Below are positions 1 to 64,000 of a stretch of 64,000 nt of DNA, piece by piece. The stretch covers positions 434,001 to 498,000 of the forward strand of contig NZ_JANHGR010000002.1 in assembly GCF_026616205.1 (NCBI RefSeq), given 5' to 3'. How positions within the stretch are numbered: position 1 is the first letter of the stretch; each line of letters opens with the position of its first letter. Origin of the DNA: Halolamina litorea (GTDB lineage Archaea > Halobacteriota > Halobacteria > Halobacteriales > Haloferacaceae). A program made the translations under genes and the position numbers. The notes below the pieces were generated by a model, which did no database searches, was not told where the DNA came from, and saw only the letters and a program-made list of their open reading frames with translations.

Positions 1-246
1 ATCCGCGAGACCGCCCAGACGAAGTCCACCGGCCAACTGGAGGAACACGGCGGCGGCGTGACGCTGTTCGTCGACTGCTCGTCGTTCCCCGACGACGACT
101 GGATGGCCATCGCCGGCGAGCAGCCGGAGGTCCGTCACCGCCCGGCGGTCGTGTTCCGGCTCCGTCCATCCGGTCGGATCGAGGCCTACCGGAAGGGCGG
201 CCTCCCGCTCGACCTCGGGGACGCCGTCGAGTGGATCGACGGCTGA
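1..246 (+). CDS. C-terminal part of a hypothetical protein (DUF5784-like), truncated by the window edge
   Basis: The frame is open from base 1 and ends at TGA 244-246, giving about 81 residues of a C-terminus, so the true start lies upstream of the window. The visible part runs through HGGGVTLFVDCSSF and then RHRPAVVFRLRPSGRIEAY to KGGLPLDL. From memory this resembles the end of haloarchaeal DUF5784 proteins, whose role is not known to me; that match is recall, not a search. A GTG at 58 could be mistaken for a start but lies mid-domain. The PHP gene follows after 48 bases on the same strand. Confidence 0.65.
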   Translation: MRETAQTKSTGQLEEHGGGVTLFVDCSSFPDDDWMAIAGEQPEVRHRPAVVFRLRPSGRIEAYRKGGLPLDLGDAVEWIDG

Positions 247-263
247 GCGGTCACATCGCAAGC

Positions 264-271
264 GGTTTCTC
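264..271 (+). promoter_or_regulatory. TATA-like box for the PHP gene
   Basis: GGTTTCTC is centred about 27-28 bases before the ATG at 295, the spacing expected for a leaderless archaeal transcript. Confidence 0.35.
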
Positions 272-294
272 TCGCGGCCGACAGATTCCCACCA

Positions 295-1119
295 ATGAGC
301 GTCGTTGCTGACCTCCACGCCCACACCACCGTCTCCGACGGTACCTTCTCGCTGCCGGCACTCGTCGACACCGCCCGCCAAGAGGGGTTGGACGCCGTCG
401 CCGTCACCGACCACGACCGCTACCACCCCGAACTCTCGGTCCCCGTCGAGCGCCGTGACGGCCTGCTCGTCGTCCGCGGCATCGAACTCCGCGTCGACGC
501 CGGCGAGGAGCGAGTCGACCTGCTCGGCTACGGCCTCTCCGAGACCGAGGCGCTGACCGCCGAGGTCGAGCGCCTCCAGCAGGACCGGATCGACCGCGGC
601 CGGCGCATCGTCGAGAACGTCGAGGCCGAACTCGGCGTCGACCTCGGGATCGAGCCCCACGAGGGGCTCGGCCGACCCCACATCGCCCGCGCCGTCGTCG
701 AGAGCGAGGCCGACTACGGCACCGTGAGCGAGGTGTTCGACGACCTGATCGGCGACGACGGCCCCTGCTTCGTCGCCCGTGAGGTCCCCGACTTCACGAC
801 CGGCCGCGAACTCTTGGAGGAGGCCTGCGCGTTCGTCGGCCTCGCCCACCCGCTGCGCTACGACGACCCCGGGGCCGCGCTCGAACTGGCCGCCGATCTG
901 GACGCCGTCGAGCGGTACTACCCCTACGACCGCCCGGTCTCGCCGGACGACGCCGAGGCCCTCGACCCCCGCCCCGTCGAGGCCGCGATCGCCGATCACG
1001 ACCTGCTGGCGACCGGCGGCACCGACGCCCACGAGACCGACTTGGCCGTCGACGGCCTGCCCCGGGGCGCGTGGGAGCGAGTACGTGCACGGCTCCCCGA
1101 ACCGGTCGAACTCCCCTGA
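295..1119 (+). CDS. PHP domain metal-dependent phosphoesterase
   Basis: This 274-residue protein is a PHP-superfamily hydrolase, probably cytoplasmic and acting on a phosphorylated small molecule or nucleotide. The metal-binding signature is present: DLHAHTTVSDG near residues 6-16 (His8, His10, Asp15), AVTDHD near 36-41 and GGTDAH at 241-246 (Asp244, His246). The length fits the single-domain PHP/TrpH-like family. No polymerase domain is attached, so it is not DNA polymerase X or DnaE. The substrate cannot be told from the sequence. A TATA-like box 27 bases upstream supports the ATG at 295. Confidence 0.88.
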   Translation: MSVVADLHAHTTVSDGTFSLPALVDTARQEGLDAVAVTDHDRYHPELSVPVERRDGLLVVRGIELRVDAGEERVDLLGYGLSETEALTAEVERLQQDRIDRGRRIVENVEAELGVDLGIEPHEGLGRPHIARAVVESEADYGTVSEVFDDLIGDDGPCFVAREVPDFTTGRELLEEACAFVGLAHPLRYDDPGAALELAADLDAVERYYPYDRPVSPDDAEALDPRPVEAAIADHDLLATGGTDAHETDLAVDGLPRGAWERVRARLPEPVELP

Positions 1120-1163
1120 GCGTGAGGGTAACTGATTTACCCACGACCGCGGTAACGCCGGCC

Positions 1164-1685
1164 GTGAACGAGGGAATCGTCGCCGAGATGCCCGGTTGGC
1201 TCCAGTCGCTGCTGAACTCGGAGTGGGCGTACGTCGTCCTCTTCGGCGTGTTCGTGCTGGAGGGGGCGATGTTGATGTACTTCGTCCCGAGCGAACTGCT
1301 CGTCCCGGGATCGCTGGCGCTGTTGGGCCACGGGCCCGAGGAACTGATCCCGCTGCTCGGGGTCGCGGTGCTGGGCGCCACGGTCGGGCAGGTCGCGCTC
1401 TTTACGGTCGCCAAACGCGCCGGCCGCGAGTACCTCCTGCAGAACCGCTGGTTCCGGGTGAGCGACCGCACGCTGACCCGCTTCGACGGCTGGTTCGACC
1501 GCTGGGGGGGCCCGGCGGTCACCGGCAGTAACGCGATGCTGTTCACTCGCGGGATGCTCACGGTGCCGGCCGGCCTCGCGAAAATGGAGACGACACGGTT
1601 CGTCGTGCTCTCGGCGCTCGGGACGCTGTTGTTCGAGTCGGCGCTCGCGGCGCTGTACGTGTTCGGCGTCGACGTGCTCTGGTAG
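1164..1685 (+). CDS. DedA/SNARE-associated family membrane protein
   Basis: Member of the DedA (VTT domain) family of integral membrane proteins, which are linked to membrane homeostasis and lipid transport. Several hydrophobic helices are visible, the first around residues 14-32 (AYVVLFGVFVLEGAML). The typical FVPSELLVPGSLALLG stretch and a later loop with FDGWFDRWGGPAV and FTRGMLTVPAGLAKM match the family. The GTG at 1164 gives 173 residues; an in-frame ATG at 1188 (MPGWLQ) is an alternative. An open extension back to 1071 overlaps the PHP gene and is unlikely. Transported substrate unknown. Confidence 0.82.
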   Translation: MNEGIVAEMPGWLQSLLNSEWAYVVLFGVFVLEGAMLMYFVPSELLVPGSLALLGHGPEELIPLLGVAVLGATVGQVALFTVAKRAGREYLLQNRWFRVSDRTLTRFDGWFDRWGGPAVTGSNAMLFTRGMLTVPAGLAKMETTRFVVLSALGTLLFESALAALYVFGVDVLW

Positions 1686-1687
1686 GG

Positions 1688-1852
1688 CTACTCGGCGCGG
1701 TCGATCTCGGTCTGCTCGCGAAGCGCTTCCAACCGCTCGTCGTCGGCGAGTTCCTCGACGCGCTGCTGGAAGTGGTCCTCACAGAGGCCGACTTTGATCC
1801 CCCCCGTCTCGGCGGCGTAGACGGCGTCGTCCTCGCAGTAATGGCACTGCAT
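1688..1852 (-). CDS. DUF6757-like zinc-finger miniprotein
   Basis: A 54-residue acidic protein starting MQCHYCEDDAVYAAE. CxxC (Cys3, Cys6) followed by CEDH around residues 24-27 suggests a single small treble-clef or zinc-ribbon site, followed by a charged helix (RVEELADDERLEALRE). Similar 54-residue proteins are widespread in haloarchaea (DUF6757, from memory). Role unknown; regulatory or RNA/protein-binding functions are typical guesses for haloarchaeal zinc miniproteins. It ends 2 bases from the stop of the convergent DedA gene and is divergent from hemB. Longer in-frame extensions lose the conserved start. Confidence 0.75.
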   Translation of the reverse strand: MQCHYCEDDAVYAAETGGIKVGLCEDHFQQRVEELADDERLEALREQTEIDRAE

Positions 1853-1942
1853 ACCGCCCAATATGCGATCCAGTCGGTTAAGAACGCCGGCCGGGGTACC
1901 CGGGAGCGACGCGGTTTTGCCGCCGGGGCGTCTGCTTCCGGC

Positions 1943-2947
1943 ATGGACCATACCCCTCGACCCGGCCGCGACGACGCCCGGCGCCCACGCCGCCTGCGGG
2001 CCGACGGCGTCCGCTCGCTCGTCGCCGAAACGAGTCTCTCTTCATCCGACCTGATCGCGCCCGTGTTCGTCGACGCCACCGCCGACGAACGCGTCCCCAT
2101 CGAGACGATGCCCGGCCACGAGCGCGTCCCTGTCGAGGACGCCGTTTCCCGCGTCGAGGAGGTGCTCGCCACCGGTGTCGAGGCGGTCATGATCTTCGGG
2201 ATTCCGGAGTTCAAGGACGGCCGTGGGACTCGTGCCTACGCCGAGAACGGCGTCGTCCAGCGCGCGGTCCGAGCGATCACCGAGGAGACCGACGCCTACG
2301 TCATCACCGACGTCTGTCTCTGTGAGTACACCGAGCACGGCCACTGCGGGATCGTCGAGGATGATGCCGCGGCGGACCCCCACCTCACCGTCGAGAACGA
2401 CGAGAGCGTCGAACTGCTCGCCGAAACCGCCGTCTCCCACGCCGAGGCCGGCGCGGACATGGTCGCTCCCTCCGCCAGCCTCGACGGCATGGTCGGTTCG
2501 ATCCGCGATGGCCTCGACGCTGCGGGGTTCCGGAACCTCCCGATCATGTCCTACGCCGCCAAGTACGAGTCCTCCTTCTACGGCCCGTTCCGCGACGCCG
2601 CCGACGGCGCGCCCAGTTTCGGCGACCGCCGACACTACCAGATGGACCCCGCCAACGCCCGGGAAGCCCGCCGCGAGGTCGCACTGGACGTCGAGGAGGG
2701 CGCCGACGTGCTGATGGTCAAGCCCGCGCTGCCGTACCTCGACGTGGTCGCCGACGTGCGCCGGGAACACGACCACCCCGTCGCCGCCTACAACGTCTCG
2801 GGGGAGTACGCGATGCTCCACGCCGCCGCCGAGAACGGGTGGCTCGACCTCGATGCGGTCGCCCACGAGTCGCTGCTGTCGATCAAGCGTGCCGGCGCGG
2901 ACCTGATCCTCACCTACTTCGCCGAGGACGTGGCCGAGTCGCTCTGA
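1943..2947 (+). CDS. hemB: delta-aminolevulinic acid dehydratase (porphobilinogen synthase)
   Basis: Condenses two 5-aminolevulinate molecules to porphobilinogen in heme, siroheme and cobalamin synthesis. The 334-residue protein has the zinc-type active-site cysteines in DVCLCEYTEHGHCG (Cys125, Cys127, Cys135). The two Schiff-base lysines are Lys207 (SYAAKYES) and Lys260 (LMVKPALPYLD). Length and motif order are those of the usual enzyme. The ATG at 1943 starts MDHTPRPGRDDARRPRRLR, the Arg-Pro-rich leader common in archaeal HemB. An open extension to 1772 overlaps the divergent zinc miniprotein and is rejected. No other heme gene is adjacent. Confidence 0.96.
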   Translation: MDHTPRPGRDDARRPRRLRADGVRSLVAETSLSSSDLIAPVFVDATADERVPIETMPGHERVPVEDAVSRVEEVLATGVEAVMIFGIPEFKDGRGTRAYAENGVVQRAVRAITEETDAYVITDVCLCEYTEHGHCGIVEDDAAADPHLTVENDESVELLAETAVSHAEAGADMVAPSASLDGMVGSIRDGLDAAGFRNLPIMSYAAKYESSFYGPFRDAADGAPSFGDRRHYQMDPANAREARREVALDVEEGADVLMVKPALPYLDVVADVRREHDHPVAAYNVSGEYAMLHAAAENGWLDLDAVAHESLLSIKRAGADLILTYFAEDVAESL

Positions 2948-3010
2948 CTCACCGTCGACCGTTCCGCTCACGTTCCGCCCCCGCGTTGCCCCGACCTCGC
3001 ACGGAAACGG

Positions 3011-3016
3011 TTTTGA
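3011..3016 (+). promoter_or_regulatory. TATA-like box for the UspA-type gene
   Basis: TTTTGA is centred about 26 bases before the ATG at 3039, consistent with a leaderless transcript. Confidence 0.45.
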
Positions 3017-3038
3017 GTGGCCGGCCGGACTCCCACCC

Positions 3039-3446
3039 ATGAAGCCGTTCGATCTCGTGCTCGTGGCCGTCGACGGTAGCGAGGAGTCGACCCGCGCCGT
3101 CGAGTACGCGGTCGGCGTCGCCGACGCCTACGGCGCCGCGGTTCACGTCGTCTACGTGCTCCCCGAGGGCGCCACGGCGACCACCGAGACCGAGGAGTAC
3201 GCCGACACCGCCGAAGAGATCGCCGCCGACGCCGGCGTCCCCATCGACACCGAGACCGTCTCGGGGTTCTCGACGGACCGCCTGAGCCAACACCCCGGGA
3301 GCGTCGTACTCGACACCGCCGAGGACGCCGGCGCGGACTTCCTCGTCGTCCCGCGCGAGCCCCAGACTGGGAGCCGTGCGGCCGTGTTGGAGAAAACCGC
3401 CGAGTACGTCCTGCGCTACGCGAGTCAGCCGGTACTCTCGGTCTGA
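3039..3446 (+). CDS. universal stress protein (UspA family)
   Basis: A 135-residue single-domain Usp protein. It begins FDLVLVAVDGSEESTRAVEYAV, the conserved first strand and helix. The middle has the usual variable segment, and the end reads EYVLRYASQPVLSV. The ATP-binding G-x2-G-x9-G(S/T) motif is not obvious: the region before the last strand reads GSRAAVLEKTAEYVL, so this may be a non-ATP-binding Usp. Its last 22 bases overlap the end of the convergent acetyltransferase gene. Stress role inferred from the family only. Confidence 0.88.
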   Translation: MKPFDLVLVAVDGSEESTRAVEYAVGVADAYGAAVHVVYVLPEGATATTETEEYADTAEEIAADAGVPIDTETVSGFSTDRLSQHPGSVVLDTAEDAGADFLVVPREPQTGSRAAVLEKTAEYVLRYASQPVLSV

Positions 3447-4009
3447 GCCGCGGCGTCCGCGGCGTCGAGTCGGATCGCCATCTCCAACTCGAAGCTCTCG
3501 GCGTCGGTCGTCTCGAACCCGATCTTCTGGTAGAGCCCCACCGCGGGTCGGTTCCAGCGTTCCACGGTCAGCCACACCTTCGAGATACCGCGGGCGGCGC
3601 CGTGGCCGAGGATCGACTCGATCAGCGCCGTTCCGATGCCGACGCCCTGGTGTGACTGCAGGACGAAGATGGCCAGTTCGTAGGGTGACTCCGGACCGTT
3701 CTCGGGCACCAGCGTCGCGTGGCCGACCACCTCGTCGCCGTCCCACGCGAAGACGTTACAGCAGTTCGTCTGGAGGATCCGGTCGAGCCACTCGGCCAGT
3801 TTCGCCGGCCTGCTCGGGGGGATCCCCTGTGCGCGGTCGGCGGGGTCGAACGCCTCGTACATCGCCTCCAGGGCCGCACGGTCGTCCTCGCTGTCGTCGT
3901 ACGCCCTGAGTTCGATGGCCCGCCCCTCGGCGTCCTCGACGGTCCGGGGCGGCGCCGGGAACTCGTCGGCGGGGTCGTCGGGGTAGCGCTCTGGTCCCGT
4001 CATGCTCAC
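3425..4009 (-). CDS. GNAT family N-acetyltransferase
   Basis: A 194-residue acetyltransferase-fold protein. The acetyl-CoA loop is visible in ELAIFVLQSHQGVGIGTALIE (motif A, Q-x2-G-x-G/A form) and a later GLYQKIGFETTDAE matches GNAT motif B. The N-terminal part carries MYEAFDPADRAQGIPPSR, which recurs in the paralogue at 43380-43952. The start is either GTG at 4009, which overlaps the stop of the upstream Usp gene in a GTGA junction, or ATG at 4003. The overlap implies co-transcription with that Usp gene. Acceptor substrate unknown. Confidence 0.85.
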   Translation of the reverse strand: MSMTGPERYPDDPADEFPAPPRTVEDAEGRAIELRAYDDSEDDRAALEAMYEAFDPADRAQGIPPSRPAKLAEWLDRILQTNCCNVFAWDGDEVVGHATLVPENGPESPYELAIFVLQSHQGVGIGTALIESILGHGAARGISKVWLTVERWNRPAVGLYQKIGFETTDAESFELEMAIRLDAADAAAQTESTG

Positions 4010-4374
4010 CGGATCAGCCTGACCGTCGTTCGGGCGTTCAACAGGACGAACTCCGCGATGCTGCCGACGTTGATCTTCCCCATCGGGCTGGTCTGGCCGC
4101 CGCCCAGCGCGATCTCGTCGAACCCCTCGCGCTCGGCGATGTCGACCAGTTCGCTCCCGGGGTCGCCCTCGACCTGCCGGATCTCGGCGTCGATCCCGGC
4201 GTCAGCCAACTCGGCCGCGACGCGGTCGGCGATCTCCTCGCGCGAGCGGGGCGAACGGGGGTTCTCGACGATGGCGACGGTGAGATCGTCGCCGACGGCG
4301 GCCGCGCGGGCCACGACCGCCTCCAACGCCTCGATAGAGTCGTCGCTCCCGCCGATCCCGAGCAGCACGTGCAT
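4006..4374 (-). CDS. universal stress protein (UspA family), upstream gene of a Usp-GNAT operon
   Basis: A 122-residue Usp domain starting MHVLLGIGGSDDSIEALEAVV. The C-terminal part has GGGQTSPMGKINVGSIAEFVLLNARTTVRLIR-like order, i.e. the glycine-rich phosphate loop with the G-S-x-A-E-x-V-L signature, so ATP binding is plausible here, unlike the Usp at 3039-3446. It overlaps the downstream acetyltransferase start by four bases, suggesting coupled translation and a shared stress role. Confidence 0.85.
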   Translation of the reverse strand: MHVLLGIGGSDDSIEALEAVVARAAAVGDDLTVAIVENPRSPRSREEIADRVAAELADAGIDAEIRQVEGDPGSELVDIAEREGFDEIALGGGQTSPMGKINVGSIAEFVLLNARTTVRLIR

Positions 4375-4464
4375 GGCGGGGCGGACGCCCCCGCTCCTGA
4401 TAAACCCCGTGGGCGACCGTGGGCCGGCGTCGCCCCGACTGCCCGGCCACGGAGGAGTAGCCCT

Positions 4465-5181
4465 ATGTCCGTGGCTGTGTCAGGTGGGGACATGAGCGAG
4501 GACCCGACGCCACCCGGCGGCGCCGACGACGCAGCGACCGGCGAGCAGGAGTCACCGGCCGGCGACACGGCGGACCCGACGGACGAGCGCGGCAGTGACC
4601 CGGCGACCGACCGCGACGGCGGGCCCGCGACGGAGCGCGAACCCGCGGCCGAGGACGTGCCCGAGGACGTACAGGAGTACGCTCGCTTCACCAAGATGGA
4701 CCGGGCGGACTACGACCGCGTCAACGAGTTCCTACGCGACCGGACGTACATCACCGCACGCGAGTGGGCCATCGCCCGACTCTGTGCGGACTTCCGCACC
4801 GAGACCGGCGTGGAGATGACCAAGATCGGCCAGAACCTCCCTCGGCTGGTGCCCTTCATGACCGACACCTACACCCCTCAAGCCGTGAACCAGGCGCGGG
4901 CCTCCTTCGAGGAGAAAGTCACCAAGGCCGGCGCAACGTTCCTCTACGGCGCGATGTCGGGCTTTTACACCGCCGAGGAACTGGACGAGACGATGTACGA
5001 GGTGACCGAGATCGCGAAGTTCCTGCTGGAGGTCGAGGGCGTCGACCTCTCCGTCGAGGAGGAACTCCAGGCCGAAGACGAGATATCGCGGGTGATGCGC
5101 GAGGTGCGGGAGGCGTCGGCGGAGGTCCGCGGCGAGGAGGTCAAGTGCCCGGAGTGCGGGCACGTCCACGAAGCCGAGTGA
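4465..5181 (+). CDS. DUF5806-like haloarchaeal protein
   Basis: A soluble acidic protein of 238 residues from ATG 4465, or 229 from ATG 4492 (MSEDPTPPGG), which I think equally likely. The first 60 or so residues are low-complexity acidic linker. The conserved part begins VQEYARFTKMDRADYDRVN, continues through TYITAREWAIARLCADFRT and GVEMTKIGQNLPRLVPFM, and is mostly helical. It ends with CPECGH, half of a zinc ribbon. The body matches haloarchaeal DUF5806 proteins as I remember them. No function can be assigned; the ARLCADFRTETGVEMTKIG region looks helix-turn-helix-like, but this is a guess. Confidence 0.75.
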   Translation: MSVAVSGGDMSEDPTPPGGADDAATGEQESPAGDTADPTDERGSDPATDRDGGPATEREPAAEDVPEDVQEYARFTKMDRADYDRVNEFLRDRTYITAREWAIARLCADFRTETGVEMTKIGQNLPRLVPFMTDTYTPQAVNQARASFEEKVTKAGATFLYGAMSGFYTAEELDETMYEVTEIAKFLLEVEGVDLSVEEELQAEDEISRVMREVREASAEVRGEEVKCPECGHVHEAE

Positions 5182-5199
5182 CCGGCGACGGCCGGCCGG

Positions 5200-5472
5200 T
5201 CAGTGCAGTCCCAGCGCCTCGTCGTCGAGTTCGCTCTCGACGTAGTCACGACCGTGCTCGGTGATGACGTAACAGGACTCCACGTCGCTGATCGAGCGGA
5301 GGTAGTCCGCCTCCGAGAGTTCGCGGACGGCGTTCAGGACCGACGCTCTGGCGGGCGGGTCGTCCATCCGATCGTCGAGGTTGGCGGCGATGCCGCTGGG
5401 GGCGATTCCCACGCCGGACTGGTAGAGCAGTCGGAGCGTCGGCGCGATGGCGTCGGCGTCGAACTCGGGCAT
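5200..5472 (-). CDS. winged-helix transcriptional regulator
   Basis: A 90-residue single-domain winged helix-turn-helix protein. Residues 8-50 form the helix block (APTLRLLYQSGVGIAPSGIAANL, then RASVLNAVRELSEADYLRS), followed by the wing SDVESCYVITEHGRDYV typical of PadR/MarR-like haloarchaeal regulators. It has no effector domain. The start at 5472 is supported by a TATA-like box 27 bases upstream; longer frames run into non-coding sequence. Targets unknown: the only nearby gene on the same strand is the aminopeptidase 430 bases upstream. Confidence 0.82.
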   Translation of the reverse strand: MPEFDADAIAPTLRLLYQSGVGIAPSGIAANLDDRMDDPPARASVLNAVRELSEADYLRSISDVESCYVITEHGRDYVESELDDEALGLH

Positions 5473-5904
5473 GGCTCGTGGTTGTGGTGTGGGCCTGAAA
5501 ACGTCCATGGCCGCTGTTCGTTCGATCGGTTTCTCGGGTGAGTGTGAGTTTCGGCAGCACGGACGGCGACTGTGACGGCGACAGCACTCGACACATGGAC
5601 TCTGGGACCGCAGTGCGCCGGGCACAAGGCCCGGCGCAGCGCCGATTCCCCGCCCCTCCCCCAGCGGTCGCCGATCGTCGGCGACCGCGAGGCGTCCACC
5701 ACATCCACACTACGGCGGCTGTGGCGCGCGACGTGAGTGCCTCCGGGCACGAACGAGCGTGCGAGGGAGGAGCGACCGACTGGGAGCGAGTCGGTTGGGG
5801 AGGGTTGAGGGCTGTACGTCGCGGTGCGGTCCCAGAAGTCATGCTCACTCCGCGGTGCTGTTCACGGGTTCCGCGAAATACTCAGAAACAGCAGACCTCC
5901 CCGC
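5473..5904. other. 430-base intergenic region with hairpins, no gene seen
   Basis: This lies between the aminopeptidase 3' end and the winged-helix gene. The only open frames are codon-poor, Arg/Pro/Ser-rich products and are not credible. A TATA-like TTTTCAGG (minus strand, 5495-5502) sits 27 bases before the winged-helix start. Two inverted repeats occur: CCTCC 5740-5744 with GGAGG 5766-5770, enclosing GCAC 5747-5750 / GTGC 5759-5762; and ACCGACT 5775-5781 / AGTCGGT 5789-5795. The stretch 5735-5815 has the G- and A-rich, purine-biased plus strand seen in haloarchaeal intergenic relics. Confidence 0.6.
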
Positions 5905-7008
5905 CTATCCCTCGAACCCGTCCTCCCAGCGGAACGTCCCGTTTCGCTGAACCACTTCGCCGTCGACCTCCATCCGCGAGTCCTCGCTCACGTCCGTGAT
6001 CATGTCGACGTGGACCGCCGAGTCGTTCGCCTCGTCCTCGTGGCCCGGCGGGAAGTTCGAGCCGTAGGCCCGCCCGACCGCGAGGTGGACGGTGTCGCCC
6101 ATCTTCTCGTCGAAGAGGATGCTGTCGGTGAACTGGTCGATCCCGCGGTTCATCCCGATCCCGAGTTCGCCGAGTCGCTTCGCGCCCTCGTCGGTGTCGA
6201 GCACGTCGGCGATGACCGACTCGTTCTGCTCGGCGGAGAAGTCGACGACCTCGCCGTCCTCGAAGGTCAGGTGGACGTTCCGCACGCGCTGGCTGTTGAT
6301 CGTCATCGGCACGTCGAAGAACACCTCGCCTTCGGTCGCGTAGGGCGCGGTGAACACCTCGCCGGAGGGGAGGTTGTGGGAGTCGTAGGCGACGCTGGCC
6401 GCGGAGTTGACCGCCGTGCGCCCCTCGATGGACATCGTGAGGTCGGTGTCCTCCTTGACCAGTCGGACCTCGCTCCCGGCGTCGAGTAGCTCCTTCATCT
6501 TCGCCATCTCGTCGGCCAGTTCCTCCCAGTCCCGGAGCACGGCCTCGTAGACGAACTCCTGGTAGGCCTCGTAGCTCATGCCGGCCTGCTGGGCCAGCGA
6601 GCGCGTCGGGTGGACCGTCGACACCCAGTCGGTGTCCATCCGGGCCTCGCGGATGCCCGACCGGGACCGGCGTTTGGCCTGGCGCTTCTCCGACGGCACG
6701 TCGGCGCTGGCTGTCGTGTTGCGGCCCCCACCGAGGCGGAGTACCGAGTCGGCGTTCTCGTAGAGGGCGCGCTCGAACTCGGGGTCCTCGTCGAACTCGC
6801 CGCCGTGGGCTCGCGTGTGAGCGCGGTCCACCTCGTCTGAGTCGTACAGCGTGAGCACGTTGGCGTCGCGGGCGCCGACCTCCTCGGCGACGGCGACGGC
6901 GAGGTCGTGGGCACCCTCCGAGACCGAGAGCACCACGTCGTCGCCGGCCTCGATCCGGGCGCTCCAGTCGACCAACGTCTTCGCGTGTTCGTGGATGCGT
7001 TCGTCCAT
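5905..7008 (-). CDS. aminopeptidase, M29 (thermophilic metallo-aminopeptidase) family
   Basis: A 367-residue cytoplasmic metallo-aminopeptidase that removes N-terminal residues from peptides. The M29 ligand set can be read off: Glu217 in NLPSGEVFTAP (212-222), Glu281 in GELGIGMNRGID, His308 in DTVHLAVG, and His333 and Asp335 in AVHVDMI. The length is slightly below that of bacterial AmpS/AmpT (about 400-410). The start MDERIHEHAK is supported by a TATA-like element 27 bases upstream. It is divergent from the membrane protein gene at 7104. Confidence 0.93.
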   Translation of the reverse strand: MDERIHEHAKTLVDWSARIEAGDDVVLSVSEGAHDLAVAVAEEVGARDANVLTLYDSDEVDRAHTRAHGGEFDEDPEFERALYENADSVLRLGGGRNTTASADVPSEKRQAKRRSRSGIREARMDTDWVSTVHPTRSLAQQAGMSYEAYQEFVYEAVLRDWEELADEMAKMKELLDAGSEVRLVKEDTDLTMSIEGRTAVNSAASVAYDSHNLPSGEVFTAPYATEGEVFFDVPMTINSQRVRNVHLTFEDGEVVDFSAEQNESVIADVLDTDEGAKRLGELGIGMNRGIDQFTDSILFDEKMGDTVHLAVGRAYGSNFPPGHEDEANDSAVHVDMITDVSEDSRMEVDGEVVQRNGTFRWEDGFEG

Positions 7009-7032
7009 GCCCGTGGGTCGATTGGCGGCGGC

Positions 7033-7038
7033 AAAATA
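7033..7038 (-). promoter_or_regulatory. TATA-like box for the aminopeptidase gene
   Basis: On the minus strand this reads TATTTT, centred 27-28 bases upstream of the start codon at 7008; expected for a leaderless transcript. Confidence 0.45.
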
Positions 7039-7103
7039 CCCGCGGGAGCGTCACGACCACCCCCCGGCTTTTTCGCCGAGTCCGGAGTAGCCCCGACGAA
7101 CCG

Positions 7104-7937
7104 ATGAGTGGGCAGGCCCAGCAGACGTACACGCCCCCGCTGGGGGTGACGGTCATCTCGGCGCTCATGGCGCTCTCGGCGCTGTTCGCCGCGCTGTTCG
7201 CCGGCCACTACCTGCTTCGCTGGCTGCTCGACGGCGACGGCATGTACACCGCCGTCATCGCGGGCGCGTTGATCGGCCTCACCGCGGCCTCCGCTGTCGT
7301 CGCACTGGGGCTGCGCCGCCTCAAACCGTGGGCGTGGTACGCCGGCGTGGGGCTGTTCGGCGCCGCCGCCGCCGTCGCTCTGTTGATCTTCGTCCTCAAA
7401 CTCAGCCTGCTGTCGCTGGGCTACGTGCTGGTCAACCTCGTCACCGCGGGCTACATCTACCACCAGCGGCCGATCTACACTCCCGGTACGCAGGCCCGCT
7501 ACGACGCCTACCACAAGGAGAGCGTGATCTACCGCCTCGACATGGTCACCGAGATGCGCCAGAGCGACGCCGCGCCGCTCGGCGTGAAGGTTCTCGCCGT
7601 GTTCGCCACGCTGGCGTCACTGGTGGCGTTCGTCCAGGGCATCCGGCTGATCTGGATGTCGAGTACCGCCGCGACCGTGCTCGGCCTCCTCGTGATCCTC
7701 CTTGCCGTCCTCCAGACGTACACGGTGTACGGCCTCTGGATCGTCGAGCGCTGGGCGTGGTTCGCGGGGCTGGCGCTGTTCGGCCTCGCGACGGTGTTCG
7801 CCACGTTCCGGGTCCTGCTGTTCCCGGACGTGGTCGCCGTGGTCGAGTTCCTCGTCAACGGCCTCATCGCGCTCTACCTCTACCGGCAGAAGCCGCTGTA
7901 CGCGCCGCGGGTCACCATCGATCTGACGCCACGGTAG
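7104..7937 (+). CDS. multipass membrane protein with internal duplication
   Basis: A 277-residue integral membrane protein, about eight hydrophobic helices, not recognised as a known family. The two halves resemble each other. PLGVTVISALMALSAL near residue 12 matches PLGVKVLAVFATLASL near 155. WAWYAGVGLFG (half 1) matches WAWFAGLALFG (half 2). VNLVTAGYIYHQRPIYTP matches VNGLIALYLYRQKPLYAP. The halves are joined by a charged linker with YDAYHKESVIYRLDMVTEMR. Its last codons and TAG lie inside the first copy of the 35-bp repeat array that follows. Transport or sensing role cannot be assigned. Confidence 0.82.
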   Translation: MSGQAQQTYTPPLGVTVISALMALSALFAALFAGHYLLRWLLDGDGMYTAVIAGALIGLTAASAVVALGLRRLKPWAWYAGVGLFGAAAAVALLIFVLKLSLLSLGYVLVNLVTAGYIYHQRPIYTPGTQARYDAYHKESVIYRLDMVTEMRQSDAAPLGVKVLAVFATLASLVAFVQGIRLIWMSSTAATVLGLLVILLAVLQTYTVYGLWIVERWAWFAGLALFGLATVFATFRVLLFPDVVAVVEFLVNGLIALYLYRQKPLYAPRVTIDLTPR

Positions 7938-8147
7938 CTCTGAACCGCGGCGACGTTCCGACGCCACGGTAGTTCTGGACTGCGGCGACGTTCCGACGCC
8001 ACGGTAGCTCTGAACCGCGGCGACGTTCCGACGCCACGGTAGTTCTGGACTGCGGCGACGTTCCGACGCCACGGTAGCTCTGAACCGCGGCGACGTTCCG
8101 ACGCCACGGTAGCTCTGAACCGCGGCGACGTTCCGACGCCACGATAG
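7925..8147. repeat. 35-bp tandem repeat (minisatellite), six full units plus a partial
   Basis: Six contiguous 35-bp units start at 7925, 7960, 7995, 8030, 8065 and 8100, with a partial seventh from 8135 that decays at about 8147. Each unit begins GACGCCACGGTAG and ends GCGGCGACGTTCC. Units 1, 3, 5 and 6 have CTCTGAACC in the middle; units 2 and 4 have TTCTGGACT, three changes, so part of the array has a 70-bp ABAB higher order. There are no spacers, so it is not CRISPR. Unit 1 contains the stop codon of the preceding gene. The length is not a multiple of three and no gene uses it. Confidence 0.95.
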
Positions 8148-8206
8148 GCCGTGGACCCCCCGCCGACCGTACGAAGATTCAGGAGGCCTCGACCCAATCG
8201 CCAGTC

Positions 8207-9664
8207 ATGGCTCCAACCGTCCTCGCCGGCGGCACCGTCGTCACCGTCGACGCCGACCGCCGCGTCCTCGACCCGGGCGCCGTCCTCGTTGCTGACGACA
8301 CAATCGTCGCCGTCGGCCCGCGCGACGACATCGTCGCCGACAACCCCGACGCCGACCGAATCGACCTCGACGACCACGTCCTCCTTCCGGGGCTGGTCGA
8401 CAGCCACGGCCACGCCGGCCACAGCCTCACCAAAGGGCTCGTCGACGGCCGCGGCGACGACTGGCTCGACCTCGTCAAGCGTATCTACTTCCACGGCTCC
8501 GGCACCGATTTCTGGGCGGCCGAGAGCCGACTCGCCGCGCTCGAACGGCTCCGCGCCGGCGTCACCACCTCGCTCTCCTACGTCGGCTCGATGCCCCGCG
8601 CGGACGACCCGAAGTTCGCCGCGGCGGCGGCGACGGGCTACCGCGAGTTCGGCCTGCGCCACGTCGTCGCCGTCGGCCCGCCGGACGGCCTCCCCGTCGA
8701 GGCGACGGACCCGGACACGGGAACCGAGACGACCATCGATCTCGATCGCGCGATGGCGACCACCGAAGCCGTCGTCGACGACCTCGACGGCGCCGCCGGC
8801 GGGCGGATCCGAGTCGCCGTCGCTCCCTCCTCGCTCGTCCCGGAGATGGACGACGACGGCCAAGCGACAGACGCCAGCGTCGAGCAGATCCGGGCGGTTG
8901 CCGACCTCGCCGAACGCGAGGGCCTGCCGATTCACGCCCACGCCTACGTGGGCGAGGTCGCCGCGGCGGCCGACGTCGACGCGGATATCCTCTCCGAGCG
9001 GCTCTCGCTGGCCCACTGTGCGGGGATCAGCAGCGAGGAGGTGGCGCTCATGGCCGAGAACGGCGTCGCGGCCTCCACCGGCCCGCTGACTCACGCCTAC
9101 GCGTGGGACCGCTTCCCCGTCACTGAGGCGATGGAGCAGGGCGTCACCGTCGCCGTCTCCACCGACGGCAGCGCGCCGGACCGCTCGTTCGACCTACTCT
9201 CGCAGGGCCGGATCGCCGCCCAACTCCAGCGGTCGTACCACGGCGACACCAGCCTGCTCCCGGCCGGGCGCGTGCTGGAGTCGATGACCGTCGACGCCGC
9301 GGCGGCGCTCGGGATGGCCGACGAGGTCGGCTCGCTCGCCGCCGGCACGCGCGCCGACGTGATCGCGGTGGACCGCCGCTCGGCGAAACTCGGCCCCGAC
9401 CTCGGCGCCGACGGCGCCGTTCCGCGGGTGGTCAACTACGCAGACGGCGGCGACGTGTCGTTCGTCATGGCCGACGGCGTGGTCCGACTGCGCGACGGCG
9501 AGGTCGTCGCACCCGACGCGCCGGGGCTCGAAACGATCCTCGACGACGCCGCCGACGCTGCGCAGACCGCGCTCGACCGCGTCGACGCCGACGACGCGCT
9601 GGACCCGCATCCGGACCTCTGGGGGTCGGTCCGGTACGGCGAGGGTGAGGAGGGAACGGAGTAG
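8207..9664 (+). CDS. amidohydrolase family protein (deaminase/chlorohydrolase type)
   Basis: A 485-residue TIM-barrel metal hydrolase. Ligands are in place: DSHGHAGHS with His67 and His69, IHAHAYVG with His243 and His245, LAHC with His270, and STDGSAPDRS with the catalytic Asp320. The N-terminal VLAGGTVVTVDADRRVLDPG and the C-terminal GSLAAGTRADVIAVD are the composite beta-sandwich typical of cytosine/guanine/S-adenosylhomocysteine deaminases and AtzA/B-like enzymes. The final 50 residues are an acidic extension. The substrate is probably an amino- or methylthio-purine/pyrimidine but cannot be fixed. No RBS is seen; the start lies 60 bases after the repeat array. Confidence 0.85.
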   Translation: MAPTVLAGGTVVTVDADRRVLDPGAVLVADDTIVAVGPRDDIVADNPDADRIDLDDHVLLPGLVDSHGHAGHSLTKGLVDGRGDDWLDLVKRIYFHGSGTDFWAAESRLAALERLRAGVTTSLSYVGSMPRADDPKFAAAAATGYREFGLRHVVAVGPPDGLPVEATDPDTGTETTIDLDRAMATTEAVVDDLDGAAGGRIRVAVAPSSLVPEMDDDGQATDASVEQIRAVADLAEREGLPIHAHAYVGEVAAAADVDADILSERLSLAHCAGISSEEVALMAENGVAASTGPLTHAYAWDRFPVTEAMEQGVTVAVSTDGSAPDRSFDLLSQGRIAAQLQRSYHGDTSLLPAGRVLESMTVDAAAALGMADEVGSLAAGTRADVIAVDRRSAKLGPDLGADGAVPRVVNYADGGDVSFVMADGVVRLRDGEVVAPDAPGLETILDDAADAAQTALDRVDADDALDPHPDLWGSVRYGEGEEGTE

Positions 9665-9739
9665 CCGGCCGGGGGGACCGACCGGCGAGCCCCGCCACCG
9701 GACCGCAACGGCTACACCCCTCCCCTCACAGCCTCGGAT

Positions 9740-10639
9740 ATGGAACTCGGCGTCATCGGACTCGGCCGGATGGGACAGATCGTCGTCGACCGGAGCCTCG
9801 ACGCGGGCCACGACGTGGTCGCGTTCGACCTGAGCGCGGAGGCGACCGCCGAAGCCGCCGAAGCCGGCGCGACGGCGGCCGACAGCGTCGCGGACCTCTG
9901 TGACCGCCTCGGCGAGGAGAAACGCATCTGGCTGATGGTGCCCGCGGGCGACCCCGTCGACGCCACGCTCGACGACCTCGAACCGCACCTCGACGCCGAC
10001 GACGTGGTCGTCGACGGCGGCAACTCCCACTTCGAGGCGTCGGTGCGCCGCGCGGAGACCACCGAGGCCGCCTACCTCGACTGTGGCACTTCCGGCGGGC
10101 CCGCCGGCGCCCACCTCGGCTTCTCGCTGATGGTCGGTGGCCCCGAGTGGGCCTACGAGGAACTGGTCCCGGTGTTCGACGCCGTCGCCACCGGGAACGC
10201 CGGCCACGACCGGATGGGCCCCGCCGGCTCGGGCCACTACGTCAAGATGGTCCACAACGGCGTCGAGTACGCGCTGATGCAGACCTACGGCGAAGGGTTC
10301 GAACTGCTCGCGAACGGCCGCTACGACCTCGATCTGGAGTCGGTCGCCCGGACGTGGAACAACGGCGCCGTGATCCGCTCGTGGCTGCTCGAACTCTGTG
10401 AGGAGGCGTTCCGCGAGGAGGGCAACGACCTCGGCGACGTGGCCGACCACGTCGCCGGCGGCTCGACGGGGACGTGGACGGTGCAGGAGGCGCTGGAACA
10501 GGAAGTGCCGGTGCCGCTCATCTACCAGGCGCTCTCGGAACGCTTCGGCTCCCGTGCGCCCGCGGAGGGACGGTTCGCCCGGCGGCTCGCGAACCGTCTC
10601 CGGTACGGCTTCGGCCGCCACGACGTCGCGCGGGAGTAG
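9740..10639 (+). CDS. gnd: 6-phosphogluconate dehydrogenase, NAD-type, decarboxylating
   Basis: Converts 6-phosphogluconate to ribulose 5-phosphate. The 299-residue size is that of the short NAD-preferring class, not the 470-residue NADP class. The nucleotide loop is GLGRMG (7-12), and Asp30 at the end of the second strand (VVAFDLS) favours NAD. Substrate and catalytic residues appear in DCGTSGGPAGAHLG (114-127) and VKMVHNGVEYALM with Lys169 and Asn173. Haloarchaea use this enzyme in their oxidative pentose phosphate route (established for Haloferax). Monocistronic. Confidence 0.93.
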   Translation: MELGVIGLGRMGQIVVDRSLDAGHDVVAFDLSAEATAEAAEAGATAADSVADLCDRLGEEKRIWLMVPAGDPVDATLDDLEPHLDADDVVVDGGNSHFEASVRRAETTEAAYLDCGTSGGPAGAHLGFSLMVGGPEWAYEELVPVFDAVATGNAGHDRMGPAGSGHYVKMVHNGVEYALMQTYGEGFELLANGRYDLDLESVARTWNNGAVIRSWLLELCEEAFREEGNDLGDVADHVAGGSTGTWTVQEALEQEVPVPLIYQALSERFGSRAPAEGRFARRLANRLRYGFGRHDVARE

Positions 10640-10655
10640 CTCCCTGTCCGGGGAT

Positions 10656-11612
10656 TCAGCTCCCGTCGGTCGTCGTTGTCGTCTCGTTACCGGCTGTTCC
10701 GTTACCCGCTGTCTCGTTGCCCATCGGTGTCTCCGTCTCGTTGCCCATGGGCGTCTCCGTCTCGTTACCCATCGGTGTCTCCGTTTCGTTGCCCATCGGT
10801 GTCTCCGTTTCGTTGCCCATCGGCGTCTCCTCGTCGGCCGGCGTTTCCGTCTCGTCGTCTCCGTCGGTCTCTTCTCCGTCCTCCTCTTCGGTCTCGGGTT
10901 CGCCGGCGATGAACCCGCTGACGGCGTCGAGAACCTCGCTCTGTGAGCTCGCGGGGTCGAACGCGTTCGGGAACGGCGAGCTACCCGCCACCGCGTTCAT
11001 CATGGCGGCGTGGCGTGCCTCGACGCTGTGGATCGACAGGGCGGCACCCAGCAGGTCGGGGCTCTCGACGAACGGGGCGGCGCCCGCGTAGGCGGCGACA
11101 CCGGTGTTCTCGAGCACCTGTGCCAGCGAGATGAACTCGGCGACGTCCTCGAAGCCGAAGTCGTAGTCGGCCGGGTCGGCCGGGTCCCCACCCAGGAGTG
11201 CAACGGCCTGTGTGAGCACCTCGACGTGTTGAGCCTCGTGGTCGGCGACGGTCTCGACGAAGCCGTACACCATCTGGCGGTCCTCCTCGGTGTAGTCCTC
11301 CAGCGCGTCGGCCTCGAGGAACTCGTCCTCGTCGAACGTGTCCATGGCCTCCTGGTAGAAGGCGCTCTCCAGATGTTCGAGCGACAACGCGTAGTTCAAC
11401 ACGTCCACGTCGGTTCCCTCGACGTCGTCGAACGTCGCGCCCGTGCCGGCGCCGTCGCCGCCGGTGTGTTCGTCGGCGAGCGCGACGCCGGCACCCCCGC
11501 CGAGGGTGAGCAGCGCGCCGCCGGTCAACGCGGATCGGGTGAGGAAGCCGCGCCTGGAGTGGTCCTGTTCGTCCGCGCTCTCGGTCGGCTTCGGTTCGGT
11601 AGTGTCAGTCAT
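10656..11612 (-). CDS. Tat-exported ferritin-like domain protein with glycosylatable repeat tail
   Basis: A 318-residue protein. Residues 19-25 carry SRRGFLT, a twin-arginine motif, followed by a hydrophobic ALTGGALLTLGGGAGVALA with a plausible AxA cleavage. The body is a ferritin-like four-helix bundle (EHLESAFYQEAMDTF ... VADHEAQHVEVL ... SVEARHAAMM), with Glu and His residues able to bind metal as in the DUF4439/rubrerythrin-like group. The tail after about residue 235 is acidic then has five MGNET repeats and more NxT sites, a probable glycosylated spacer. The start at 11612 is the ATG before the Tat motif; an upstream in-frame ATG is unnecessary. Confidence 0.85.
   Translation of the reverse strand: MTDTTEPKPTESADEQDHSRRGFLTRSALTGGALLTLGGGAGVALADEHTGGDGAGTGATFDDVEGTDVDVLNYALSLEHLESAFYQEAMDTFDEDEFLEADALEDYTEEDRQMVYGFVETVADHEAQHVEVLTQAVALLGGDPADPADYDFGFEDVAEFISLAQVLENTGVAAYAGAAPFVESPDLLGAALSIHSVEARHAAMMNAVAGSSPFPNAFDPASSQSEVLDAVSGFIAGEPETEEEDGEETDGDDETETPADEETPMGNETETPMGNETETPMGNETETPMGNETETPMGNETAGNGTAGNETTTTTDGS
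10720..10831. repeat. 24-bp in-frame coding repeat (MGNETETP)
   Basis: Four 24-bp units (10720-10743, 10744-10767, 10768-10791, 10792-10815) and a partial one, differing only at synonymous positions, encode MGNETETP on the minus strand. Every copy contains the N-E-T sequon for N-glycosylation. Confidence 0.93.
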
Positions 11613-11617
11613 GGTTT

Positions 11618-11632
11618 CGCCGGATTCCGGCG
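11618..11632. promoter_or_regulatory. palindrome in the leader of the ferritin-like gene
   Basis: Perfect inverted repeat CGCCGG-ATT-CCGGCG directly upstream of the start codon at 11612. An AT-rich TATA candidate (CATAACTAATC on the minus strand, about 11658-11668) would place transcription start near 11635, so the dyad lies in the first bases of the leader and could be an operator or RNA hairpin. Confidence 0.3.
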
Positions 11633-11779
11633 GGAAACCCATGTAGGCCGCCAAGATTAGTTATGTGCGAACAACGAAACGTAGGATCGGACGAGGCTGA
11701 GTAGGCTCCGTCCCGGACCGCCCGTAACACGACTCTACACGACCCAGAGAAACGCCGCGAAGGGGGCAGTAACAGCGCC

Positions 11780-12670
11780 TTACAGCTCCGCGTCGCGGAA
11801 CCAGACGACGCCGACAGCGAGCGGGAGGACCAACCAGAGCAGCATCGCCATCAGCACGAACGGGTCGGAGAAGACCGGCGAGAGCTCGGGCCCGAGGGCC
11901 TGTGCGGCCTGCTGGTTCGGGATCATCCCCAACAGCAGGCTGAACGTCCGGATCCGGGCCTCGAGGTCGCTCATGAACAGGCTGTCGACGAGGGTCTTGT
12001 ACGCCTGGATCGGGTTCAGTAGCTTCAGCGCCAGTCGCAGGCGGAACTGCTCGGGCGTCGACAGCCCGAACAGCTCCGTCGCCGCACGGTTGACGCCGCT
12101 GACGAAGAAGTTCCAGAGGAACCAGAACAGCCCGAAGAGGCCGCCGGCGCCGACGAGCGCCTGTTGGTTGGTGTTCGCGGCCGCCGAGACACCGACGGCG
12201 ATGCCGACGAAGACGACGCCCAGCAGCGCGGTCAGCAGGGCGAACTGGACGTAGACGAAGATGTCCAGCCCCGAGCCAGCGGGCAGCAACGCGAGGAAGG
12301 CCACGAGGAACCCGATCAGTACCGGGAGGGCGACGACGCCGCTCCGGCCGAGGAACTTCCCGATCACCACGTCGTCCCGGGAGTGGGGCAGCGAGAGCAG
12401 GAGCTTGATCGTTCCCGACTCGCGCTCACGGGTGATCGAGCCGTAGGCGACAACGAGCGCGGTCAGCGGGAGTAGGATCGCGGTCCCCTGTTTCAGGAAG
12501 AAGAGGAACCCCTGGACCAGCCCTTGGGTGTTCTCCACCTGGCCGCCCACGTAGAGTCGGCCGATGGCGGCGCCGGCGAACACCAGCACCGACAGCGCCG
12601 ACAGCACCCAGAGCCAGCGCGAGCGCACCGCGTCACGGAAGTCCTTCCGGGCGACGGCCTCCCAACTCAT
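11780..12670 (-). CDS. ABC-2 type transporter permease
   Basis: A 296-residue membrane permease with six predicted helices. It starts WEAVARKDFRDAVRSRWLW, the usual amphipathic elbow, and has SITRERESGTIKLLLSLPHSRDDVVIGKFLG, the conserved cytoplasmic loop of NosY-like ABC-2 permeases. The last helix ends near the C-terminus (LWLVLPLAVGVVWFRDAEL). It overlaps the upstream ATPase gene by four bases (ATGA), so the two form one exporter. The substrate is unknown; NosY-like pairs often handle metals, lipids or drugs. Confidence 0.9.
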   Translation of the reverse strand: MSWEAVARKDFRDAVRSRWLWVLSALSVLVFAGAAIGRLYVGGQVENTQGLVQGFLFFLKQGTAILLPLTALVVAYGSITRERESGTIKLLLSLPHSRDDVVIGKFLGRSGVVALPVLIGFLVAFLALLPAGSGLDIFVYVQFALLTALLGVVFVGIAVGVSAAANTNQQALVGAGGLFGLFWFLWNFFVSGVNRAATELFGLSTPEQFRLRLALKLLNPIQAYKTLVDSLFMSDLEARIRTFSLLLGMIPNQQAAQALGPELSPVFSDPFVLMAMLLWLVLPLAVGVVWFRDAEL

Positions 12671-13641
12671 CGGCCCACCTCCGACTCGGCGGCACCGTCG
12701 TCCGTGTCCCCTCCGCTACCGTGCGTCTCGGTCGGCGTCTCGCCCTCCGTGTACGCGAGGAAGAGGTCTTCGAGCGAGGACTCGCGGGTCGAGAAGTCGT
12801 CGACGACCACGCCGGCGTCCTCCAGCGCGCCGATGACGGCCGTCTTCGCCTCGGGGTCACACTGCACCGTCACAGCGTCGCCCTCGGCCGTCGCGGTGTC
12901 GACGCCGTCGAGGGCACGAACGCCCGCGAGCGCGTCGTCGTCGACGCCGGTGGCGGTAATCGACAGCGTCGCGCCGGAGCCGACCGCCTCGCGCAACCCC
13001 TCGACGGAGTCGCGGGCGACCAGCGTTCCGTCGCGCATGATGCCGACGCTGTCACAGACGGCTTCGACCTGCCCCAGCACGTGACTGGAGAAGAACACCG
13101 TCGCGCCGCGGTCGGCCTCCTCGCGGACGATGTCGCGCATCTCCTTGGCGCCGGCGGGGTCCAGCCCCGAGGAGGGTTCGTCGAGGATCAACAGGTCCGG
13201 TTCGCCGATCAGCGCCATCCCGAGCGCGAGGCGTTGGGCCATCCCCTTCGAGTAGCCGCCGGCCTTCCGGTCGCCGTCGCCGTCGAGGCCGACCCGTTCG
13301 AGTATCGCGTCGGGGTCGGCGTCGGCGGCCTTCGACTCGATGGCGAACTCCAGGTGCTCTCTGCCGGTGAGGCGCTCGTAGGTGGAGAACCCCTCAGGGA
13401 GCACGCCGGTGCGTTCCCGGACGGCCACGCTGTCGGCCTGTGGGTCCATTCCGAGCACCCGCACGGTGCCGGCCGTCGGGCGAACGAAGTCCAGCAGGAG
13501 GTTGATCGTCGTCGACTTGCCGGCGCCGTTCGGGCCGAGGAAGCCGAACACCTCGCCCTCGGGCACCGTCAGGTCCAGTCCGTCGACCGCGAGCACGTCG
13601 CCGAACCGCTTGTCGACGCCGTCGAGTTCGATGGCGGCCAT
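12667..13641 (-). CDS. ABC transporter ATP-binding protein
   Basis: A 324-residue ATPase partnering the ABC-2 permease downstream. Walker A GPNGAGKST at 36-44, Q-loop region near TGVLPEGFSTYERLTG, signature YSKGMAQ at 130-136, Walker B LLILDEPSSGLDP at 150-162, and the switch SSHVLGQVEAVCDSVGIM. After the ATPase core, residues about 215-324 form an extra C-terminal domain with the acidic tail typical of haloarchaeal ABC-2 ATPases. A TATA-like CTTTATC lies 25 bases upstream of the ATG. Confidence 0.94.
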   Translation of the reverse strand: MAAIELDGVDKRFGDVLAVDGLDLTVPEGEVFGFLGPNGAGKSTTINLLLDFVRPTAGTVRVLGMDPQADSVAVRERTGVLPEGFSTYERLTGREHLEFAIESKAADADPDAILERVGLDGDGDRKAGGYSKGMAQRLALGMALIGEPDLLILDEPSSGLDPAGAKEMRDIVREEADRGATVFFSSHVLGQVEAVCDSVGIMRDGTLVARDSVEGLREAVGSGATLSITATGVDDDALAGVRALDGVDTATAEGDAVTVQCDPEAKTAVIGALEDAGVVVDDFSTRESSLEDLFLAYTEGETPTETHGSGGDTDDGAAESEVGR

Positions 13642-13661
13642 GCCCGGGCTTGCCGCGGTTT

Positions 13662-13670
13662 CCGATAAAG
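13662..13670 (-). promoter_or_regulatory. TATA-like box for the ABC-2 operon
   Basis: CTTTATCGG on the minus strand, centred about 25 bases before the ATPase start at 13641. Confidence 0.45.
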
Positions 13671-13693
13671 GGTTTCGGCTCCGGGAGCGCGCG

Positions 13694-13951
13694 TCAGAGA
13701 CTGTCGTCGGGGTCGTGACTGGCGGCGACGCGCTCGGCCTCCGCCGCGTAGCGTGCCGCCGTCTCGGCGTCGCCGACGGCCTCGAGGCGGTCCTCGTCCA
13801 CGTCGACGGCGGCCGTTGGGCCGCCGCGCCGGGCGAGGGATTCGAGCGCGGCCTGCCGGCTGAACGTGCGCTCGCCGTCCGGGGTGGCGTAGGTGGTCGT
13901 CACGAGGTTGCGGCTGTCGACGTCCCGTTCGACCAGCCAGACGCGGGTCAT
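13694..13951 (-). CDS. small conserved haloarchaeal protein
   Basis: An 85-residue soluble protein from ATG 13951 (MTRVWLVERDVDSRN). An in-frame ATG at 13996 adds 15 basic residues (MPTAGYKPRRVERRP) and is the alternative. It has an N-terminal beta hairpin with TYATPDGERTF, and a helical, alanine- and glutamate-rich end with RYAAEAERVAASHDPDD. I recall similar uncharacterised haloarchaeal proteins with the same MTRVxLVER start and YATxxGER motif. No catalytic residues or metal sites are evident, and no operon partner is obvious. Function unknown. Confidence 0.65.
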   Translation of the reverse strand: MTRVWLVERDVDSRNLVTTTYATPDGERTFSRQAALESLARRGGPTAAVDVDEDRLEAVGDAETAARYAAEAERVAASHDPDDSL

Positions 13952-14109
13952 GGGCCGGCGTTCGACGCGCCGGGGCTTGTAGCCGGCGGTCGGCATCCTG
14001 TGTCCCCATCAGGTCCCAACGTCGTCGGCTCGTGGCCCCGTTCGGCGCTGCATCCGGCGGTTCCCGAACCGTGTGTGGGCTGAACGGCTATTCCGTTGGC
14101 TGTGGTACA

Positions 14110-14116
14110 CTATACC
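14110..14116 (+). promoter_or_regulatory. TATA box for the AhpD-like gene
   Basis: CTATACC is centred 28 bases before the ATG at 14141, supporting that start over an in-frame TTG at 14096. Confidence 0.5.
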
Positions 14117-14140
14117 GTGCCCAAAGAGGGGCACCAACTC

Positions 14141-14542
14141 ATGGCAACCCAACAGACTATTGACGAGATCGAGGAAACGCTCGGTCACGTACCCGGATGG
14201 ATGGAGCAGATCGCGGAACCGGCCAGCGACCATAGCTGGGGCATCTTCCGTGACCTCCTCCTCGGTGACACCGAACTGACGCCGCGTGAGAAGGCACTCG
14301 TCGGCGTGAGCGCAGCGACCGCGATGAACTGCGGCTACTGTACGTACTTCCACAAGGAGGAAGCCCGGTTCGCGGGCGTCTCGGACGCTGAGCTGTCTGA
14401 GGCGGTCAACGTCGCCAGCATGACGGAGTACTTCTCGACGCTCCTGCACGGCAACGAGTACGACCACGACACGTTCGTCGCCGAGACGGACGCGGCGTTC
14501 TCCCACCTCCGTGAGCAGGGGATGGCCCACGCGGACGACTGA
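14141..14542 (+). CDS. carboxymuconolactone decarboxylase / AhpD-like protein
   Basis: A 133-residue all-helical protein of the CMD/AhpD family. The thiol redox motif is MNCGYCTYFH with Cys64, Cys67 and His71, and the upstream GDTELTPREKALVGVSAATAM is the conserved helix pair. The CxxC-x3-H arrangement fits an AhpD-like peroxidatic or disulfide-exchange activity rather than the lactone decarboxylase proper. It stands alone between a divergent hypothetical gene and uvrC. The leaderless promoter fixes the start. Confidence 0.85.
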   Translation: MATQQTIDEIEETLGHVPGWMEQIAEPASDHSWGIFRDLLLGDTELTPREKALVGVSAATAMNCGYCTYFHKEEARFAGVSDAELSEAVNVASMTEYFSTLLHGNEYDHDTFVAETDAAFSHLREQGMAHADD

Positions 14543-14717
14543 GTTGTCACGCGAGTGGCGACCGGCCGTGTGGCCCCTCGTCCCCAGCCGAAGCGACTCG
14601 ACGACCGACCGTTTTCCAGCGTTGACCGACCCCGCGTTCTCCCGACTCACCAGCGACCCCTCACGAACACGGCCGCGGGCGTCACGCTGAAACGCGACCA
14701 CACCCTACCTCGGGCAG

Positions 14718-16466
14718 ATGGACGCGAGTGACGTGCGCGAGCGGGCGGGCGACCTCCCGCGGGAGCCCGGCATCTACCGCTTCCTCGAAGGCGGCGACGA
14801 TGCCGACACCGTGCTCTACGTCGGCAAGGCCGTCGACATCCGGAGCCGTGTGCGCTCCTACGCCGACCCGCGCAGCGACCGCATCCGCCGGATGGTGGCC
14901 CGAGCGGACGCCATCGACACCGCCGTCACCGACACCGAGACCCAAGCGCTGCTGCTGGAGGCGAACCTGATCAAGCGCCACCAGCCCCGCTACAACGTCC
15001 GGCTGAAAGACGACAAGTCCTACCCGCTGGTCCAACTGACCGACCACCGCTACCCACGTATCGAGATCACCCGCGACCCCGACGACGCGGCGACGGTGTT
15101 CGGCCCGTATACCCGGAAGCGCGAGGTCGAGACGGTCGTGAAGGCCATCCGCGAGACCTACGGCCTGCGGGGCTGTTCGGATCACAAGTTCCGCAACCGC
15201 GACCGGCCCTGTCTCGACCACGAGATGGGACTCTGTTCGGCGCCCTGCGTCGACGCCATCGACGCCGAAGGGTACGCCGAGGACGTACGGAGCGCGATCC
15301 GCTTCTTCGAGGGTGAAACGGGCGTGCTCGCCGACCCGCTCCGCCGGGAGATGGAGAGCGCCGCCCAACAGCAGGAGTTCGAGCGGGCGGCCAACGCCCG
15401 GGACCGCCTCGAAGCCGTCGAGGCGTTCCACGGTGGCGGCGGCGAAGCGGTCTCCTCGCCCGGGGGCCGGCGCGAGGTCGACGTGCTCGCGGCGGTCGTC
15501 GAAGGCGACGACGCCACCGTCGCCCGACTGCACGCCGACTCCGGCCAACTGGTCGACCGCTCCCGACACCGACTCGACGCGCCCGAGGGCGAGGACCGCG
15601 TCGCCACCCTGCTGTCGGCGTTCCTGACGCAGTACTACGCCGAGCGGGACTTGCCCGACGCCATCCTGCTCTCCGAGCGCCCCGACGACGAGGACGTGCT
15701 CGACTGGCTCGACACCGCCGGTGTCGACGTGTCTGTCCCCGGCGCCGGCCGGGAGGGAAAGCTGGTCGAACTGGCGCTGAAGAACGCCCGCAGCGGCGTC
15801 GGCGGCGCCGACGATCCCGTGGGCGCGCTCGGCGCCGCTCTCGGGATCAGTCGGCCAGAGCGCATCGAGGGGTTCGACGTGAGCCACGCACAGGGGAAGG
15901 CCGTCGTCGGCAGCGACGTGTGCTTCGTTGGCGGGAGCGCCGAGAAGGCCGGCTACCGGCGGAAGAAGCTCACCGACCGCAACGACGACTACGCGAACAT
16001 GCGCGAACTGCTCCGCTGGCGCGCCGAACGCGCCGTCGAGGGCCGCGACGACCGACCGGACCCGGACCTGTTGCTCATCGACGGCGGCGAGGGCCAGTTG
16101 GGCGCGGCGATGGACGCCCTCGACGAGACCGGCTGGGACGTGCCCTGCATCGCGCTGGCCAAGGCCGAGGAGTTGGTGATCACCCCAGACGGGGTAGAGC
16201 GGTTCGCCGACGACGCCCCCCACCTCCACCTACTCCAGCGCGTGCGCGACGAGGCCCACCGCTTTGCAGTCCAGTACCACCAGAGTGTCCGCGACGAGGT
16301 GGCGACGGCGCTCGACGAGGTGGCGGGTGTCGGCCCCGAGACCAGAAAGCGCCTGCTCCGGCGGTTCGGCTCCGTCGACGCCGTCCGCGAGGCCGGCGAG
16401 GAGGACCTGCTGGACGTAGCCGGCGTCGGTTCGACGACGGCCGAACGCATCCGGCGCCGGCTGTAG
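14718..16466 (+). CDS. uvrC: excinuclease ABC subunit C
   Basis: Makes both incisions around DNA lesions in nucleotide excision repair with UvrA and UvrB. The 582-residue protein has the full domain order: GIY-YIG nuclease at the N-terminus (GIY 18-20, [12 protein letters not shown] 34-46), a small cysteine cluster ([13 protein letters not shown]), the UvrB-binding UVR helix pair ([19 protein letters not shown]), the RNase H-like second nuclease ([32 protein letters not shown]) and C-terminal helix-hairpin-helix pair ([18 protein letters not shown]). Haloarchaea carry bacterial-type UvrABC. Length is near the usual 590-610. Confidence 0.96.
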
Positions 16467-16495
16467 GTATCTAAACCGATCTTTTCACACTCCAG

Positions 16496-16504
16496 TAATT
16501 ATTT
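16496..16504 (+). promoter_or_regulatory. AT-rich promoter candidate for the secreted protein
   Basis: TAATTATTT sits about 77 bases before the ATG at 16577 in an otherwise GC-rich gap, giving a predicted leader of about 50 bases. Confidence 0.35.
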
Positions 16505-16576
16505 CACGTACGCAGCGGAACAAGTTCCCGTTCGCCGCCCTCCGCCCTCCATGGCGAGTCGCCGGCGACGCCACCC

Positions 16577-17830
16577 ATGAAACGAGTCATCCTGATCGCG
16601 TTCCTCGTCGCGCTGGCCGGCATGCCAGCCGCGGCGGCAGTCGCACCGAGCCCCGCCGTGGACACGACGACCAACCCCGCAGTCGCACAGACCACGGCCG
16701 CAGAGCAGTCAGAGACCAACTTCACCCGCCTCTACGTCGACGCGCGTGACAGCTACCTCGAGATCAAGCCCGGGGAGAGCAGTTCCTTCACCGTCACCGT
16801 CGAGAACGGCGAGGAGGAGGCTGTCGACGTGAACCCCCACCTGTTCACGTCGCCGACCGAGCGCAACCCGATCCAGGAGTCCTGGGTCGACATCTCCGGT
16901 CCTGACAGCATCGACGCCGGTGCCGAGGCCGAGTTCGAAGTGAACATCTCCGTCCCCGACGACGCCGAGATCGCTCGATACACGGGTCAGATCGCGTTCA
17001 CGAACCAGACCACCCAACCGGCCGCGGGCATGCCGCCCCGTCCGATCCACGCCGCCTACACCAGCGTGAACGTCTGGAAGGAGCCGACCGTCAAGGTCCT
17101 CTCGGACACCTACATCAACACGCAGGTCGAGGCCGGCGACTCGGTCACCAAGCAGATCGTGATCGAGAACACCGGCGGCGAGGCCGTCCCGCTCAGCCCC
17201 GAGCGTGCCGAGCAGCGGGGCCACTGTTACGGCACCGGCTGCCCCGAGCAGGTCGACCAGTCTTGGATCGACATCGACGCGCCGAGCCAGATCGCACCCG
17301 GTGAGACCGCGACGGTGACCGTCACCATCTCGCCCGACGAGGACGCGGAACGCGGCCGCTACGACACCTCGATCGACCTGGGTCTGCAGGACCCCGCCCG
17401 GCCCGATCAGGGCGGCTACTGGCAGGAGGTCAACCTCAACTTCGTCGTCTGGGAACAGCCCGAGGAGCCGTTCACGACCGAGTTCACGGTCTCCGAGCGG
17501 ACTGACAACGTGACCCTGTCGCTCTCGCCCCAGAGCTACCGCACGGCCGACAACGCCGACGCCGCGAGCTTCGACGTGACGTTCGTCTCGCCCGACGGCG
17601 AGCGCATCGAGGCCGAGCGCGTGCAGGTGACCGACCGCGGCTACGTCAACCTCGGCACGCAGAACGAACCCGGCGTCACGCAGGACGGCGCCTACGCGAC
17701 CGAACACTCGACCAGTCAGTACGTCTACGAACTCGACGCGCCCGACGCGGGCGAGTGGACCGTCGAGATCATGCCCGAGAACACGATCGGGTTCCAGTAC
17801 GAACTAACCCGCAACGAGTCCGACGAGTAA
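16577..17830 (+). CDS. secreted protein with repeated immunoglobulin-like beta domains
   Basis: A 417-residue Sec-type exported protein: MKR then a hydrophobic VILIAFLVALAGMPAAAAV with Ala-x-Ala cleavage near residue 21. Two similar beta-sandwich units follow: EIKPGESSSFTVTVENGEEE ... QESWVDISGPDSIDAGAEAE and EAGDSVTKQIVIENTGGEA ... QSWIDIDAPSQIAPGETA. Both resemble CARDB/COG1470-like extracellular domains, with a third beta domain at the end. There are several N-glycosylation sequons (NFT, NIS, NQT, NVT, NES) and one CYGTGC pair that may form a disulfide. It has no membrane anchor or PGF-CTERM. Role not known. Confidence 0.8.
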   Translation: MKRVILIAFLVALAGMPAAAAVAPSPAVDTTTNPAVAQTTAAEQSETNFTRLYVDARDSYLEIKPGESSSFTVTVENGEEEAVDVNPHLFTSPTERNPIQESWVDISGPDSIDAGAEAEFEVNISVPDDAEIARYTGQIAFTNQTTQPAAGMPPRPIHAAYTSVNVWKEPTVKVLSDTYINTQVEAGDSVTKQIVIENTGGEAVPLSPERAEQRGHCYGTGCPEQVDQSWIDIDAPSQIAPGETATVTVTISPDEDAERGRYDTSIDLGLQDPARPDQGGYWQEVNLNFVVWEQPEEPFTTEFTVSERTDNVTLSLSPQSYRTADNADAASFDVTFVSPDGERIEAERVQVTDRGYVNLGTQNEPGVTQDGAYATEHSTSQYVYELDAPDAGEWTVEIMPENTIGFQYELTRNESDE

Positions 17831-17892
17831 CGGTCGGACCGTTCCGGAGCCAGTCTTCGCCTTTCTTTCGTCGCCGATCAGCGAGCGGCCGC

Positions 17893-18396
17893 TCAGTCGC
17901 TCCGCCGAACGACGACCTGATAGTCGGCCACCGCGCGGGCGTCGGCGCCACTTCCGGGGAACAGCAGTTCGACCGACCACCGCCCACCGGCGCCGATTCT
18001 GGCGGTGTCGGCTTCGGCCTGCCCGAGCAGCGTCCCCTCGTCGTCTCGGAACTCCGCCAGCACGTCGACGTTCGTGACCGCCGCGTCGCTCGTGTTCTCG
18101 ACGACGACGTCGATGCCGACCAGTTCGCTGTCGCTCCCCTCGTTCGACCGCACGAGGGTGTGCTCCGCGACGGTCAGCGCGTCGCCGGGGGCCCGGGCCG
18201 CGGCTGGCGTGGCCGTCGGTGAGGGGGTCGGCGACGGCGACGGACTCGGGGACGCCGTCGGCTCGTCGGTCGCGCTCTCGCTCGGGGCATCGGTGGGTGT
18301 GTCGGTGCCGTCACCACCGAACGCCGAACAGCCGGCGAGCGCGGTCAGCGGGGTCGTCAGGAGAGCGGTGCGTGCGAGGAGGGCACGGCGTCGCAT
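17893..18396 (-). CDS. Tat/lipobox lipoprotein with FxLYD-like domain
   Basis: A 167-residue lipoprotein from ATG 18396 (MRRRALLARTALL), or 176 from ATG 18423. The signal ends in LTALAGCSA, a lipobox with acceptor Cys. It is followed by a Thr/Pro/Ser/Glu linker with SPSPSPTPSPT, a typical cell-wall spacer. The folded part (LVGIDVVVENTSDAAVTNVDVLAEFRDDEG...) is a beta-sandwich like FxLYD domains. It sits 46 bases downstream of the PQQ dehydrogenase gene on the same strand, so may be co-transcribed and exported to the same surface. Function unknown. Confidence 0.78.
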   Translation of the reverse strand: MRRRALLARTALLTTPLTALAGCSAFGGDGTDTPTDAPSESATDEPTASPSPSPSPTPSPTATPAAARAPGDALTVAEHTLVRSNEGSDSELVGIDVVVENTSDAAVTNVDVLAEFRDDEGTLLGQAEADTARIGAGGRWSVELLFPGSGADARAVADYQVVVRRSD

Positions 18397-18442
18397 GTCG
18401 CGGGCTGTGAGCGCCGTACCCATAGCTGCTGTGACTCTTCGT

Positions 18443-20359
18443 TCAGTCCTCCTCCTCGTCGAGTCGCCGTTTCGCCGCGAAGGCGGCGCTGCCGAGTGCG
18501 GTCGCGGCGGCGGCGGCGCCGAAGCCGGGGCCACTCGTGTTCGTCGTCTCCGAGTCAGCGTCGCTGGGCTGGTCTGTGCCGGCTTCAGTCGACGTGTCGG
18601 TGTCGGCCTCGGTCGGTTCGGCAGTCGGTAGTTCCGTTTCGGTCGGCGCCTCGGTTTCGGCCGGGGTCTCCGTCGTCTGCTCGGCGGCGAGCGCGAACAC
18701 CTGAATGCCGTCGGTGCTCGCGATCGCGACGTACTGTTTCCCTTCGACGGGGTCGTCCCACGACACCGGCGCGGCGGTAATCCCCCGGGGCGGGTCGGCC
18801 ACGCTGTGCTCCCAGAGGCGCTCGCCGGACTCGGCGTCGACGGCGACGAGGTTCGCCGTCGGCGAACTCCCGAAGACGACGCCGCCCCCGGTGGCGGTCG
18901 TGCCGCCGGCACGGGACTGGAGTTCGTCCTGTTCGAGCTCCTCGCGCCAGACCTCCTCGCCGCTGGCGGGGTCGATCGCGACCAGGTGCGCCGAGATGTC
19001 CGGGAACTCCTCGTAGTCGACGAGTTCGAGGCCGCCGCCGGTGTTGACCTCCGCGACGGACTCGTCGTACTCGTAGTCGCCGTACCAGTAACGCTTGACC
19101 GTGTCGTTAGCCGCGATGTGGGCCAGCCCGGTCTGGGGGTTGTAGGAGTCCGGCGTCCACTCCGTCGAGCCCCAGTCGGAGGGCCAGACGGTGGCGGCGT
19201 TCTCCTGGCCCTTCGGCAGGATGCCCATGAAGTCGACCTCGCCGCCCTGCTTGGCGTAGGGCCGCGAGCGCTCGATCAGTTGGCCGGTCTCGATATCGAG
19301 GAAGTAGAGGTAGCCGGTCTTGTTGACGGCCTCGACGACGCGCTGTATCTCGCCGTCGACCTCCATCTCCACGACGCGGGTGTTGTAGGTGTCGTAGTCG
19401 TGCCAGTCGTGGGCGACCAACTGGGTCGTCCACTTCTCCTCGCCGGTCGCGGCGTCGAGAGCGATCACGGAGTCCGAGTGCTTGTTCGGCCCCGGCCGGA
19501 CGACGCCGTTCATCATCGGCCCGGGGTTGGCCCCCGGGATGAAGATGGTGCCCGACTCGGGGTCGATCGCCGAGATGTTCCACGGCGCGGCGTCGCCGTA
19601 GCGCCAGGACTCCCCGACCCACTCGTCCTCGGGGATGACCTCGTACTGCCACTCGATCTCGCCGGTCTCGGCGTCGAGTGCGGAGTAGGCGCCCCAGCCG
19701 CCGTAGTAGCCGGTCATCCCCTTGAACACGAGGCCGTCGTACACTTCCGGCGCCTGCGTGCTCGCCATCCGCTCGGGGACGCTCATCTCCTCTTTCTGTT
19801 TGGGGGTGAGCGTCTTCGTCGTCCAGACCTCCTCGCCGGTGTAGCGGTCGATGGCGACGAGGCTGTTGTCGTGGGTGCCGAGGAACACCTTGTCCTGATA
19901 CACCGACACGCCGCGGTTCGCGTGGGCCAGCCCCTTCGTATCGTCGTTGGCGTAGGCGAAGCGCCAGTACTCCTCGCCGGTGCGGGCGTTGACCGCGCGG
20001 ACCTCCTGTGGGTTGGCCTGCGTGTAGTAGAGCACCGGCGGGTCGCCCGGGACGACCAGCGGCTCGGTCTGGTTGCCGGTGTAGTCGTCGATGTTGTACT
20101 CGGGGCTCAGGTCGCCGACGTTGTCGGGGGTGATCCGCGAGGCGGGCGCGAAGCCGATCTGCTCGTGGCCCTTGTTGTGGTGGAGCCAGCCGTTCGGGTT
20201 CGCGATGTCCTCCCGGAGCATCCGGTCGGTCACGTCCTCGCCGGGCACCTCCTGCTGGAACGTCCGGACGTTCTCGTCGGGCAGTTCCTCGGGCGGTACC
20301 TCCTCCTCCTCGTACTCGCGGTCGTCGACCGCGGAGCGGATGATGTCTGTTGGGTGCAT
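18443..20359 (-). CDS. PQQ-dependent dehydrogenase, large beta-propeller subunit with PGF-CTERM-like anchor
   Basis: A 638-residue quinoprotein-type eight-bladed propeller with repeated TGEEVW / ATGEEKW / SGERLWEH tryptophan-docking blades, as in PQQ alcohol/glucose dehydrogenases. It should oxidise an alcohol or sugar at the cell surface. The C-terminus has a Thr/Glu linker and a terminal module from about 611 with PGF, a hydrophobic helix and KRR, which matches PGF-CTERM archaeosortase signals. The N-terminus (MHPTDIIRSAVDDREYEE) has no signal peptide. There is no cysteine in the protein, so the vicinal disulfide over PQQ of classical enzymes is missing, and no heme domain is present. The start is 4 bases from the partner's stop. 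Confidence 0.88.
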   Translation of the reverse strand: MHPTDIIRSAVDDREYEEEEVPPEELPDENVRTFQQEVPGEDVTDRMLREDIANPNGWLHHNKGHEQIGFAPASRITPDNVGDLSPEYNIDDYTGNQTEPLVVPGDPPVLYYTQANPQEVRAVNARTGEEYWRFAYANDDTKGLAHANRGVSVYQDKVFLGTHDNSLVAIDRYTGEEVWTTKTLTPKQKEEMSVPERMASTQAPEVYDGLVFKGMTGYYGGWGAYSALDAETGEIEWQYEVIPEDEWVGESWRYGDAAPWNISAIDPESGTIFIPGANPGPMMNGVVRPGPNKHSDSVIALDAATGEEKWTTQLVAHDWHDYDTYNTRVVEMEVDGEIQRVVEAVNKTGYLYFLDIETGQLIERSRPYAKQGGEVDFMGILPKGQENAATVWPSDWGSTEWTPDSYNPQTGLAHIAANDTVKRYWYGDYEYDESVAEVNTGGGLELVDYEEFPDISAHLVAIDPASGEEVWREELEQDELQSRAGGTTATGGGVVFGSSPTANLVAVDAESGERLWEHSVADPPRGITAAPVSWDDPVEGKQYVAIASTDGIQVFALAAEQTTETPAETEAPTETELPTAEPTEADTDTSTEAGTDQPSDADSETTNTSGPGFGAAAAATALGSAAFAAKRRLDEEED

Positions 20360-20363
20360 CGTC

Positions 20364-21302
20364 TCAGTTCCCGTGGCTGGCTCGTCGCAGGTCGGTTCGT
20401 CGCTCGGCGCGCATCTCCTCGGAGATCCAGTAGGCGTCCTGCGGGAGCAGGCCCTGTGCGATGGCCTGGACCGCGAAGCCGGTCGAGAGCAGCGCCGTCA
20501 GGTCGCTCCCGCTCACGTCGGCGCCGCCGCCGAGGGCCTTGGCCCCCTCGGCCATCAGTTGGAAGCCGGCGGCCATCGACTGCCCGTGCCACGTCGCGTC
20601 GGCGACGATCTCGTCGGTCAGCAGTACCTTGTGGGTGAACAGGTGGTGATCGAGGTCCTTCAGCCAGAGCAGCGCCCCGCCGGCGGCGCCGCGGGTCATC
20701 GTCGGGATGTACTCGCCGAACTCGATCTCGGCCCGCGGGATCTCGTCGGTCGCGATCCAGTGGTGTTCGCTGAGTTCCTCGGCGTTGGCGACGACCTCGC
20801 TCAGCAGGTCGACGCCGGCGCCGTCGTCGAGGCCCATCCCCGACAGCGGCTCGGCCAGCGCCGCGGAACCGGCGAAGGCGCCGACGGCCGACTGCAGGAA
20901 CGCGGGGTCGAACCCGGGCAGGTGTTCCGTGGTGCTCTCGAAGAAGCCGACCTCGACGAGGTGGTCGTAGATCGGCCGGCCCGCCTCCTCGACGGCGGCG
21001 AACTCGTAGCGCGGCTCGCCCGTCGGCAGCCCGCGTTCGGGCACCGCCGTGAGCTCACTCGCCGCCTCGGCGACTGCGGGCTGCTGGCTCGCGATCAGGT
21101 CGGCATCGATCGAGCCAGTGAGGTCGGCCCTGATCGACTCGCCCACTGCGGCGAGGTCGCTCGCCGCGTTCGCGCTCATCGCGTCCCGGACCGCTCCGAG
21201 ACCTGTCCCGCCGGCCGCGACGGCGCCGCCGACGCCGAGGGCCTTGAGGAACTCCCGGCGGTCGTCGTCGTCGACGTACCGTGCATTGCTGTGTGTTACC
21301 AT
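20364..21302 (-). CDS. Tat-signal partner subunit of the PQQ dehydrogenase
   Basis: A 312-residue protein with a twin-arginine leader: RREFLKALGVGGAVAAGGTGLG at residues 15 on, with an N-terminal acidic stretch. The mature part is alpha-helical, with many acidic residues and hydrophobic helices (AAGFQLMAEGAKALGGG), and shows no cofactor motif I know. It lies directly upstream of the PQQ propeller with a 4-base gap, so the two are one operon. The partner has no leader of its own, which suggests that this protein carries it through the Tat pore. I do not recognise the family; haloarchaeal homologues are probably annotated only as Tat-signal proteins. Confidence 0.72.
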   Translation of the reverse strand: MVTHSNARYVDDDDRREFLKALGVGGAVAAGGTGLGAVRDAMSANAASDLAAVGESIRADLTGSIDADLIASQQPAVAEAASELTAVPERGLPTGEPRYEFAAVEEAGRPIYDHLVEVGFFESTTEHLPGFDPAFLQSAVGAFAGSAALAEPLSGMGLDDGAGVDLLSEVVANAEELSEHHWIATDEIPRAEIEFGEYIPTMTRGAAGGALLWLKDLDHHLFTHKVLLTDEIVADATWHGQSMAAGFQLMAEGAKALGGGADVSGSDLTALLSTGFAVQAIAQGLLPQDAYWISEEMRAERRTDLRRASHGN

Positions 21303-21330
21303 CGTCCCGTGCTACTTCGGTAGCGCTCTT

Positions 21331-21338
21331 GAAAAAAC
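21331..21338 (-). promoter_or_regulatory. TATA-like box for the PQQ dehydrogenase operon
   Basis: GTTTTTTC on the minus strand, centred about 33 bases before the start codon at 21302; the run of Ts may also help terminate the upstream CPBP transcript. Confidence 0.4.
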
Positions 21339-21397
21339 TACGGCAGAACAGACAGAGACTAAAACAGTACGTCTGAGTGTTTATTCACAACCAACAG

Positions 21398-22294
21398 TTA
21401 GCGCTCCCGCAGTAGCCACACCGCGAGCACCAGCCACGGGAGCGCCGCCAGCAGGCCGACCGGCGTCGGGCCGAGGAGGGTGTTCGGCTGGCCGGCGACG
21501 AACAGGGTGGCCACCCCGGCGATGGCGTTGATCGCGCCGTGGCCGATGCTGGCGGGCCAGACGCTCCCCTCGCGCTCGGTCAGCGCGGCGAGGAACGCCC
21601 CGGCGCCGACCGTGAAGCCGAGGAAGGCGAGCATCCCGGTCCACGGGAAGCCGGTGTAGCCGAAGCCGTAGTTGTAGCCCATGGCGATTATCGGCCAGTG
21701 CCAGACCCCCCAGATCACGCCGGAGAGGACGATCGCACGGCGGCGACCCAGCGGGTAGAGCTTCGGCAGCAGGTACGTCCGCCAGCCGAACTCCTCGCCG
21801 AACGCGAACAGCGCGTTGATCAGCGGCGCGATCGTGAGCGCCGACACGATCTGCACGACCGCGAGCAGCATCGGGTCCATCGGCGTCACGCCGGCGACGC
21901 CCTCGCGGAACGCCGCCATCGTCGGGTCGAACTGGTCGGGGAAGGCCGCGAAGTAGAGCGCGGCGCCGACGACCGTCAGGCCGGCCGGGGCGAACCACGC
22001 CGCCACGTACGTCCACATCGTCCCCTCGAACTCCGGCCTGATTCGGAGGGTCGCCCGTCCCTCGCCGGTCAGCAGCCGCGCGGCGACGTTGCCGACCGCG
22101 GGGCCGAACATGTACGTCGTGGGGAGCAGCACCGTCGCGAGGGTGAACCCCTGAGCGATCTCGGGGCTGTCGGTCAGCCCGCCCGTGAGCCAGATGGCCA
22201 GCGCGGTCGCCCACGAGACGCCGAACGTGACGAGGAGGAAGACGCCGATCCGTCGGCGTTCGAGCGTCTCGGGGACGGGGAACCGTTCGGTCAT
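21398..22294 (-). CDS. CPBP (Rce1/Abi) family intramembrane metalloprotease
   Basis: A 298-residue membrane protein with about eight helices. The CPBP catalytic motifs are present: EEFGWRTYLLPKLYPL (EExxxR), SGVIWGVWHWPII (second motif with His), and SIGHGAINAIAG (third His). It belongs to the family of prenyl-protein CAAX proteases and bacteriocin-immunity proteins. Haloarchaeal substrates are unknown; some family members are proposed to process membrane proteins. A TATA-like CGTTTTTG lies 29 bases upstream. The gene is monocistronic. Confidence 0.9.
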   Translation of the reverse strand: MTERFPVPETLERRRIGVFLLVTFGVSWATALAIWLTGGLTDSPEIAQGFTLATVLLPTTYMFGPAVGNVAARLLTGEGRATLRIRPEFEGTMWTYVAAWFAPAGLTVVGAALYFAAFPDQFDPTMAAFREGVAGVTPMDPMLLAVVQIVSALTIAPLINALFAFGEEFGWRTYLLPKLYPLGRRRAIVLSGVIWGVWHWPIIAMGYNYGFGYTGFPWTGMLAFLGFTVGAGAFLAALTEREGSVWPASIGHGAINAIAGVATLFVAGQPNTLLGPTPVGLLAALPWLVLAVWLLRER

Positions 22295-22319
22295 GCTGCC
22301 TACCTGGTAGCGCCGCCGG

Positions 22320-22327
22320 CAAAAACG
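22320..22327 (-). promoter_or_regulatory. TATA-like box for the CPBP protease gene
   Basis: CGTTTTTG on the minus strand, centred about 29 bases before the start codon at 22294. Confidence 0.42.
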
Positions 22328-22351
22328 TTCGCTAGCTGAGAGGCCGCGCCG

Positions 22352-23266
22352 TTACTCGATCTTCGCGTACTGGTCGCGGAGCTTCTCGGCGGCCTCGTCC
22401 ATCAGGCCCGCCTCGTAGGCCGAGAGTTCCCACTCGACGACCTCCTCGACGCCGTCGGCGCCGAGTTTGACGGGGACGCCGAAGGCGGTGTCCTCGTGGC
22501 CGAACTCGCCGTCGAGGACGACGCTGCCGGGGAGCACCTCGCCGGTGTCGCGGATGACCGCCTCGGCCATGTGGGCGACGCCGGTCGCGGGCCCCCACTC
22601 GGTGGCACCCTTGCGTTCGATCACGTCCATCGCCGACTGCTGGAGGTCGCCGAGGATCTCCTCGCGTTCGTCGTCGGTGAAATCGGGGTCGCGGCCGTCG
22701 ACGCGGACCTTCGAGAACACCGGCACCTGTGCGTCGCCGTGCTCGCCGAGGATGGTCGCTTCGACGTTACCGACCTGCGTGTCGAAGCGTTCGGAGAGTA
22801 CGTAGCGGAAGCGCGCGGAGTCGAGTCGGCCCCCGAAGCCGATCACCTTGTTCCGGTCGCGGTCACCCGCCTCGTAGAGGTGGCGGTTGAGCAGGTCCAC
22901 GGGGTTGGAGGTGGTGATGGAGACGAAGTCGTCGTTGTGTTCGGCCAGCGAGGCGCCGATGTCCGCCATGATCGGCGCGTTGTCCTCCGCGAGGTCGATC
23001 CGGGTCTGTCCGGGCTTGCGGGGGATGCCGGCGGTGATGATCACCACGTCCGAGCCGGCGGTGTCCGCGTAGGTGCCCTGCCGGACGGTCGTGTTCGAGT
23101 CGTAGGCGACGCCGTGGTTCGCGTCGGCAGCCTGCCCGACGGTCACGTCCTCCTGTTCGGGGATGTCGACGTACACCAGTTCGTCCACGATATCCCGAAG
23201 CGCGAGGTTGTAGCCCGCCGCGGCGCCGACGGTCCCGGCCGCACCGACTACGCTGACTTTCGTCAT
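22352..23266 (-). CDS. mdh: malate dehydrogenase
   Basis: NAD-dependent malate dehydrogenase of the TCA cycle, 304 residues, of the halophilic LDH-like tetrameric type. The nucleotide loop is GAAGTVG (8-14). Substrate selection is set by Arg83 in [13 protein letters not shown], which distinguishes malate from lactate dehydrogenase, with Arg89, Asp149/Arg152 (LDSARFR) and catalytic His176 (GEHGDAQVP). The sequence is highly acidic. A TATA element 28-30 bases upstream points to a near-leaderless transcript. Confidence 0.97.
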
Positions 23267-23611
23267 GACGCCTGCGGCTTCGGCCAGTCGGCGATTAAAC
23301 CCACCGGTGGCGGCGTCGGACGGCCGGCCGGGAGCCGCCTCCGGCCCCGGAACGCCGGCGTACTGGACGGCCGTTCCGGACGGTGTCGGCTCGTTCGTCG
23401 CCGCGGACCCGCGCTTGGTGTGCCATCCCGTACCTGTCGCCGTCGTGGAACGAACAAGCTAACTGTACACCCGCATGATCGATTGGCACAAATATTCCCG
23501 ACGACCCACAGGGGCCGTCCCTCGGCCGGGACGCTCCCGCACCCGGATCGCCGCCACGCCGCCGTCCGACCGAGCGCGGCCGTGTGAACCGACTGACGAA
23601 CACGGATACCC
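23267..23611. other. divergent intergenic region between mdh and the glutamate dehydrogenase gene
   Basis: This 345-base gap holds no credible gene. On the minus strand TTTAAT at 23294-23299 is the mdh box. On the plus strand CAAATATTCC at about 23488-23497 could serve gdh with a leader of about 95 bases. I see no clear operator. Confidence 0.5.
23294..23299 (-). promoter_or_regulatory. TATA box for mdh
   Basis: TTTAAT on the minus strand, about 28-30 bases before the mdh ATG. Confidence 0.5.
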
Positions 23612-24913
23612 ATGAGCTCTACAACGGAACCCACCGAGACGACGACCGAGGAAGAATCGACGAACGCGGAACACGAGTCCGCACTCGAGACCGCAAAGCG
23701 CCAGCTCCACAGCGCGGCCGCCCACATCGACATCGACCCGAACGTCGTCGAGCGGCTCGAACACCCCAAGAAGGTCCACGAGGTGACGGTGCCCATCGAG
23801 CGCGACGACGGCTCCGTCGACGTGTTCACGGGCTACCGCGCCCAGCACGACAGCGTCCGCGGCCCGCACAAGGGCGGCCTACGCTACCACCCGGAAGTCA
23901 CCCGCGACGAGTGTGTCGGGCTCGGGATGTGGATGACGTGGAAGTGCGCCGTGATGGACCTGCCTTTCGGTGGCGCCAAGGGCGGCATCGCCGTCAACCC
24001 CAAGGAACTCAGCGAGGCCGAGAGCGAGCGCCTGACCCGTCGGTTTGCCGAGGAACTCCGTGACGCCATCGGGCCGAACAAGGACATCCCCGCCCCCGAC
24101 ATGGGCACCAGCCCGCAGACGATGGCGTGGCTGATGGACGCCTACTCGATGCAGGAGGGTGAGACGACTCCCGGCGTCGTCACCGGGAAGCCGCCGGTCG
24201 TCGGCGGCAGCAAGGGCCGCGACGAGGCGCCCGGCCGGAGCGTCGCCATCATCACCCGCGAGGCCGCCGAGTACTACGACATGCCCCTCTCGGACACGTC
24301 CGTCGCGATTCAGGGCTACGGCAGCGTCGGCGCCAACGCGGCGCGCCTGCTCGACGAATGGGGCGCCAACGTCGTCGCCGTCAGCGACGTGAACGGCGGC
24401 ATCCACGACCCGAACGGGCTGGACACGTCCTCGATCCCCAGCCACCGCGAGGAGCCCGAGGCCGTCCTGAAACACCCGGCGCCCGAGCAGGTCACCAACG
24501 AGGAACTGCTCGAACTCGACGTGGACGTGCTCGTCCCCGCCGCCATCGGGAACGTCATCACCGCCGAGAACGCCGACGCCGTGCGAGCCGATGTGGTCGT
24601 CGAGGGTGCCAACGGGCCGACGACCAGCACCGCCGGCGAGATGCTCGAGGAGCGCGGCATCCCCGTCGTCCCGGACATCCTCGCCAACGCCGGCGGCGTC
24701 ACCGTGAGCTACTTCGAGTGGCTGCAGGACATCAACCGCCGCGCGTGGTCGCTCGAACGGGTCAACCGGGAACTCGAGTCCGAGATGGTCTCGGCGTGGG
24801 AGACGGTCCGCGACCGCCGCGAGGAGTACGACGTGTCGTGGCGCGACGCCGCGTACATCGTCGCGCTCGAACGGATCGCCGAGGCCCACGAGACCCGCGG
24901 CCTCTGGCCCTGA
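23612..24913 (+). CDS. gdhA: glutamate dehydrogenase (Glu/Leu/Phe/Val family)
   Basis: Interconverts glutamate and 2-oxoglutarate plus ammonia. The 433-residue protein carries the conserved active-site lysines Lys87 ([11 protein letters not shown]), Lys111 ([10 protein letters not shown]) and catalytic Lys123 (PFGGAKGGI). The NAD(P) loop is GYGSVG after VAIQ. A 40-residue acidic Thr/Glu-rich head precedes the family core, as in halophilic GDHs. Haloarchaea often have several paralogues, so the exact coenzyme preference is not certain. The start MSSTTEPTE has no strong SD. Confidence 0.94.
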
Positions 24914-25001
24914 CCCGGCACCACCGCTGACGCCGTCGCCGGCCGCCGGCACGGCCATCGGCGACCGACCCACCTAACCCGCCGCCGTCCAAGCCCCCGG
25001 T

Positions 25002-25550
25002 ATGGATCAGCTGTTCGCCCCGTGGCGGATCGACTGGGTCGAGCGCGACCCCGACGAGGACACCATCGACGGCTGCCCGTTCTGTGTGTTGCCCGAACGC
25101 GACGACGACCGGGAGAGCCGAATCGTCGCCCGCAGCGAGCACTCGTTCGTGATCCTCAACAACGCCCCCTACGCGCCGGGCCACGTCATGGTCATTCCCC
25201 TCCAGCACACCGGCGAGTGGGCCGACCTCGGCGACGCCGAACTGCTCGACCACGCGAAGCTCAAAACCGCGACTATCGACGCCCTCGGCGACGCCTTCGA
25301 CCCCCACGGGATCAACGCCGGCGAGAACCTCGGCGGCGACGCCGCCGGCGGGTCGATCGACGACCACCTCCACACCCACCTGATCCCGCGCTGGAACGGC
25401 GACACGAACTTCATGCCGATCGTTTCGGACACGAAGGTGATCGTCGAGGGGCTGGAGGCCAGCTACGAGAAGCTCCACGAGTCGTTCGCGGGACTGGCGG
25501 CGGCGGAAAACGGTGAAAACGGCGACGCGGTTCGGCTGCGATTCGACTAG
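25002..25550 (+). CDS. HIT family nucleotide hydrolase or transferase
   Basis: A 182-residue histidine-triad protein, likely acting on diadenosine polyphosphates or nucleotide phosphates. The triad is HLHTHLIPR with His122, His124 and His126. CPFC at 25-28 with nearby His makes the zinc site of the archaeal/Fhit-like branch, and NNAPYAPGHVMVIPLQH is the conserved strand-loop. The C-terminus is an acidic extension. The stop overlaps by 4 bases with the end of the convergent transporter gene. A leaderless promoter-like CCTAACC lies about 26 bases upstream. Confidence 0.9.
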   Translation: MDQLFAPWRIDWVERDPDEDTIDGCPFCVLPERDDDRESRIVARSEHSFVILNNAPYAPGHVMVIPLQHTGEWADLGDAELLDHAKLKTATIDALGDAFDPHGINAGENLGGDAAGGSIDDHLHTHLIPRWNGDTNFMPIVSDTKVIVEGLEASYEKLHESFAGLAAAENGENGDAVRLRFD

Positions 25551-26890
25551 AGGAACGGCAGCCCCGGCGACGCGTAGATCGAGGTGACGCCGAGGTAGAG
25601 CGTCACGAACACGCCGACGAACACGACCGTGCGGAGCCACCAGACCCAGAGGCGGGCGTAGCCGGCGTCCGCGTTACTGCCCTGCTGGATCTCGTCGATC
25701 GCCTCCGGACCGTACACCCAGCCGACGAAGATGACGCCGAGCAGCACCGACGCCGGCAGGAGGACGCTGTAGGCGAGCGTGTCGAACCAGCCCAGCCACG
25801 CCGTGTCCCACGCGGCGAGCGTGCCGAGCAGGAACAGCGCGCCGCCGAAGCCGAAGGCGGTCGGCATGCGGCCCCACTGGTACTTATCGACGCAGTAGGA
25901 CGTGACCACTTCGAGCAGGCTGATCGCCGAGGAGATGGCGGCGATCAGGACGACGAAGAAGAACAGGGCGCCGAGGACTCGCCCGGCCATGCCGAGTTCG
26001 GTGAACGCCTGCGCGACCGAGACGAACAGCGCGCCGGGGCCGCCACCGGCGGCGGCCTCGGGCACCTCCCCGAACTGGACGAACAGCAGCGGGATGACGA
26101 CCAGCCCCGCGAGCACGCCGACCGCGGTGTTGAGGCCGACGACGAGGCCGCCGTCCGCGGGCAGGCTCTCGTCCTCGCCGAGGTAGGAGGCGTAGGTGAT
26201 CATCGCGCCCATACCGAGCGAGAGCGAGAAGAACGCCTGACTGACCGCGAACGGGATCACGGAGCCGAGGTTGTTCGCGAGGTAGCCCAGGTCCGGCGAG
26301 AGGTAGTAGCCGTAGGCTGGGCCGCTGCCGTCGAGGGTGAACGCGTAGACCGCCAGCCCGAGCAGCATCACGACGACGGAGGGGACCATCAGCTTGGTCG
26401 CCTTCTCGATGCCGTCCTCGATGCCGAAAGCGACGATCCCGGCGGTTACAGCCATGAACAGCCCGTGGAAGGCGATGGCCTCCCAGCCCGTCGAGACGGC
26501 GCCGAAGTACGCGCCCGTGCCGCCGAAGTAGCCGCCGGTCAGGCTGCCGATCGTGTAGCGGATCACCCAGCCGCCGACGACGCTGTAGTACGACAGGATC
26601 CACAGCCCGGTGAACAGCCCCAGTCCGCCGACGACGGTCCACGCCGGGTGGTCGAGTTTCTCGAACGCTTCGACGGCGTTGAGCTTCGCCCGCCGTCCGA
26701 TGGCGAACTCGCCCAGGATCGTGGGCAGGCCGATCAGGGCCGCCGCGACCAGGTAGACGAGCACGAACGCCGCCCCCCCGTTGGTCGAGGTCTTGAACGG
26801 GAACTGCCAGATGTTGCCCAATCCGACGGCGCTACCGACCGCGGCGAGGATAAACCCCGCCCGAGTTGTCCACGTCTCTCGTTGTGCCAT
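25547..26890 (-). CDS. sodium-dependent transporter of the NSS (SNF) family
   Basis: A 447-residue sodium symporter with about 12 helices. GSAVGLGNIWQFPF near residue 18 is the NSS family helix-1 motif with the unwound Na+/substrate site. It likely imports amino acids or a related osmolyte with Na+. The start MAQRETWTTRAGF at 26890 has a TATA-like box 29 bases upstream; longer frames give unrelated leader sequence. It is divergent from the metal exporter gene, with a palindrome in the shared gap. Confidence 0.9.
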   Translation of the reverse strand: MAQRETWTTRAGFILAAVGSAVGLGNIWQFPFKTSTNGGAAFVLVYLVAAALIGLPTILGEFAIGRRAKLNAVEAFEKLDHPAWTVVGGLGLFTGLWILSYYSVVGGWVIRYTIGSLTGGYFGGTGAYFGAVSTGWEAIAFHGLFMAVTAGIVAFGIEDGIEKATKLMVPSVVVMLLGLAVYAFTLDGSGPAYGYYLSPDLGYLANNLGSVIPFAVSQAFFSLSLGMGAMITYASYLGEDESLPADGGLVVGLNTAVGVLAGLVVIPLLFVQFGEVPEAAAGGGPGALFVSVAQAFTELGMAGRVLGALFFFVVLIAAISSAISLLEVVTSYCVDKYQWGRMPTAFGFGGALFLLGTLAAWDTAWLGWFDTLAYSVLLPASVLLGVIFVGWVYGPEAIDEIQQGSNADAGYARLWVWWLRTVVFVGVFVTLYLGVTSIYASPGLPFL

Positions 26891-26915
26891 GCTCTCACTC
26901 GCCAGAGTCCGCCCA

Positions 26916-26922
26916 CAAATTA
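26916..26922 (-). promoter_or_regulatory. TATA-like box for the NSS transporter gene
   Basis: TAATTTG on the minus strand, centred 29 bases before the start at 26890. Confidence 0.42.
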
Positions 26923-26946
26923 CTGCCGGTATCACGCGGGATTCAC

Positions 26947-26961
26947 AACTGTGTGACAGTT
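26947..26961. promoter_or_regulatory. palindromic operator candidate between divergent genes
   Basis: Perfect inverted repeat AACTGT-GTG-ACAGTT in the gap between the NSS transporter and the CDF exporter, just upstream of the NSS TATA-like box and about 54 bases before the CDF start. It is a plausible dimeric-regulator site. Confidence 0.4.
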
Positions 26962-27014
26962 CATCCGGACTGAAGGAGGTCATTCAAGTACGACCGAGCC
27001 CCCGGTTGGGTCGA

Positions 27015-27926
27015 ATGGAGCGCAAACGCGCGGTCCGTCGGGTGGGCGTCGTCGTCCTCGCCGCCAACCTCGGGCTGGCGCTGGTCAAGGGCGCGGTGTG
27101 GCTGGATACGGGGAGTCTCGCGCTCGCCAGCGAGGCCGTCAACAGCGGGGCCGACGCGATCTACAGCGCCGTCGTCGTCGCCGGACTCTACCTGACAACA
27201 CAGCCGCCGGACTTCGAGCATCCCCACGGCCACGAGCGGATCGAACCGTTCGTCTCGCTGTTCGTCGCCGCCGGGGTGCTCGCGGCCGGCGTTGGGGTGG
27301 CGTGGTCCGGCGTCAGTTCGCTGTTGTCGGGGAGTTACGCCGCTGTCCCGCCGCTCGCGGCCGTTGTCCTCGGGGGCGGCGCCGCCGCCAAGTTCGCCCT
27401 CTACCGGTACTGCCTCCGCGCCGGCGAGAACCACGGTTCACCGGCGCTCGTCGCCGCCGCGAAGGACAACCGCACCGACGTGTTGACCGCCCTTGCGGCC
27501 CTGATCGGTGCCGGCGGCGCCGCGGTCGGCTACCCGGTCCTCGACCCCATCGCCGCGCTGGTCGTCGCCGGCGGCGTTCTCCTCACCGGCGTCGACATCG
27601 TCCGGGACAACGTCGGCTACCTCGTCGGCGCCGCGCCGCCCGAGGACCTCCGGGTGGAGATCATCGAGATAGCGCTCTCACACCCCGAAGTCCGGGGCGC
27701 ACACGACGTGGTCGCCCACTACGTCGGCCCCGAGGTCGACGTGAGCCTCCACATCGAGGTGGAGGGCGACATGACCGTGCGCGAGGCCCACGATATCGAG
27801 ACCGAGATCGTCGAGTCCATCCGGGGGCTGAAGGAAGTCGACGACGCCTTCGTCCACGTCGACCCGAAGGAGTTGGGCGAGTGGAAGGAGGGTGACGACC
27901 GCTGGCGCGACGAACGCGTCGACTGA
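27015..27926 (+). CDS. cation diffusion facilitator family metal exporter (Mn-type site)
   Basis: A 303-residue proton-coupled divalent metal exporter with six helices and a cytoplasmic C-terminal ferredoxin-like domain (from about 210; VRGAHDVVAHYVGPEVDVSLHIEVEG). The transport site reads Asn43/Asp47 in helix 2 (EAVNSGADAI) and Asp151/Asp155 in helix 5 (AKDNRTDVLTA). Zinc CDFs use His-Asp pairs; the Asn-Asp-Asp-Asp set is that of manganese MntE-like exporters. HPHGHERIEP is the loop between helices 2 and 3. Manganese export is inferred. Confidence 0.87.
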   Translation: MERKRAVRRVGVVVLAANLGLALVKGAVWLDTGSLALASEAVNSGADAIYSAVVVAGLYLTTQPPDFEHPHGHERIEPFVSLFVAAGVLAAGVGVAWSGVSSLLSGSYAAVPPLAAVVLGGGAAAKFALYRYCLRAGENHGSPALVAAAKDNRTDVLTALAALIGAGGAAVGYPVLDPIAALVVAGGVLLTGVDIVRDNVGYLVGAAPPEDLRVEIIEIALSHPEVRGAHDVVAHYVGPEVDVSLHIEVEGDMTVREAHDIETEIVESIRGLKEVDDAFVHVDPKELGEWKEGDDRWRDERVD

Positions 27927-27937
27927 CCGGGCGAGCG

Positions 27938-27944
27938 CTTATTC
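27938..27944 (+). promoter_or_regulatory. TATA box for the carotenoid oxygenase gene
   Basis: CTTATTC centred 27 bases before the ATG at 27968. Confidence 0.5.
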
Positions 27945-27967
27945 CCGTCCGTTCCCCAAAAGCCGCT

Positions 27968-29383
27968 ATGACCGGCTACGCCGCGGGCTTTCAGGACCTG
28001 ACCGAGGAGCTGCGGGACCACGACCTCCCGGTCGATGGGGAACTCCCGGGTTGGCTCGACGGCTCGCTCTACCGGAACGGCCCGGCGCGCTGGACCGTCG
28101 GCGACGCCGAGGCGGACCACTGGTTCGACGGTCTCGCCCACCTCACGCGCTTCGCGTTCGACGACGGCTCGGTCAGCTACACTAATCACTTCCCCCGGAC
28201 CGGTGCCTACCGCGTGGCCGTCGAGGACGGGAGCTTCGCGGGGCAGTTCTCCTCGACCGACGGCTACCTCTCCCGGGTCAAGTCGCTGCTCGCCGGCGAC
28301 TCGACCGACAACGCGAACGTCCACGTCGCCCGTATCGGCGGCGGCCTCGCCGCACTCACCGAGACGCCGAACTGGCTCCGGATCGACCCCGACACGCTGG
28401 AGGGCGAAGGCTCCCTCAGCTACGAGGACGACCTGACCGCCCACCACGTCACAGCGCACCTCCGACAGGACCCGGAAAGCGGCTCCCACTGGGGCTACTT
28501 CACCCGGTTCGGTCGGCAGAACGAGTACGTCCTCTTCCGGATTCCCGAGGGGACGACCCGCCGCGAGCGCGTCGGCAGCACCACCGTCGACCGCCCGGCG
28601 TACATGCACAGCTTCGCGCTGACGCCCGATCACGCCGTCCTGATCGAGCCGCCGCTGAACACCCACCCGGCGAAGTTCCTCCTGCCCGGCTCCGGCGGGT
28701 TCATCGACAACTACGACTGGCAGCCCGAACGCGGCACGCGCTTTCTGGTGTTCCGGCGTGACTCGGGTGAACTGATCGAGGAGCTCACCACGGACCCGTT
28801 CTTCACCTTCCACACCGCCAACGCCTTCGAGCGCGACGGCGCCGTCGTCGTCGATCTGGTGGCGTACGAGGACGACCGCGCGATATCGGACCTCTCGATG
28901 GACGCGCTCCGGGGCGGGGAGGGGGGCTTCCCCTCGGGCGAACTCCGGCGGTACCGGCTCCCGCTCTCCGACGCCGGCGCCGCGGTGTCGACGCTCGCGG
29001 ACGACGTGGAGATGCCCCGGTTCTCCCCCGACGTTCACACCCGCGAGTACGAGCACGTCTTCGCCCAGTCGACCGACATGGACGACGGCAACGCGCTCGT
29101 CCGCGTCGACGTGGCCGACGCCGAGGGTGCGGGGGCCGACGACGACTCCGGCGTCGCCCGCCGCTGGGAGGAGTCGGGCGTATTCTCCGGCGAACCGATC
29201 TTCGTCCCCCACCCCGACGGCGAGGCCGAGAAGGACGGCGTCGTGCTCTCGCTCTGTCTGGACGCCGACGCCGAGCGGTCGCTGCTGGTGGTGCTGGACG
29301 GCGACCTCGACGAACTGGCGCGGGCGCCGCTGCCCCACGCCGTCCCCTTTGGCTTCCACGGGGAGTACTTCGAGTCGATCTGA
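27968..29383 (+). CDS. carotenoid oxygenase family protein
   Basis: A 471-residue seven-bladed propeller non-heme iron dioxygenase that cleaves carotenoid or apocarotenoid double bonds. The four iron-binding histidines can be placed: His164 (VTAHLRQDP), His214 (AYMHSFALT), His282 (FFTFHTANAF) and His464 (PFGFHGEYF). The start TGYAAGFQDLTEEL and GSLYRNGPARW are typical. Haloarchaea make beta-carotene and bacterioruberin, so retinal or bacterioruberin degradation is possible. No rhodopsin or Brp/Blh gene lies nearby. Confidence 0.92.
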   Translation: MTGYAAGFQDLTEELRDHDLPVDGELPGWLDGSLYRNGPARWTVGDAEADHWFDGLAHLTRFAFDDGSVSYTNHFPRTGAYRVAVEDGSFAGQFSSTDGYLSRVKSLLAGDSTDNANVHVARIGGGLAALTETPNWLRIDPDTLEGEGSLSYEDDLTAHHVTAHLRQDPESGSHWGYFTRFGRQNEYVLFRIPEGTTRRERVGSTTVDRPAYMHSFALTPDHAVLIEPPLNTHPAKFLLPGSGGFIDNYDWQPERGTRFLVFRRDSGELIEELTTDPFFTFHTANAFERDGAVVVDLVAYEDDRAISDLSMDALRGGEGGFPSGELRRYRLPLSDAGAAVSTLADDVEMPRFSPDVHTREYEHVFAQSTDMDDGNALVRVDVADAEGAGADDDSGVARRWEESGVFSGEPIFVPHPDGEAEKDGVVLSLCLDADAERSLLVVLDGDLDELARAPLPHAVPFGFHGEYFESI

Positions 29384-29393
29384 CGGTCTCTCC

Positions 29394-30314
29394 CTACTGT
29401 GGGGTCTCGGTCCCCCCGTCGAGGACGACCTCCCGATCGGCCTCGACGTGGCCCTCGACGCCGAGGGTGATCGGGCTCTCCTCTGCCGCGGTGTACTCGG
29501 TGTCGATAGAGAGCGACGCCGTGACCGAGTCGCCGGCGGCGACGGACTCGTCGATCAGGTGGGACTCGTCGTCGTCGGCGATACGGTGGGTCGGCCAGTG
29601 GGCCGCCGCGAGGAACCGGCCGTCGACCTCACCGGTGTTCGTGACCGTCAGTTCCACGGGAAGCGGCTCACCCTGCTGGACGGACCCGGGAACCGAGAGG
29701 GAGTTGAGGTCGAACGACGGCGACGGCGCCGCGAGGCGCTCGCGGGCCGCGTCAGGAAGCGCCCACTCCGCGGTCTCGCTGCCGTGGTCAAGGACGATCC
29801 GGGCCTCCTCCGTTTCCAGCGGCGAGTCGAGTTCGAAGACGACGTAGCGCTTCGTGTCGCTCCCGCCCGTTGCTGGCTCGCCGACGACGCCGCCCTCGTG
29901 GCCGGCGACCGAGTAGTTCCGCGCGCCGTGGTCACCCGGGTCGACCGCGGCCCACGACTCCCCGCCGGCGTCGAGGGAGAACTGATCCATCTCCAGTTCG
30001 GCGTCGCTCCGGACCGAGGCGACGACGAACTGCCGTCCCTCGGGGGCGACGACGCCGCCGGAGCCCATGACCGACTCGTAGGTGACGGCCTTCTCGGCGA
30101 CGATGTCGGTGACGGCGACGCTCGCACCGCCGACGCTTCGCTGGGCAGACTCGGGAGCCGGCGTCGGGGTTGTGTCGGGCGACCCCTGCGGGGGTTCCGA
30201 GCCGTCGGGCGATTCGCCGTCGGTTCCGGGGCCGTCGCTGATACAGCCGGCGCTCGCCAGCGCGGCGGCGAGGCCGAAGCTACTCGCGATAAAGCGTCGT
30301 CTGCTGGAGGGCAT
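29394..30314 (-). CDS. Tat lipoprotein with two beta domains
   Basis: A 306-residue lipoprotein. The signal SSRRRFIASSFGLAAALASAGC has a twin-arginine motif and lipobox Cys at about residue 24. A Pro/Ser/Asp-rich linker follows, then a DUF4352-like beta domain (ASVAVTDIVAEKAVTY ... GRQFVVASVRSDAEL) and a second CARDB-like domain (PGSVQQGEPLPVELTVTNTGEVDGRF). It is anchored on the outside of the membrane. Convergent with the carotenoid oxygenase gene, ending 10 bases away. No specific role is known. Confidence 0.83.
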   Translation of the reverse strand: MPSSRRRFIASSFGLAAALASAGCISDGPGTDGESPDGSEPPQGSPDTTPTPAPESAQRSVGGASVAVTDIVAEKAVTYESVMGSGGVVAPEGRQFVVASVRSDAELEMDQFSLDAGGESWAAVDPGDHGARNYSVAGHEGGVVGEPATGGSDTKRYVVFELDSPLETEEARIVLDHGSETAEWALPDAARERLAAPSPSFDLNSLSVPGSVQQGEPLPVELTVTNTGEVDGRFLAAAHWPTHRIADDDESHLIDESVAAGDSVTASLSIDTEYTAAEESPITLGVEGHVEADREVVLDGGTETPQ

Positions 30315-30376
30315 CACCCGGAAAACCGGGCCGCGACCGTAACAAGCCTTGTGGGGGCGGTAGCGGCGTCCGGGCC

Positions 30377-31627
30377 TCAGACCGGCGTTCCGAACGCGTA
30401 GACGGTCTGGTGGCTCGTGACCTCGACCTCGGCGAAGTCGCCGGGTTCGAGGCCGTGTTCGCTGGCGTTCTGGACGACGATCTGACGGTACGCCGGGTCG
30501 CGGCACTTCACCGAGTCGCCGGTCCCCTCCTCGACGACCAGCACCTCGCGGGTCGTGCCGACCAGTTCCTCGTAGGCCTCGGCGACGACTTCCCGCTTGA
30601 GTTCGCTCATGGCCTTCGAGCGGTCCTTCTTCGTCTGGCCGCCGAGGCCCTTCATCTCCGCGGCGTCGGTGCCGGGGCGCTTCGAGAAGCGGGTGACGTT
30701 GACCTTCTCCGGGCGGACCTCGCGGAACAGCGCCATCGACTGCTCGTGGTCGGCCTCCGTCTCGGTCGGGAAGCCGACGATGAAGTCCGTCGAGAGCGTC
30801 CAGTGGTCGAGCGTGTCGTCGAACGTCTCGACGATGTCGAGGAACTTGTCGACGCGGTGTTGGCGGCGCATGTCTTCGAGCACGGTGTCGCTGCCGGACT
30901 GGACCGGCGCGTGGAGGAACGCGTAGAGCTTCTCGTTCTCGGCGAACACGTCGGCCAGTTCCTCGCGGATGCCGTGGACGCCGCCGGGGTTGGCCATGCC
31001 CACGCGGACCCGGAACTCGCCGTCGATGCCACAGATTCGGTCGAGCAGTTCCGGCAGGTCGCGCTCGCCGTCGTCCCAGCCGTAGACGCCGGTGTCCTGC
31101 CCCGTGACGCGGAGTTCCTTGGCGCCGGCGTGGATCAGCGCGCGGGCCTTCTCGACGTTCTCCTCGATGGAGGGGGAGTCGATGCGGCCGGTCGCCTGCT
31201 TGGTGATGCAGTACGAACAGTTGCTCATACAGCCCCGAGCGATGGGGAGGATGCCGACGACGCCGTCGAGGACGGGTTCGACGCCGGGGCCGGGCGTCGG
31301 GCACTCGCCGTTGGTGACGGCGCTTGGTACGTCGTCCCAGTGGAGCACTTGGGCGTCGAGGTCGGCGTTCTCGAACTCCTCGCTCTGGGCCAGCGCCATG
31401 CAGCCGGTGACGATCAGGTCCGCGGTCTGCTCGTCGAGTTCCTCGGCGCGCCGGAGCATGTTGCGCTCGGTCTTCTCGACGACCGTACAGGAGTTGAGGA
31501 TGGACACGTCCGCTTTCTTCGGCCCGTCGACGCGGTAGTGGCCGGCGTCGCGCAGCGCGCTCTCGATCGACCGACTCTCACCCCGATTGGACGTACAGCC
31601 GTACGTCTCGATGTGGTAACGGGCCAT
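30377..31627 (-). CDS. tRNA N6-threonylcarbamoyladenosine (t6A37) methylthiotransferase
   Basis: A radical-SAM enzyme that makes ms2t6A37 in tRNAs reading ANN codons. The 416-residue protein has the UPF0004 domain with Cys11, Cys47 and Cys76 for one 4Fe-4S cluster, the radical SAM motif RGCMSNCSYC with Cys133, Cys137 and Cys140, and a C-terminal TRAM domain. It is the archaeal/eukaryotic CDKAL1-like type (MtaB/e-type). It is monocistronic with a TATA-like box 26 bases upstream. Confidence 0.95.
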   Translation of the reverse strand: MARYHIETYGCTSNRGESRSIESALRDAGHYRVDGPKKADVSILNSCTVVEKTERNMLRRAEELDEQTADLIVTGCMALAQSEEFENADLDAQVLHWDDVPSAVTNGECPTPGPGVEPVLDGVVGILPIARGCMSNCSYCITKQATGRIDSPSIEENVEKARALIHAGAKELRVTGQDTGVYGWDDGERDLPELLDRICGIDGEFRVRVGMANPGGVHGIREELADVFAENEKLYAFLHAPVQSGSDTVLEDMRRQHRVDKFLDIVETFDDTLDHWTLSTDFIVGFPTETEADHEQSMALFREVRPEKVNVTRFSKRPGTDAAEMKGLGGQTKKDRSKAMSELKREVVAEAYEELVGTTREVLVVEEGTGDSVKCRDPAYRQIVVQNASEHGLEPGDFAEVEVTSHQTVYAFGTPV

Positions 31628-31650
31628 ATCGACGTTCGGCGAGCGGCGCG

Positions 31651-31656
31651 CAAAAG
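31651..31656 (-). promoter_or_regulatory. TATA-like box for the tRNA methylthiotransferase gene
   Basis: CTTTTG on the minus strand, centred 26-27 bases before the start at 31627. Confidence 0.45.
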
Positions 31657-31699
31657 GGCGACGGTTCCGCGTTCCCGCGCCCCTCGCGGTGGCACCTGC

Positions 31700-32815
31700 T
31701 CAGTAGGCGGTGTCCTGCTCGCTGTAGGTGATCTCCCAGTCCTCCCAGTCGGTGAGCTCCCGCCCGCCGACTGTCCACTCTTCGCCGTCGGCGTCGAGCG
31801 GTCTGACCACCATCGTCGAGGCGCTGGTCGCCCACCTCAGCGGCGGTCGATCACCCCTGAGGAAGCCGAGGGAGCGTGAGACGGACCGCGGCACGGTTCC
31901 GTGGGCCATCTTGATCACGTCCGACTCCCCGTGGTCGTGACAGACCTCGGCGAGGAGCCGTCCCAGTTCGCCCTCGACGCTGGCACCCCCCATCGGGAGC
32001 GCCTCCATCACCTTCGTGAACGTACAGCCGTTGGTCCCCTCGGTCACGGCGACGATGGCCGCAACCGGGTCGCCGTCGCGGCTGGCGACGTACGTGGTGG
32101 CCGACCAGTTCGGGTTGCCCAGTCGCCACTCGAAGAAGCCCGCGTCACGTCGGGCGTGGAGGCCGGTCGGAACGTCGCGCTCGTACAGCGCCGCGAGCGT
32201 CGCCCCCGGGACCTCGTCGTGTCTGTCGACGGTGATCCCCTCGCGATCGCCGCGGTACTCGAAGGGGGCGTAGAGCGCACTCGAAACCGTCCGCGCTCCC
32301 GACTCGACCGCTCGACCGACGCTCGAGTGGCCCGTGGGGAGGAACCGGCCGGGGTTCTGGACCCGGAACTCCGTCGTCACCGCCGGCACCTCCCGCCACC
32401 CGAGCTTCCGGTAGGCGTCGACGGCCTGCTGGTTCGGGAAGTTGAACACGAACGCCGGCGCCCGCGCGGCGTAGTAGTCGAGGGCGAACTCGGTCATGCG
32501 GGTGAGCAGCCCCTGCCGGCGGTGGTCGGGGTGGACCATCGCGTCGGCCGGCTGGACCGCGAGTTCGGTACCCGCGCCCGTCTCGACGCGGAACGTGATG
32601 AACGGCTCCGCCCCGACGACGGTCCCCGCACGCTCGGCGACGATCACCTGCGGGTCGTCGACGTACGGCGTGTCGTACCGCCACTCGAACCACTCGCGAC
32701 TCCGCGTTTTGTCGAAGACGGCCTCGTAGAGCGACCGGACGTCCTCGAAGTCGCTGGGGGCGTACAGCCGGACCGCGTACTCTTCGGCCTCGAACGGCGT
32801 GGTCGACGTGGCCAT
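31700..32815 (-). CDS. GNAT family N-acetyltransferase, two-domain type
   Basis: A 371-residue protein with a full GNAT domain in the first half: WFEWRYDTPYVDDPQVIVAE, MVHPDHRRQGLLTRM (acetyl-CoA loop R-R-Q-G-L) and FPNQQAVDAYRKLGWREV. The second half, from about 205, repeats a GNAT-like fold (FFEWRLGNPNWSATTYVASRDGDPVAAIVAV), so this is a tandem enzyme like Eis-type or FemAB-like acetyltransferases. The ATG at 32815 (MATSTTPFEAEEY) is chosen for a TATA-like TCTAACG 30 bases upstream; a GTG at 32851 is possible. Substrate unknown. Confidence 0.82.
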   Translation of the reverse strand: MATSTTPFEAEEYAVRLYAPSDFEDVRSLYEAVFDKTRSREWFEWRYDTPYVDDPQVIVAERAGTVVGAEPFITFRVETGAGTELAVQPADAMVHPDHRRQGLLTRMTEFALDYYAARAPAFVFNFPNQQAVDAYRKLGWREVPAVTTEFRVQNPGRFLPTGHSSVGRAVESGARTVSSALYAPFEYRGDREGITVDRHDEVPGATLAALYERDVPTGLHARRDAGFFEWRLGNPNWSATTYVASRDGDPVAAIVAVTEGTNGCTFTKVMEALPMGGASVEGELGRLLAEVCHDHGESDVIKMAHGTVPRSVSRSLGFLRGDRPPLRWATSASTMVVRPLDADGEEWTVGGRELTDWEDWEITYSEQDTAY

Positions 32816-32916
32816 ACCACGGGCAAGCGGAGGGTGTGCTTCGTTAGACACCGACTAGATCAGAACCGCTGTCCGCCGGCAGACCCGGCCGTAGGACGGT
32901 CCTGAGCCGGCGAGCG

Positions 32917-34032
32917 TTATCCGAGCCGTGGGTCGAGCGCCTCCACCAGCGCGTCGCCGACCAGTTTGAACGACACCACCGTCGCCGCCAGGACGGCCGC
33001 CGGGAACACCGAGACCCACCACTTCGCGGTCATCGGCACCTCCCCACCCATGCCGCGAGCGATCACGTTCCCGAGCGACTGGAGGTCGAACGCCTCCAGC
33101 CCCAGGAACGCCAGTCCGGCCTCCGTCAGCAGCAACACCGGTACCTGCTGGGTCGCCGTCGGGATGGCGACGACCGAGACCGCGGGGAGGACGTGTTTCC
33201 GCAGGACGTGGCGGTCGCCGCCGCCGAGCACTTCGGCGGCTTGGACGAACTCGGCGTCCCGGAGCCGACGAGCCTCGCTCCGGACGACCCGGGCGGCGCC
33301 GCCCCAGCCGAGGAAGCCAAAGAGGAGGACGATCACGAGCAGCGACTCGCCGGTGATCCAGATGACCAGCAGGTACATCACCAGCGGCGGCACCGCGTCC
33401 TGTACCTCGACGGCGCGCATCGAGAGGTCGTCGACCAGCCCGCCGTGGTAGCCCGAGACGGTGCCGACCACCAGCGCCAGCGGGACGATCAACGCCAGCG
33501 AGATGACCGCCACGTAGAGCGTGACGTGCAGGCCCTGCAACAGCAGTATCCCCATGTCGTAGCCGTTCACGTCGGTGCCGAGGGGGTACTGCCACGTCCC
33601 GTGACAGAGGCCGTCGACGACCCGGCCGCCACAGTAGTGGGGGAGCTCCTCGACCGGGATGGTCCCCCAGACCGGGGGTTGGTTCCCGTTGAGGAAGTCG
33701 AGCGTCGGCGCCGGCACGAGCAGGAGCCCGACGGTGCCGAGCAGGTAGACGGCGGCGAGCCAGCCCGCCCCGAGGATCGCCTCCGGTTTGGCCTGGAAGC
33801 GCTCCCAGAGCGTCGCTGCCCGCTCCCGGTCCTCGATGATCGGGAGCACGCCGTAGAACAGCAAGACGACGTTCGCGGCGATGAACAGCCAGTCGAGCGG
33901 CGTCGCGAGCCACGTACCGACGGTGTAGCCGTCGTCGATGCGGAGGTCGTAGAGGGCGGAGACCGCGACGGCCGCCATCACGACGGCGGAGAGCTCGATC
34001 CGGCGGCGCCGCCAGTCCACTGCGGGGACCAT
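32917..34032 (-). CDS. ABC transporter permease, DppC/OppC type
   Basis: A 371-residue permease of the peptide/nickel importer class. The core has the EAA loop (RDAEFVQAAEVLGGGDRHVLRKHVLP) that contacts the ATPase, and TEAGLAFLGLEAFDLQSLGNVI, the DppC signature. The N-terminus has an added hydrophobic segment (residues 13-100) with two or three extra helices, longer than classical DppC. It is divergent from the DppB-type gene at 34160, and no substrate-binding protein or ATPase gene lies near. Peptides, nickel or sugars are possible substrates. Confidence 0.88.
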   Translation of the reverse strand: MVPAVDWRRRRIELSAVVMAAVAVSALYDLRIDDGYTVGTWLATPLDWLFIAANVVLLFYGVLPIIEDRERAATLWERFQAKPEAILGAGWLAAVYLLGTVGLLLVPAPTLDFLNGNQPPVWGTIPVEELPHYCGGRVVDGLCHGTWQYPLGTDVNGYDMGILLLQGLHVTLYVAVISLALIVPLALVVGTVSGYHGGLVDDLSMRAVEVQDAVPPLVMYLLVIWITGESLLVIVLLFGFLGWGGAARVVRSEARRLRDAEFVQAAEVLGGGDRHVLRKHVLPAVSVVAIPTATQQVPVLLLTEAGLAFLGLEAFDLQSLGNVIARGMGGEVPMTAKWWVSVFPAAVLAATVVSFKLVGDALVEALDPRLG

Positions 34033-34062
34033 GGGACGCTACGCAGGTCCGGCCGGGACGAT

Positions 34063-34068
34063 ATAAAC
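34063..34068 (+). promoter_or_regulatory. shared TATA box between divergent permease genes
   Basis: TATAAA in an ATATAAACC context, about 30 bases before the minus-strand start at 34032 and about 97 before the plus-strand start at 34160. A second GTTTAT lies at 34085-34090 and could serve the plus strand. Confidence 0.45.
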
Positions 34069-34159
34069 CTTGACGCCCGGCAACGTTTATCACGACTCGT
34101 CCACTGCCACTAGGCGTGTCCGTCCCCGAACGATCCCTCCACCACCCTCCTTCGGACAG

Positions 34160-35086
34160 ATGAGCCTCCGCTCGCGCCTGGTCGCCCGCTTCGGCTTCGC
34201 CGTCGTCGCGGTGTACCTCGTGATCTCGCTGACGTTCCTCGTCGTGGTGTTCACCCCGGACACGAACCTCCGGGGGATGCTCGGCACCGCGCTCTGGTCC
34301 GGCGCCACCCCCGCCGAGATGGACCAGATGCGGGAGACGTATCTGGCCGCCCGCGGCCGGAACCAGCCGCTGCTGACGCGCTACCTCGACTGGCTGGTCA
34401 ACGTCACGCTCTTTCGCTGGGGCCTCTCCGTCAGCATGGGTGAGCCGGTGACGCGGTTGGTCGCTGACGCCAGCCTCCGGACCGCGGCGTACCTCGTCCC
34501 CGGCGCGCTGGTCGCGTGGGTCTCCGGCATCGCCGCCGGCATCCGGTCGGCCCGGAACCGGGGCAGCCGCTTCGACCGGGTGGGTCGGGTCCTCACGTAC
34601 GTCCTGTTCGGGCTGCCGGGGTTCTGGCTCGCGGCTGTCGCGCTCGTCGCCGTCGGCGGCGGTTCGGCGCTCCTCCGTGAAGTCGTCGTCCCCGCGGGCG
34701 TGGTCGCCGCGGCGCTGCTGGCGGGACAGGTCAGTCTGACCCGCTCGCGCAGCATCGACGAGTTCGACGCCGACTACGTGCGCTACCTCCGGGCGAAGGG
34801 GCTCTCAGAACGCGGGATCGACCGCCGGGTGCTCCGGAACGTGCTCGTGCCGGTGCTCTCGATGACCGCCGCCGAACTGTTCTCGATCCTCGTGCTCTCG
34901 GTCGTGGTGATCGAGGAACTGCTCGGCATCGACGGGGTCGGGTGGCTCACCTACCGTGCGGTCTCGGAGAACGACATCCCGCTGATCCTCGGGACGACGA
35001 TGGTGCTGGTCGTCGTCGGCATCGGCGGCAGCATCGTCTGTGACCTCTCGAGTGCGTGGCTCGATCCGCGGTCGCGGGAGAGTTAG
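34160..35086 (+). CDS. ABC transporter permease, DppB/OppB type
   Basis: A 308-residue permease with about six helices and a DppB-like layout: N-terminal RFGFAVVAVYLVISLTFLVVVF, then EMDQMRETYLAARGRNQPLLTRYLDWL, as in DppB. The EAA loop is DADYVRYLRAKGLSERGIDRRVLRNVLVPV. It would pair with the divergent DppC-type permease. The ATG at 34160 (MSLRSRLVARFGFA) gives the normal N-terminal helix; no coding is credible upstream. Confidence 0.88.
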   Translation: MSLRSRLVARFGFAVVAVYLVISLTFLVVVFTPDTNLRGMLGTALWSGATPAEMDQMRETYLAARGRNQPLLTRYLDWLVNVTLFRWGLSVSMGEPVTRLVADASLRTAAYLVPGALVAWVSGIAAGIRSARNRGSRFDRVGRVLTYVLFGLPGFWLAAVALVAVGGGSALLREVVVPAGVVAAALLAGQVSLTRSRSIDEFDADYVRYLRAKGLSERGIDRRVLRNVLVPVLSMTAAELFSILVLSVVVIEELLGIDGVGWLTYRAVSENDIPLILGTTMVLVVVGIGGSIVCDLSSAWLDPRSRES

Positions 35087-35103
35087 GGGACTCGGGCCAG
35101 CAG

Positions 35104-35742
35104 TTAGGCGTCGGGCGCGCCGCTCAGGATCTCGACGCCCGAACTCGCGCCGATCCGCTCGGCGCCGGCCTCGATCATCGCCATCGCGTCCTCGTAGCTC
35201 CCGACGCCGCCGGAGGCCTTCACCGGGAGGTACTCGCTCATCAGCTCCACGTCGGCGACTTCGGCGCCCCCGTCGGCGAACCCCGTCGAGGTTTTGACCA
35301 TGTCCGCGCCCGCCGATTCGGCGGCCGCGCAGGCGGCGTGTTTCTCCTCGTCGGTGAGCAGGGCCGTCTCGATGATGACCTTCACCGGCAGGGGCGTGGC
35401 GGCGACGACGCCCGCCAAATCCTCCCCGACGGCGTCGATATCGCCCGCCTTGAGCCGGCCGACGTTGACGACAACGTCGAGTTCGTCGGCGCCCGCCTCG
35501 TCGGCGATGACCGCCTCCTCGCGCTTGGCGGCGGCGGCGTGCTGGCCGTGGGGGAACCCGATCACCGTCGCCAGCGTCACGTCGGGGGCGTACTCGGCGG
35601 CCTCGGCGACGTAGCACGGCGGGATGCAGGCGTTCATGCCGTGTTCGGCGGCCTCGTCGAGGACGCGTTCGGTGTCTCCGAGTGTCGTCTCCGGGCCGAG
35701 GACGGTGTGGTCGATGTGGGCGGCGAGGTCGTCTCGGTTCAT
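35104..35742 (-). CDS. deoC: deoxyribose-phosphate aldolase
   Basis: Class I aldolase cleaving 2-deoxyribose 5-phosphate to glyceraldehyde 3-phosphate and acetaldehyde. The 212-residue TIM-barrel protein has the Schiff-base lysine in [12 protein letters not shown] and the second lysine in [15 protein letters not shown], with [16 protein letters not shown] carrying the conserved aspartate. A nucleoside phosphorylase gene lies 1.6 kb downstream on the other strand, which fits a nucleoside-breakdown role. Start [13 protein letters not shown]. Confidence 0.94.
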
Positions 35743-35779
35743 AGCCCGGGCTGGGTGGGCCGGAGTGAAAACACCGCCG

Positions 35780-35998
35780 CTACGCGTCGTCGTCGCCCTC
35801 GTCGCCCCCATCACCCCGACGCCGTCGCCGATACTCCCAGCCTGCGACGGCGACGAGGGCGAGGAGCACCGGCGGGAGCACGACCCGCTGGACGGCCGCC
35901 TCGCTCACCTGTCCGGCGGTGACGAGGAGCGCGACGACACCCATCCCGGCGAACAGGAAGTACGCGACCGCGACGGCCGGACTCTCGAACCGCGCCAT
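35780..35998 (-). CDS. small membrane protein, two helices
   Basis: A 72-residue protein with two hydrophobic helices ([21 protein letters not shown] and [16 protein letters not shown]) and a basic RRRRR then acidic tail. No motif suggests activity. It lies 60 bases before the divergent DUF63 membrane protein. Similar small two-helix proteins occur widely in haloarchaea. Function unknown. Confidence 0.6.
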
Positions 35999-36058
35999 GG
36001 TCCGTGGGCGCCCGGCCGCTCCGTAAGCCTTTCCGCCTCACCGCCCCCCGCGGGTAGC

Positions 36059-36868
36059 ATGGCGTTGCTCCCCGCCGGCTTCGCGCTGCCGCCGCTCCCG
36101 TACCTGCTCGCGCTCGTCCTCGCGGGCGGCGCCGTCGCCGTCGGCCTCCGTCGGCGAGACCCGGCGGTCACCGATCGGCTCGTGCTCGCGCTCGTCCCGT
36201 GGATGCTAGCGGGCGCGTGGCTCCACGTCCTCCACGTCGTCGGCGCCGTGCCGGCCGTCGTCGACCCGCTGCTCGGCACTCCCGCCGCGTACGTCACTAC
36301 CGCCGTCCTCGCCGGCGCGGTCTGGCTCGCCGTCGCCGCGACGGGCCTGCCGACCGAGCGCACCTTCGCCGGCGCGGGCGCCGTCGTCGCCGCGGGGTCG
36401 CTCGCCGTCGGTCTCAGTTGGGGCCGCTCCGAGGGCGTCTTCGCCCCGGCGTGGCCCGCCGTCGCAGCCGTTCTCGGCGTTCTGCTCGGGCTGGCGGTCT
36501 GGGCCGGGGTGCGCCGTCAGTACCCCGAGGTCGCTGACACCGGCGCCGCGGGCGTGCTGGCGATCACCGCCCACAGCGTCGACGCCGTCTCGACGGCGGT
36601 CGGGATCGACCTGCTCGGGGCGACCGAGCGCACGCCGCTCTCGCGAGCGATCATCGAGATCGGCGCGGCGCTGCCGACCGCGGAGTTCGTCGGCGCGACG
36701 TGGCTGTTCGTCGTCGTGAAACTGGCTCTGGGCGCCGGGATCACGTGGCTGCTGGCCGAGTCGGTCCGCGCCTCCCCCCGCGAGGGTCGGCTGCTGCTCG
36801 CGTTCGTCGCCGCCGTCGGCCTCGGGCCGGGGGCACACAACCTCCTGCTGTTCACGATAACGGGCTGA
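36059..36868 (+). CDS. DUF63 family membrane protein
   Basis: A 269-residue archaeal membrane protein with about eight helices. It begins LLPAGFALPPLPYLLALVLAGG. It shows HVLHVVGAVP and AITAHSVDAVSTAVGIDLLG, with conserved His and Asp on helices, as in DUF63. The function of this family is not known; the buried charged residues are compatible with proton or sulfur/prenyl chemistry, but that is guesswork. The ATG at 36059 is followed by a typical N-terminal signal-anchor helix. Confidence 0.82.
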   Translation: MALLPAGFALPPLPYLLALVLAGGAVAVGLRRRDPAVTDRLVLALVPWMLAGAWLHVLHVVGAVPAVVDPLLGTPAAYVTTAVLAGAVWLAVAATGLPTERTFAGAGAVVAAGSLAVGLSWGRSEGVFAPAWPAVAAVLGVLLGLAVWAGVRRQYPEVADTGAAGVLAITAHSVDAVSTAVGIDLLGATERTPLSRAIIEIGAALPTAEFVGATWLFVVVKLALGAGITWLLAESVRASPREGRLLLAFVAAVGLGPGAHNLLLFTITG

Positions 36869-36883
36869 GAAACGGCGAACCGC

Positions 36884-37276
36884 TCAGCGCCGGCGGCTCC
36901 GGCGCTTGCTGTACCACTCACGGTCCCGGCGCATCCGGCGCAGGCGCGCCCGGAGCCCCCCGTCGAACATCGCGTGGTCCGTGTCGTCGCTGAAGAACTG
37001 GTAGATCGTCAGCCCGAACACCGGCGCGGTGAGCGCGACGTTGAACGCGGTGAGCGCGAGGTACTGCTGGGTGACGAGGTCGACGAACAGCGCGATCGCC
37101 AGCAGTCGCAGGCCGGCGACGATCAACAGGCTCGCCAGCCGGTCGGCGAGGCGCTCGCCGACGCTCTCCCGGCCGGGTTTGCCCGAGTCGAACAGCAGCC
37201 GTTCGACCCGGTCCGGTAGCCGCGGCCGGAAGTACGCCCGCAGCGCGCGGGTCCGGCTCCGTTCGCGTCCCGACAT
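36884..37276 (-). CDS. small membrane protein with two helices and basic ends
   Basis: A 130-residue protein with a basic N-terminus, two hydrophobic helices (LASLLIVAGLRLLAIALFVDLV and LALTAFNVALTAPVFGLTIY) and a very basic C-terminal end (RLRRMRRDREWYSKRRSRRR). It is unlike the acidic halophile norm. It ends 15 bases after the convergent DUF63 gene. Start MSGRERSRT at 37276 is the ATG before the first helix. Function unknown. Confidence 0.62.
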   Translation of the reverse strand: MSGRERSRTRALRAYFRPRLPDRVERLLFDSGKPGRESVGERLADRLASLLIVAGLRLLAIALFVDLVTQQYLALTAFNVALTAPVFGLTIYQFFSDDTDHAMFDGGLRARLRRMRRDREWYSKRRSRRR

Positions 37277-37330
37277 GGCCCACGGAACGGAAGCGTCGCC
37301 CAAGAAAGCTGGGGCCCCCGGACCGCGGCG

Positions 37331-37337
37331 CTTTTGG
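37331..37337 (+). promoter_or_regulatory. TATA-like box for the nucleoside phosphorylase operon
   Basis: CTTTTGG centred 26 bases before the ATG at 37360. Confidence 0.45.
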
Positions 37338-37359
37338 CGTCGCCGCGGGCATCGGGAGT

Positions 37360-38085
37360 ATGGCAAAGCAGCCCCACCTGCTCGTCGGCGAAGGCGACGT
37401 GAACGAGATCGCGCTCATCCCCGGCGACCCCGGCCGCGTCGACCGCATCGCCGCCCAGTGTGAGAACGTCGAGGAAGTCTCCCAGAACCGCGAGTACAAG
37501 GTCGTCAACGCGGAGTACGAGGGGACCGAGCTGACGATCTGTTCGACCGGGATCGGCTGCCCCTCCGCGGCCATCGCGATCGAGGAACTCCACAACGTCG
37601 GCGTCGAGACGGTGCTGCGCGTGGGGACGACGGGCGCGCTGCAGGAGGACATCGAGATCGGCGACATGGTCGTCGCCACCGGCGCCGCCAAGGAGGAGGG
37701 CACGAGCAAGCGCTACGAGTCCGCGACCTACCCCGCCGTCCCCGACTTCGACGTGCTCTCGAACCTCGTCGACGCCTCCGAGGCCAACGACGAGGACGTC
37801 CACGTCGGCCCCATCGTCTCCGACGACGCGTTCTACAACGAGAGCGAGGAGTTCGTCGCCGACTGGGAGGCGGCCGGCCTGCTCTGTATCGAGATGGAGG
37901 CCGCCGCCGTCTTCTCGCTGGCCCGCCGCCGCGGGATGGCCGCCGGCGCCATCTGTACCGTCGACGGCAACCTCGTGAAGGGTACCCAGAAGGGCGCGAC
38001 CGACGACGAGGAACTGCCCGAGAAGGCCAAGAACAACGTCGAGCGCGCCATCAGTATCGCCCTCGACGCCGTCGCCACGCTCTGA
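37360..38085 (+). CDS. nucleoside phosphorylase (uridine phosphorylase-like)
   Basis: A 241-residue phosphorylase of the PNP/UDP family that splits nucleosides with phosphate to base and ribose 1-phosphate. The motifs are IALIPGDPGRVDRIA (phosphate-binding G-x-R), STGIGCPSAAIAIEEL and CIEMEAAAVFSLARRRG (ribose-binding Glu-Met-Glu). The fold and length match uridine phosphorylase or the archaeal purine type; the base preference cannot be fixed. The next gene starts 2 bases after its stop, so they are co-transcribed. Together with deoC it suggests salvage or breakdown. Confidence 0.9.
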   Translation: MAKQPHLLVGEGDVNEIALIPGDPGRVDRIAAQCENVEEVSQNREYKVVNAEYEGTELTICSTGIGCPSAAIAIEELHNVGVETVLRVGTTGALQEDIEIGDMVVATGAAKEEGTSKRYESATYPAVPDFDVLSNLVDASEANDEDVHVGPIVSDDAFYNESEEFVADWEAAGLLCIEMEAAAVFSLARRRGMAAGAICTVDGNLVKGTQKGATDDEELPEKAKNNVERAISIALDAVATL

Positions 38086-38087
38086 GG

Positions 38088-39554
38088 ATGCGGTTGCGGG
38101 AGGGACTCCAGTCGATCCACCGACGGGGTCGGGCACTCACGCGTCGCAAGCGTCGTGCGTGCCTGCGCTGGGCCGAGAACACAGACAACCTCGTCCACCT
38201 CTCGGTGCTGGTGTTCGTCCCGCTGCTGATCGCGCTGGTGACGCTGCTGTCCAACGCCGTCGAGGCGCTGCCGTACCTCCTGTTCCCGCCGCTGGCTTCG
38301 GGGGCCTACACCCTGTTCGTCCGTCCGGAGAGCCCCTACGCCTCCCCGCGGCGCTTCGTCGGCGGGATTACCATCGGCGCGCTCTGTGGCTGGGTCGCGT
38401 TCGCCGTCACCGGCCTGCTCCCGGCGGCCCCCGGTATCGGCGTGCGCCCCGGTGCCGCCGCCGGATCGCTCGCGCTCACCGCGCTGGCCACGTGGGTTCT
38501 CGATCTGGAGGAGCCGTCGGCGTTCTCCTCGGCGCTGTTGGTGCTGGTCGTGGATATGGGCACCGGCCAGTTGGTGCTCGGCCCGCTGGCGGGCGTGAGC
38601 GTCGCCGTCTCCCCCCGGACGGCGTACGTCCTGAGCGTCCTGCTCTCGACGACGCTCGTCGCGGGCGTCTTCTTCGTCTGGCACGAGGGGTTCTACGAGC
38701 GCCGGGCCACCTACCTCTACGGCACCACCCACGGCGACGACCACGTGCTCGTCCCGATGCGTGGCGAGAGCGCCACGGAGACTGCGGCCGTCGCGGCACG
38801 TATCGCCGGCGCCCACGAGGCCGGCAAAGTGGTCCTACTCGACGTGTTGACCGACATCGACGCCGACGCGCTCGCGGCCCACCGCGGGGACGTGGCCCCC
38901 GAGGCCGTCGACGAGGGTGACGCGGAACGAGTGCGGGAAGCCGTCGAGCGGCTGAACGACGTGGCCGCGACGATACACGACGACACCGGCGTCCCCTGTG
39001 AGGTCGTCGTCGCCGAGGGGGACCCGGCGGCGACGGCGTTCGACACCGCCCGCCGTGCGAACTGTGACCTGATCGTGACGCCCTACGAGACCGAGGACGG
39101 CGGGCTCTCCCCGCACGTCAACCGCATCCTCTCGGGGTCGCTCGACGCCGTCGCCCACCGCTCGACGGGTACGACCGACTGGCGGCGCGTGTTGGTCCCC
39201 GTCGCTCGCCCGGGCGACACCGCCCACGCGATGGTGGACTTCGCCACCCGTATCGCCGGCGACGACGGTCGCGTGAGCGTCTGTACCTGCATCGATAGCG
39301 AGACAGCACGGCGTGACGCAGAACACCGACTGGCGAACGTCGTCGAGACGTTCGACGCGCCGGTCGAGACACGCGTGGCTCGCGCGTCGATCACGGAGTA
39401 CATCGAGGAGAACGCCCGCGCCTACGACCTCGTGATGCTCGGCTCTTCGGGCGACCGCTCGACGGCCTCGCGACTGATCTCGCCGCCGACGTTCGAGCGA
39501 CTGCAGGACGTGGACTGCGACGTGGCCGTCGTCGACAGCCGACCCGAGCGGTGA
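38088..39554 (+). CDS. HPP membrane domain fused to universal stress protein domains
   Basis: A 488-residue fusion. Residues 30-200 form an HPP-like membrane domain with about four or five helices (LPYLLFPPLASGAYTLFVRPESPYASPRRFVGG). Residues about 220-345 and 360-485 are two Usp-type alpha/beta domains (VLVPMRGESATETAAVAARIAGAHEAGKVVLLDVL; RRVLVPVARPGDTAHAMVDFATRI). HPP proteins are implicated in nitrite transport in some organisms. Fusion with paired Usp domains suggests nucleotide-responsive transport. It follows the phosphorylase gene by 2 bases. Confidence 0.85.
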   Translation: MRLREGLQSIHRRGRALTRRKRRACLRWAENTDNLVHLSVLVFVPLLIALVTLLSNAVEALPYLLFPPLASGAYTLFVRPESPYASPRRFVGGITIGALCGWVAFAVTGLLPAAPGIGVRPGAAAGSLALTALATWVLDLEEPSAFSSALLVLVVDMGTGQLVLGPLAGVSVAVSPRTAYVLSVLLSTTLVAGVFFVWHEGFYERRATYLYGTTHGDDHVLVPMRGESATETAAVAARIAGAHEAGKVVLLDVLTDIDADALAAHRGDVAPEAVDEGDAERVREAVERLNDVAATIHDDTGVPCEVVVAEGDPAATAFDTARRANCDLIVTPYETEDGGLSPHVNRILSGSLDAVAHRSTGTTDWRRVLVPVARPGDTAHAMVDFATRIAGDDGRVSVCTCIDSETARRDAEHRLANVVETFDAPVETRVARASITEYIEENARAYDLVMLGSSGDRSTASRLISPPTFERLQDVDCDVAVVDSRPER

Positions 39555-40697
39555 CTACTCCCCGAGCAGGTCGCTGGCTTCCCGCTCGCCGTCGCCCCGG
39601 CCGAGCGCCGACTCGACGAGCAGGTGGCCGCCGATGGCGGCGGGACTGATCACGGTGTCGGCGCCGGCGCGTTTGAGTTTGCTCACGTTCTCGCGCTGGG
39701 TGACCCCGGCGGCGATGTGGAGGTCGGGGTTGAGTTCCCGCGCGGTGAGGATCGCCAGCGCGTCGTCGGCGTCGTTCTGGGTCGCCGCGATGGCGGCCTG
39801 CGCCCGGTCGATCCCGGCGCTCCGCAGCGGGTCCTCGTCGCTGGGGTCGGCGGTCAACACGTGTACGTCGTGGTTCGTCAGCCGCCGGGTCGCCGTCTCG
39901 TCGTCCGTGATGACGACGAACGCCGCCTGTGTCTCTAACTCCTCGAGGATCGGTTCGGTCAGGTCGCCGTAGCCGAGAACCAACACGTGGTTCTCGAGCG
40001 TGTCTAACTGTTGTTCGGTCATGCGTCCGAGTGCTGCGGAGAACCGCGCTTCGATCATCGGCGTGAGCACGACACCCAGCGCCACCGCGAAGGAGGCCAC
40101 CGAGAGCAGGATCGCCGACATGGCGAACAGCCGCGCCTGCTCGGTCTGGGCGTAGATGTCGCCGTAGCCGACCGTACTGCCGGTGACGAGCGTGTAGTAG
40201 AACGCGTCGGTGAGGCTATCGACGCCCTGGAACTCCTCACGGAGCGCGTACGTCCCGGCGGTGCCGTAGGCCTGTGCGGCCACCAACGACGCCGTCGCGG
40301 CGATCTGTGTGGTCGTCAGGTCGAGGTCGTTGTCGAACGTGCGGCGGTTGAGGGCGACGACCGGCAGCGAGACCAGCGACAGCACGACAAGCGGGTAGGA
40401 GTACTCGCTGGCCTGCAGCAGCCCTTGGACCGCCGTTAGGGGCAGCATCGTCACCGTCAGGTACCAGCCCGCCCGGTAGCGACTCCGGAGCATGAACGCC
40501 CCGGCGAGGGTCAGAAAGCCCGTCAGCGCGCCCGTGAAGCCGACGGTCTGTCGGACCATCGGGGGCACGAACTCGGCGAGCGGACCGGCGGCCGTCGTCG
40601 AGATGTTGAGGATACCGGTCCCGACGGACATCGCGGCGACGGCGAACGTCAGCGCGATGGAGGCGCGAACGCCCACCCAGTCGCGGTCCCACTCCAT
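39555..40697 (-). CDS. potassium channel with RCK (TrkA-N) domain
   Basis: A 380-residue channel. The pore helix and filter are TDAFYYTLVTGSTVGYGDIYAQ with TVGYGD at 175-180, K+-selective. Four helices precede the channel pore part, then a regulator of K+ conductance domain follows with VLVLGYGDLTEPILEELE (dinucleotide loop), ending with ADTVISPAAIGGHLLVES. It will gate K+ flux in response to NAD(H) or nucleotides. It is divergent from two TrkA-C-like membrane proteins whose products probably work with it. Confidence 0.9.
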   Translation of the reverse strand: MEWDRDWVGVRASIALTFAVAAMSVGTGILNISTTAAGPLAEFVPPMVRQTVGFTGALTGFLTLAGAFMLRSRYRAGWYLTVTMLPLTAVQGLLQASEYSYPLVVLSLVSLPVVALNRRTFDNDLDLTTTQIAATASLVAAQAYGTAGTYALREEFQGVDSLTDAFYYTLVTGSTVGYGDIYAQTEQARLFAMSAILLSVASFAVALGVVLTPMIEARFSAALGRMTEQQLDTLENHVLVLGYGDLTEPILEELETQAAFVVITDDETATRRLTNHDVHVLTADPSDEDPLRSAGIDRAQAAIAATQNDADDALAILTARELNPDLHIAAGVTQRENVSKLKRAGADTVISPAAIGGHLLVESALGRGDGEREASDLLGE

Positions 40698-40785
40698 ACC
40701 TACGGACAGGGGGCGGCGGGGTTAAAGGCCCAACCGATCCGGCAGTCGTCGGTACGTCTATGTCCCTGCCCGCGCTGCATCGCCT

Positions 40786-41994
40786 ATGACCCCGGTACCG
40801 CTCCAGATCCTGCTCGGACTCTACCTCGGGCTGGTGACGGGCATCGTCCCCGCGCTGGTCGCGTGGGGGCTCGGCTTCACGTTCAAGTACTTCACCAGCG
40901 TCTCCATCCCCGGGTTCGGTGTCGTCGTGCTCGCGCTGGCCATCGCCGGCGTCAACGGGGGCCTGCTGGCGCTGAACGACAAGGCGATCACCGGCGGCGC
41001 CGACGGCATTGCCGTCCTCGTCGCCATCATCGTCGTGTTGATGCTGTCGCTGTACGCCCACGCGAAAGGCGACCAGATGGGGGCAGCGACGCCCAAACGG
41101 CTCACGTTGAAGCGACTCGCCGACCGGACGCTCTCGGCCGACGTGGTCGAGTTCGTCGGCAGCCGCGGGCAGGTGCGACTGAAGATCACGGGCGAGGTGG
41201 CCGACATGGAGGGCTACCCGCCGCTGCCGGCCGAACTCCGGACGGCCATCCGCGAAGCCGACGTCGCCCTCCCCGCTGACCTCCCAATCTCCGAACTCGA
41301 ACGCCGTGCGGCCGACCAGCTCCGGACCGACTTCGACCTCGCGGACGTCTCGGTGAGCCTCGACGAGCGCGGCCACGCGACCGTCGCCGCGGCGCCGCCG
41401 ACTGCCGGCCTCTCGAAGCGCGTGCCCACCGGCAAACGGGCCGTCTCGCTGACGACGTTGGTGCCGACCGGGCTCGCCGCCGGCGACGAGGTGCAGGTTC
41501 GGACGCCTGACCGCCGCCACGACGGGACCGTCGTGAGTGTCGCCGCCGGCAAGCCGGCGCTGGCGACCGACGGCGGGAGCGACGCCGAGCCGTCGACGCC
41601 GACGGCGCCGGCGGCCAAGACGGCGACCGGCGGGCGTGACCGTGTCACCGTCGCCGTGGGCCGCGAGGCCGCACGGGACCTCGTCGGGGCCGAGGTGACC
41701 GGGCTGAGGGTTCGCTCCCGCGGCGAGCGACAGGAGTTCGAACTGCTGTCGCTGCTGCGACGCTCGGGCAAGCGGCTCCGTCGCGTGACGGCCCGGTCCG
41801 ACGGCGTCCTCGACGGCGCCAGCCTCGCCGAAGCGAGTGTCCACTCCACCTACGGCGTCGTCGTGCTCGCCGCTCGGACCGACGACGGCTGGGCGTTCGC
41901 GCCCAGTGGCTCGCACGTCCCCCACGCCGGGGACGAACTGTTCGTCGTCGGGACGCTGGCTGACCTCGACGCGTTCGCGGCGGTGGCGGCATGA
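40786..41994 (+). CDS. membrane protein with TrkA-C-like domains, first of a pair
   Basis: A 402-residue protein. Three N-terminal helices (PLQILLGLYLGLVTGIVPALVAWGLG; GFGVVVLALAIAGVNGGLLAL; GIAVLVAIIVVLMLSLYAHA) are followed by soluble domains, ending in a TrkA-C-like module (LRRVTARSDGVLDGASLAEASVHSTYGVVVLAARTDDGWAF, then PHAGDELFVVGTLADLDAF). The order matches proteins annotated as potassium channel-associated TrkA in haloarchaea. It overlaps the next gene by 4 bases and is divergent from the channel gene. Confidence 0.82.
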   Translation: MTPVPLQILLGLYLGLVTGIVPALVAWGLGFTFKYFTSVSIPGFGVVVLALAIAGVNGGLLALNDKAITGGADGIAVLVAIIVVLMLSLYAHAKGDQMGAATPKRLTLKRLADRTLSADVVEFVGSRGQVRLKITGEVADMEGYPPLPAELRTAIREADVALPADLPISELERRAADQLRTDFDLADVSVSLDERGHATVAAAPPTAGLSKRVPTGKRAVSLTTLVPTGLAAGDEVQVRTPDRRHDGTVVSVAAGKPALATDGGSDAEPSTPTAPAAKTATGGRDRVTVAVGREAARDLVGAEVTGLRVRSRGERQEFELLSLLRRSGKRLRRVTARSDGVLDGASLAEASVHSTYGVVVLAARTDDGWAFAPSGSHVPHAGDELFVVGTLADLDAFAAVAA

Positions 41995-43223
41995 TCCTCC
42001 AGTCGCTGCTGGGGCCGGTGGATCCCGCCTCGGCACTCACCGGACTGATCGGGCTCTCGGTGCTCTCCTTTTTCGTCTCGGGAGTGCTGTCGGCCGCCTA
42101 CCGGTGGTACTTCCGGGAGCCGATCCCCCGTGGCTTGGCGGCGCTGTTCGGCGTCGGGGCCGTCGCGCTCTACCTCAACACGGTCGGCCTGCTGGGGCGC
42201 GTCATCGGCACGCCGGGCGGCGACCCCTTCGACGCGGCCGGTATCGGGATCAACCTCCTCACGCTGTTCGGGGCGTTCGTCGCCACCGTCCCCGGCCGGC
42301 GGGTCGGCGATGGGCTCCGGTCGGAGTTCACGGCCGCCGCGGGTGCCCGTGAGCTCAACGCCGGCGTGAGCCGAGCGCTTCGAGGTGTCGCCCGGCTCTC
42401 AGCGGTCGAACTGCCCGCCGCCGAGGACATCGAGGACATGCCCAGCCACGACCCCGTTCCGGAGGCGGTGAAAGCGGAACTCGGGGGGAAGACGCTGCTG
42501 TTCCCCCGCGCGAACGCGGACTCGATCCACGACCGGCTGACGACCCGGCTGAAGGAGGACTACAACGTGGGCTACGTCGACGCCGAGATCGACGCCGACG
42601 GGACGGTGACGTTCCTCGCGCTCGGGTCGCGGCTGGCAGGCATCGGCCCGACGCTCGGGCCGGGGACCTGCGCTGTCGCCGTCGAGGCCGACCCCGCGAG
42701 TGACGCCGGCCCGGGCGACGTGGTGCAGGTGTGGACCGTCCCCGAGGCTGCCCCGATCATCCCCGAGGCCGCGGAGCCGCCGGAAGCGGTCCCCGATGGC
42801 GCTTCCGAAGCCGAGCAGCCACGCCGCGTCACGACGGCCGAACTCCGTGCGACGGCCGGCGAGACGGTCACGCTGGTCGTCGACGAGAACGACGCCGACG
42901 CGCTCTCGCCGGACCGACGCTACCGACTGCTGACCCTGCCGGTCGCCGCCGGAACCGACCGGGAGTTCGCCTCGCTGCTGCGCGCGGCCGACGAGACGCT
43001 GGGCGTGGTCGAACTCCCCGAGGGGAGCCCTCTCGCCGGCGTCACCCTCGCGGACCTCGACGCGACCGTCGTGGCGGTCCGGGACCCCGGCGGCGCACTC
43101 GATTCGCTGCCCGCCGGCGAGCGGGCTCTCGCCGTCGGCGACGCCGTCTACGCCATCGGTCGGCCCGACGTGCTCCGGTCGCTCGAGGAGCGCGCCCGGC
43201 CGGCTGATGCCGGGAGTTCATAA
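41991..43223 (+). CDS. membrane protein with TrkA-C-like domain, second of a pair
   Basis: A 410-residue paralogue-like partner of the preceding gene with an ATGA start overlap. It has three N-terminal helices (LTGLIGLSVLSFFVSGVLSAAY; GLAALFGVGAVALYLNTVGLL; GIGINLLTLFGAFVATVPGRR) and a soluble region ending VVELPEGSPLAGVTLADLDATVVAVR ... PAGERALAVGDAVYAIGRPDVLRSL, the TrkA-C form. It likely forms a heteromeric regulatory membrane complex with the first protein and the divergent K+ channel. A T-run follows the stop. Confidence 0.8.
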   Translation: MILQSLLGPVDPASALTGLIGLSVLSFFVSGVLSAAYRWYFREPIPRGLAALFGVGAVALYLNTVGLLGRVIGTPGGDPFDAAGIGINLLTLFGAFVATVPGRRVGDGLRSEFTAAAGARELNAGVSRALRGVARLSAVELPAAEDIEDMPSHDPVPEAVKAELGGKTLLFPRANADSIHDRLTTRLKEDYNVGYVDAEIDADGTVTFLALGSRLAGIGPTLGPGTCAVAVEADPASDAGPGDVVQVWTVPEAAPIIPEAAEPPEAVPDGASEAEQPRRVTTAELRATAGETVTLVVDENDADALSPDRRYRLLTLPVAAGTDREFASLLRAADETLGVVELPEGSPLAGVTLADLDATVVAVRDPGGALDSLPAGERALAVGDAVYAIGRPDVLRSLEERARPADAGSS

Positions 43224-43229
43224 CGGACG

Positions 43230-43234
43230 TTTTT
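43230..43234 (+). terminator. T-run after the TrkA-C pair
   Basis: TTTTT eight bases after the TAA of the second TrkA-C gene, as expected for an archaeal U-tract terminator; short. Confidence 0.35.
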
Positions 43235-43379
43235 GACGTATTCGCCCCCGAGGGGCTCTCTCACGGTCGTTCATGTCCTTTCTATCAATATTCTTAACTG
43301 TGTCCGGTCCGTCGGCTCAGTCGAGGAGAGACGACAGCCGACCGGTCGCGCCGACCGGACCGGCGGACTCACACACCAC

Positions 43380-43952
43380 ATGGCCACGAACACCGACGCC
43401 GTCGTCCCGCGCATCGTCGACGGCCTCCGAACGATCGCCTCGCGCTTCCGCCCACGACCGATCACCCCCACGACGCCGCCGGAAACGGTCGTCGACGACG
43501 AGGGCCGGGAGGTCCGGCTCCGCGCGTACGCCGACGACGCCGACGACTTCGCGGCGCTGGTCGAGATGTACGACACGTTCGACGGGTCCCAGCGGGCACA
43601 GGGGACACCTCCACGAACCACTGAGGGGATCCGGGCGTGGCTCGACGACATCCTCGGCGGCCCGAACGTCGTCGCGGTCCACGAGGGGCGCGTGGTCGGT
43701 CACGTCAGTTTCGTCCCGGACGGCACCGGTCGCCACGAACTCGCCATCTTCGTCCACCAGTCGTTCCAGCGGGCGGGGATCGGTAGCCGCCTGCTCGGTG
43801 CGGGGCTGGGTCACGCCCGCGAGGCGGGCGTGGGCTACGTCTGGCTCTCCGTCGAGAAGGGGAAACGTCACCTCCAGCCGTTCTACGGTCGAGCGGGGTT
43901 CTCGACGGTGAACCCGATGGGGATGACCTCGCGGATGTCCCGGACGCTGTAG
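43380..43952 (+). CDS. GNAT family N-acetyltransferase, paralogue of the gene at 3425-4009
   Basis: A 190-residue acetyltransferase. A proline- and arginine-rich start precedes the fold. The conserved segment MYDTFDGSQRAQGTPP parallels MYEAFDPADRAQGIPP in the other gene. The acetyl-CoA loop is HQSFQRAGIGSRLLGAGL and FYGRAGFSTVNPMG the motif B end. The substrate is unknown. An AT-rich promoter region (CAATATTCTTAAC at about 43287-43299) lies 80 bases before the ATG. Confidence 0.85.
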   Translation: MATNTDAVVPRIVDGLRTIASRFRPRPITPTTPPETVVDDEGREVRLRAYADDADDFAALVEMYDTFDGSQRAQGTPPRTTEGIRAWLDDILGGPNVVAVHEGRVVGHVSFVPDGTGRHELAIFVHQSFQRAGIGSRLLGAGLGHAREAGVGYVWLSVEKGKRHLQPFYGRAGFSTVNPMGMTSRMSRTL

Positions 43953-43963
43953 GGAGCGCAACG

Positions 43964-43970
43964 CTCTTTG
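43964..43970 (+). promoter_or_regulatory. TATA-like box for the SAMP1 gene
   Basis: CTCTTTG centred 27 bases before the ATG at 43994. Confidence 0.45.
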
Positions 43971-43993
43971 ACCGGCGACGCCGACTCCGGGCC

Positions 43994-44257
43994 ATGCAGT
44001 GGAAGCTCTTCGCTGATCTCGCGGAAGCCGCCGGTGAGCGGACCGTCTCGCTCGACGAGGACGGGACCGCGACCGTCGGCGACGCTCTCGAGGCGCTGTT
44101 CGCCGAGAAGCCGGCGCTCCGGGACCGTGCCCTCGACGAGGACGGGAACCTCCGCGAGGACGTGAACCTCCTGAAAAACGGCGAGAGCGTCGACCAAGGG
44201 GCCGGCGTCGAGGCCGGCGACGAACTCGCGCTGTTCCCGCCCGTCAGCGGCGGGTAG
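43994..44257 (+). CDS. samp1: small archaeal modifier protein 1 (ubiquitin-like, MoaD-related)
   Basis: An 87-residue ubiquitin-fold protein ending VSGG, the diglycine needed for adenylation by the E1-like UbaA and for isopeptide linkage to lysines. It starts MQWKLFADLAEAAGERTV and has ELALFPPVSGG, matching Haloferax SAMP1 as I remember it, including length. Such proteins act in sampylation and possibly as the MoaD sulfur carrier for molybdopterin. The gene stands alone and its stop directly abuts the stop of the convergent regulator gene. Confidence 0.93.
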   Translation: MQWKLFADLAEAAGERTVSLDEDGTATVGDALEALFAEKPALRDRALDEDGNLREDVNLLKNGESVDQGAGVEAGDELALFPPVSGG

Positions 44258-44749
44258 CTACGTCGCCGCGGCGCGTTCGACGGCGGTGGCGTCGCGCATC
44301 ACCGAACTCAGCTTCGTGACGATATCGGCCTCCGACACCGCGGGGGACTCCGCGACGAACTCGTACTCGTCGCCGTCGTCCTCCGATGCAACCGTGTCGC
44401 CCTCGCTCTCCACGTCGACGGCACCGACCATCCCGCCGTCGGCGGCCGCCTTCACCGTCGCCGTATCGCCTTCGACGCTGGCCTCGGCGACTTCCTGCAA
44501 GCTGCCGGGGCCGTCGTCCGTTGCCGGCTCCGCCTCCCGTCCGCGTCCCCGGTCGAACGACGGCCACACGTCCTCACGTTCGCACTTGATCAGGAGCCGT
44601 GCGCCCGCCCGGATGAACGCCGACCGGTTCGGGTACTTCCCCTCGTCGACCAGTTCGTCGATGTCCTCGGTGGTCGACCGCGGGAGTCTGACCGTCTCCC
44701 GGTCGCGCAGCGCCTCGTCCCGCGGGTCCGGGATGGCGGCGCGCGTCAT
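44258..44749 (-). CDS. ribbon-helix-helix DNA-binding protein
   Basis: A 163-residue protein with an N-terminal RHH domain: RETVRLPRSTTEDIDELVDEGKYPNRSAFIRAGARLLI (residues about 17-55), the strand and two helices of the CopG/NikR-like fold. The remaining 100 residues are acidic low-complexity linker and a small alpha/beta end. It may repress its own or neighbouring genes. The stop touches the SAMP1 stop. Start MTRAAIPDPRD. Confidence 0.82.
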   Translation of the reverse strand: MTRAAIPDPRDEALRDRETVRLPRSTTEDIDELVDEGKYPNRSAFIRAGARLLIKCEREDVWPSFDRGRGREAEPATDDGPGSLQEVAEASVEGDTATVKAAADGGMVGAVDVESEGDTVASEDDGDEYEFVAESPAVSEADIVTKLSSVMRDATAVERAAAT

Positions 44750-44834
44750 CGGTTCCCCCCGTGGGCCGAGTGGGTGGCTCGTCCCGTCATACGCGCTGCT
44801 ACTCCAGCATCGACTGTAAAAACAGGGGGGTGGG

Positions 44835-46265
44835 TCACCAGAAGGGCTCGTCCCCGTCGTCTCCCCCCTGGTCGCTCTTCTCGGCGCTGACGGTCGTCTC
44901 CCGGCGTTCCCGCCGGCGCTCCCGACGCTTCCGTGAGCGCTCGGCCGGGCGCTCCTCCGCCGACCGGTCGCTCCCGTGGCGTTCGCGCTGGCGCTTCTCG
45001 CGTTGTTTCCGCCGGCGTTCCCGGCGCTTTCGGGACCGCTCGGCCGGCCGTTCGTCCCCGGTCTGCCCGCTCGACCGCTCGCCCGTTCGCTGTTCGCGCT
45101 GCCTGCGGCGACGTTCGCGCCGCCGCTTCGAGCGCTCGGCCGGGCGCTCGGGTTCGTCCTCGAACTGGCTCGCGCCGTCGCTGTGGTGGCGCTCGACGAT
45201 GGTCCCGGCGGCGCCGACGGCGATGTCGAACCGCGGGCCGAAGGCGATCCCGTAGAGGTCCTCGGCGACTTCCGTGGGTCGCTCGCTCCAGCCGACCATC
45301 GCCTCGGGTTCGAAGACCCGGCCGTCGGCGCTGGCGGCGCCGCGCCGGCCCTCGTGCTGATCGATCGAATAGATCGTGCCGTCGCCGGCCCGGATCGGCG
45401 TCCAGTTGTCCGCGAACCGGTCGAACCGGTAGAGGACCCCGTCGTCGCCGGCGATCAGGAGGTGGCCATCGTCACAGTCGATGTCGTGGAAGTTCACCTG
45501 CGCGTTCCGGACGCCGATGGTCTCCCAGTCGCCGTCACCGGACTGCGTCCGGTTGCCAGAGGAGCTTCGCTCCTCGGCGTCCCGTTCCTGCTGGTAGGCT
45601 TTCCCGGTCGTGTCGGCGGCGTAGGCCGTCCCGTCGCTGTCGAAGTCGATGCCGGGCATCGTCGACCCGCGGCCGGGCTTGCGCACGGCCCCCCAATCGG
45701 GGAAGCCGTGCTCGTCCATCTCGGCGTCCAGCAGTTCGCCGGAGCCGTTCGCGTAGATGACGCGCTCCTCGCCCTTCTCGCCGGTGACGGCGATGGACTC
45801 CCACGTCGAGGTCTTCTCCATCGGCGCCGAGAAGTCGTACTTCCGGCCGGTCTTCACGTCGAAGGCGCCGATGATCCCCGAGTCGCCGACGAACCAGAAG
45901 CGCTCGCCGTCGTCGGTCACGTCCACGTCGTGGATGTCGTTGAACGTCACCGAGGGGCCGGCCTCGATGATGACCCGCCACGCCCCCGTCTCGGGGTCGC
46001 GGTGGAGTACCTTCCCGTCGCCGCCGGCGGCGACCGGGCCGGCGGCGGTGAAACAGACGTTGAACAGCGAGACCGACACGTCGGTGTCGACGGCCCGCCA
46101 GCCGTCGGCGCCGACGCGTTCGCGCTCGCCCTCTTCCTCGATCCCGTCGGGGTCGTCCTGCGGCGTCCGGCGGTGCCGCTCGATCGGCTCGACTCCCCCG
46201 TCGTCGCCGTCGTCGTCGGGCGACAGCGCCGCGCTGTGGCCCCCGGTGGTTGGTTCCTGACTCAT
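44835..46265 (-). CDS. cytoplasmic beta-propeller protein with arginine-rich tail
   Basis: A 476-residue protein without signal peptide. Residues 55-370 form BNR/YCF48-like blades (FVGDSGIIGAFD, FHDIDCDDGHLLIAGDDGVLYRFD). The segment APMEKTSTWESIAVTG and ANGSGELLDAE are shared with the exported paralogue at 52793-53872. The tail (about residues 375-460) has three repeats of ERPAERS followed by KRRERRR-like basic stretches, ending acidic (DQGGDDGDEPFW). Role unknown; YCF48-type propellers help assemble membrane electron-transfer complexes. The start MSQEPTTGGHS at 46265 is used; upstream frame is poor. Confidence 0.78.
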   Translation of the reverse strand: MSQEPTTGGHSAALSPDDDGDDGGVEPIERHRRTPQDDPDGIEEEGERERVGADGWRAVDTDVSVSLFNVCFTAAGPVAAGGDGKVLHRDPETGAWRVIIEAGPSVTFNDIHDVDVTDDGERFWFVGDSGIIGAFDVKTGRKYDFSAPMEKTSTWESIAVTGEKGEERVIYANGSGELLDAEMDEHGFPDWGAVRKPGRGSTMPGIDFDSDGTAYAADTTGKAYQQERDAEERSSSGNRTQSGDGDWETIGVRNAQVNFHDIDCDDGHLLIAGDDGVLYRFDRFADNWTPIRAGDGTIYSIDQHEGRRGAASADGRVFEPEAMVGWSERPTEVAEDLYGIAFGPRFDIAVGAAGTIVERHHSDGASQFEDEPERPAERSKRRRERRRRQREQRTGERSSGQTGDERPAERSRKRRERRRKQREKRQRERHGSDRSAEERPAERSRKRRERRRERRETTVSAEKSDQGGDDGDEPFW

Positions 46266-46343
46266 GGGTCCCCCGTGGTGTCCGCCCGCACTCCTCGGAG
46301 CCAACACAAGCGACGCTTGAAACGCTTGGCCCCGTCCCATCCC

Positions 46344-47612
46344 TCAGTCGTCGTTGCGCTCGCTGATCGGCCGGGGCTCCGCGGCCTCGAACGTCGGGGG
46401 GAACGCCGCCGGCTCGCCGGCGTCGGGCCAGACGGCGTCGATGATCCGGTCGGCGTGCTGCATCAACAGCGTGCCGACGACGCTCATGACGAGGACGTAG
46501 CCGACCGCGAACTCGGGGATCACCGCCCCGAGCGCGCCGCCGCCGGCGCTCGCCGCCAGCGCCGCGATCACCAGCGAGAACTCCCCGCGCGGGACGATGC
46601 CGAAGCCGACCCGGAGGGACTGCGTGTCGGTCAGCCCGTACGCCCAGCCCGAGAGCACCCCCGAGAGTACCCCGGCGGCGACGGTCACGGGCAGCGAGGC
46701 CAGCACCAGCCGCCACTGGGCGACCACGCTGTCGATACCGACCGAGAGCCCGATCGAGAAGAAAAACACCGCCACGAACAGGTCCCGAACCGGCTTGATC
46801 AGCCGCTCGATACGGTCCTCGTGGCGCGTCAGACCGATCGCCCCGCCGACGATCAGCGCCGTCACCTCGGGACTCACGTCGAGGAGGTGGGCCGCCCCCG
46901 CCAGCCCCGTCGTCGCGCCGACGATCCGGAGCAGGAACAGTTCGTCGGACTCGGCGTCGAACAGCGTCTCCAGCCAGTCCGAGAACCACCAGCCCATCGC
47001 CCCGATAGCGCCGAGGAACAGGAAGCCGGTCCCGAGGTTGACGGCGACGTTGCCGGTCTCGCCGGTGCCGAGCACCACCGCGCTCAACAGCGTGAGGTAG
47101 GCCGCCATCGCCAGGTCCTCGAACACGAGGATCCCTGTGATGGGTTCGGACTCCTCCTTGAGGGCCCACCCAGTCTCCATCAGGGACTTGGTGATCACCG
47201 CCGAGGAGGAGATGTAGATGATGCCGGCGACGAACAGGCTCTCGATCGCCGAGAACCCGAAGACGATGCCGACCGCCAGCCCCGCCCCGAACGTCACCAG
47301 CAGGTCGAGCGTGCCGACCGCGAGGATCCGGCGGGGCCGCGAGAGCATCGCCTCCACGTCGACGTGCAACCCGAGGAAGAACAGCAGGACGACGATCCCC
47401 AACTCCGAGAACACGTCGATGAACTCCGTCGACTGAACGATCCCCGTCGTGATCGGGCCGATGGAGTTCGGAATCCCCGGCCCCAGCAGCACGCCGACGA
47501 GGATGTACGCCGGGATCACCGACTGGCCGAGTCGGCGGGCCAGCGCCCCCGCCAGCGCCACCGCGAGGAAGATGATCCCGACCAGCAACATCAGCGGCAG
47601 GCCCTCAACCAC
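46344..47612 (-). CDS. cation:proton antiporter, KefB/CPA2 type
   Basis: A 422-residue membrane antiporter with about 12 helices. Motifs are FIDVFSELGIVVLLFFLGLHVDVEAM and ISSSAVITKSLMETGW, with FEDLAMAAYL the conserved ion-binding Glu-Asp pair of the CPA2 family. It should exchange Na+ or K+ for H+. There is no C-terminal TrkA-N domain, unlike E. coli KefB/C, only a short acidic tail. It lies between the propeller and coxA genes on the same strand, 36 bases after coxA. Confidence 0.9.
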   Translation of the reverse strand: MVEGLPLMLLVGIIFLAVALAGALARRLGQSVIPAYILVGVLLGPGIPNSIGPITTGIVQSTEFIDVFSELGIVVLLFFLGLHVDVEAMLSRPRRILAVGTLDLLVTFGAGLAVGIVFGFSAIESLFVAGIIYISSSAVITKSLMETGWALKEESEPITGILVFEDLAMAAYLTLLSAVVLGTGETGNVAVNLGTGFLFLGAIGAMGWWFSDWLETLFDAESDELFLLRIVGATTGLAGAAHLLDVSPEVTALIVGGAIGLTRHEDRIERLIKPVRDLFVAVFFFSIGLSVGIDSVVAQWRLVLASLPVTVAAGVLSGVLSGWAYGLTDTQSLRVGFGIVPRGEFSLVIAALAASAGGGALGAVIPEFAVGYVLVMSVVGTLLMQHADRIIDAVWPDAGEPAAFPPTFEAAEPRPISERNDD

Positions 47613-47648
47613 GCTACGCTCCCCCCGTTGGCGTCTCTACGTTCATGA

Positions 47649-49397
47649 TCAGTCCTCGTGTGTCGGGTGTCGCACGCGCGTCTCGCGGTCGCCGCCGTTC
47701 CACAGCGGCAGGTCGTCACGGTTCTCACGGAACCAGTCCCACTCGGTGGTGTCGAGGCCGGTGTCCCGCAGGTTCCACGGGTCGTCGCCCTCGACGGGGT
47801 CGCCCTTCCGGACCGAGCGGAGCATGTTCCAGACCCAGAGCAGTTGGGCCATCCCGATGACGTAGGCGGCGATGGTGATCCACTGGTGCCACGGCGAGTA
47901 CCGCGGGAAGTACGTCGCCGTCCGTCGGGGCACGCCCTCGATCCCGAGTACGAACATCAGACAGAACGCTACCACGGTGCCGGCCATCGTGAGCCAGAAG
48001 TGCAGGTGCGCGAGGTCGCGGTTGTACATCCGGCCGGTCAGCAGCGGGTACCAGTAGTACGACGCCGCGAAGGCCGCAAACACCGTCAGCCCCATCAGCA
48101 TCAGGTGGAAGTGGCCGACGACGTAGTAGGTGCCGTGGTACACCTGATCGACGGGGATCGCGCCGAGGAAGACGCCGGTGACGCCGCCGACGATGAAGCA
48201 GGCGATGGCGCCGAGACAGAACAGCATCGGCGCGTTGAGCCTGATCCGGCCGTTCCAGATCGTGGCGATCCAGTTGAACGTCTTCACCGCGCTCGGGACC
48301 GCGATCGCGAGGGTGACGGCCATGAACGACGCCTGTAGCCGCGGGTCGATCCCCGTCGCGAACATGTGGTGGGCCCAGACCCCGAAGGAGAGCACGCCGA
48401 TGGCCAGCGTCGAGTAGACGACGTACCGGAAGCCGAACAGTTTCCGCCCGGCGAAGCGCGGGATCACGTGGCTCATCACGCCCATCGGCGGCAGGATCAG
48501 GATGTACACCTCCGGGTGACCGAAGAACCAGAAGAGGTGCTGAAAGAGGATCGCACCGTCCCCGCCCACGAAGAAGGCCGTGTCGAAGTTCCGGTCTGCG
48601 AGCAACATCAGGAGCGTGCTCCCGAGGACGGGGAACGCGAACAGGGCGATCCCGGCGGTCGTGAGGATCGTCCACGTGAAGATGCCCAGTCGCCCCCACG
48701 TCACGTCCGGCGCGCGGTACTCGACGATGGTGACGATGAAGTTGATCGCGGCGGCGATGGTCGAGATACCGGTCAGGTGCAGCCCCAACAACAGCAGGTC
48801 CACCTCGCGGTTGCGCATCGCGATGGTCAGCGGGGTGTAGAGCGTCCAGCCCATCGCTGCCGGGTGGACGAGGTCCTGATAGCCCAGAAAGCCCATCAGC
48901 AGGTCGCCGACGACGCCCGCCCGGATCAGCAGCGCGCCGGGGATCAGTATCCAGAACGCGAAGGCGTTGATCCGCGGGAACGCCATGTCGTCGGCGCCGA
49001 TGAGTGCGGGGACGAGGATGTTGCCGACGCCGAACATCGCCGGCGTCGCAAAGAGGAACAGCATCGTGATCCCGTGGGTGGTAAACAGCGCGTTGTACGT
49101 CTGTGCGGTCCAGATTTCGGTGCCGGAGGTGATCAGCTCCGTCCGGAGCATCATCGCGTCGAGTCCCCCGAGCAGCGCCGCCCCCGTGGCGAACACGAGG
49201 TACAGCACGCCGATGTCGGCGTGGTCGACGGTCGTGAGCCAGTGGGTGATCCCCGAGAGCGTGTCGCGTTCGTGCTCGGGTTTCTCTCGGTCGCCCAACC
49301 GCTGGTCGTCGTCCTCGACGGCCGCCCGCCCGCGCCGAACCGTGCGGTAGCCGCGCCGGAGCCAGCGCCGTATGGACCGCCCGATTGGACCGCTCAT
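47649..49397 (-). CDS. coxA: cytochrome c oxidase subunit I (heme-copper oxidase, A1 type), no partner genes adjacent
   Basis: A 582-residue catalytic subunit. The ligands are present: low-spin heme His108 and His431, CuB His294 (FFGHPEVY) with Tyr298, His343 and His344 (WAHHMF), and heme a3 His429 (VVGHFHLM). Glu296 of PEVY and Lys372 (SAVKTFNW) mark both D- and K-type proton pathways of class A1. A 45-residue basic N-terminal extension precedes it. The usual neighbours coxB, coxC, ctaB and coxD are absent from the window, unlike typical operons. The MFS and permease genes follow upstream on the same strand. Confidence 0.94.
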   Translation of the reverse strand: MSGPIGRSIRRWLRRGYRTVRRGRAAVEDDDQRLGDREKPEHERDTLSGITHWLTTVDHADIGVLYLVFATGAALLGGLDAMMLRTELITSGTEIWTAQTYNALFTTHGITMLFLFATPAMFGVGNILVPALIGADDMAFPRINAFAFWILIPGALLIRAGVVGDLLMGFLGYQDLVHPAAMGWTLYTPLTIAMRNREVDLLLLGLHLTGISTIAAAINFIVTIVEYRAPDVTWGRLGIFTWTILTTAGIALFAFPVLGSTLLMLLADRNFDTAFFVGGDGAILFQHLFWFFGHPEVYILILPPMGVMSHVIPRFAGRKLFGFRYVVYSTLAIGVLSFGVWAHHMFATGIDPRLQASFMAVTLAIAVPSAVKTFNWIATIWNGRIRLNAPMLFCLGAIACFIVGGVTGVFLGAIPVDQVYHGTYYVVGHFHLMLMGLTVFAAFAASYYWYPLLTGRMYNRDLAHLHFWLTMAGTVVAFCLMFVLGIEGVPRRTATYFPRYSPWHQWITIAAYVIGMAQLLWVWNMLRSVRKGDPVEGDDPWNLRDTGLDTTEWDWFRENRDDLPLWNGGDRETRVRHPTHED

Positions 49398-49458
49398 GGG
49401 TGTGCGTCCGGCGCCGGCGTGGCTCCTTGCCCCACCCCGGCGTCGGTCACGTCGTGTA

Positions 49459-49468
49459 GTGTCGACAC
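49459..49468. promoter_or_regulatory. palindrome upstream of coxA
   Basis: GTGTCGACAC, a perfect 10-bp palindrome 62-71 bases before the coxA start, next to a TATA-like CGCTTTTCGG on the minus strand at 49475-49484. It could be an operator overlapping the core promoter. Confidence 0.3.
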
Positions 49469-49512
49469 AGAGGATTCCGAAAAGCGTTCGCCCTGTCCCC
49501 CGCTGCCGGCGG

Positions 49513-50859
49513 TCATTCGCCGACGAAGACGATGAACTGTCGGAGGCCGACCAGCGCCGTCGCGCCGGCGACGAAGAAGGCGATGGAGGGGCCGCCGAGG
49601 CCCATGACGATGTCCTTTGGCAACCCGTAGAGCAGGCCGGCGACGATGCCGCCCGGCACGGCGGCGGCGTCGCGGGCCAAGTGGGTCGACTGGACGACGG
49701 TGTCGAGGTCGTGGTCGACGTTCGGCACCACGTCCGACTCGATCCGTTCCCGGAACAGCGCCCGGCGGGCCGGCACGCCCGCAAAGCGCAGGCCGAAGAA
49801 GCCGAACAGCAGGCCGATCAGCACCGCGTTCGACGGTATCAACACGAGCATGATCGGAAACCCGGCCGCCGCGAGGCCGCCGATCATCACCACTCGCCTG
49901 TTCCCCAGTCGGTCCGCGACCGCGTGGCCGAACAGCACGGAGCCGAGGCCGACGATCAGTTCGGTCGCGACGAGGATGCCGAAGAAGGCCTCCGGGGGGA
50001 GCGAGAACGGCCCGATGTCGATCCCGATACCGTGGTACTGTGCGATCACGATGATCAGGAAGACGTGGATCATCGCCTCCGAGAAGTGGACCAGCGAGTC
50101 GCCGTACAGCGCCGACCGGAGGTCGTCGGTCAGCGCGCCGAGGGAGCTCCTGACCGCCTCGAACGGCGGGCGCGTGACCGAGAGGTCGGGGAACTCCGTG
50201 CTGTCGTGGAGCACCATCAGCGACGCCGCCGCGAAGAAGCCGATGCCGGCGATGAACGCCGCCATCACCTGCACGCTGGCCTCGAAGTTCCCGACGAACA
50301 CCAGCACGAACGTCGCCGGAAACAGCAACAGGAACGAACCGGTGCGCTTCATCGCCTCGACGCCGGTCAGGCTCCCGCCGGCGTGGGCTTCGTCGACCTG
50401 TGACTGGATCCTGATCTCGTCGTAGAGCGCGCCCGGACCGTGGGTCTGCCACGTCATCACCAGTATCGTCCCGACGGTGATGAGCACCCACGGCGGCACG
50501 GGGACGAAGAACCCGAACTCCCCGGCGAGCACCCACAGCACCGTCCCCTTCGACGCCACCGACGCGATGGCGAGCGTCGCCCGTTTCGAACTCAGGTTCC
50601 GGAACTTTGGGTAGAGGTAGGGGTAGGCCGTCTCGACCAGCAGCGCCACGGAGGCGTAGAGACCGATGATGCCGAACCCGGCCCCGGTCCGGTTCATGTA
50701 CTCCGGGATGAACCAACTGATCACGTCTATCGAGAGCGAGAAGGCGAGCGTCGATACCGAGAGCACCAACATCCCCGGCTCCATCCCGGCGAAGTCGGAC
50801 AGCGAGGAGGGCCAGCGGGTGTCCGTCTCGACTTCGCCGTACAGCAGTGCGTCGAACAC
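49513..50859 (-). CDS. MFS transporter
   Basis: A 448-residue major facilitator with 12 helices. Two halves are joined by a cytoplasmic loop near residues 190-250 (HDSTEFPDLSVTRPPFEAVR). The helix 2-3 segment has YPKFRNLSSKRATLAIA, a variant of MFS motif A, and the second copy reads GHAVADRLGNRRVVMIGG. The start is GTG at 50859, which overlaps the stop of the upstream permease gene in the sequence TAGTG. Translational coupling implies related function. Substrate unknown; copper or another metal is one option from the context. Confidence 0.88.
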   Translation of the reverse strand: MFDALLYGEVETDTRWPSSLSDFAGMEPGMLVLSVSTLAFSLSIDVISWFIPEYMNRTGAGFGIIGLYASVALLVETAYPYLYPKFRNLSSKRATLAIASVASKGTVLWVLAGEFGFFVPVPPWVLITVGTILVMTWQTHGPGALYDEIRIQSQVDEAHAGGSLTGVEAMKRTGSFLLLFPATFVLVFVGNFEASVQVMAAFIAGIGFFAAASLMVLHDSTEFPDLSVTRPPFEAVRSSLGALTDDLRSALYGDSLVHFSEAMIHVFLIIVIAQYHGIGIDIGPFSLPPEAFFGILVATELIVGLGSVLFGHAVADRLGNRRVVMIGGLAAAGFPIMLVLIPSNAVLIGLLFGFFGLRFAGVPARRALFRERIESDVVPNVDHDLDTVVQSTHLARDAAAVPGGIVAGLLYGLPKDIVMGLGGPSIAFFVAGATALVGLRQFIVFVGE

Positions 50860-52679
50860 TACTCGGCCTCCGGATCACCGAACTCGAAGCCGCCGTCCTC
50901 GCCGGCAAACTGGAACGCGCCGGTGTCGTCGTCCTCGGCGTCGGTCCAGTCCCCGTCCTCCCAGCTATCGTCCTCGTCCCAGCCGTCGTCTCGCTCGGAC
51001 GCCTCCCCGTCCCGGGCGCCGGCGACGAGGTCGTCCGAGGCCGGTTCCGCGGGTGGTTCCGCCGGGACTGGCTCCTCGGCGACGGCCGCCGACGAGCCGG
51101 TGTTTCGCGTGTTCCCGTCGGGTAGCGGCTCCGGATCGGTCGTTCTGCCGACCGAGTCCTCACTGGCGCCGCTCCCCGGCTCCGTGCCCGACGCGCGTCG
51201 GTGGTCGTAGGGTTCGCTCCCGTTGGATCCGGTGGCCGGGGTCCCGTCGGGGCCGTCGTCAGCAGCGGGTTTGAGCTTCTCCTCCTCCCGTTCGAGGGTA
51301 TCCGCGGTCTCACCCGCCACGTCGCCGGCGGCGCTCGCGGCGGTGCCGAACACGTCCGACAGCGCTTCCATCACGCCCTTGAAGCGCCCGTAGTTGGCCG
51401 TCGCGGTCCCGAACGTCCGCTCGAAGCGGTAGTAGTAGCTCCCGAGGACGCCGATGGTGTCGAGAACCGTGTCGCCGATCACGTCCCGGCCGTAGGAGGC
51501 CGTCAGTTGGGCGACGAACAGCGCCGTGAAGGCGATGTTGAGCCAGACCGTGTACGTGTCGGGGGCCGTCCCCCCAGCCGTCCCCTGTACCGGGATCAGG
51601 CTCGTGAACATGAACAGGTAGTGGACGATGACGCCGGCGACGACGCTGGCCGACGCCATCGCGGCGAACAGCACCATCGCGATCCGCATCCCGTAGTACT
51701 TCCTGTAGGTGTTGACGATGGGCGGGATCACCATGTCCGCGTAGATGAACGACAGCACCGCGCCGAAGGGGAGCCCGTTGGTCCACAACACCAGCGCGAA
51801 GGGGATGTTCCCGACCGAACAGACGAACGTCACCGTCGCGATGAACACGCCGATGATGGCGCCGTAGGTCACCCAGAGCAGCCCCGAACTGTCCGCCTGG
51901 AACAGGTCCAGCCACCACGAGGAGGGGACGAAGGCGGTGACGAAGCCGGCGATGATGAAGCCGATGGCGATGTCGTCCCAGAGCATGTCCCACTCCCGGA
52001 CCGAGTTGCTCGCGGCCCGTCGCCAACCGCTCTTCGAGAGGAGGCCCGGGGGCTCGTCGTCCTTGACGCGCTTTGCGTCGGCGTCGTTCATCGCCTCCCA
52101 CGCGTTGAGACAGCCCCCACAGCAGAAGTAGAGCGTCTCGCCGTCGTACTCGGTCTCGACGGTCTCCTCGTCGTGGGGCGGCGCCGCCATCCCACACGCC
52201 GGACACTCCGTCTCGTCGAGTTCGAGGAGGTTCTCGTAGGCTTCGTCCCACCAGTGGTCCGGCACCCGGCGGTAGATAAGCGTCAGCAGGACGATGACGA
52301 TGAGGCCGCCGACGAACTCCGCGAGGACGAACTTCCAGCCCAACAGCACCCACATCACGAGGCCGAGTTCGATCACCAAGTCCGTCGCGGCGAACATGAA
52401 CGCGCCGAACGCCGCCGTCGGCGACGCACCCTTCTTGAACAGGGTCTTCGCCGTCGACACCGCGGAGTACGAACACGACGAGGAGGCGACGCCGAACAGC
52501 GTCCCGTAGCCGACCTCGCGCCAGCCATCGTCGCCGAGGTACTCCGTCATCTGCTCTTCGGTCGTGAACACCTCGATGGCGCCGGTGATGGTGAACCCCA
52601 GCACCAGCGCCCACCACGTGTCCCACGCCATACCGGTGGTTGCGCCGATGGCGTGACCGAGTGTGGTGAATATCCCCAT
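50859..52679 (-). CDS. permease of the ArsP/DUF318 class with cysteine-rich (TRASH/YHS-like) insert
   Basis: A 606-residue membrane protein. The permease halves show SSSCSYSAVSTAKTLFKKGASP (Cys69) and TFVCSVGNIPFALVLWTNG with VLSFIYADMVIPPIVN, the DUF318/ArsP_1 layout. Between them, residues 155-200 hold TECPACGMAAPP (Cys159, Cys162) and YFCCGGCLNAWE (Cys186, Cys187, Cys190), a TRASH/YHS-like metal-binding site. Such permeases export arsenicals or copper. A long acidic, low-complexity tail follows from about 450, unlike other family members. The stop overlaps the MFS start. Confidence 0.88.
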   Translation of the reverse strand: MGIFTTLGHAIGATTGMAWDTWWALVLGFTITGAIEVFTTEEQMTEYLGDDGWREVGYGTLFGVASSSCSYSAVSTAKTLFKKGASPTAAFGAFMFAATDLVIELGLVMWVLLGWKFVLAEFVGGLIVIVLLTLIYRRVPDHWWDEAYENLLELDETECPACGMAAPPHDEETVETEYDGETLYFCCGGCLNAWEAMNDADAKRVKDDEPPGLLSKSGWRRAASNSVREWDMLWDDIAIGFIIAGFVTAFVPSSWWLDLFQADSSGLLWVTYGAIIGVFIATVTFVCSVGNIPFALVLWTNGLPFGAVLSFIYADMVIPPIVNTYRKYYGMRIAMVLFAAMASASVVAGVIVHYLFMFTSLIPVQGTAGGTAPDTYTVWLNIAFTALFVAQLTASYGRDVIGDTVLDTIGVLGSYYYRFERTFGTATANYGRFKGVMEALSDVFGTAASAAGDVAGETADTLEREEEKLKPAADDGPDGTPATGSNGSEPYDHRRASGTEPGSGASEDSVGRTTDPEPLPDGNTRNTGSSAAVAEEPVPAEPPAEPASDDLVAGARDGEASERDDGWDEDDSWEDGDWTDAEDDDTGAFQFAGEDGGFEFGDPEAE

Positions 52680-52792
52680 CTGTGTCCAGTCCCCCGGCGC
52701 CCCCCGGCGCCGCTTCCGTGACTCGCTTACCCGCCTAACACAGGACTTCCCTTTAGGTCTTGGCGCCGTGCTACTCGTTCCCGTCCCCGGGT

Positions 52793-53872
52793 TCAGTTGG
52801 CGTCGCCGGAGGGGAACCGCTCGACGATGGCACCGCTCGCCCCGACGGCGACGTGGGGTGAGGCCTCGTTACCGTAGATGACGCTGCGCAGCGAGACGCT
52901 GTCGAAGCTCCCGACCTGCTCCCAGCGGCCGTCGGTGAGGTCGTACACCTCGCCCTCGCCGGTACAAGCCAGTCCGGTCTGGCGGTCGACGATGTCGATG
53001 CCGTAGACGCTCGCGCCGCCGGCGCTGGTGTCGGTCCACGTTCGACCGTTGTATCGGTACACTGCGCCGGCGTCGGCGCTGACGTAGACGGTGTTCTCGT
53101 CGGCGGCGCCGATGCTCTGGAGGGCGTGTTCGGCGCCCCGAACCCCGACCTTGTTCCAGCCGCCGCCGGTGTTGGTCGTGCGGTAGAGCCCGCCGGAGCT
53201 GTCGGCGAGGAAGCCGACGTTGGCGGTCGGGAACTCCATGTCGACCAGGCTGGAGCCGCCTGCCGGCTCCCGGACGTCCTGCCAGTCGATGTTCTGGCCG
53301 TCGCGCTTGCCCCGGAGCAGTTCGCCGCTGCCGTTGCCGACGAAGATCTGTTCGTTGCGCCGGGTGCCGCCGACGGCGATGGTCTCCCACGTCGAGGTCT
53401 TCTCGCCGGGGGCGGAGTAGTCGAGGATCTGCTGCTCCTTGGGTTCGTAGACGCCGATCGAACCGCTCGAACCACAGAACCAGACGTTGCTCCCGTCGGC
53501 GGGTGTCGAGGCGTCGTAAAGGGTGTTCCCGACGACCTCGAGGTCGTTACTGTCGTCGATTCGCTCCCACATCCCGTGACAGCGGCCGACGATGATGCCG
53601 TCCTCGCCGACGGCGAACACGCCGGCCCGCGAGACAACCACGTCGTACAGCGTCTTCTGGGTCGGCGACTCCGCTCGGTGCCACTCGCCGGTGGCTTGAT
53701 CGGAGACCTGTTTGTCGTCGATCGGAGTCGACTCGCCCATCGAGGTGGCGGGGCCGGCGGTCGAGGTGTCCCCGCCGGTGCCGTCACCGCCGCCACTCCC
53801 CAGACAGCCCGCGAACGCGGCCGCGGTACCGAGCGCGGCGAACGCCCGGCGCGTGAATCGTCGGCGACTCAT
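52793..53872 (-). CDS. Tat lipoprotein beta-propeller, exported paralogue of 44835-46265
   Basis: A 359-residue protein. The signal SRRRFTRRAFAALGTAAAFAGC has twin arginines and a lipobox with Cys at residue 22, then a Gly/Ser/Thr linker. The mature part is a BNR/YCF48-like propeller. It shares YSAPGEKTSTWETIAVGG and VGNGSGELLRGKR with the cytosolic protein, plus a GAIVERF end (GASGAIVERFPSG vs GAAGTIVERHHSDG). ATG 53872 gives the signal peptide; a longer frame adds only a non-signal head. A TATA-like CTACATAG lies 30 bases upstream. Likely a surface assembly or binding factor. Confidence 0.83.
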   Translation of the reverse strand: MSRRRFTRRAFAALGTAAAFAGCLGSGGGDGTGGDTSTAGPATSMGESTPIDDKQVSDQATGEWHRAESPTQKTLYDVVVSRAGVFAVGEDGIIVGRCHGMWERIDDSNDLEVVGNTLYDASTPADGSNVWFCGSSGSIGVYEPKEQQILDYSAPGEKTSTWETIAVGGTRRNEQIFVGNGSGELLRGKRDGQNIDWQDVREPAGGSSLVDMEFPTANVGFLADSSGGLYRTTNTGGGWNKVGVRGAEHALQSIGAADENTVYVSADAGAVYRYNGRTWTDTSAGGASVYGIDIVDRQTGLACTGEGEVYDLTDGRWEQVGSFDSVSLRSVIYGNEASPHVAVGASGAIVERFPSGDAN

Positions 53873-53983
53873 GGGCGTCCAACACAGTCGAGCCTGTTCT
53901 ATGTAGGGGGTCGATCTGCGCTCCAGAAACACACCGATCGCCGCGCACTCGGGCGATTAGTGCCGGCGACGACGTCGAGCGGC

Positions 53984-55231
53984 TCAGTTCCCCTTCTGCG
54001 GGGTGAACGCCCCGGGTGCGGAGGTCCGCTTGATGACCGTGGCGATCCGTAGGATGTACGAGAACAGTACGGAGAACGCGAAGAACGCCGCGGTCATCCC
54101 GACGCTGACGAGGACGACGATCTCGGTGCCGTAGCTCACGTCCGGGCGCCCGTTGGCGAACACCATGATGATGAACATCGACCAGAGCAGCGCGTTGATG
54201 CCCGCGTAGGCGATGTACCGCGAGAACGCCGCCAACTCCTGCTGGAGGTACATCGTCTTGAAGTACGCCCGCGTCACGTCGAGGCTCTCCAACAGGTCCT
54301 GCATGTCCGCGAGGTCCTGCCGTGTCTCGGCCGGGATCTCGGTGTACACCCGGCGGAGCTGTTGGAGGCGGTTGATGTCCCGGGAGTAGTCGTCGTCCAT
54401 CATCGGCACCAGCACGTCGATGATCGAGGGGTCGCCCTCGACGGCCCGCTCCACGTCGGCGATGGCGCTCTCGGCGTCGTTCGCGACGGCCTCGATGTCG
54501 CTTTTCGCCGGTTCGTCGATCGCGTCGACGCCGGCGCGCAGGCTCCCGATCCGGTCGTGGAGCGTGTCGGTCGCCACGTCGATGAACCCCGCGGGGTCGG
54601 TGGGCGTGACGACGGTCCTCGGCGACAGGTCGGCGACCTCACTGCGGAACTCCTCGACGCTCTCGATACGCTGTTCGATACCGCCCAGCGAACTCGACAG
54701 CCCCGTCATCGAGAGGCTGTTCACCCCGACCACGACCGGGGTAAAGGAGAACAGCCCCGCGATGATCGTCGAGAACATCTCTACCACGAAGTCGGCCTGG
54801 CTGATCCCGATCACGTCGGTCGCTCCCAACGCGAGCGAGAGCAGGAAAAACGAGACCGTCATCGTCCAGATGACCGTCCAGCGGTTCCCCGAGAGCAGCA
54901 GCCAGTGCTGGAGCGGGTCCTCCCGGTCGGTGTCGCGGGCCTTCCCCAGCAGCGCCACGAACCCCGCGAACGCGATGCGAGCGAGCACCTGAAGGAAGCG
55001 CTTGACCATCCGGCCGACGTTCTGGACCGCCTCCGGCACGCTCGACTCGCCGTTGCTGGTCGCCAGCGGGTCCGGGTCGGCCTCGGCGCTCGCACGCTCG
55101 GTACTGCTGTCGGGCGTGTCGGCCGACTCGCCGTTCCCGACCGGTTCCCAACGTTCGTCGTCGCCCGGGAGGTCGGACGGCTCCTCGCCGCCGTTCCCGT
55201 CGCCACCCCTCGGATCGTCGTGTTCGGACAT
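53984..55231 (-). CDS. membrane protein with coiled-coil region, partner of DUF389 gene
   Basis: A 415-residue protein. The first 75 residues are an acidic linker. Two helices follow near 115-160 (WTVIWTMTVSFFLLSLALGA; MFSTIIAGLFSFTPVVVGVNSL). The long soluble middle (about 175-340) is helical and coiled-coil-like with IEQRIESVEEFRSEVADLS and RDINRLQQLRRVYTEIPAE. Two more helices end it (ALLWSMFIIMVFANG; IVVLVSVGMTAAFFAFSVLFSYIL). The start is 2 bases from the upstream DUF389 stop, so they form an operon. Function unknown. Confidence 0.78.
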   Translation of the reverse strand: MSEHDDPRGGDGNGGEEPSDLPGDDERWEPVGNGESADTPDSSTERASAEADPDPLATSNGESSVPEAVQNVGRMVKRFLQVLARIAFAGFVALLGKARDTDREDPLQHWLLLSGNRWTVIWTMTVSFFLLSLALGATDVIGISQADFVVEMFSTIIAGLFSFTPVVVGVNSLSMTGLSSSLGGIEQRIESVEEFRSEVADLSPRTVVTPTDPAGFIDVATDTLHDRIGSLRAGVDAIDEPAKSDIEAVANDAESAIADVERAVEGDPSIIDVLVPMMDDDYSRDINRLQQLRRVYTEIPAETRQDLADMQDLLESLDVTRAYFKTMYLQQELAAFSRYIAYAGINALLWSMFIIMVFANGRPDVSYGTEIVVLVSVGMTAAFFAFSVLFSYILRIATVIKRTSAPGAFTPQKGN

Positions 55232-55233
55232 GA

Positions 55234-56355
55234 TTAGGAGAGAACCGTCTGTAGCCGCGTTTCGACGCCGGAGAGGCCCTCGGTGACGGTGGGACCGAGC
55301 AGCGAGCCGACGGTCGTTTCTGGGTGGAGCCGCGAGACGAACAGTCCGAGCACCACCGACGCGACCACGAGCGTCGCACCCCGCCGGAGCAGGACGCCCC
55401 GGACCCGGCTCCGCTCGTCGACGTCCATCGGCTGGTAGCCGAGGTACCAGAACGTCACCACGGCGACGACGTTCAGGATGGCGACGTTCATCACCGCCAG
55501 CCCCAGCGAGCCGAGCGCGGTCACGGGTCTGAGCCACGCGATGGCCACCCCGGCCGTGGCGAACGCCGGCATGATCGCCGCCGCCACCATCACGCCGACC
55601 AGTTCCGTCGAACTGTTCGTCGCCAGCGAGACCGCGCCCGCGATCCCGGCGCCGACGGCGATCGTCGCCAGCAGGTACGCCGGCGCGGTGTGCTGGCTCA
55701 GCGAGAGCACCGACGCGATGTCGAGGCTCCCGGCGAGCCCCCCGCGGGTCTTCGCGAGCCACGCGAACGCCGTCGAGCCGAGCAGCGCCATCGCCCCGCC
55801 CCGGAGTTGGTAGCTCATCCCCCGCGAGAACAGCGTCCGGTCGTCGATGGTCGTTGCCGCCCCCGTCGCGAGCACCGGGCCGAGCAGCGGTGCGATCACC
55901 ATCGCCCCGATCAGAACCGAGAGCGCTTCCAACAGCACGCCAGCGGTCATCACGATCGCGCTCACGCCGGTCAAGACGGTGTAGATGACGTAGTCGGGCA
56001 GCAGTTCCGCCGCCTTCGAGTGCAGTTCCCGGCGGGAGATGCGGTCGGGCGAGAACGCGCCGCCGCTGTCGATGGCGGTGTTGGCGGTCCCGAACCGGTT
56101 CGAGACCACCGTCTCCGGATCGTAGACGATGGTGTACATCTCGCCAGTGGTCTCGACGCTGGCGAGTCGCTCCTGTACCGACTCCACCCGCGGCGCGGGG
56201 ATCGGGAACGAGACTAACCCGGAGGCGTTGGGGTTGTCGGTCCGGTCAGAGACGTTGTAGTCCAGCCCCTCGGCTTCGAGCACGTCCAGCACGTCGCCAC
56301 GGGCCCCCTCCGACAGCAACATCACCTCGATCAGCCGCATGTCCTGTCGGGGCAT
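55234..56355 (-). CDS. DUF389 (TIGR00341) family membrane protein
   Basis: A 373-residue protein. The N-terminal 110 residues form a small ferredoxin-like soluble domain (MRLIEVMLLSEGARGDVLDVLE), followed by about eight helices with the DUF389 motif LEALSVLIGAMVIAPLLGPVLATGAA. The GAGIAGAVSLATNSSTELVGVMVAAAIMPAFATAGVAIAW stretch is also conserved. The family may be transporters. It heads an operon with the coiled-coil membrane gene. A strong AT-rich promoter lies about 130 bases upstream. Confidence 0.87.
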   Translation of the reverse strand: MPRQDMRLIEVMLLSEGARGDVLDVLEAEGLDYNVSDRTDNPNASGLVSFPIPAPRVESVQERLASVETTGEMYTIVYDPETVVSNRFGTANTAIDSGGAFSPDRISRRELHSKAAELLPDYVIYTVLTGVSAIVMTAGVLLEALSVLIGAMVIAPLLGPVLATGAATTIDDRTLFSRGMSYQLRGGAMALLGSTAFAWLAKTRGGLAGSLDIASVLSLSQHTAPAYLLATIAVGAGIAGAVSLATNSSTELVGVMVAAAIMPAFATAGVAIAWLRPVTALGSLGLAVMNVAILNVVAVVTFWYLGYQPMDVDERSRVRGVLLRRGATLVVASVVLGLFVSRLHPETTVGSLLGPTVTEGLSGVETRLQTVLS

Positions 56356-56481
56356 CGCTACCGCCCCTGACAGCCCCGCCGGTGTCGATACTCGGGCGGG
56401 ATCAGAGTGGGTGTTCGGTCGCGCACGGTGGGTCGGCGGCCGGAAACGGCGGCCGTATCGTTCGACCGAACACGAGCGATT

Positions 56482-56491
56482 CTTATAAAAA
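56482..56491 (-). promoter_or_regulatory. TATA box for the DUF389 operon and T-run after the upstream gene
   Basis: TTTTTATAAG on the minus strand, the best TATA consensus in the window, about 130 bases before the DUF389 start and 27 bases after the stop of the gene ending at 56518. It may double as a terminator T-run for that gene. Confidence 0.55.
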
Positions 56492-56517
56492 TGGTCGCGG
56501 GGTCGCCGACGACCCGA

Positions 56518-56829
56518 CTACTCCGACTCCAACTGCTCGGCGAGCGTCACGGCGTCGGCGGCGACGGTGGTGTAGTCGACGCCGGCTTCGTCGGAGACCA
56601 GACGGATGTGGGAGGCGAGCAGCGAGAGCGCCTGCATCCCCTCCTGTTGGGCGTCGTCGGCCTGCTGGGCGAACGTGGAGTCGACCTCCCGACCGTCCCG
56701 GACGACGCCGACGTACAGCGCGGTGGCGTCCTCCGAGAGCAGGTCCCTGGCCTCCGCGACCCGCCGGGCGAACTCCTCGTCGTCCGTCTCGTCGACCGCT
56801 TCGGGGTCGGCGTCGGTGTCGTCGCTCAC
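56518..56829 (-). CDS. small acidic protein coupled to the Rieske gene
   Basis: A 103-residue soluble acidic protein. A GTG start at 56829 follows the Rieske stop by one base, so it is translated from the same mRNA. The first 22 residues are acidic linker; the rest is helical (EEFARRVAEARDLLSEDATALYVGVVRDGREVDST ... ALSLLASHIRLVSDEAGVD). I know no family for it, and it has no cysteine or signal, so it stays in the cytoplasm. A role in assembly or maturation of the Rieske protein is possible from the context only. Confidence 0.65.
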   Translation of the reverse strand: MSDDTDADPEAVDETDDEEFARRVAEARDLLSEDATALYVGVVRDGREVDSTFAQQADDAQQEGMQALSLLASHIRLVSDEAGVDYTTVAADAVTLAEQLESE

Positions 56830-56830
56830 G

Positions 56831-57694
56831 TTACTCGGGGCGCGGGCGGGCCACGAACAGCGTCTCGACGATGCTGAACGGGTCGTACACTGACTGGTGG
56901 CAGGCACAGTAGGAGCCGTCCTCGCCGTTGAACGTCGAGGAGGACGGGTCCTGCTTGTAGCCCGGCACACAGCAGAAGTGGGTACACTTGTTGAGCCACG
57001 CGATGAACCCCTGATCGGTGCTCGCGCTCAGCCAGTCGACGATGGACTGGTCGGCGTCGGTGTTGCCGTTGGCGATGTCCTCGATGATCGGACTCCGGAT
57101 CACCTGGATCGGGATGGTGTTCTCGGTGTCCTCGGAGCGCCAGCGACCGGTCGCGGGCTTCCCGAGCCCCGAATCGCCGATCCCGTTGCCCCACGACTCG
57201 TAGTCGTCGAACATCTCGACGTTGAGTCGGTCCCCGCCTTCGAGTTCGGAGCTCTGCCACTCGTAGCCCGGGCCGGAGTCCGAGCGGAAGTAGTTCTCGG
57301 ACTCGTAGCTCGGGACGATCCCCTGGTAGGACTCGACGCCACAGTACTGGAACCACTCGGATGAGTAGGTCTTGCCGCCCATCTCCATCTCGGCGACTTC
57401 GACGGTCCGGCCACCCTGGTCGACCTCCTCGACCTCGGGCCAGACTCCCTTGACGTAGCCTTCGTCGTCGACCTCGACGGGAATCTGGGGCATCCCGCGC
57501 GGCGCGGGGCCCGCGGTGTTCTCGATGGCCATCGCGGTCGTCGAGCCACCACCCTCACCGGGGGAGGTGGTCGCCGTGTTGACACCGACCGCGCCGGTCA
57601 TCCCGACGGCGGCCAGCCCCGCGCCGCCGACGACCCCCTTCACGAACCGCCGTCGCCCGGACTCGGCGGGATACTTGTCCTCGTCTGCGCTCAT
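56831..57694 (-). CDS. Tat-exported Rieske [2Fe-2S] protein
   Basis: A 287-residue protein with a twin-arginine signal (GRRRFVKGVVGGAGLAAVG). The Rieske ligands are Cys237 and His239 (CTHFCC) and Cys263 and His266 (CACHQS), with Cys242 and Cys265 placed for the stabilising disulfide. This is the high-potential bc1-type arrangement. The middle has an unusual long insert (SEDTENTIPIQVIRSPIIEDIANGNTD) compared with bacterial PetA. No cytochrome b or c1 gene lies in the window. It starts MSADEDKYPAESG with a TATA-like GCTTTTG about 27 bases upstream. Confidence 0.92.
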   Translation of the reverse strand: MSADEDKYPAESGRRRFVKGVVGGAGLAAVGMTGAVGVNTATTSPGEGGGSTTAMAIENTAGPAPRGMPQIPVEVDDEGYVKGVWPEVEEVDQGGRTVEVAEMEMGGKTYSSEWFQYCGVESYQGIVPSYESENYFRSDSGPGYEWQSSELEGGDRLNVEMFDDYESWGNGIGDSGLGKPATGRWRSEDTENTIPIQVIRSPIIEDIANGNTDADQSIVDWLSASTDQGFIAWLNKCTHFCCVPGYKQDPSSSTFNGEDGSYCACHQSVYDPFSIVETLFVARPRPE

Positions 57695-57818
57695 GGTTGG
57701 TAGGTCGGAACCGCGTTCTCAAAAGCATGGCGAAGCGCACGGGACCCGCCGACGCCACGGGTCGCCGCTCCTCACTGTCGGCCGGTGGTGCAAAGACCCC
57801 GGCGCTCCTCGCACCGCT

Positions 57819-58781
57819 ATGCACGACTCCAAGCGTGTCACGCTCGCCCGACTCCCCTCGGGCGTCGAACTCGAGACGACGATCCACACGTACGGCGACG
57901 GCAACGGACCGACGCTGTACGTCCAAGCCGCCCAGCACGGACGGGAGATCAACGGCAGCGAGGTCTTACGGCGGCTCCACGCCGAACTGCTCGCCCGACA
58001 GGACGACTTCTCGGGGACGCTCGTCGCCGTTCCTGTTGCTGATCCGATCACGTTCGACCGGGTGTCCTACACCGCCCCGGAGGCGCTCGACTCGGTGAAC
58101 GCCAACATGAACCGCTGCTGGCCCGGCGACGAGGACGGCACGCTCCACGAGCGCATGGCGGCGACGCTCTGGGAGTACGCCGGCGACGCCGACGCCATCG
58201 TCGACCTCCACACCGGCGGGAAGGAGATGCTGAGCCACACGGTCTACCTGAAAGGCGACGCCGAGTGCCGCGCGCTGGCGGAGTCGTTCGGTCACGACCT
58301 CCTGCTCGCGGAAGCCGCCGGCGAGGACGCCGACGCCGAGTGGGCCGACCGCGGCTTCAACGGGAAACTCCGCGTCGCGGCCACGCAGGCGGGAATCCCG
58401 ACGATCACGCCCGAACTCGCCCACAACACCGAACTGGTGGAGGACGCCATCGACGCCGGCGTCGCGGGGATGCTGGATACGCTGCGGCACCTCGACATGC
58501 TACCGGGCGAGCCCGCGCCGACGAACGCCACCATCGCGCGGAACCACCTCGGCCGGGTGAAAGCCGCCGACTCGGGGCTGTTCCACGTCGACGGCGACGT
58601 GGCGCTGGGTGACTACGTCGAGCCGGGCGATCACGTCGGCGTCGTTTACGACCCGACGAGCTACGAGGTGCTGCAGGAGGTCACGGTCGACCGCGAGGGG
58701 ATCGTCTACTCGCTGGAGCAGGAAGCGACGGTGACCGCGGGCGCGACGCTGATCGGCGTCGCCCTGCTGCTGGAGGAGTAG
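57819..58781 (+). CDS. succinylglutamate desuccinylase / aspartoacylase family protein
   Basis: A 320-residue zinc carboxypeptidase-like deacylase. The zinc ligands are His40 and Glu43 (AQHGREINGSE) and His131 (IVDLHTGG), with NANMNR (95-99) forming the substrate arginine pocket and TPELAHNTE carrying the likely catalytic Glu. The C-terminal beta domain (SGLFHVDGDVALGDYVEPGDHVGVVYD) is common in the family. It probably removes an acyl group from an N-acyl amino acid. The substrate is unknown. The ATG at 57819 gives the usual start; upstream frame overlaps the Rieske gene. Confidence 0.88.
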   Translation: MHDSKRVTLARLPSGVELETTIHTYGDGNGPTLYVQAAQHGREINGSEVLRRLHAELLARQDDFSGTLVAVPVADPITFDRVSYTAPEALDSVNANMNRCWPGDEDGTLHERMAATLWEYAGDADAIVDLHTGGKEMLSHTVYLKGDAECRALAESFGHDLLLAEAAGEDADAEWADRGFNGKLRVAATQAGIPTITPELAHNTELVEDAIDAGVAGMLDTLRHLDMLPGEPAPTNATIARNHLGRVKAADSGLFHVDGDVALGDYVEPGDHVGVVYDPTSYEVLQEVTVDREGIVYSLEQEATVTAGATLIGVALLLEE

Positions 58782-58824
58782 CGACCGAAACCGACTTGCC
58801 CGATAGCGGGGAAGCGTTGAGCGC

Positions 58825-58907
58825 GCGAGGGTGGCCGAGTGGCCAAAGGCGGCGGGCTTAAGACCCGCTTGTGTAGACATTCGTGGGTTCGAATCCCTCC
58901 CCTCGCA
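58825..58907 (+). tRNA. tRNA-Leu (UAA anticodon)
   Basis: The cloverleaf can be drawn: acceptor GCGAGGG with CCCTCGC plus discriminator A, D-arm GGCCGAGTGGCCAAAGG, anticodon stem GCGGG/CCCGC with loop CTTAAGA (anticodon TAA), a long variable arm typical of class II tRNA, and T-loop TTCGAAT. One T-stem pair is T-T mismatched. There is no encoded CCA and no intron. Confidence 0.95.
58886..58902 (+). repeat. 17-bp direct repeat, copy 1 (tRNA 3' part)
   Basis: GGTTCGAATCCCTCCCC, the T-loop and 3' acceptor part of the tRNA, recurs exactly at 58992-59008. The spacing is 106 bases. Confidence 0.85.
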
Positions 58908-58943
58908 TTTCTCTGCTCGGAGTGAACACGGAGAGCAGGAAAT

Positions 58944-59011
58944 GCCGCGGGAGGGTTCGGACACAGCGAACGAGCGCTAGCGAGTTCGCGTGGTTCGAAT
59001 CCCTCCCCGGC
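58944..59011 (+). other. tRNA-like hairpin element downstream of tRNA-Leu
   Basis: GCCGCGGGAGGGTTCG (58944-58959) pairs with CGAATCCCTCCCCGGC (58996-59011) with two bulges, 15 pairs in all. Inside it GCGAAC 58966-58971 pairs with GTTCGC 58984-58989. The 3' arm repeats the tRNA T-loop and acceptor end. It lacks D- and anticodon arms, so it is not a tRNA; it may be a decayed tRNA or an attachment-site relic. Confidence 0.55.
58992..59008 (+). repeat. 17-bp direct repeat, copy 2
   Basis: Exact second copy of GGTTCGAATCCCTCCCC within the hairpin element; att-like candidate. Confidence 0.8.
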
Positions 59012-59103
59012 CGTCCTCTTCTACACCGACACCATCACCCATCGACGCCCATCGACGCCCCTTGAGGACCACAGAACCCGGCACAAGAACTTTGAGGATC
59101 TCG

Positions 59104-59120
59104 CTAATTACATCTAATTA
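59104..59120. promoter_or_regulatory. direct repeat CTAATTA x2 before the small membrane gene
   Basis: CTAATTA at 59104-59110 and 59114-59120, 10 bases apart, ending 2 bases before the ATG at 59123. The AT-rich block stands out against the GC-rich surroundings and may be an operator or promoter. Confidence 0.35.
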
Positions 59121-59122
59121 CC

Positions 59123-59311
59123 ATGCTCCCGTCGTCGGCACCGGCCCGCGCCGACTTCCACCTGCTGTTCATCCCGCTGGCGCTCGTGGCCGGCCTCCTG
59201 TTCGGTATCGCCTCCCCGCTCTCGATCGGCGTCGGCGGCGCCGCCGGCTCGCTGCTCGCCGGTACCGCCGTCCTCGACGGTATCGCGTTGCACCCGCCCA
59301 CGGAGAACTGA
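59123..59311 (+). CDS. small membrane protein
   Basis: A 62-residue protein with two hydrophobic helices (FHLLFIPLALVAGLLFGIASPL and GVGGAAGSLLAGTAVLDGIAL). The layout (ALVAG ... PLSIGVG) resembles small haloarchaeal membrane proteins of unknown role. It is preceded by an AT-rich block. No SD is evident. Confidence 0.65.
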   Translation: MLPSSAPARADFHLLFIPLALVAGLLFGIASPLSIGVGGAAGSLLAGTAVLDGIALHPPTEN

Positions 59312-59367
59312 CCGGCGCTGTCGCTAGTCGAACGACCCTTCGGAGACGAATCGCCGTCGCTGGCCGA

Positions 59368-59473
59368 GTAGTGTTAGCGAAAACGGGCCGCGGCGCCCCC
59401 GAAAAAACCGGGGCGGCGCGAGCCCGGTTGGTCCCCGCTGACGCTTCGGCCCTCCAAAGCGAAGCGTCACTAC
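59368..59473 (-). ncRNA. candidate structured non-coding RNA
   Basis: The ends pair: GTAGTG and CACTAC (59368-59373 and 59468-59473). Within it, GACGCTTCG and CGAAGCGTC form a 9-bp hairpin arm, and CCCCG/CGGGG a second. A TATA-like CTTTAAG on the minus strand at 59493-59499 predicts transcription start at about 59469, exactly at the closing stem. I do not recognise an Rfam family. Minus strand is inferred from the promoter. Confidence 0.4.
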
Positions 59474-59492
59474 GTGCTTGTGGGTGGAACAA

Positions 59493-59499
59493 CTTAAAG
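59493..59499 (-). promoter_or_regulatory. TATA-like box for the candidate ncRNA
   Basis: CTTTAAG on the minus strand, about 27 bases before the start of the predicted RNA stem. The plus strand also reads CTTAAAG and could act in the other direction. Confidence 0.4.
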
Positions 59500-59547
59500 C
59501 TATTCGCCCAGGGTTTCTCCCGGAGTATCCCTATCCGCCTTCAGTCT

Positions 59548-60903
59548 TCACTGCCGGGCCGGGTGGTCCGCGGGGAGGCGGGACTGTCCCTCGCCGTAGA
59601 GTCGCTCTCGGACTGTCTCTCCCTCGTACTCGGTGCGGAACAGCCCGCGCTCCTGCAGTTCCGGCACCACCTGATCCACGAACTCGTCGAGGCTGCCGGT
59701 GCGGACCGCCTCCTTCACGTTGAAGCCGTCGACGCCGACCTCCTCGTGCCAGTAGACCAGTTCGTCGGCGACCTGTTCGGGCGTGCCGACGACGATGGGC
59801 GACGTGGAGCCGAGCCCGGAGAACTCCGCGACCTCGCGGACGGTCCACTCGCGGTCGGGGTCCGACTGCGTGAACGCGTTCATCGTCCCCTGGATCGCTT
59901 GGGTCTCGATGTGCTCGACCTTCTGGTCCGGATCGAGCTCGGAGAGGTCCATGTCGAGGAACCCCGAGAGCAGCGCCAGCGTCGCCTCCACGTCGATCGA
60001 CTCCTTGAGCGCCTCGTACTTCGCCTCGGCCTCCTCCTCGGTGGGGGCGACGATCGGCACGACGCCGATGAAAAAGGAGATCGAGTCCTCGTCGCGGCCG
60101 GCGTCGGCGGCCCGCGCTTTCACGTCCGCCATGTACTCGACGACCCCCTCCTCGGTGGGCTGGGAGCAGAACACCGCCTCGGCGTTGCGCGCGGCGAAGT
60201 CCCGGCCGTACTCCGAGGAGCCGGCTTGGTAGATCACGGGGGTCCGCTGGGGCGAGGGCTCGGAGCCGTGCGGACCCGGGACATCGAAGAACTCCCCCTC
60301 GTGGTCGATGCTGTGGACCTTCTCGGGGTCGGTGTAGCGCCCGGCGTCGGCGTCCCGAACGACGGCGTCGTCCTCCCACGAGTCCTCCCAGAGCGCGTAG
60401 CAGACTTCGAGGAACTCGGCGGCGCGCTCGTAGCGGCTCTCCTTCTCCATGCGCTCGTCGAGGCCGAGGTTGTCGGCGGCAGACTCGAGGTAGGAGGTCA
60501 CGACGTTGAACGCCACGCGGCCGTCGGTGAGGTGATCGAGCGTGGAGAACTCCCGGGCGAGCTGGTAAGGGTGGTTGTAGGTTGTCGACTTGGTGATCGC
60601 GAAGCCGAGATCGTCGGTGACCTCCGCCATCGCGGGGACGGCCAGCGCGGGGTCGTTCGAGGGCGTCTGAACGGCCTTCTCGATCGCCGTCTCGCGGTCG
60701 CCACCGTACACGTCGTAGATCCCGCGCACGTCGGCGAAGAACACGGCGTCGAACTTCCCGCGCTCGGCGGTCCGGGCCACGTCGGTCCAGTACTCGCGGT
60801 CGGTGTACTCCGCGGACCGGTCGCCGGCACGGCGCCACGTCCCCGGCGAGACGTGCTCGACGGAGTTCATCGTGAAGAGGTTGAGGTGGAGACGCTCGCT
60901 CAT
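59548..60903 (-). CDS. NtaA/SnaA/DszA-type flavin-dependent monooxygenase
   Basis: A 451-residue luciferase-fold FMNH2-dependent monooxygenase of the NtaA/SnaA/SoxA (DszA) branch. It has HLNLFTMNSVEHVSPGTWR at the start, GKFDAVFFADVRGIYDVYGG and GRVAFNVVTSYLESAADNLG, and VIYQAGSSEYGRDFAARNAEAVF, typical of the group. These enzymes oxidise nitrilotriacetate, sulfones or similar substrates. A flavin reductase partner is not nearby. A TATA-like CCTAAG lies about 29 bases upstream. Confidence 0.9.
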   Translation of the reverse strand: MSERLHLNLFTMNSVEHVSPGTWRRAGDRSAEYTDREYWTDVARTAERGKFDAVFFADVRGIYDVYGGDRETAIEKAVQTPSNDPALAVPAMAEVTDDLGFAITKSTTYNHPYQLAREFSTLDHLTDGRVAFNVVTSYLESAADNLGLDERMEKESRYERAAEFLEVCYALWEDSWEDDAVVRDADAGRYTDPEKVHSIDHEGEFFDVPGPHGSEPSPQRTPVIYQAGSSEYGRDFAARNAEAVFCSQPTEEGVVEYMADVKARAADAGRDEDSISFFIGVVPIVAPTEEEAEAKYEALKESIDVEATLALLSGFLDMDLSELDPDQKVEHIETQAIQGTMNAFTQSDPDREWTVREVAEFSGLGSTSPIVVGTPEQVADELVYWHEEVGVDGFNVKEAVRTGSLDEFVDQVVPELQERGLFRTEYEGETVRERLYGEGQSRLPADHPARQ

Positions 60904-61034
60904 CTTGGTTGCTGGTCGTCGCCTGTGGCTTAGGTACTACTCGGTGCCGGCGAAAGAGTGGGGTTTCGTGGACACGTGTGAACGGTCGTGTTCGAATCTG
61001 TTCATCGGATGGGCGTCGACGGCGCCCCGGTGAC

Positions 61035-61706
61035 TCAGTTGGGGCTCGTGGGGATCTTCGGGATGAGCCACGCGAGGAACGAACTCTCGCTGCGCGACTG
61101 GAGCCAGACTGTCCCGTCGCCGGTGAAGTTACAGACGAGTCCCTCGCCGCTGGTGAGCGTCGACTTCAGCCCGCCGACGCGCCGGACCGTGAAGTCGAGG
61201 CTCTCCTCGAAGGCGACGATGTGGCCCGTATCGACCACGAAGTCGTCGCGGTCGCTCACGTCCACCGCCTGAATGGCGCCGTAACTGGACATGAACAGCG
61301 GCCCGCTCCCCGTCACCCGCAGGAGGACCAGCCCCTCCCCGCCGAGGAAGGACTTCGCGCCGCCGAACTCCGAGTCGACGTCGAGGCTCGGATCGCCGGC
61401 GATGTAGGAGGACGACTGGACGTACACCGTTTCGTCGTCGAGTTCTCGGTGGACGATGTCGCCCGGCAGCACCGGCGCGAACTGGACGTCGCCGGGCGCC
61501 GTCGCGTGGAAGGTGTTCTGGAAGAAACTCTCGCCGCCGAGCGACCGGGTGAGTGACTTCAGGAACCCGCCGGTCGCGTTCGTCTCCATCTCGATGCTCG
61601 TGTCGTGGCTCACCATCGCGCCGGACTCGGCGCGGATGCTCTCACCCTCCTCGAGGGAGACGGTCAGTAGCGAAAACGATGGTCGGTAGGAGATGTCGTG
61701 CTCCAT
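61035..61706 (-). CDS. AIM24/TIGR00266 family protein
   Basis: A 223-residue beta-rich protein. SLEEGESIRAESGAMVSHD and LGGEGLVLLRVTGSGPLFMSSYGAI match the AIM24 family (TIGR00266), double-stranded beta-helix-like. The bacterial and archaeal role is unclear; the mitochondrial relative helps shape the inner membrane. Start MEHDISYRPS. It lies upstream of nothing obvious on the same strand. Confidence 0.88.
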   Translation of the reverse strand: MEHDISYRPSFSLLTVSLEEGESIRAESGAMVSHDTSIEMETNATGGFLKSLTRSLGGESFFQNTFHATAPGDVQFAPVLPGDIVHRELDDETVYVQSSSYIAGDPSLDVDSEFGGAKSFLGGEGLVLLRVTGSGPLFMSSYGAIQAVDVSDRDDFVVDTGHIVAFEESLDFTVRRVGGLKSTLTSGEGLVCNFTGDGTVWLQSRSESSFLAWLIPKIPTSPN

Positions 61707-61755
61707 GTCGGCGAGATGATGTTCCCCATCTCGGTAGCTCTTCGCGTTCACTACT

Positions 61756-61769
61756 GTACATCTGTGTAC
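61756..61769. promoter_or_regulatory. palindrome upstream of the AIM24-like gene
   Basis: GTACA-TCTG-TGTAC, a perfect 5-bp dyad about 50-63 bases before the start at 61706. Confidence 0.25.
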
Positions 61770-61818
61770 GGAGTTGCGACGCACGCACCAACTCGGTCGA
61801 AACGCCGGCCGAGTCGCC

Positions 61819-63039
61819 TCAGCAGGAGCAGTAGTACTCGCGGTCGGTGAACTCCGTGTCGATCAACTGCGCCGTCGGTGCCGGATCGCTCGGACGGTAC
61901 ACGCCCGTCGTCAGGTCGCCGCCGCGCTCGAACGCGCCCGAGACGAGCGAGGTCCAGTCCGCGGTGTCCAGCACGTCCCAGAACGCGTCGTCGGTCGAAA
62001 GCAGCGTCAGGTAGTCACGGAGGTAGACCCAGCGGCCCTCCCCGACCTCGCTGGGGTCGAAGTCCTCGCCGACGGCGTCGGCGTACGCCGCGTACGGCAG
62101 GTCCGCGCCGACCGAGACCGGCAGCGAGATCCACTTCCAGGGCCGCGTGTTGATGTCCAGCAGCACGTACTCCTCGCGGTCGGCGTCGTAGACGAACTCC
62201 GACTCGCTGATGCCGTAGTAGCCGGCGTCCTCGATCACCGAGAGCGCCCGCGCCTCGATCTCGGGGGCGTCGACGGTCCGGACGAGACAGGAGGTGCCGA
62301 ACTCCTGTGGGAACCGCACCGCGGCGTTCCCGACGACGGCGAGCGGGTCGCCAGCCTCGGGGACGTAGGAGGCCAGCGAGCGGTCCTTCCCGGTCGCGAT
62401 GTTCACCTTCTCCTGCAGCATGACCTCGACCCCGGTCGCCGCCGCGGCGTCGAGCACGTCGTGGAGTTCCTCGCCGTTCGCGACCTCGACGACGTTGCTA
62501 CCGATCGCCTCCTCGCCCTCGCGTTTGCGGGCCGGCTTGATCACGAGCGGGAAGCCGAGTTCGTCGGCGGCCGCGTCGGGGTCGGTCTCGCTCGGGAAGT
62601 AGGTCTCGGGGTACGGGACATCGAGTTCCTCGGCGCGCTTGTACAGTCGGCTCTTGTCGAGGACGCTGACGTGGTTCCCCCACGGGAGGATCACGTTCTC
62701 GACGCCCGCGTCGGCGAAGCCGTGGACCCACTCGTCCATACAGCCGAAGGCGACGACTTCGCCGGCGGCGTCGGCGACCGCGGCAAGGTCTTCCGCGAAC
62801 CCCGCCGGATCTTCCAGCGGGTAGCGCACTTCGCCGGCGAAGTCGACGGCGTCCGATGGGGGTGCCACGCCGTCGCCGACCTGGTCGATGGCGATGACGG
62901 GTACGTCGTGGGCTGCGAGCGCGCGCGCGACGCTCAGCCCGGTGATGTGTGCGTTCGCGACCACCGCGGGCGTACGATCGAACTCGGCGTCGTCGACGGC
63001 GTCGACGAGCGCGTCGGTGTCGAGGAACTGCTCGGCCAT
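61819..63039 (-). CDS. ATP-grasp carboligase-like protein
   Basis: A 406-residue ATP-grasp enzyme related to carbamoyl-phosphate synthase large-chain-like ligases. The N-terminal Rossmann-like part (PAVVANAHITGLSVARALAAHDVPVIAIDQ) is followed by GFPLVIKPARKREGEEAIGSN (ATP-binding lysine), and SESEFVYDADREEYVLLDINTRPWKWI (metal-binding Glu/Asn). It ends with CSC. The family joins a carboxylate to an amine. The substrate is unknown; haloarchaeal peptidoglycan-free cell walls make a surface-glycan or metabolite role more likely than peptidoglycan. Confidence 0.85.
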   Translation of the reverse strand: MAEQFLDTDALVDAVDDAEFDRTPAVVANAHITGLSVARALAAHDVPVIAIDQVGDGVAPPSDAVDFAGEVRYPLEDPAGFAEDLAAVADAAGEVVAFGCMDEWVHGFADAGVENVILPWGNHVSVLDKSRLYKRAEELDVPYPETYFPSETDPDAAADELGFPLVIKPARKREGEEAIGSNVVEVANGEELHDVLDAAAATGVEVMLQEKVNIATGKDRSLASYVPEAGDPLAVVGNAAVRFPQEFGTSCLVRTVDAPEIEARALSVIEDAGYYGISESEFVYDADREEYVLLDINTRPWKWISLPVSVGADLPYAAYADAVGEDFDPSEVGEGRWVYLRDYLTLLSTDDAFWDVLDTADWTSLVSGAFERGGDLTTGVYRPSDPAPTAQLIDTEFTDREYYCSC

Positions 63040-63114
63040 ACACCGACTTCGACGCGAGCAGGGAAAAGCCCCGCAAAACCGGCAGTCTCGCGACCGTACC
63101 GCCGTCGCTCCCGC

Positions 63115-63963
63115 TCAGTCCTGCTCGCCGCGGGACTGGCGGGCGACGGGGTGGTCGGCTACGGGGTTGTCGGCCGTCGTGTTCGACGCCGCGCTCTCGT
63201 CCTGTGCGGGGAACTCGAAGCCGCTCTCGGTGCGCCGGGGGTCGGCCGTATCGGCCGTCGCCGTCGGTGCCGCCGGCGTGGCGTCGCTGTCGTCGGCCCC
63301 CTTCGCGGCCTCGGCGGCGTCCCGACCCGTCGCCTCGCCCCACGTCATCCCGTTGTTGAGGTAGTAGGAGACGAACGCGACCGTCGCTGCGCTGCCGGCG
63401 ACGAGGGCGTACGTCGAGGGGCTGTGGACGTCCGGCGCCGCGGCCTTCCCGAACAGGAACACCCAGAGTTTGAGGCCGAAGGGGATCATGATCGCCAGCG
63501 CGGCGAACGTCGTGATGTAGGGGTGTGTGACCGGCCCGTCGCCGGTCATCGACTCCCGGAAGGTGAGGTCGGTCGTGCTGTAGTTGGCGTAGACGCGGCT
63601 GATGAACACCGACAGCCCGAGCAGTTGGGCGGCGGTCATGTCTCCCGCCACCGCGGAGGCCGTGACCTCGATGGAGTAGCCCAGCCCCCCCGCCCCGAGC
63701 GCGGAGAGGATCGTGAACAGCTGCTCGGTGTTCGGCGTGTCGGTCTGCTCGTCGGGGATCCCGATGACCAAGTCGAACAGCGTGAGGTAGAACAGGATCC
63801 GCAAGGTGGCGATCAGCATGTCGTACTCCTGGTGGAACGCCTCCGCGCTGAGCAGCACCGCACTCATCGTGATCGCCCACGCGAGGAACACGGGGTCGGC
63901 CCACGTGAACCGCTGGCGGAGCGCGTCGATGGCGTCCCTGAACCCGGTTACGACGTTCGCCAT
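63115..63963 (-). CDS. membrane protein of unknown function
   Basis: A 282-residue protein with about five or six helices (VFLAWAITMSAVLLSAEAF; IATLRILFYLTLFDLVIG; LFTILSALGAGGLGYSIEV; YITTFAALAIMIPFGLKLWVFLFG; STYALVAGSAATVAFVSYYL) and a disordered acidic Thr/Ala-rich tail. I recognise no motif. It lies near the end of the window and stands alone with a start MANVVTGFRDAID. Confidence 0.75.
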   Translation of the reverse strand: MANVVTGFRDAIDALRQRFTWADPVFLAWAITMSAVLLSAEAFHQEYDMLIATLRILFYLTLFDLVIGIPDEQTDTPNTEQLFTILSALGAGGLGYSIEVTASAVAGDMTAAQLLGLSVFISRVYANYSTTDLTFRESMTGDGPVTHPYITTFAALAIMIPFGLKLWVFLFGKAAAPDVHSPSTYALVAGSAATVAFVSYYLNNGMTWGEATGRDAAEAAKGADDSDATPAAPTATADTADPRRTESGFEFPAQDESAASNTTADNPVADHPVARQSRGEQD

Positions 63964-64000
63964 TCGCTCCCCGAAGGCTACTCCGGACAGATACGTAAAA

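Follow-up and report, generated by a model that had tools for sequence, protein, structure and literature searches.

A leaderless PQQ-dehydrogenase-like propeller and its twin-arginine helical partner in haloarchaea: a candidate Tat hitchhiker pair

Introduction

By what route would a β-propeller protein without a signal peptide leave a haloarchaeal cell? The question is raised by two adjacent genes in a stretch of 64,000 nucleotides from Halolamina litorea (hereafter the window), one encoding a propeller that resembles PQQ dehydrogenases and the other a helical protein with a twin-arginine leader. The initial annotation proposed that the folded propeller and its PQQ are carried through the Tat translocase on the neighboring protein, and that the propeller is anchored by an archaeosortase. 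Export as a Tat hitchhiker is known from a limited number of bacterial enzymes. Here, we analyze the pair in the window and among its relatives.

Results

The gene pair in the window

The open reading frames, strands and 4-base spacing first assigned to the pair proved correct when re-read from the window, and a third gene completes the cluster:

20364..21302, minus strand: partner gene, 312 aa, all-helical, unnamed family, with a twin-arginine leader at its N-terminus; the proposed carrier and binding subunit
18443..20359, minus strand: propeller gene, 638 aa, a PQQ-dehydrogenase-like β-propeller with an acidic N-terminus and without a signal peptide
17893..18423, minus strand: third gene, encoding a 176-aa Tat-lipobox lipoprotein (RRRALL...LAGC)

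In minus-strand order, the partner gene (21302 to 20364) is followed after 4 bases (GACG) by the propeller gene (20359 to 18443), and the lipoprotein gene (18423 to 17893) starts approximately 20 nt further downstream; it is also found downstream in the nearest orthologous locus. Profile searches place the window propeller well above the cut-off of PF01011 (197 bits, cut-off 26.7) and below that of TIGR03075, the methanol/ethanol subfamily (285.7 bits, cut-off 480). The same genome contains three further propeller–partner pairs, three TatC matches (profile search) and ArtA (TIGR04125, 331 bits, cut-off 75).

Linkage and co-inheritance of the two genes

We surveyed 392 genomes of the order (E ≤ 1e-5 for the partner and E ≤ 1e-30 for the propeller, with only a few candidates scored per genome) and examined approximately 115 regions around the pair. 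The two families occur in an identical set of 73 of the 392 genomes, representing 21 of 95 genera. The partner lies directly upstream of the propeller on the same strand in 114 loci, mostly at a spacing of -10 to +26 nt, with a 4-nt overlap at 17 loci. The juxtaposition in the window is thus not due to chance. At one locus the partner and propeller genes are divergent (L137), and at another no partner was detected on the stretch around the propeller (L139). Across 295 genomes of the phylum, matches were confined to the order.

The propeller–partner pair is inherited as one unit. Among 31 genomes with multiple pairs, the cognate partner matches the subfamily of its own propeller in 70 of 72 tests (31 expected), and the distance matrices of partner and propeller correlate with r 0.91.

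The propellers have no leader of their own

The N-terminus of the window propeller, initially described as plain and acidic, is indeed strongly acidic and leaderless. No start codon lies between the preceding in-frame stop and ATG 20359: the 46 open codons in between contain no ATG, GTG or TTG and read RRCSRPASRSRPSHRAC..., unlike a signal peptide. Neither a longer start nor another frame gives the window propeller a leader, and at many other loci the reading frame is closed by a stop just where the partner ends, which excludes a longer propeller. The leaderless state extends to the family, as the initial annotation had suggested checking: none of 110 partnered haloarchaeal propellers carries its own leader (0/110). 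Their pre-domain hydrophobic peak (14-residue Kyte–Doolittle mean) is at most 0.80, compared to 1.48–2.49 in six bacterial relatives, all six of which have a leader of their own. Among unpartnered PQQ_2 propellers of related haloarchaea, a control set that is only partly resolved and for which the choice of frame was crude, at least 15 of those sampled have a Tat leader of their own, which in most cases includes a lipobox.

The partner and its twin-arginine leader

The N-terminus of the window partner reads MVTHSNARYVDDDDRREFLKALGVGGAVAAGG and contains the following region:

21171..21272, minus strand: Tat leader region of the partner, residues 11–44, with RREFLK at 15–20 and then 18 uncharged residues from Ala21

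The twin-arginine leader first noted here is recognized by TIGR01409 (TAT_signal; 19.4 bits, cut-off 16.7), with PF10518 remaining under its cut-off (16.4 bits, cut-off 22.7); the region has no lipobox Cys and no clear cleavage site. The protein was originally called unrecognized and helical, and both terms are apt. Apart from Tat-signal-type matches it belongs to no Pfam or NCBIfam family, and 52 members compared with Pfam at E ≤ 1 share no recurring family except TAT_signal (PF10518), matched in 24 of them; RefSeq labels the relatives “hypothetical protein.” The AlphaFold model is all-helical (mean pLDDT 83.7). No significant match was obtained in a PDB sequence search, nor any at E ≤ 0.001 with Foldseek; the best VIA Z, 5.8, was to unrelated helical bundles, for which such scores are uninformative. 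Identity with a described small subunit, GMC gamma or another, was considered and rejected, on the lack of a Pfam match in the 52 members and of a significant PDB sequence match.

Partners fall into two distinct groups. In 58 of 114 pairs the partner combines RR with an uncharged stretch of at least 12 residues after it (the Tat group); in the other 56 it does not. With fragments left out, RR is present in 55 of 55 Tat-group partners, followed by FLK or a near variant, and the hydrophobic peak is 1.26–1.94 in this group versus -0.51 to 1.02 in the non-Tat group. One partner (L126) is borderline between the two. Half of the partners thus lack a Tat leader, yet the pairing stays, which argues that the partner is more than a carrier and has another, presumably binding or chaperone-like, role in the family.

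The homologous N-terminal region is of near-fixed length in the family, its conservation runs into the mature protein, and a clear cleavage site is lacking. AlphaFold models the leader region of the window partner partly as helix (block pLDDT 72–88). It is possible that the region is an uncleaved leader, or a structural helix that only looks like a Tat signal. If the latter, the partner could be a cytoplasmic chaperone or structural subunit, its RR...FLK helix merely Tat-like, and the complex would remain intracellular. The strongest case for such an arrangement comes from the modeled helix and the lack of a clear cleavage site, to which the half of the partners with a conserved homologous N-terminus but no Tat signal can be added. 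Against it stand the RR in every member of the Tat group and the uncharged stretch in all of them, set apart bimodally from the other partners. Further evidence on this point comes from the tails, fusions and neighboring genes described below.

The PGF-CTERM tail

The C-terminus of the window propeller carries a second sorting feature:

18464..18529, minus strand: PGF-CTERM tail of the propeller, residues 611–632, consisting of PGF, a hydrophobic stretch and then KRR

The tail, initially described as PGF-CTERM-like, scores just above the cut-off of PF18204 (19.3 bits, cut-off 18.8) and under that of TIGR04126 (18.6 bits, cut-off 24.5). As KRR follows the hydrophobic stretch, a topology with the propeller outside fits the positive-inside rule. 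Such tails were found at 7 loci, in three lineages of one genus, and only with Tat partners. The proposal of archaeosortase anchoring is thus in line with the tail in the window and the ArtA gene in the genome, but it does not extend to the family as a whole.

The tail also bears on whether the two proteins need be associated at all. Sharing an operon does not require binding, and the genes might be unrelated neighbors, with the propeller exported leaderless or tail-anchored on the inside of the membrane. Mere neighborhood is made unlikely by the identical phyletic set, the co-inheritance and the lack of any candidate leader in the 110 propellers; a PGF-CTERM facing inward would moreover be beyond the reach of archaeosortase and run against the positive-inside rule. 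We regard this explanation as very improbable.

Active site and cofactor

Two positions of the propeller are of particular relevance for metal binding:

19391..19399, minus strand: D321-x-D323 motif, corresponding in position to the lanthanide-type Asp pair and with both Asp in 110/110 propellers
19706..19708, minus strand: Tyr218 codon, at the position of the metal-ligand Glu

The nearest solved structure to the window propeller is 6zcv/6zcw, which is PedH, a lanthanide enzyme (PMC11996626); a 130-aa fragment of the propeller, used as a PDB query, matched nothing. As in PedH and other type I quinoprotein alcohol dehydrogenases, a PF01011 propeller is combined with Trp260, Asn278, Asp321-x-Asp323 and Lys347, and Trp260, Asn278, Asp321 and Lys347 are invariant in all 110 propellers. 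The D-x-D corresponds to the lanthanide-type Asp pair (PMC8546591, PMC11996626) and would class the family as lanthanide-type, with a predicted metal dependence; it is also present in 6/6 bacterial relatives and is therefore not special to the haloarchaeal family. The sampled bacterial type I quinoproteins have their own signal peptide and often an adjacent cytochrome c, whereas the haloarchaeal family has no leader, a cupredoxin or ferredoxin nearby and an additional helical partner; in the window copy, Tyr replaces the ligand Glu.

Position 218 is Glu or Asp in 108 of the 110 propellers, including the three paralogs in the window genome; only the window copy and its nearest ortholog have Tyr. 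These two also lack the vicinal Cys–Cys (the window propeller has Gly–Leu at this site over PQQ) and have His for Trp320. The usual binding of metal and PQQ by these two is doubtful, and the window copy might not be a normal PQQ enzyme. In the wider family, the vicinal Cys–Cys is found in 20/55 Tat and 51/55 non-Tat propellers.

No PqqC was found over the cut-off in 384 genomes, and PqqE stays under the cut-off in the window genome, so PQQ would need to be scavenged. Haloarchaea export many secreted proteins via Tat, and use of this pathway alone therefore does not imply that a cofactor is loaded in the cytoplasm. With the metal-ligand Glu lost from the window copy and no PqqC detected in the order, the idea that PQQ is co-exported as cargo is unproven.

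Loss of the leader and the neighboring electron carriers

A tree of the family (FastTree, with some long branches), rooted on six bacterial quinoproteins, places the Tat form as ancestral in the haloarchaeal family, with the Tat leader lost at least twice. The contrast between Tat and non-Tat loci rests on approximately two losses, and the associations given below accordingly represent few independent events. A cupredoxin is fused to the N-terminus of the propeller at 8 loci, all with a Tat partner; counting adjacent genes as well, 38/58 Tat and 24/56 non-Tat loci have a cupredoxin. A ferredoxin neighbor occurs at 0/58 Tat loci and 26/56 others, never together with a cupredoxin; all ferredoxin loci are in a single clade of 30, so the 26 loci count as one evolutionary contrast. 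Public annotation is consistent with this picture: in Halomarina, Halococcus and Natrinema salinisoli, a “hypothetical protein” and a “PQQ-binding-like beta-propeller repeat protein” are listed close to “ferredoxin Fer,” and in Natrinema thermotolerans a “dehydrogenase” stands beside “plastocyanin.” Core Cys other than the vicinal pair number 1.35 in the Tat group and 3.51 in the non-Tat propellers, with the same phylogenetic caveat; the low number fits export, since fewer Cys are expected of exported proteins.

The ferredoxin-adjacent part of one leaderless lineage, which includes pairs of Halorubrum and Halomarina, is probably cytoplasmic, and a switch of compartment is possible there. That a leaderless clade adjoins ferredoxin also agrees with a partner that is cytoplasmic throughout. 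PGF-CTERM tails and cupredoxin fusions, which are both marks of exported proteins, are nonetheless restricted to the Tat group, which is also Cys-poor, and we consider it unlikely that the Tat-group complexes stay inside the cell.

A further alternative is that the propeller rides on another Tat substrate of its locus, the lipobox lipoprotein in the window or a downstream Tat cupredoxin in many relatives. Candidates are at hand: the lipoprotein gene closely follows the propeller gene in the window and its nearest ortholog, and Tat cupredoxins lie directly downstream at many loci, including approximately 20 with a leaderless partner; in a Natrinema group with leaderless partners, a gene for a Tat halocyanin comes directly after the pair. 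However, the lipoprotein gene was seen at these two pair loci only, and 20/58 Tat-partner loci have no detected cupredoxin, while the partner is almost always present. Such a carrier seems to us quite improbable. The related idea that non-Tat loci always offer another Tat gene to ride on was rejected, as approximately 30 have none nearby.

Discussion

We consider it probable, on the comparative evidence, that the partner and the propeller assemble into a cytoplasmic complex, that in the Tat group this complex leaves via Tat with the propeller as a hitchhiker, and that archaeosortase anchors the propeller in the window lineage. The two genes would encode subunits of one complex. Their tight spacing, frequent stop–start overlap, strict linkage and co-inheritance suggest that the helical partner binds the propeller soon after translation. 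In the ancestral form, which includes the window pair, the twin-arginine leader of the partner would bring the folded complex to the Tat translocase, and the propeller would cross the membrane on its partner. The PGF-CTERM tail would let archaeosortase anchor the window-lineage propeller at the cell surface, so that one subunit provides the targeting and the other the anchor. Most relatives would use an exported blue-copper protein, either fused to the propeller or encoded next to it, as the acceptor of electrons from their lanthanide-type quinoprotein. In two derived lineages the partner has lost its leader, and part of one of them now stands beside ferredoxin.

The Tat-group pairs show what would be expected of a Tat hitchhiker: one subunit with a twin-arginine motif, a leaderless cargo, and genes that are linked and co-inherited. 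The hitchhiker reading is strengthened by this strict linkage and co-inheritance, by the restriction of PGF-CTERM tails and cupredoxin fusions to propellers with Tat partners, and by the depletion of Cys. Hitchhiker export withstands the two sequence checks named with the initial proposal, as there is no upstream start giving a leader in the window and no leader among the partnered homologs; it is limited by the half of the partners without Tat, by the doubtful PQQ cargo and by anchoring in a single genus.

Known systems provide partial parallels. In the FAD glucose dehydrogenase of Burkholderia cepacia, a gamma subunit with a Tat leader is needed for folding and secretion of the leaderless catalytic alpha subunit (PMC6719666). 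Here too a small helical Tat protein is encoded beside a leaderless dehydrogenase, with which it would form a complex. The B. cepacia enzyme differs in being a GMC flavoprotein instead of a quinoprotein propeller, its gamma subunit has 168 aa, the carriers share no Pfam match, the enzyme has no archaeosortase tail and no clade with a leaderless partner has been reported. In E. coli PaoABC, signal-less folded subunits are co-translocated with one signal-bearing subunit (PMC4273604); it is a bacterial aldehyde oxidoreductase of three subunits with an unrelated carrier. HVO_0405 of Haloferax volcanii, a Tat substrate processed by ArtA (reference 12 in PMC7157517), has leader and tripartite motif on one polypeptide, whereas the leader and tail of the window pair are on different subunits. 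Among the PQQ dehydrogenases of heterotrophic marine Thaumarchaeota, some have DYD without Cys–Cys, and plastocyanin-like carriers are present in the genome; 15/21 families have their own signal peptides, and the sections consulted describe no carrier partner (PMC7300363). Our search of the open-access literature found no Tat hitchhiker from archaea, for a quinoprotein or with an archaeosortase-anchored cargo, which is weak evidence of absence.

The comparison suggests that the initial interpretation can be extended to a family-wide rule, with the leader lost in derived lineages, some of which have neighbors that suggest a change of compartment. Tentatively, and with slightly less than even confidence, we propose that the export signal resides on a dedicated carrier, that its loss moved the enzyme from the outside (blue copper) to the inside (ferredoxin), and that Tat targeting and archaeosortase anchoring are split between subunits in the window lineage. 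The approximately 114 pairs with and without a leader, and with neighboring electron carriers that match the predicted compartment, constitute a natural experiment. They point to a haloarchaeal lanthanide-type alcohol oxidation that may use blue copper in place of cytochrome c, although no PqqC was detected in the order.

Gene neighbourhood of the propeller-partner pairs

The surroundings of the pairs in the fetched haloarchaeal loci (L-numbers, local coordinates) contained the following features:

Window 17893-18423 (-): short Tat-lipobox lipoprotein, directly after the propeller
L005:1489-2856 (-): protein carrying both a Tat leader and a PGF-CTERM tail, with three cupredoxin-like repeats
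L074-L079, L081, L082: cupredoxin domain at the N-terminus of the propeller ORF (about 170 aa)
L137:4037-7024: divergently transcribed partner and propeller
L223:3134-5897: ABC transporter of the NMT1/THI5 type, comprising a permease, an ATPase and a substrate-binding protein
L221:9063-9548; L222:11090-11509; L223:12863-13345; homologous loci: ferredoxin neighbourhood of leaderless pairs

The window lipoprotein contains a low-complexity Thr/Pro/Ser linker and, among the fetched loci, has a counterpart only at the nearest ortholog locus. The L005 protein is encoded close to the fourth pair of the Halolamina litorea genome. In Halorussus-type genomes the cupredoxin is joined to the leaderless propeller itself, possibly as a built-in electron acceptor. 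Divergent transcription is unique to L137, where the partner (open frame of 270 aa) apparently lacks an N-terminal leader region.

The transporter genes recur near pairs of both the Tat and leaderless groups (about 36 loci), and might import a cofactor or substrate. Within one leaderless clade, the neighbouring ferredoxin 'Fer' and CDC48-type ATPase, in some cases with aldehyde ferredoxin oxidoreductase, suggest a cytoplasmic alcohol-to-acid route.
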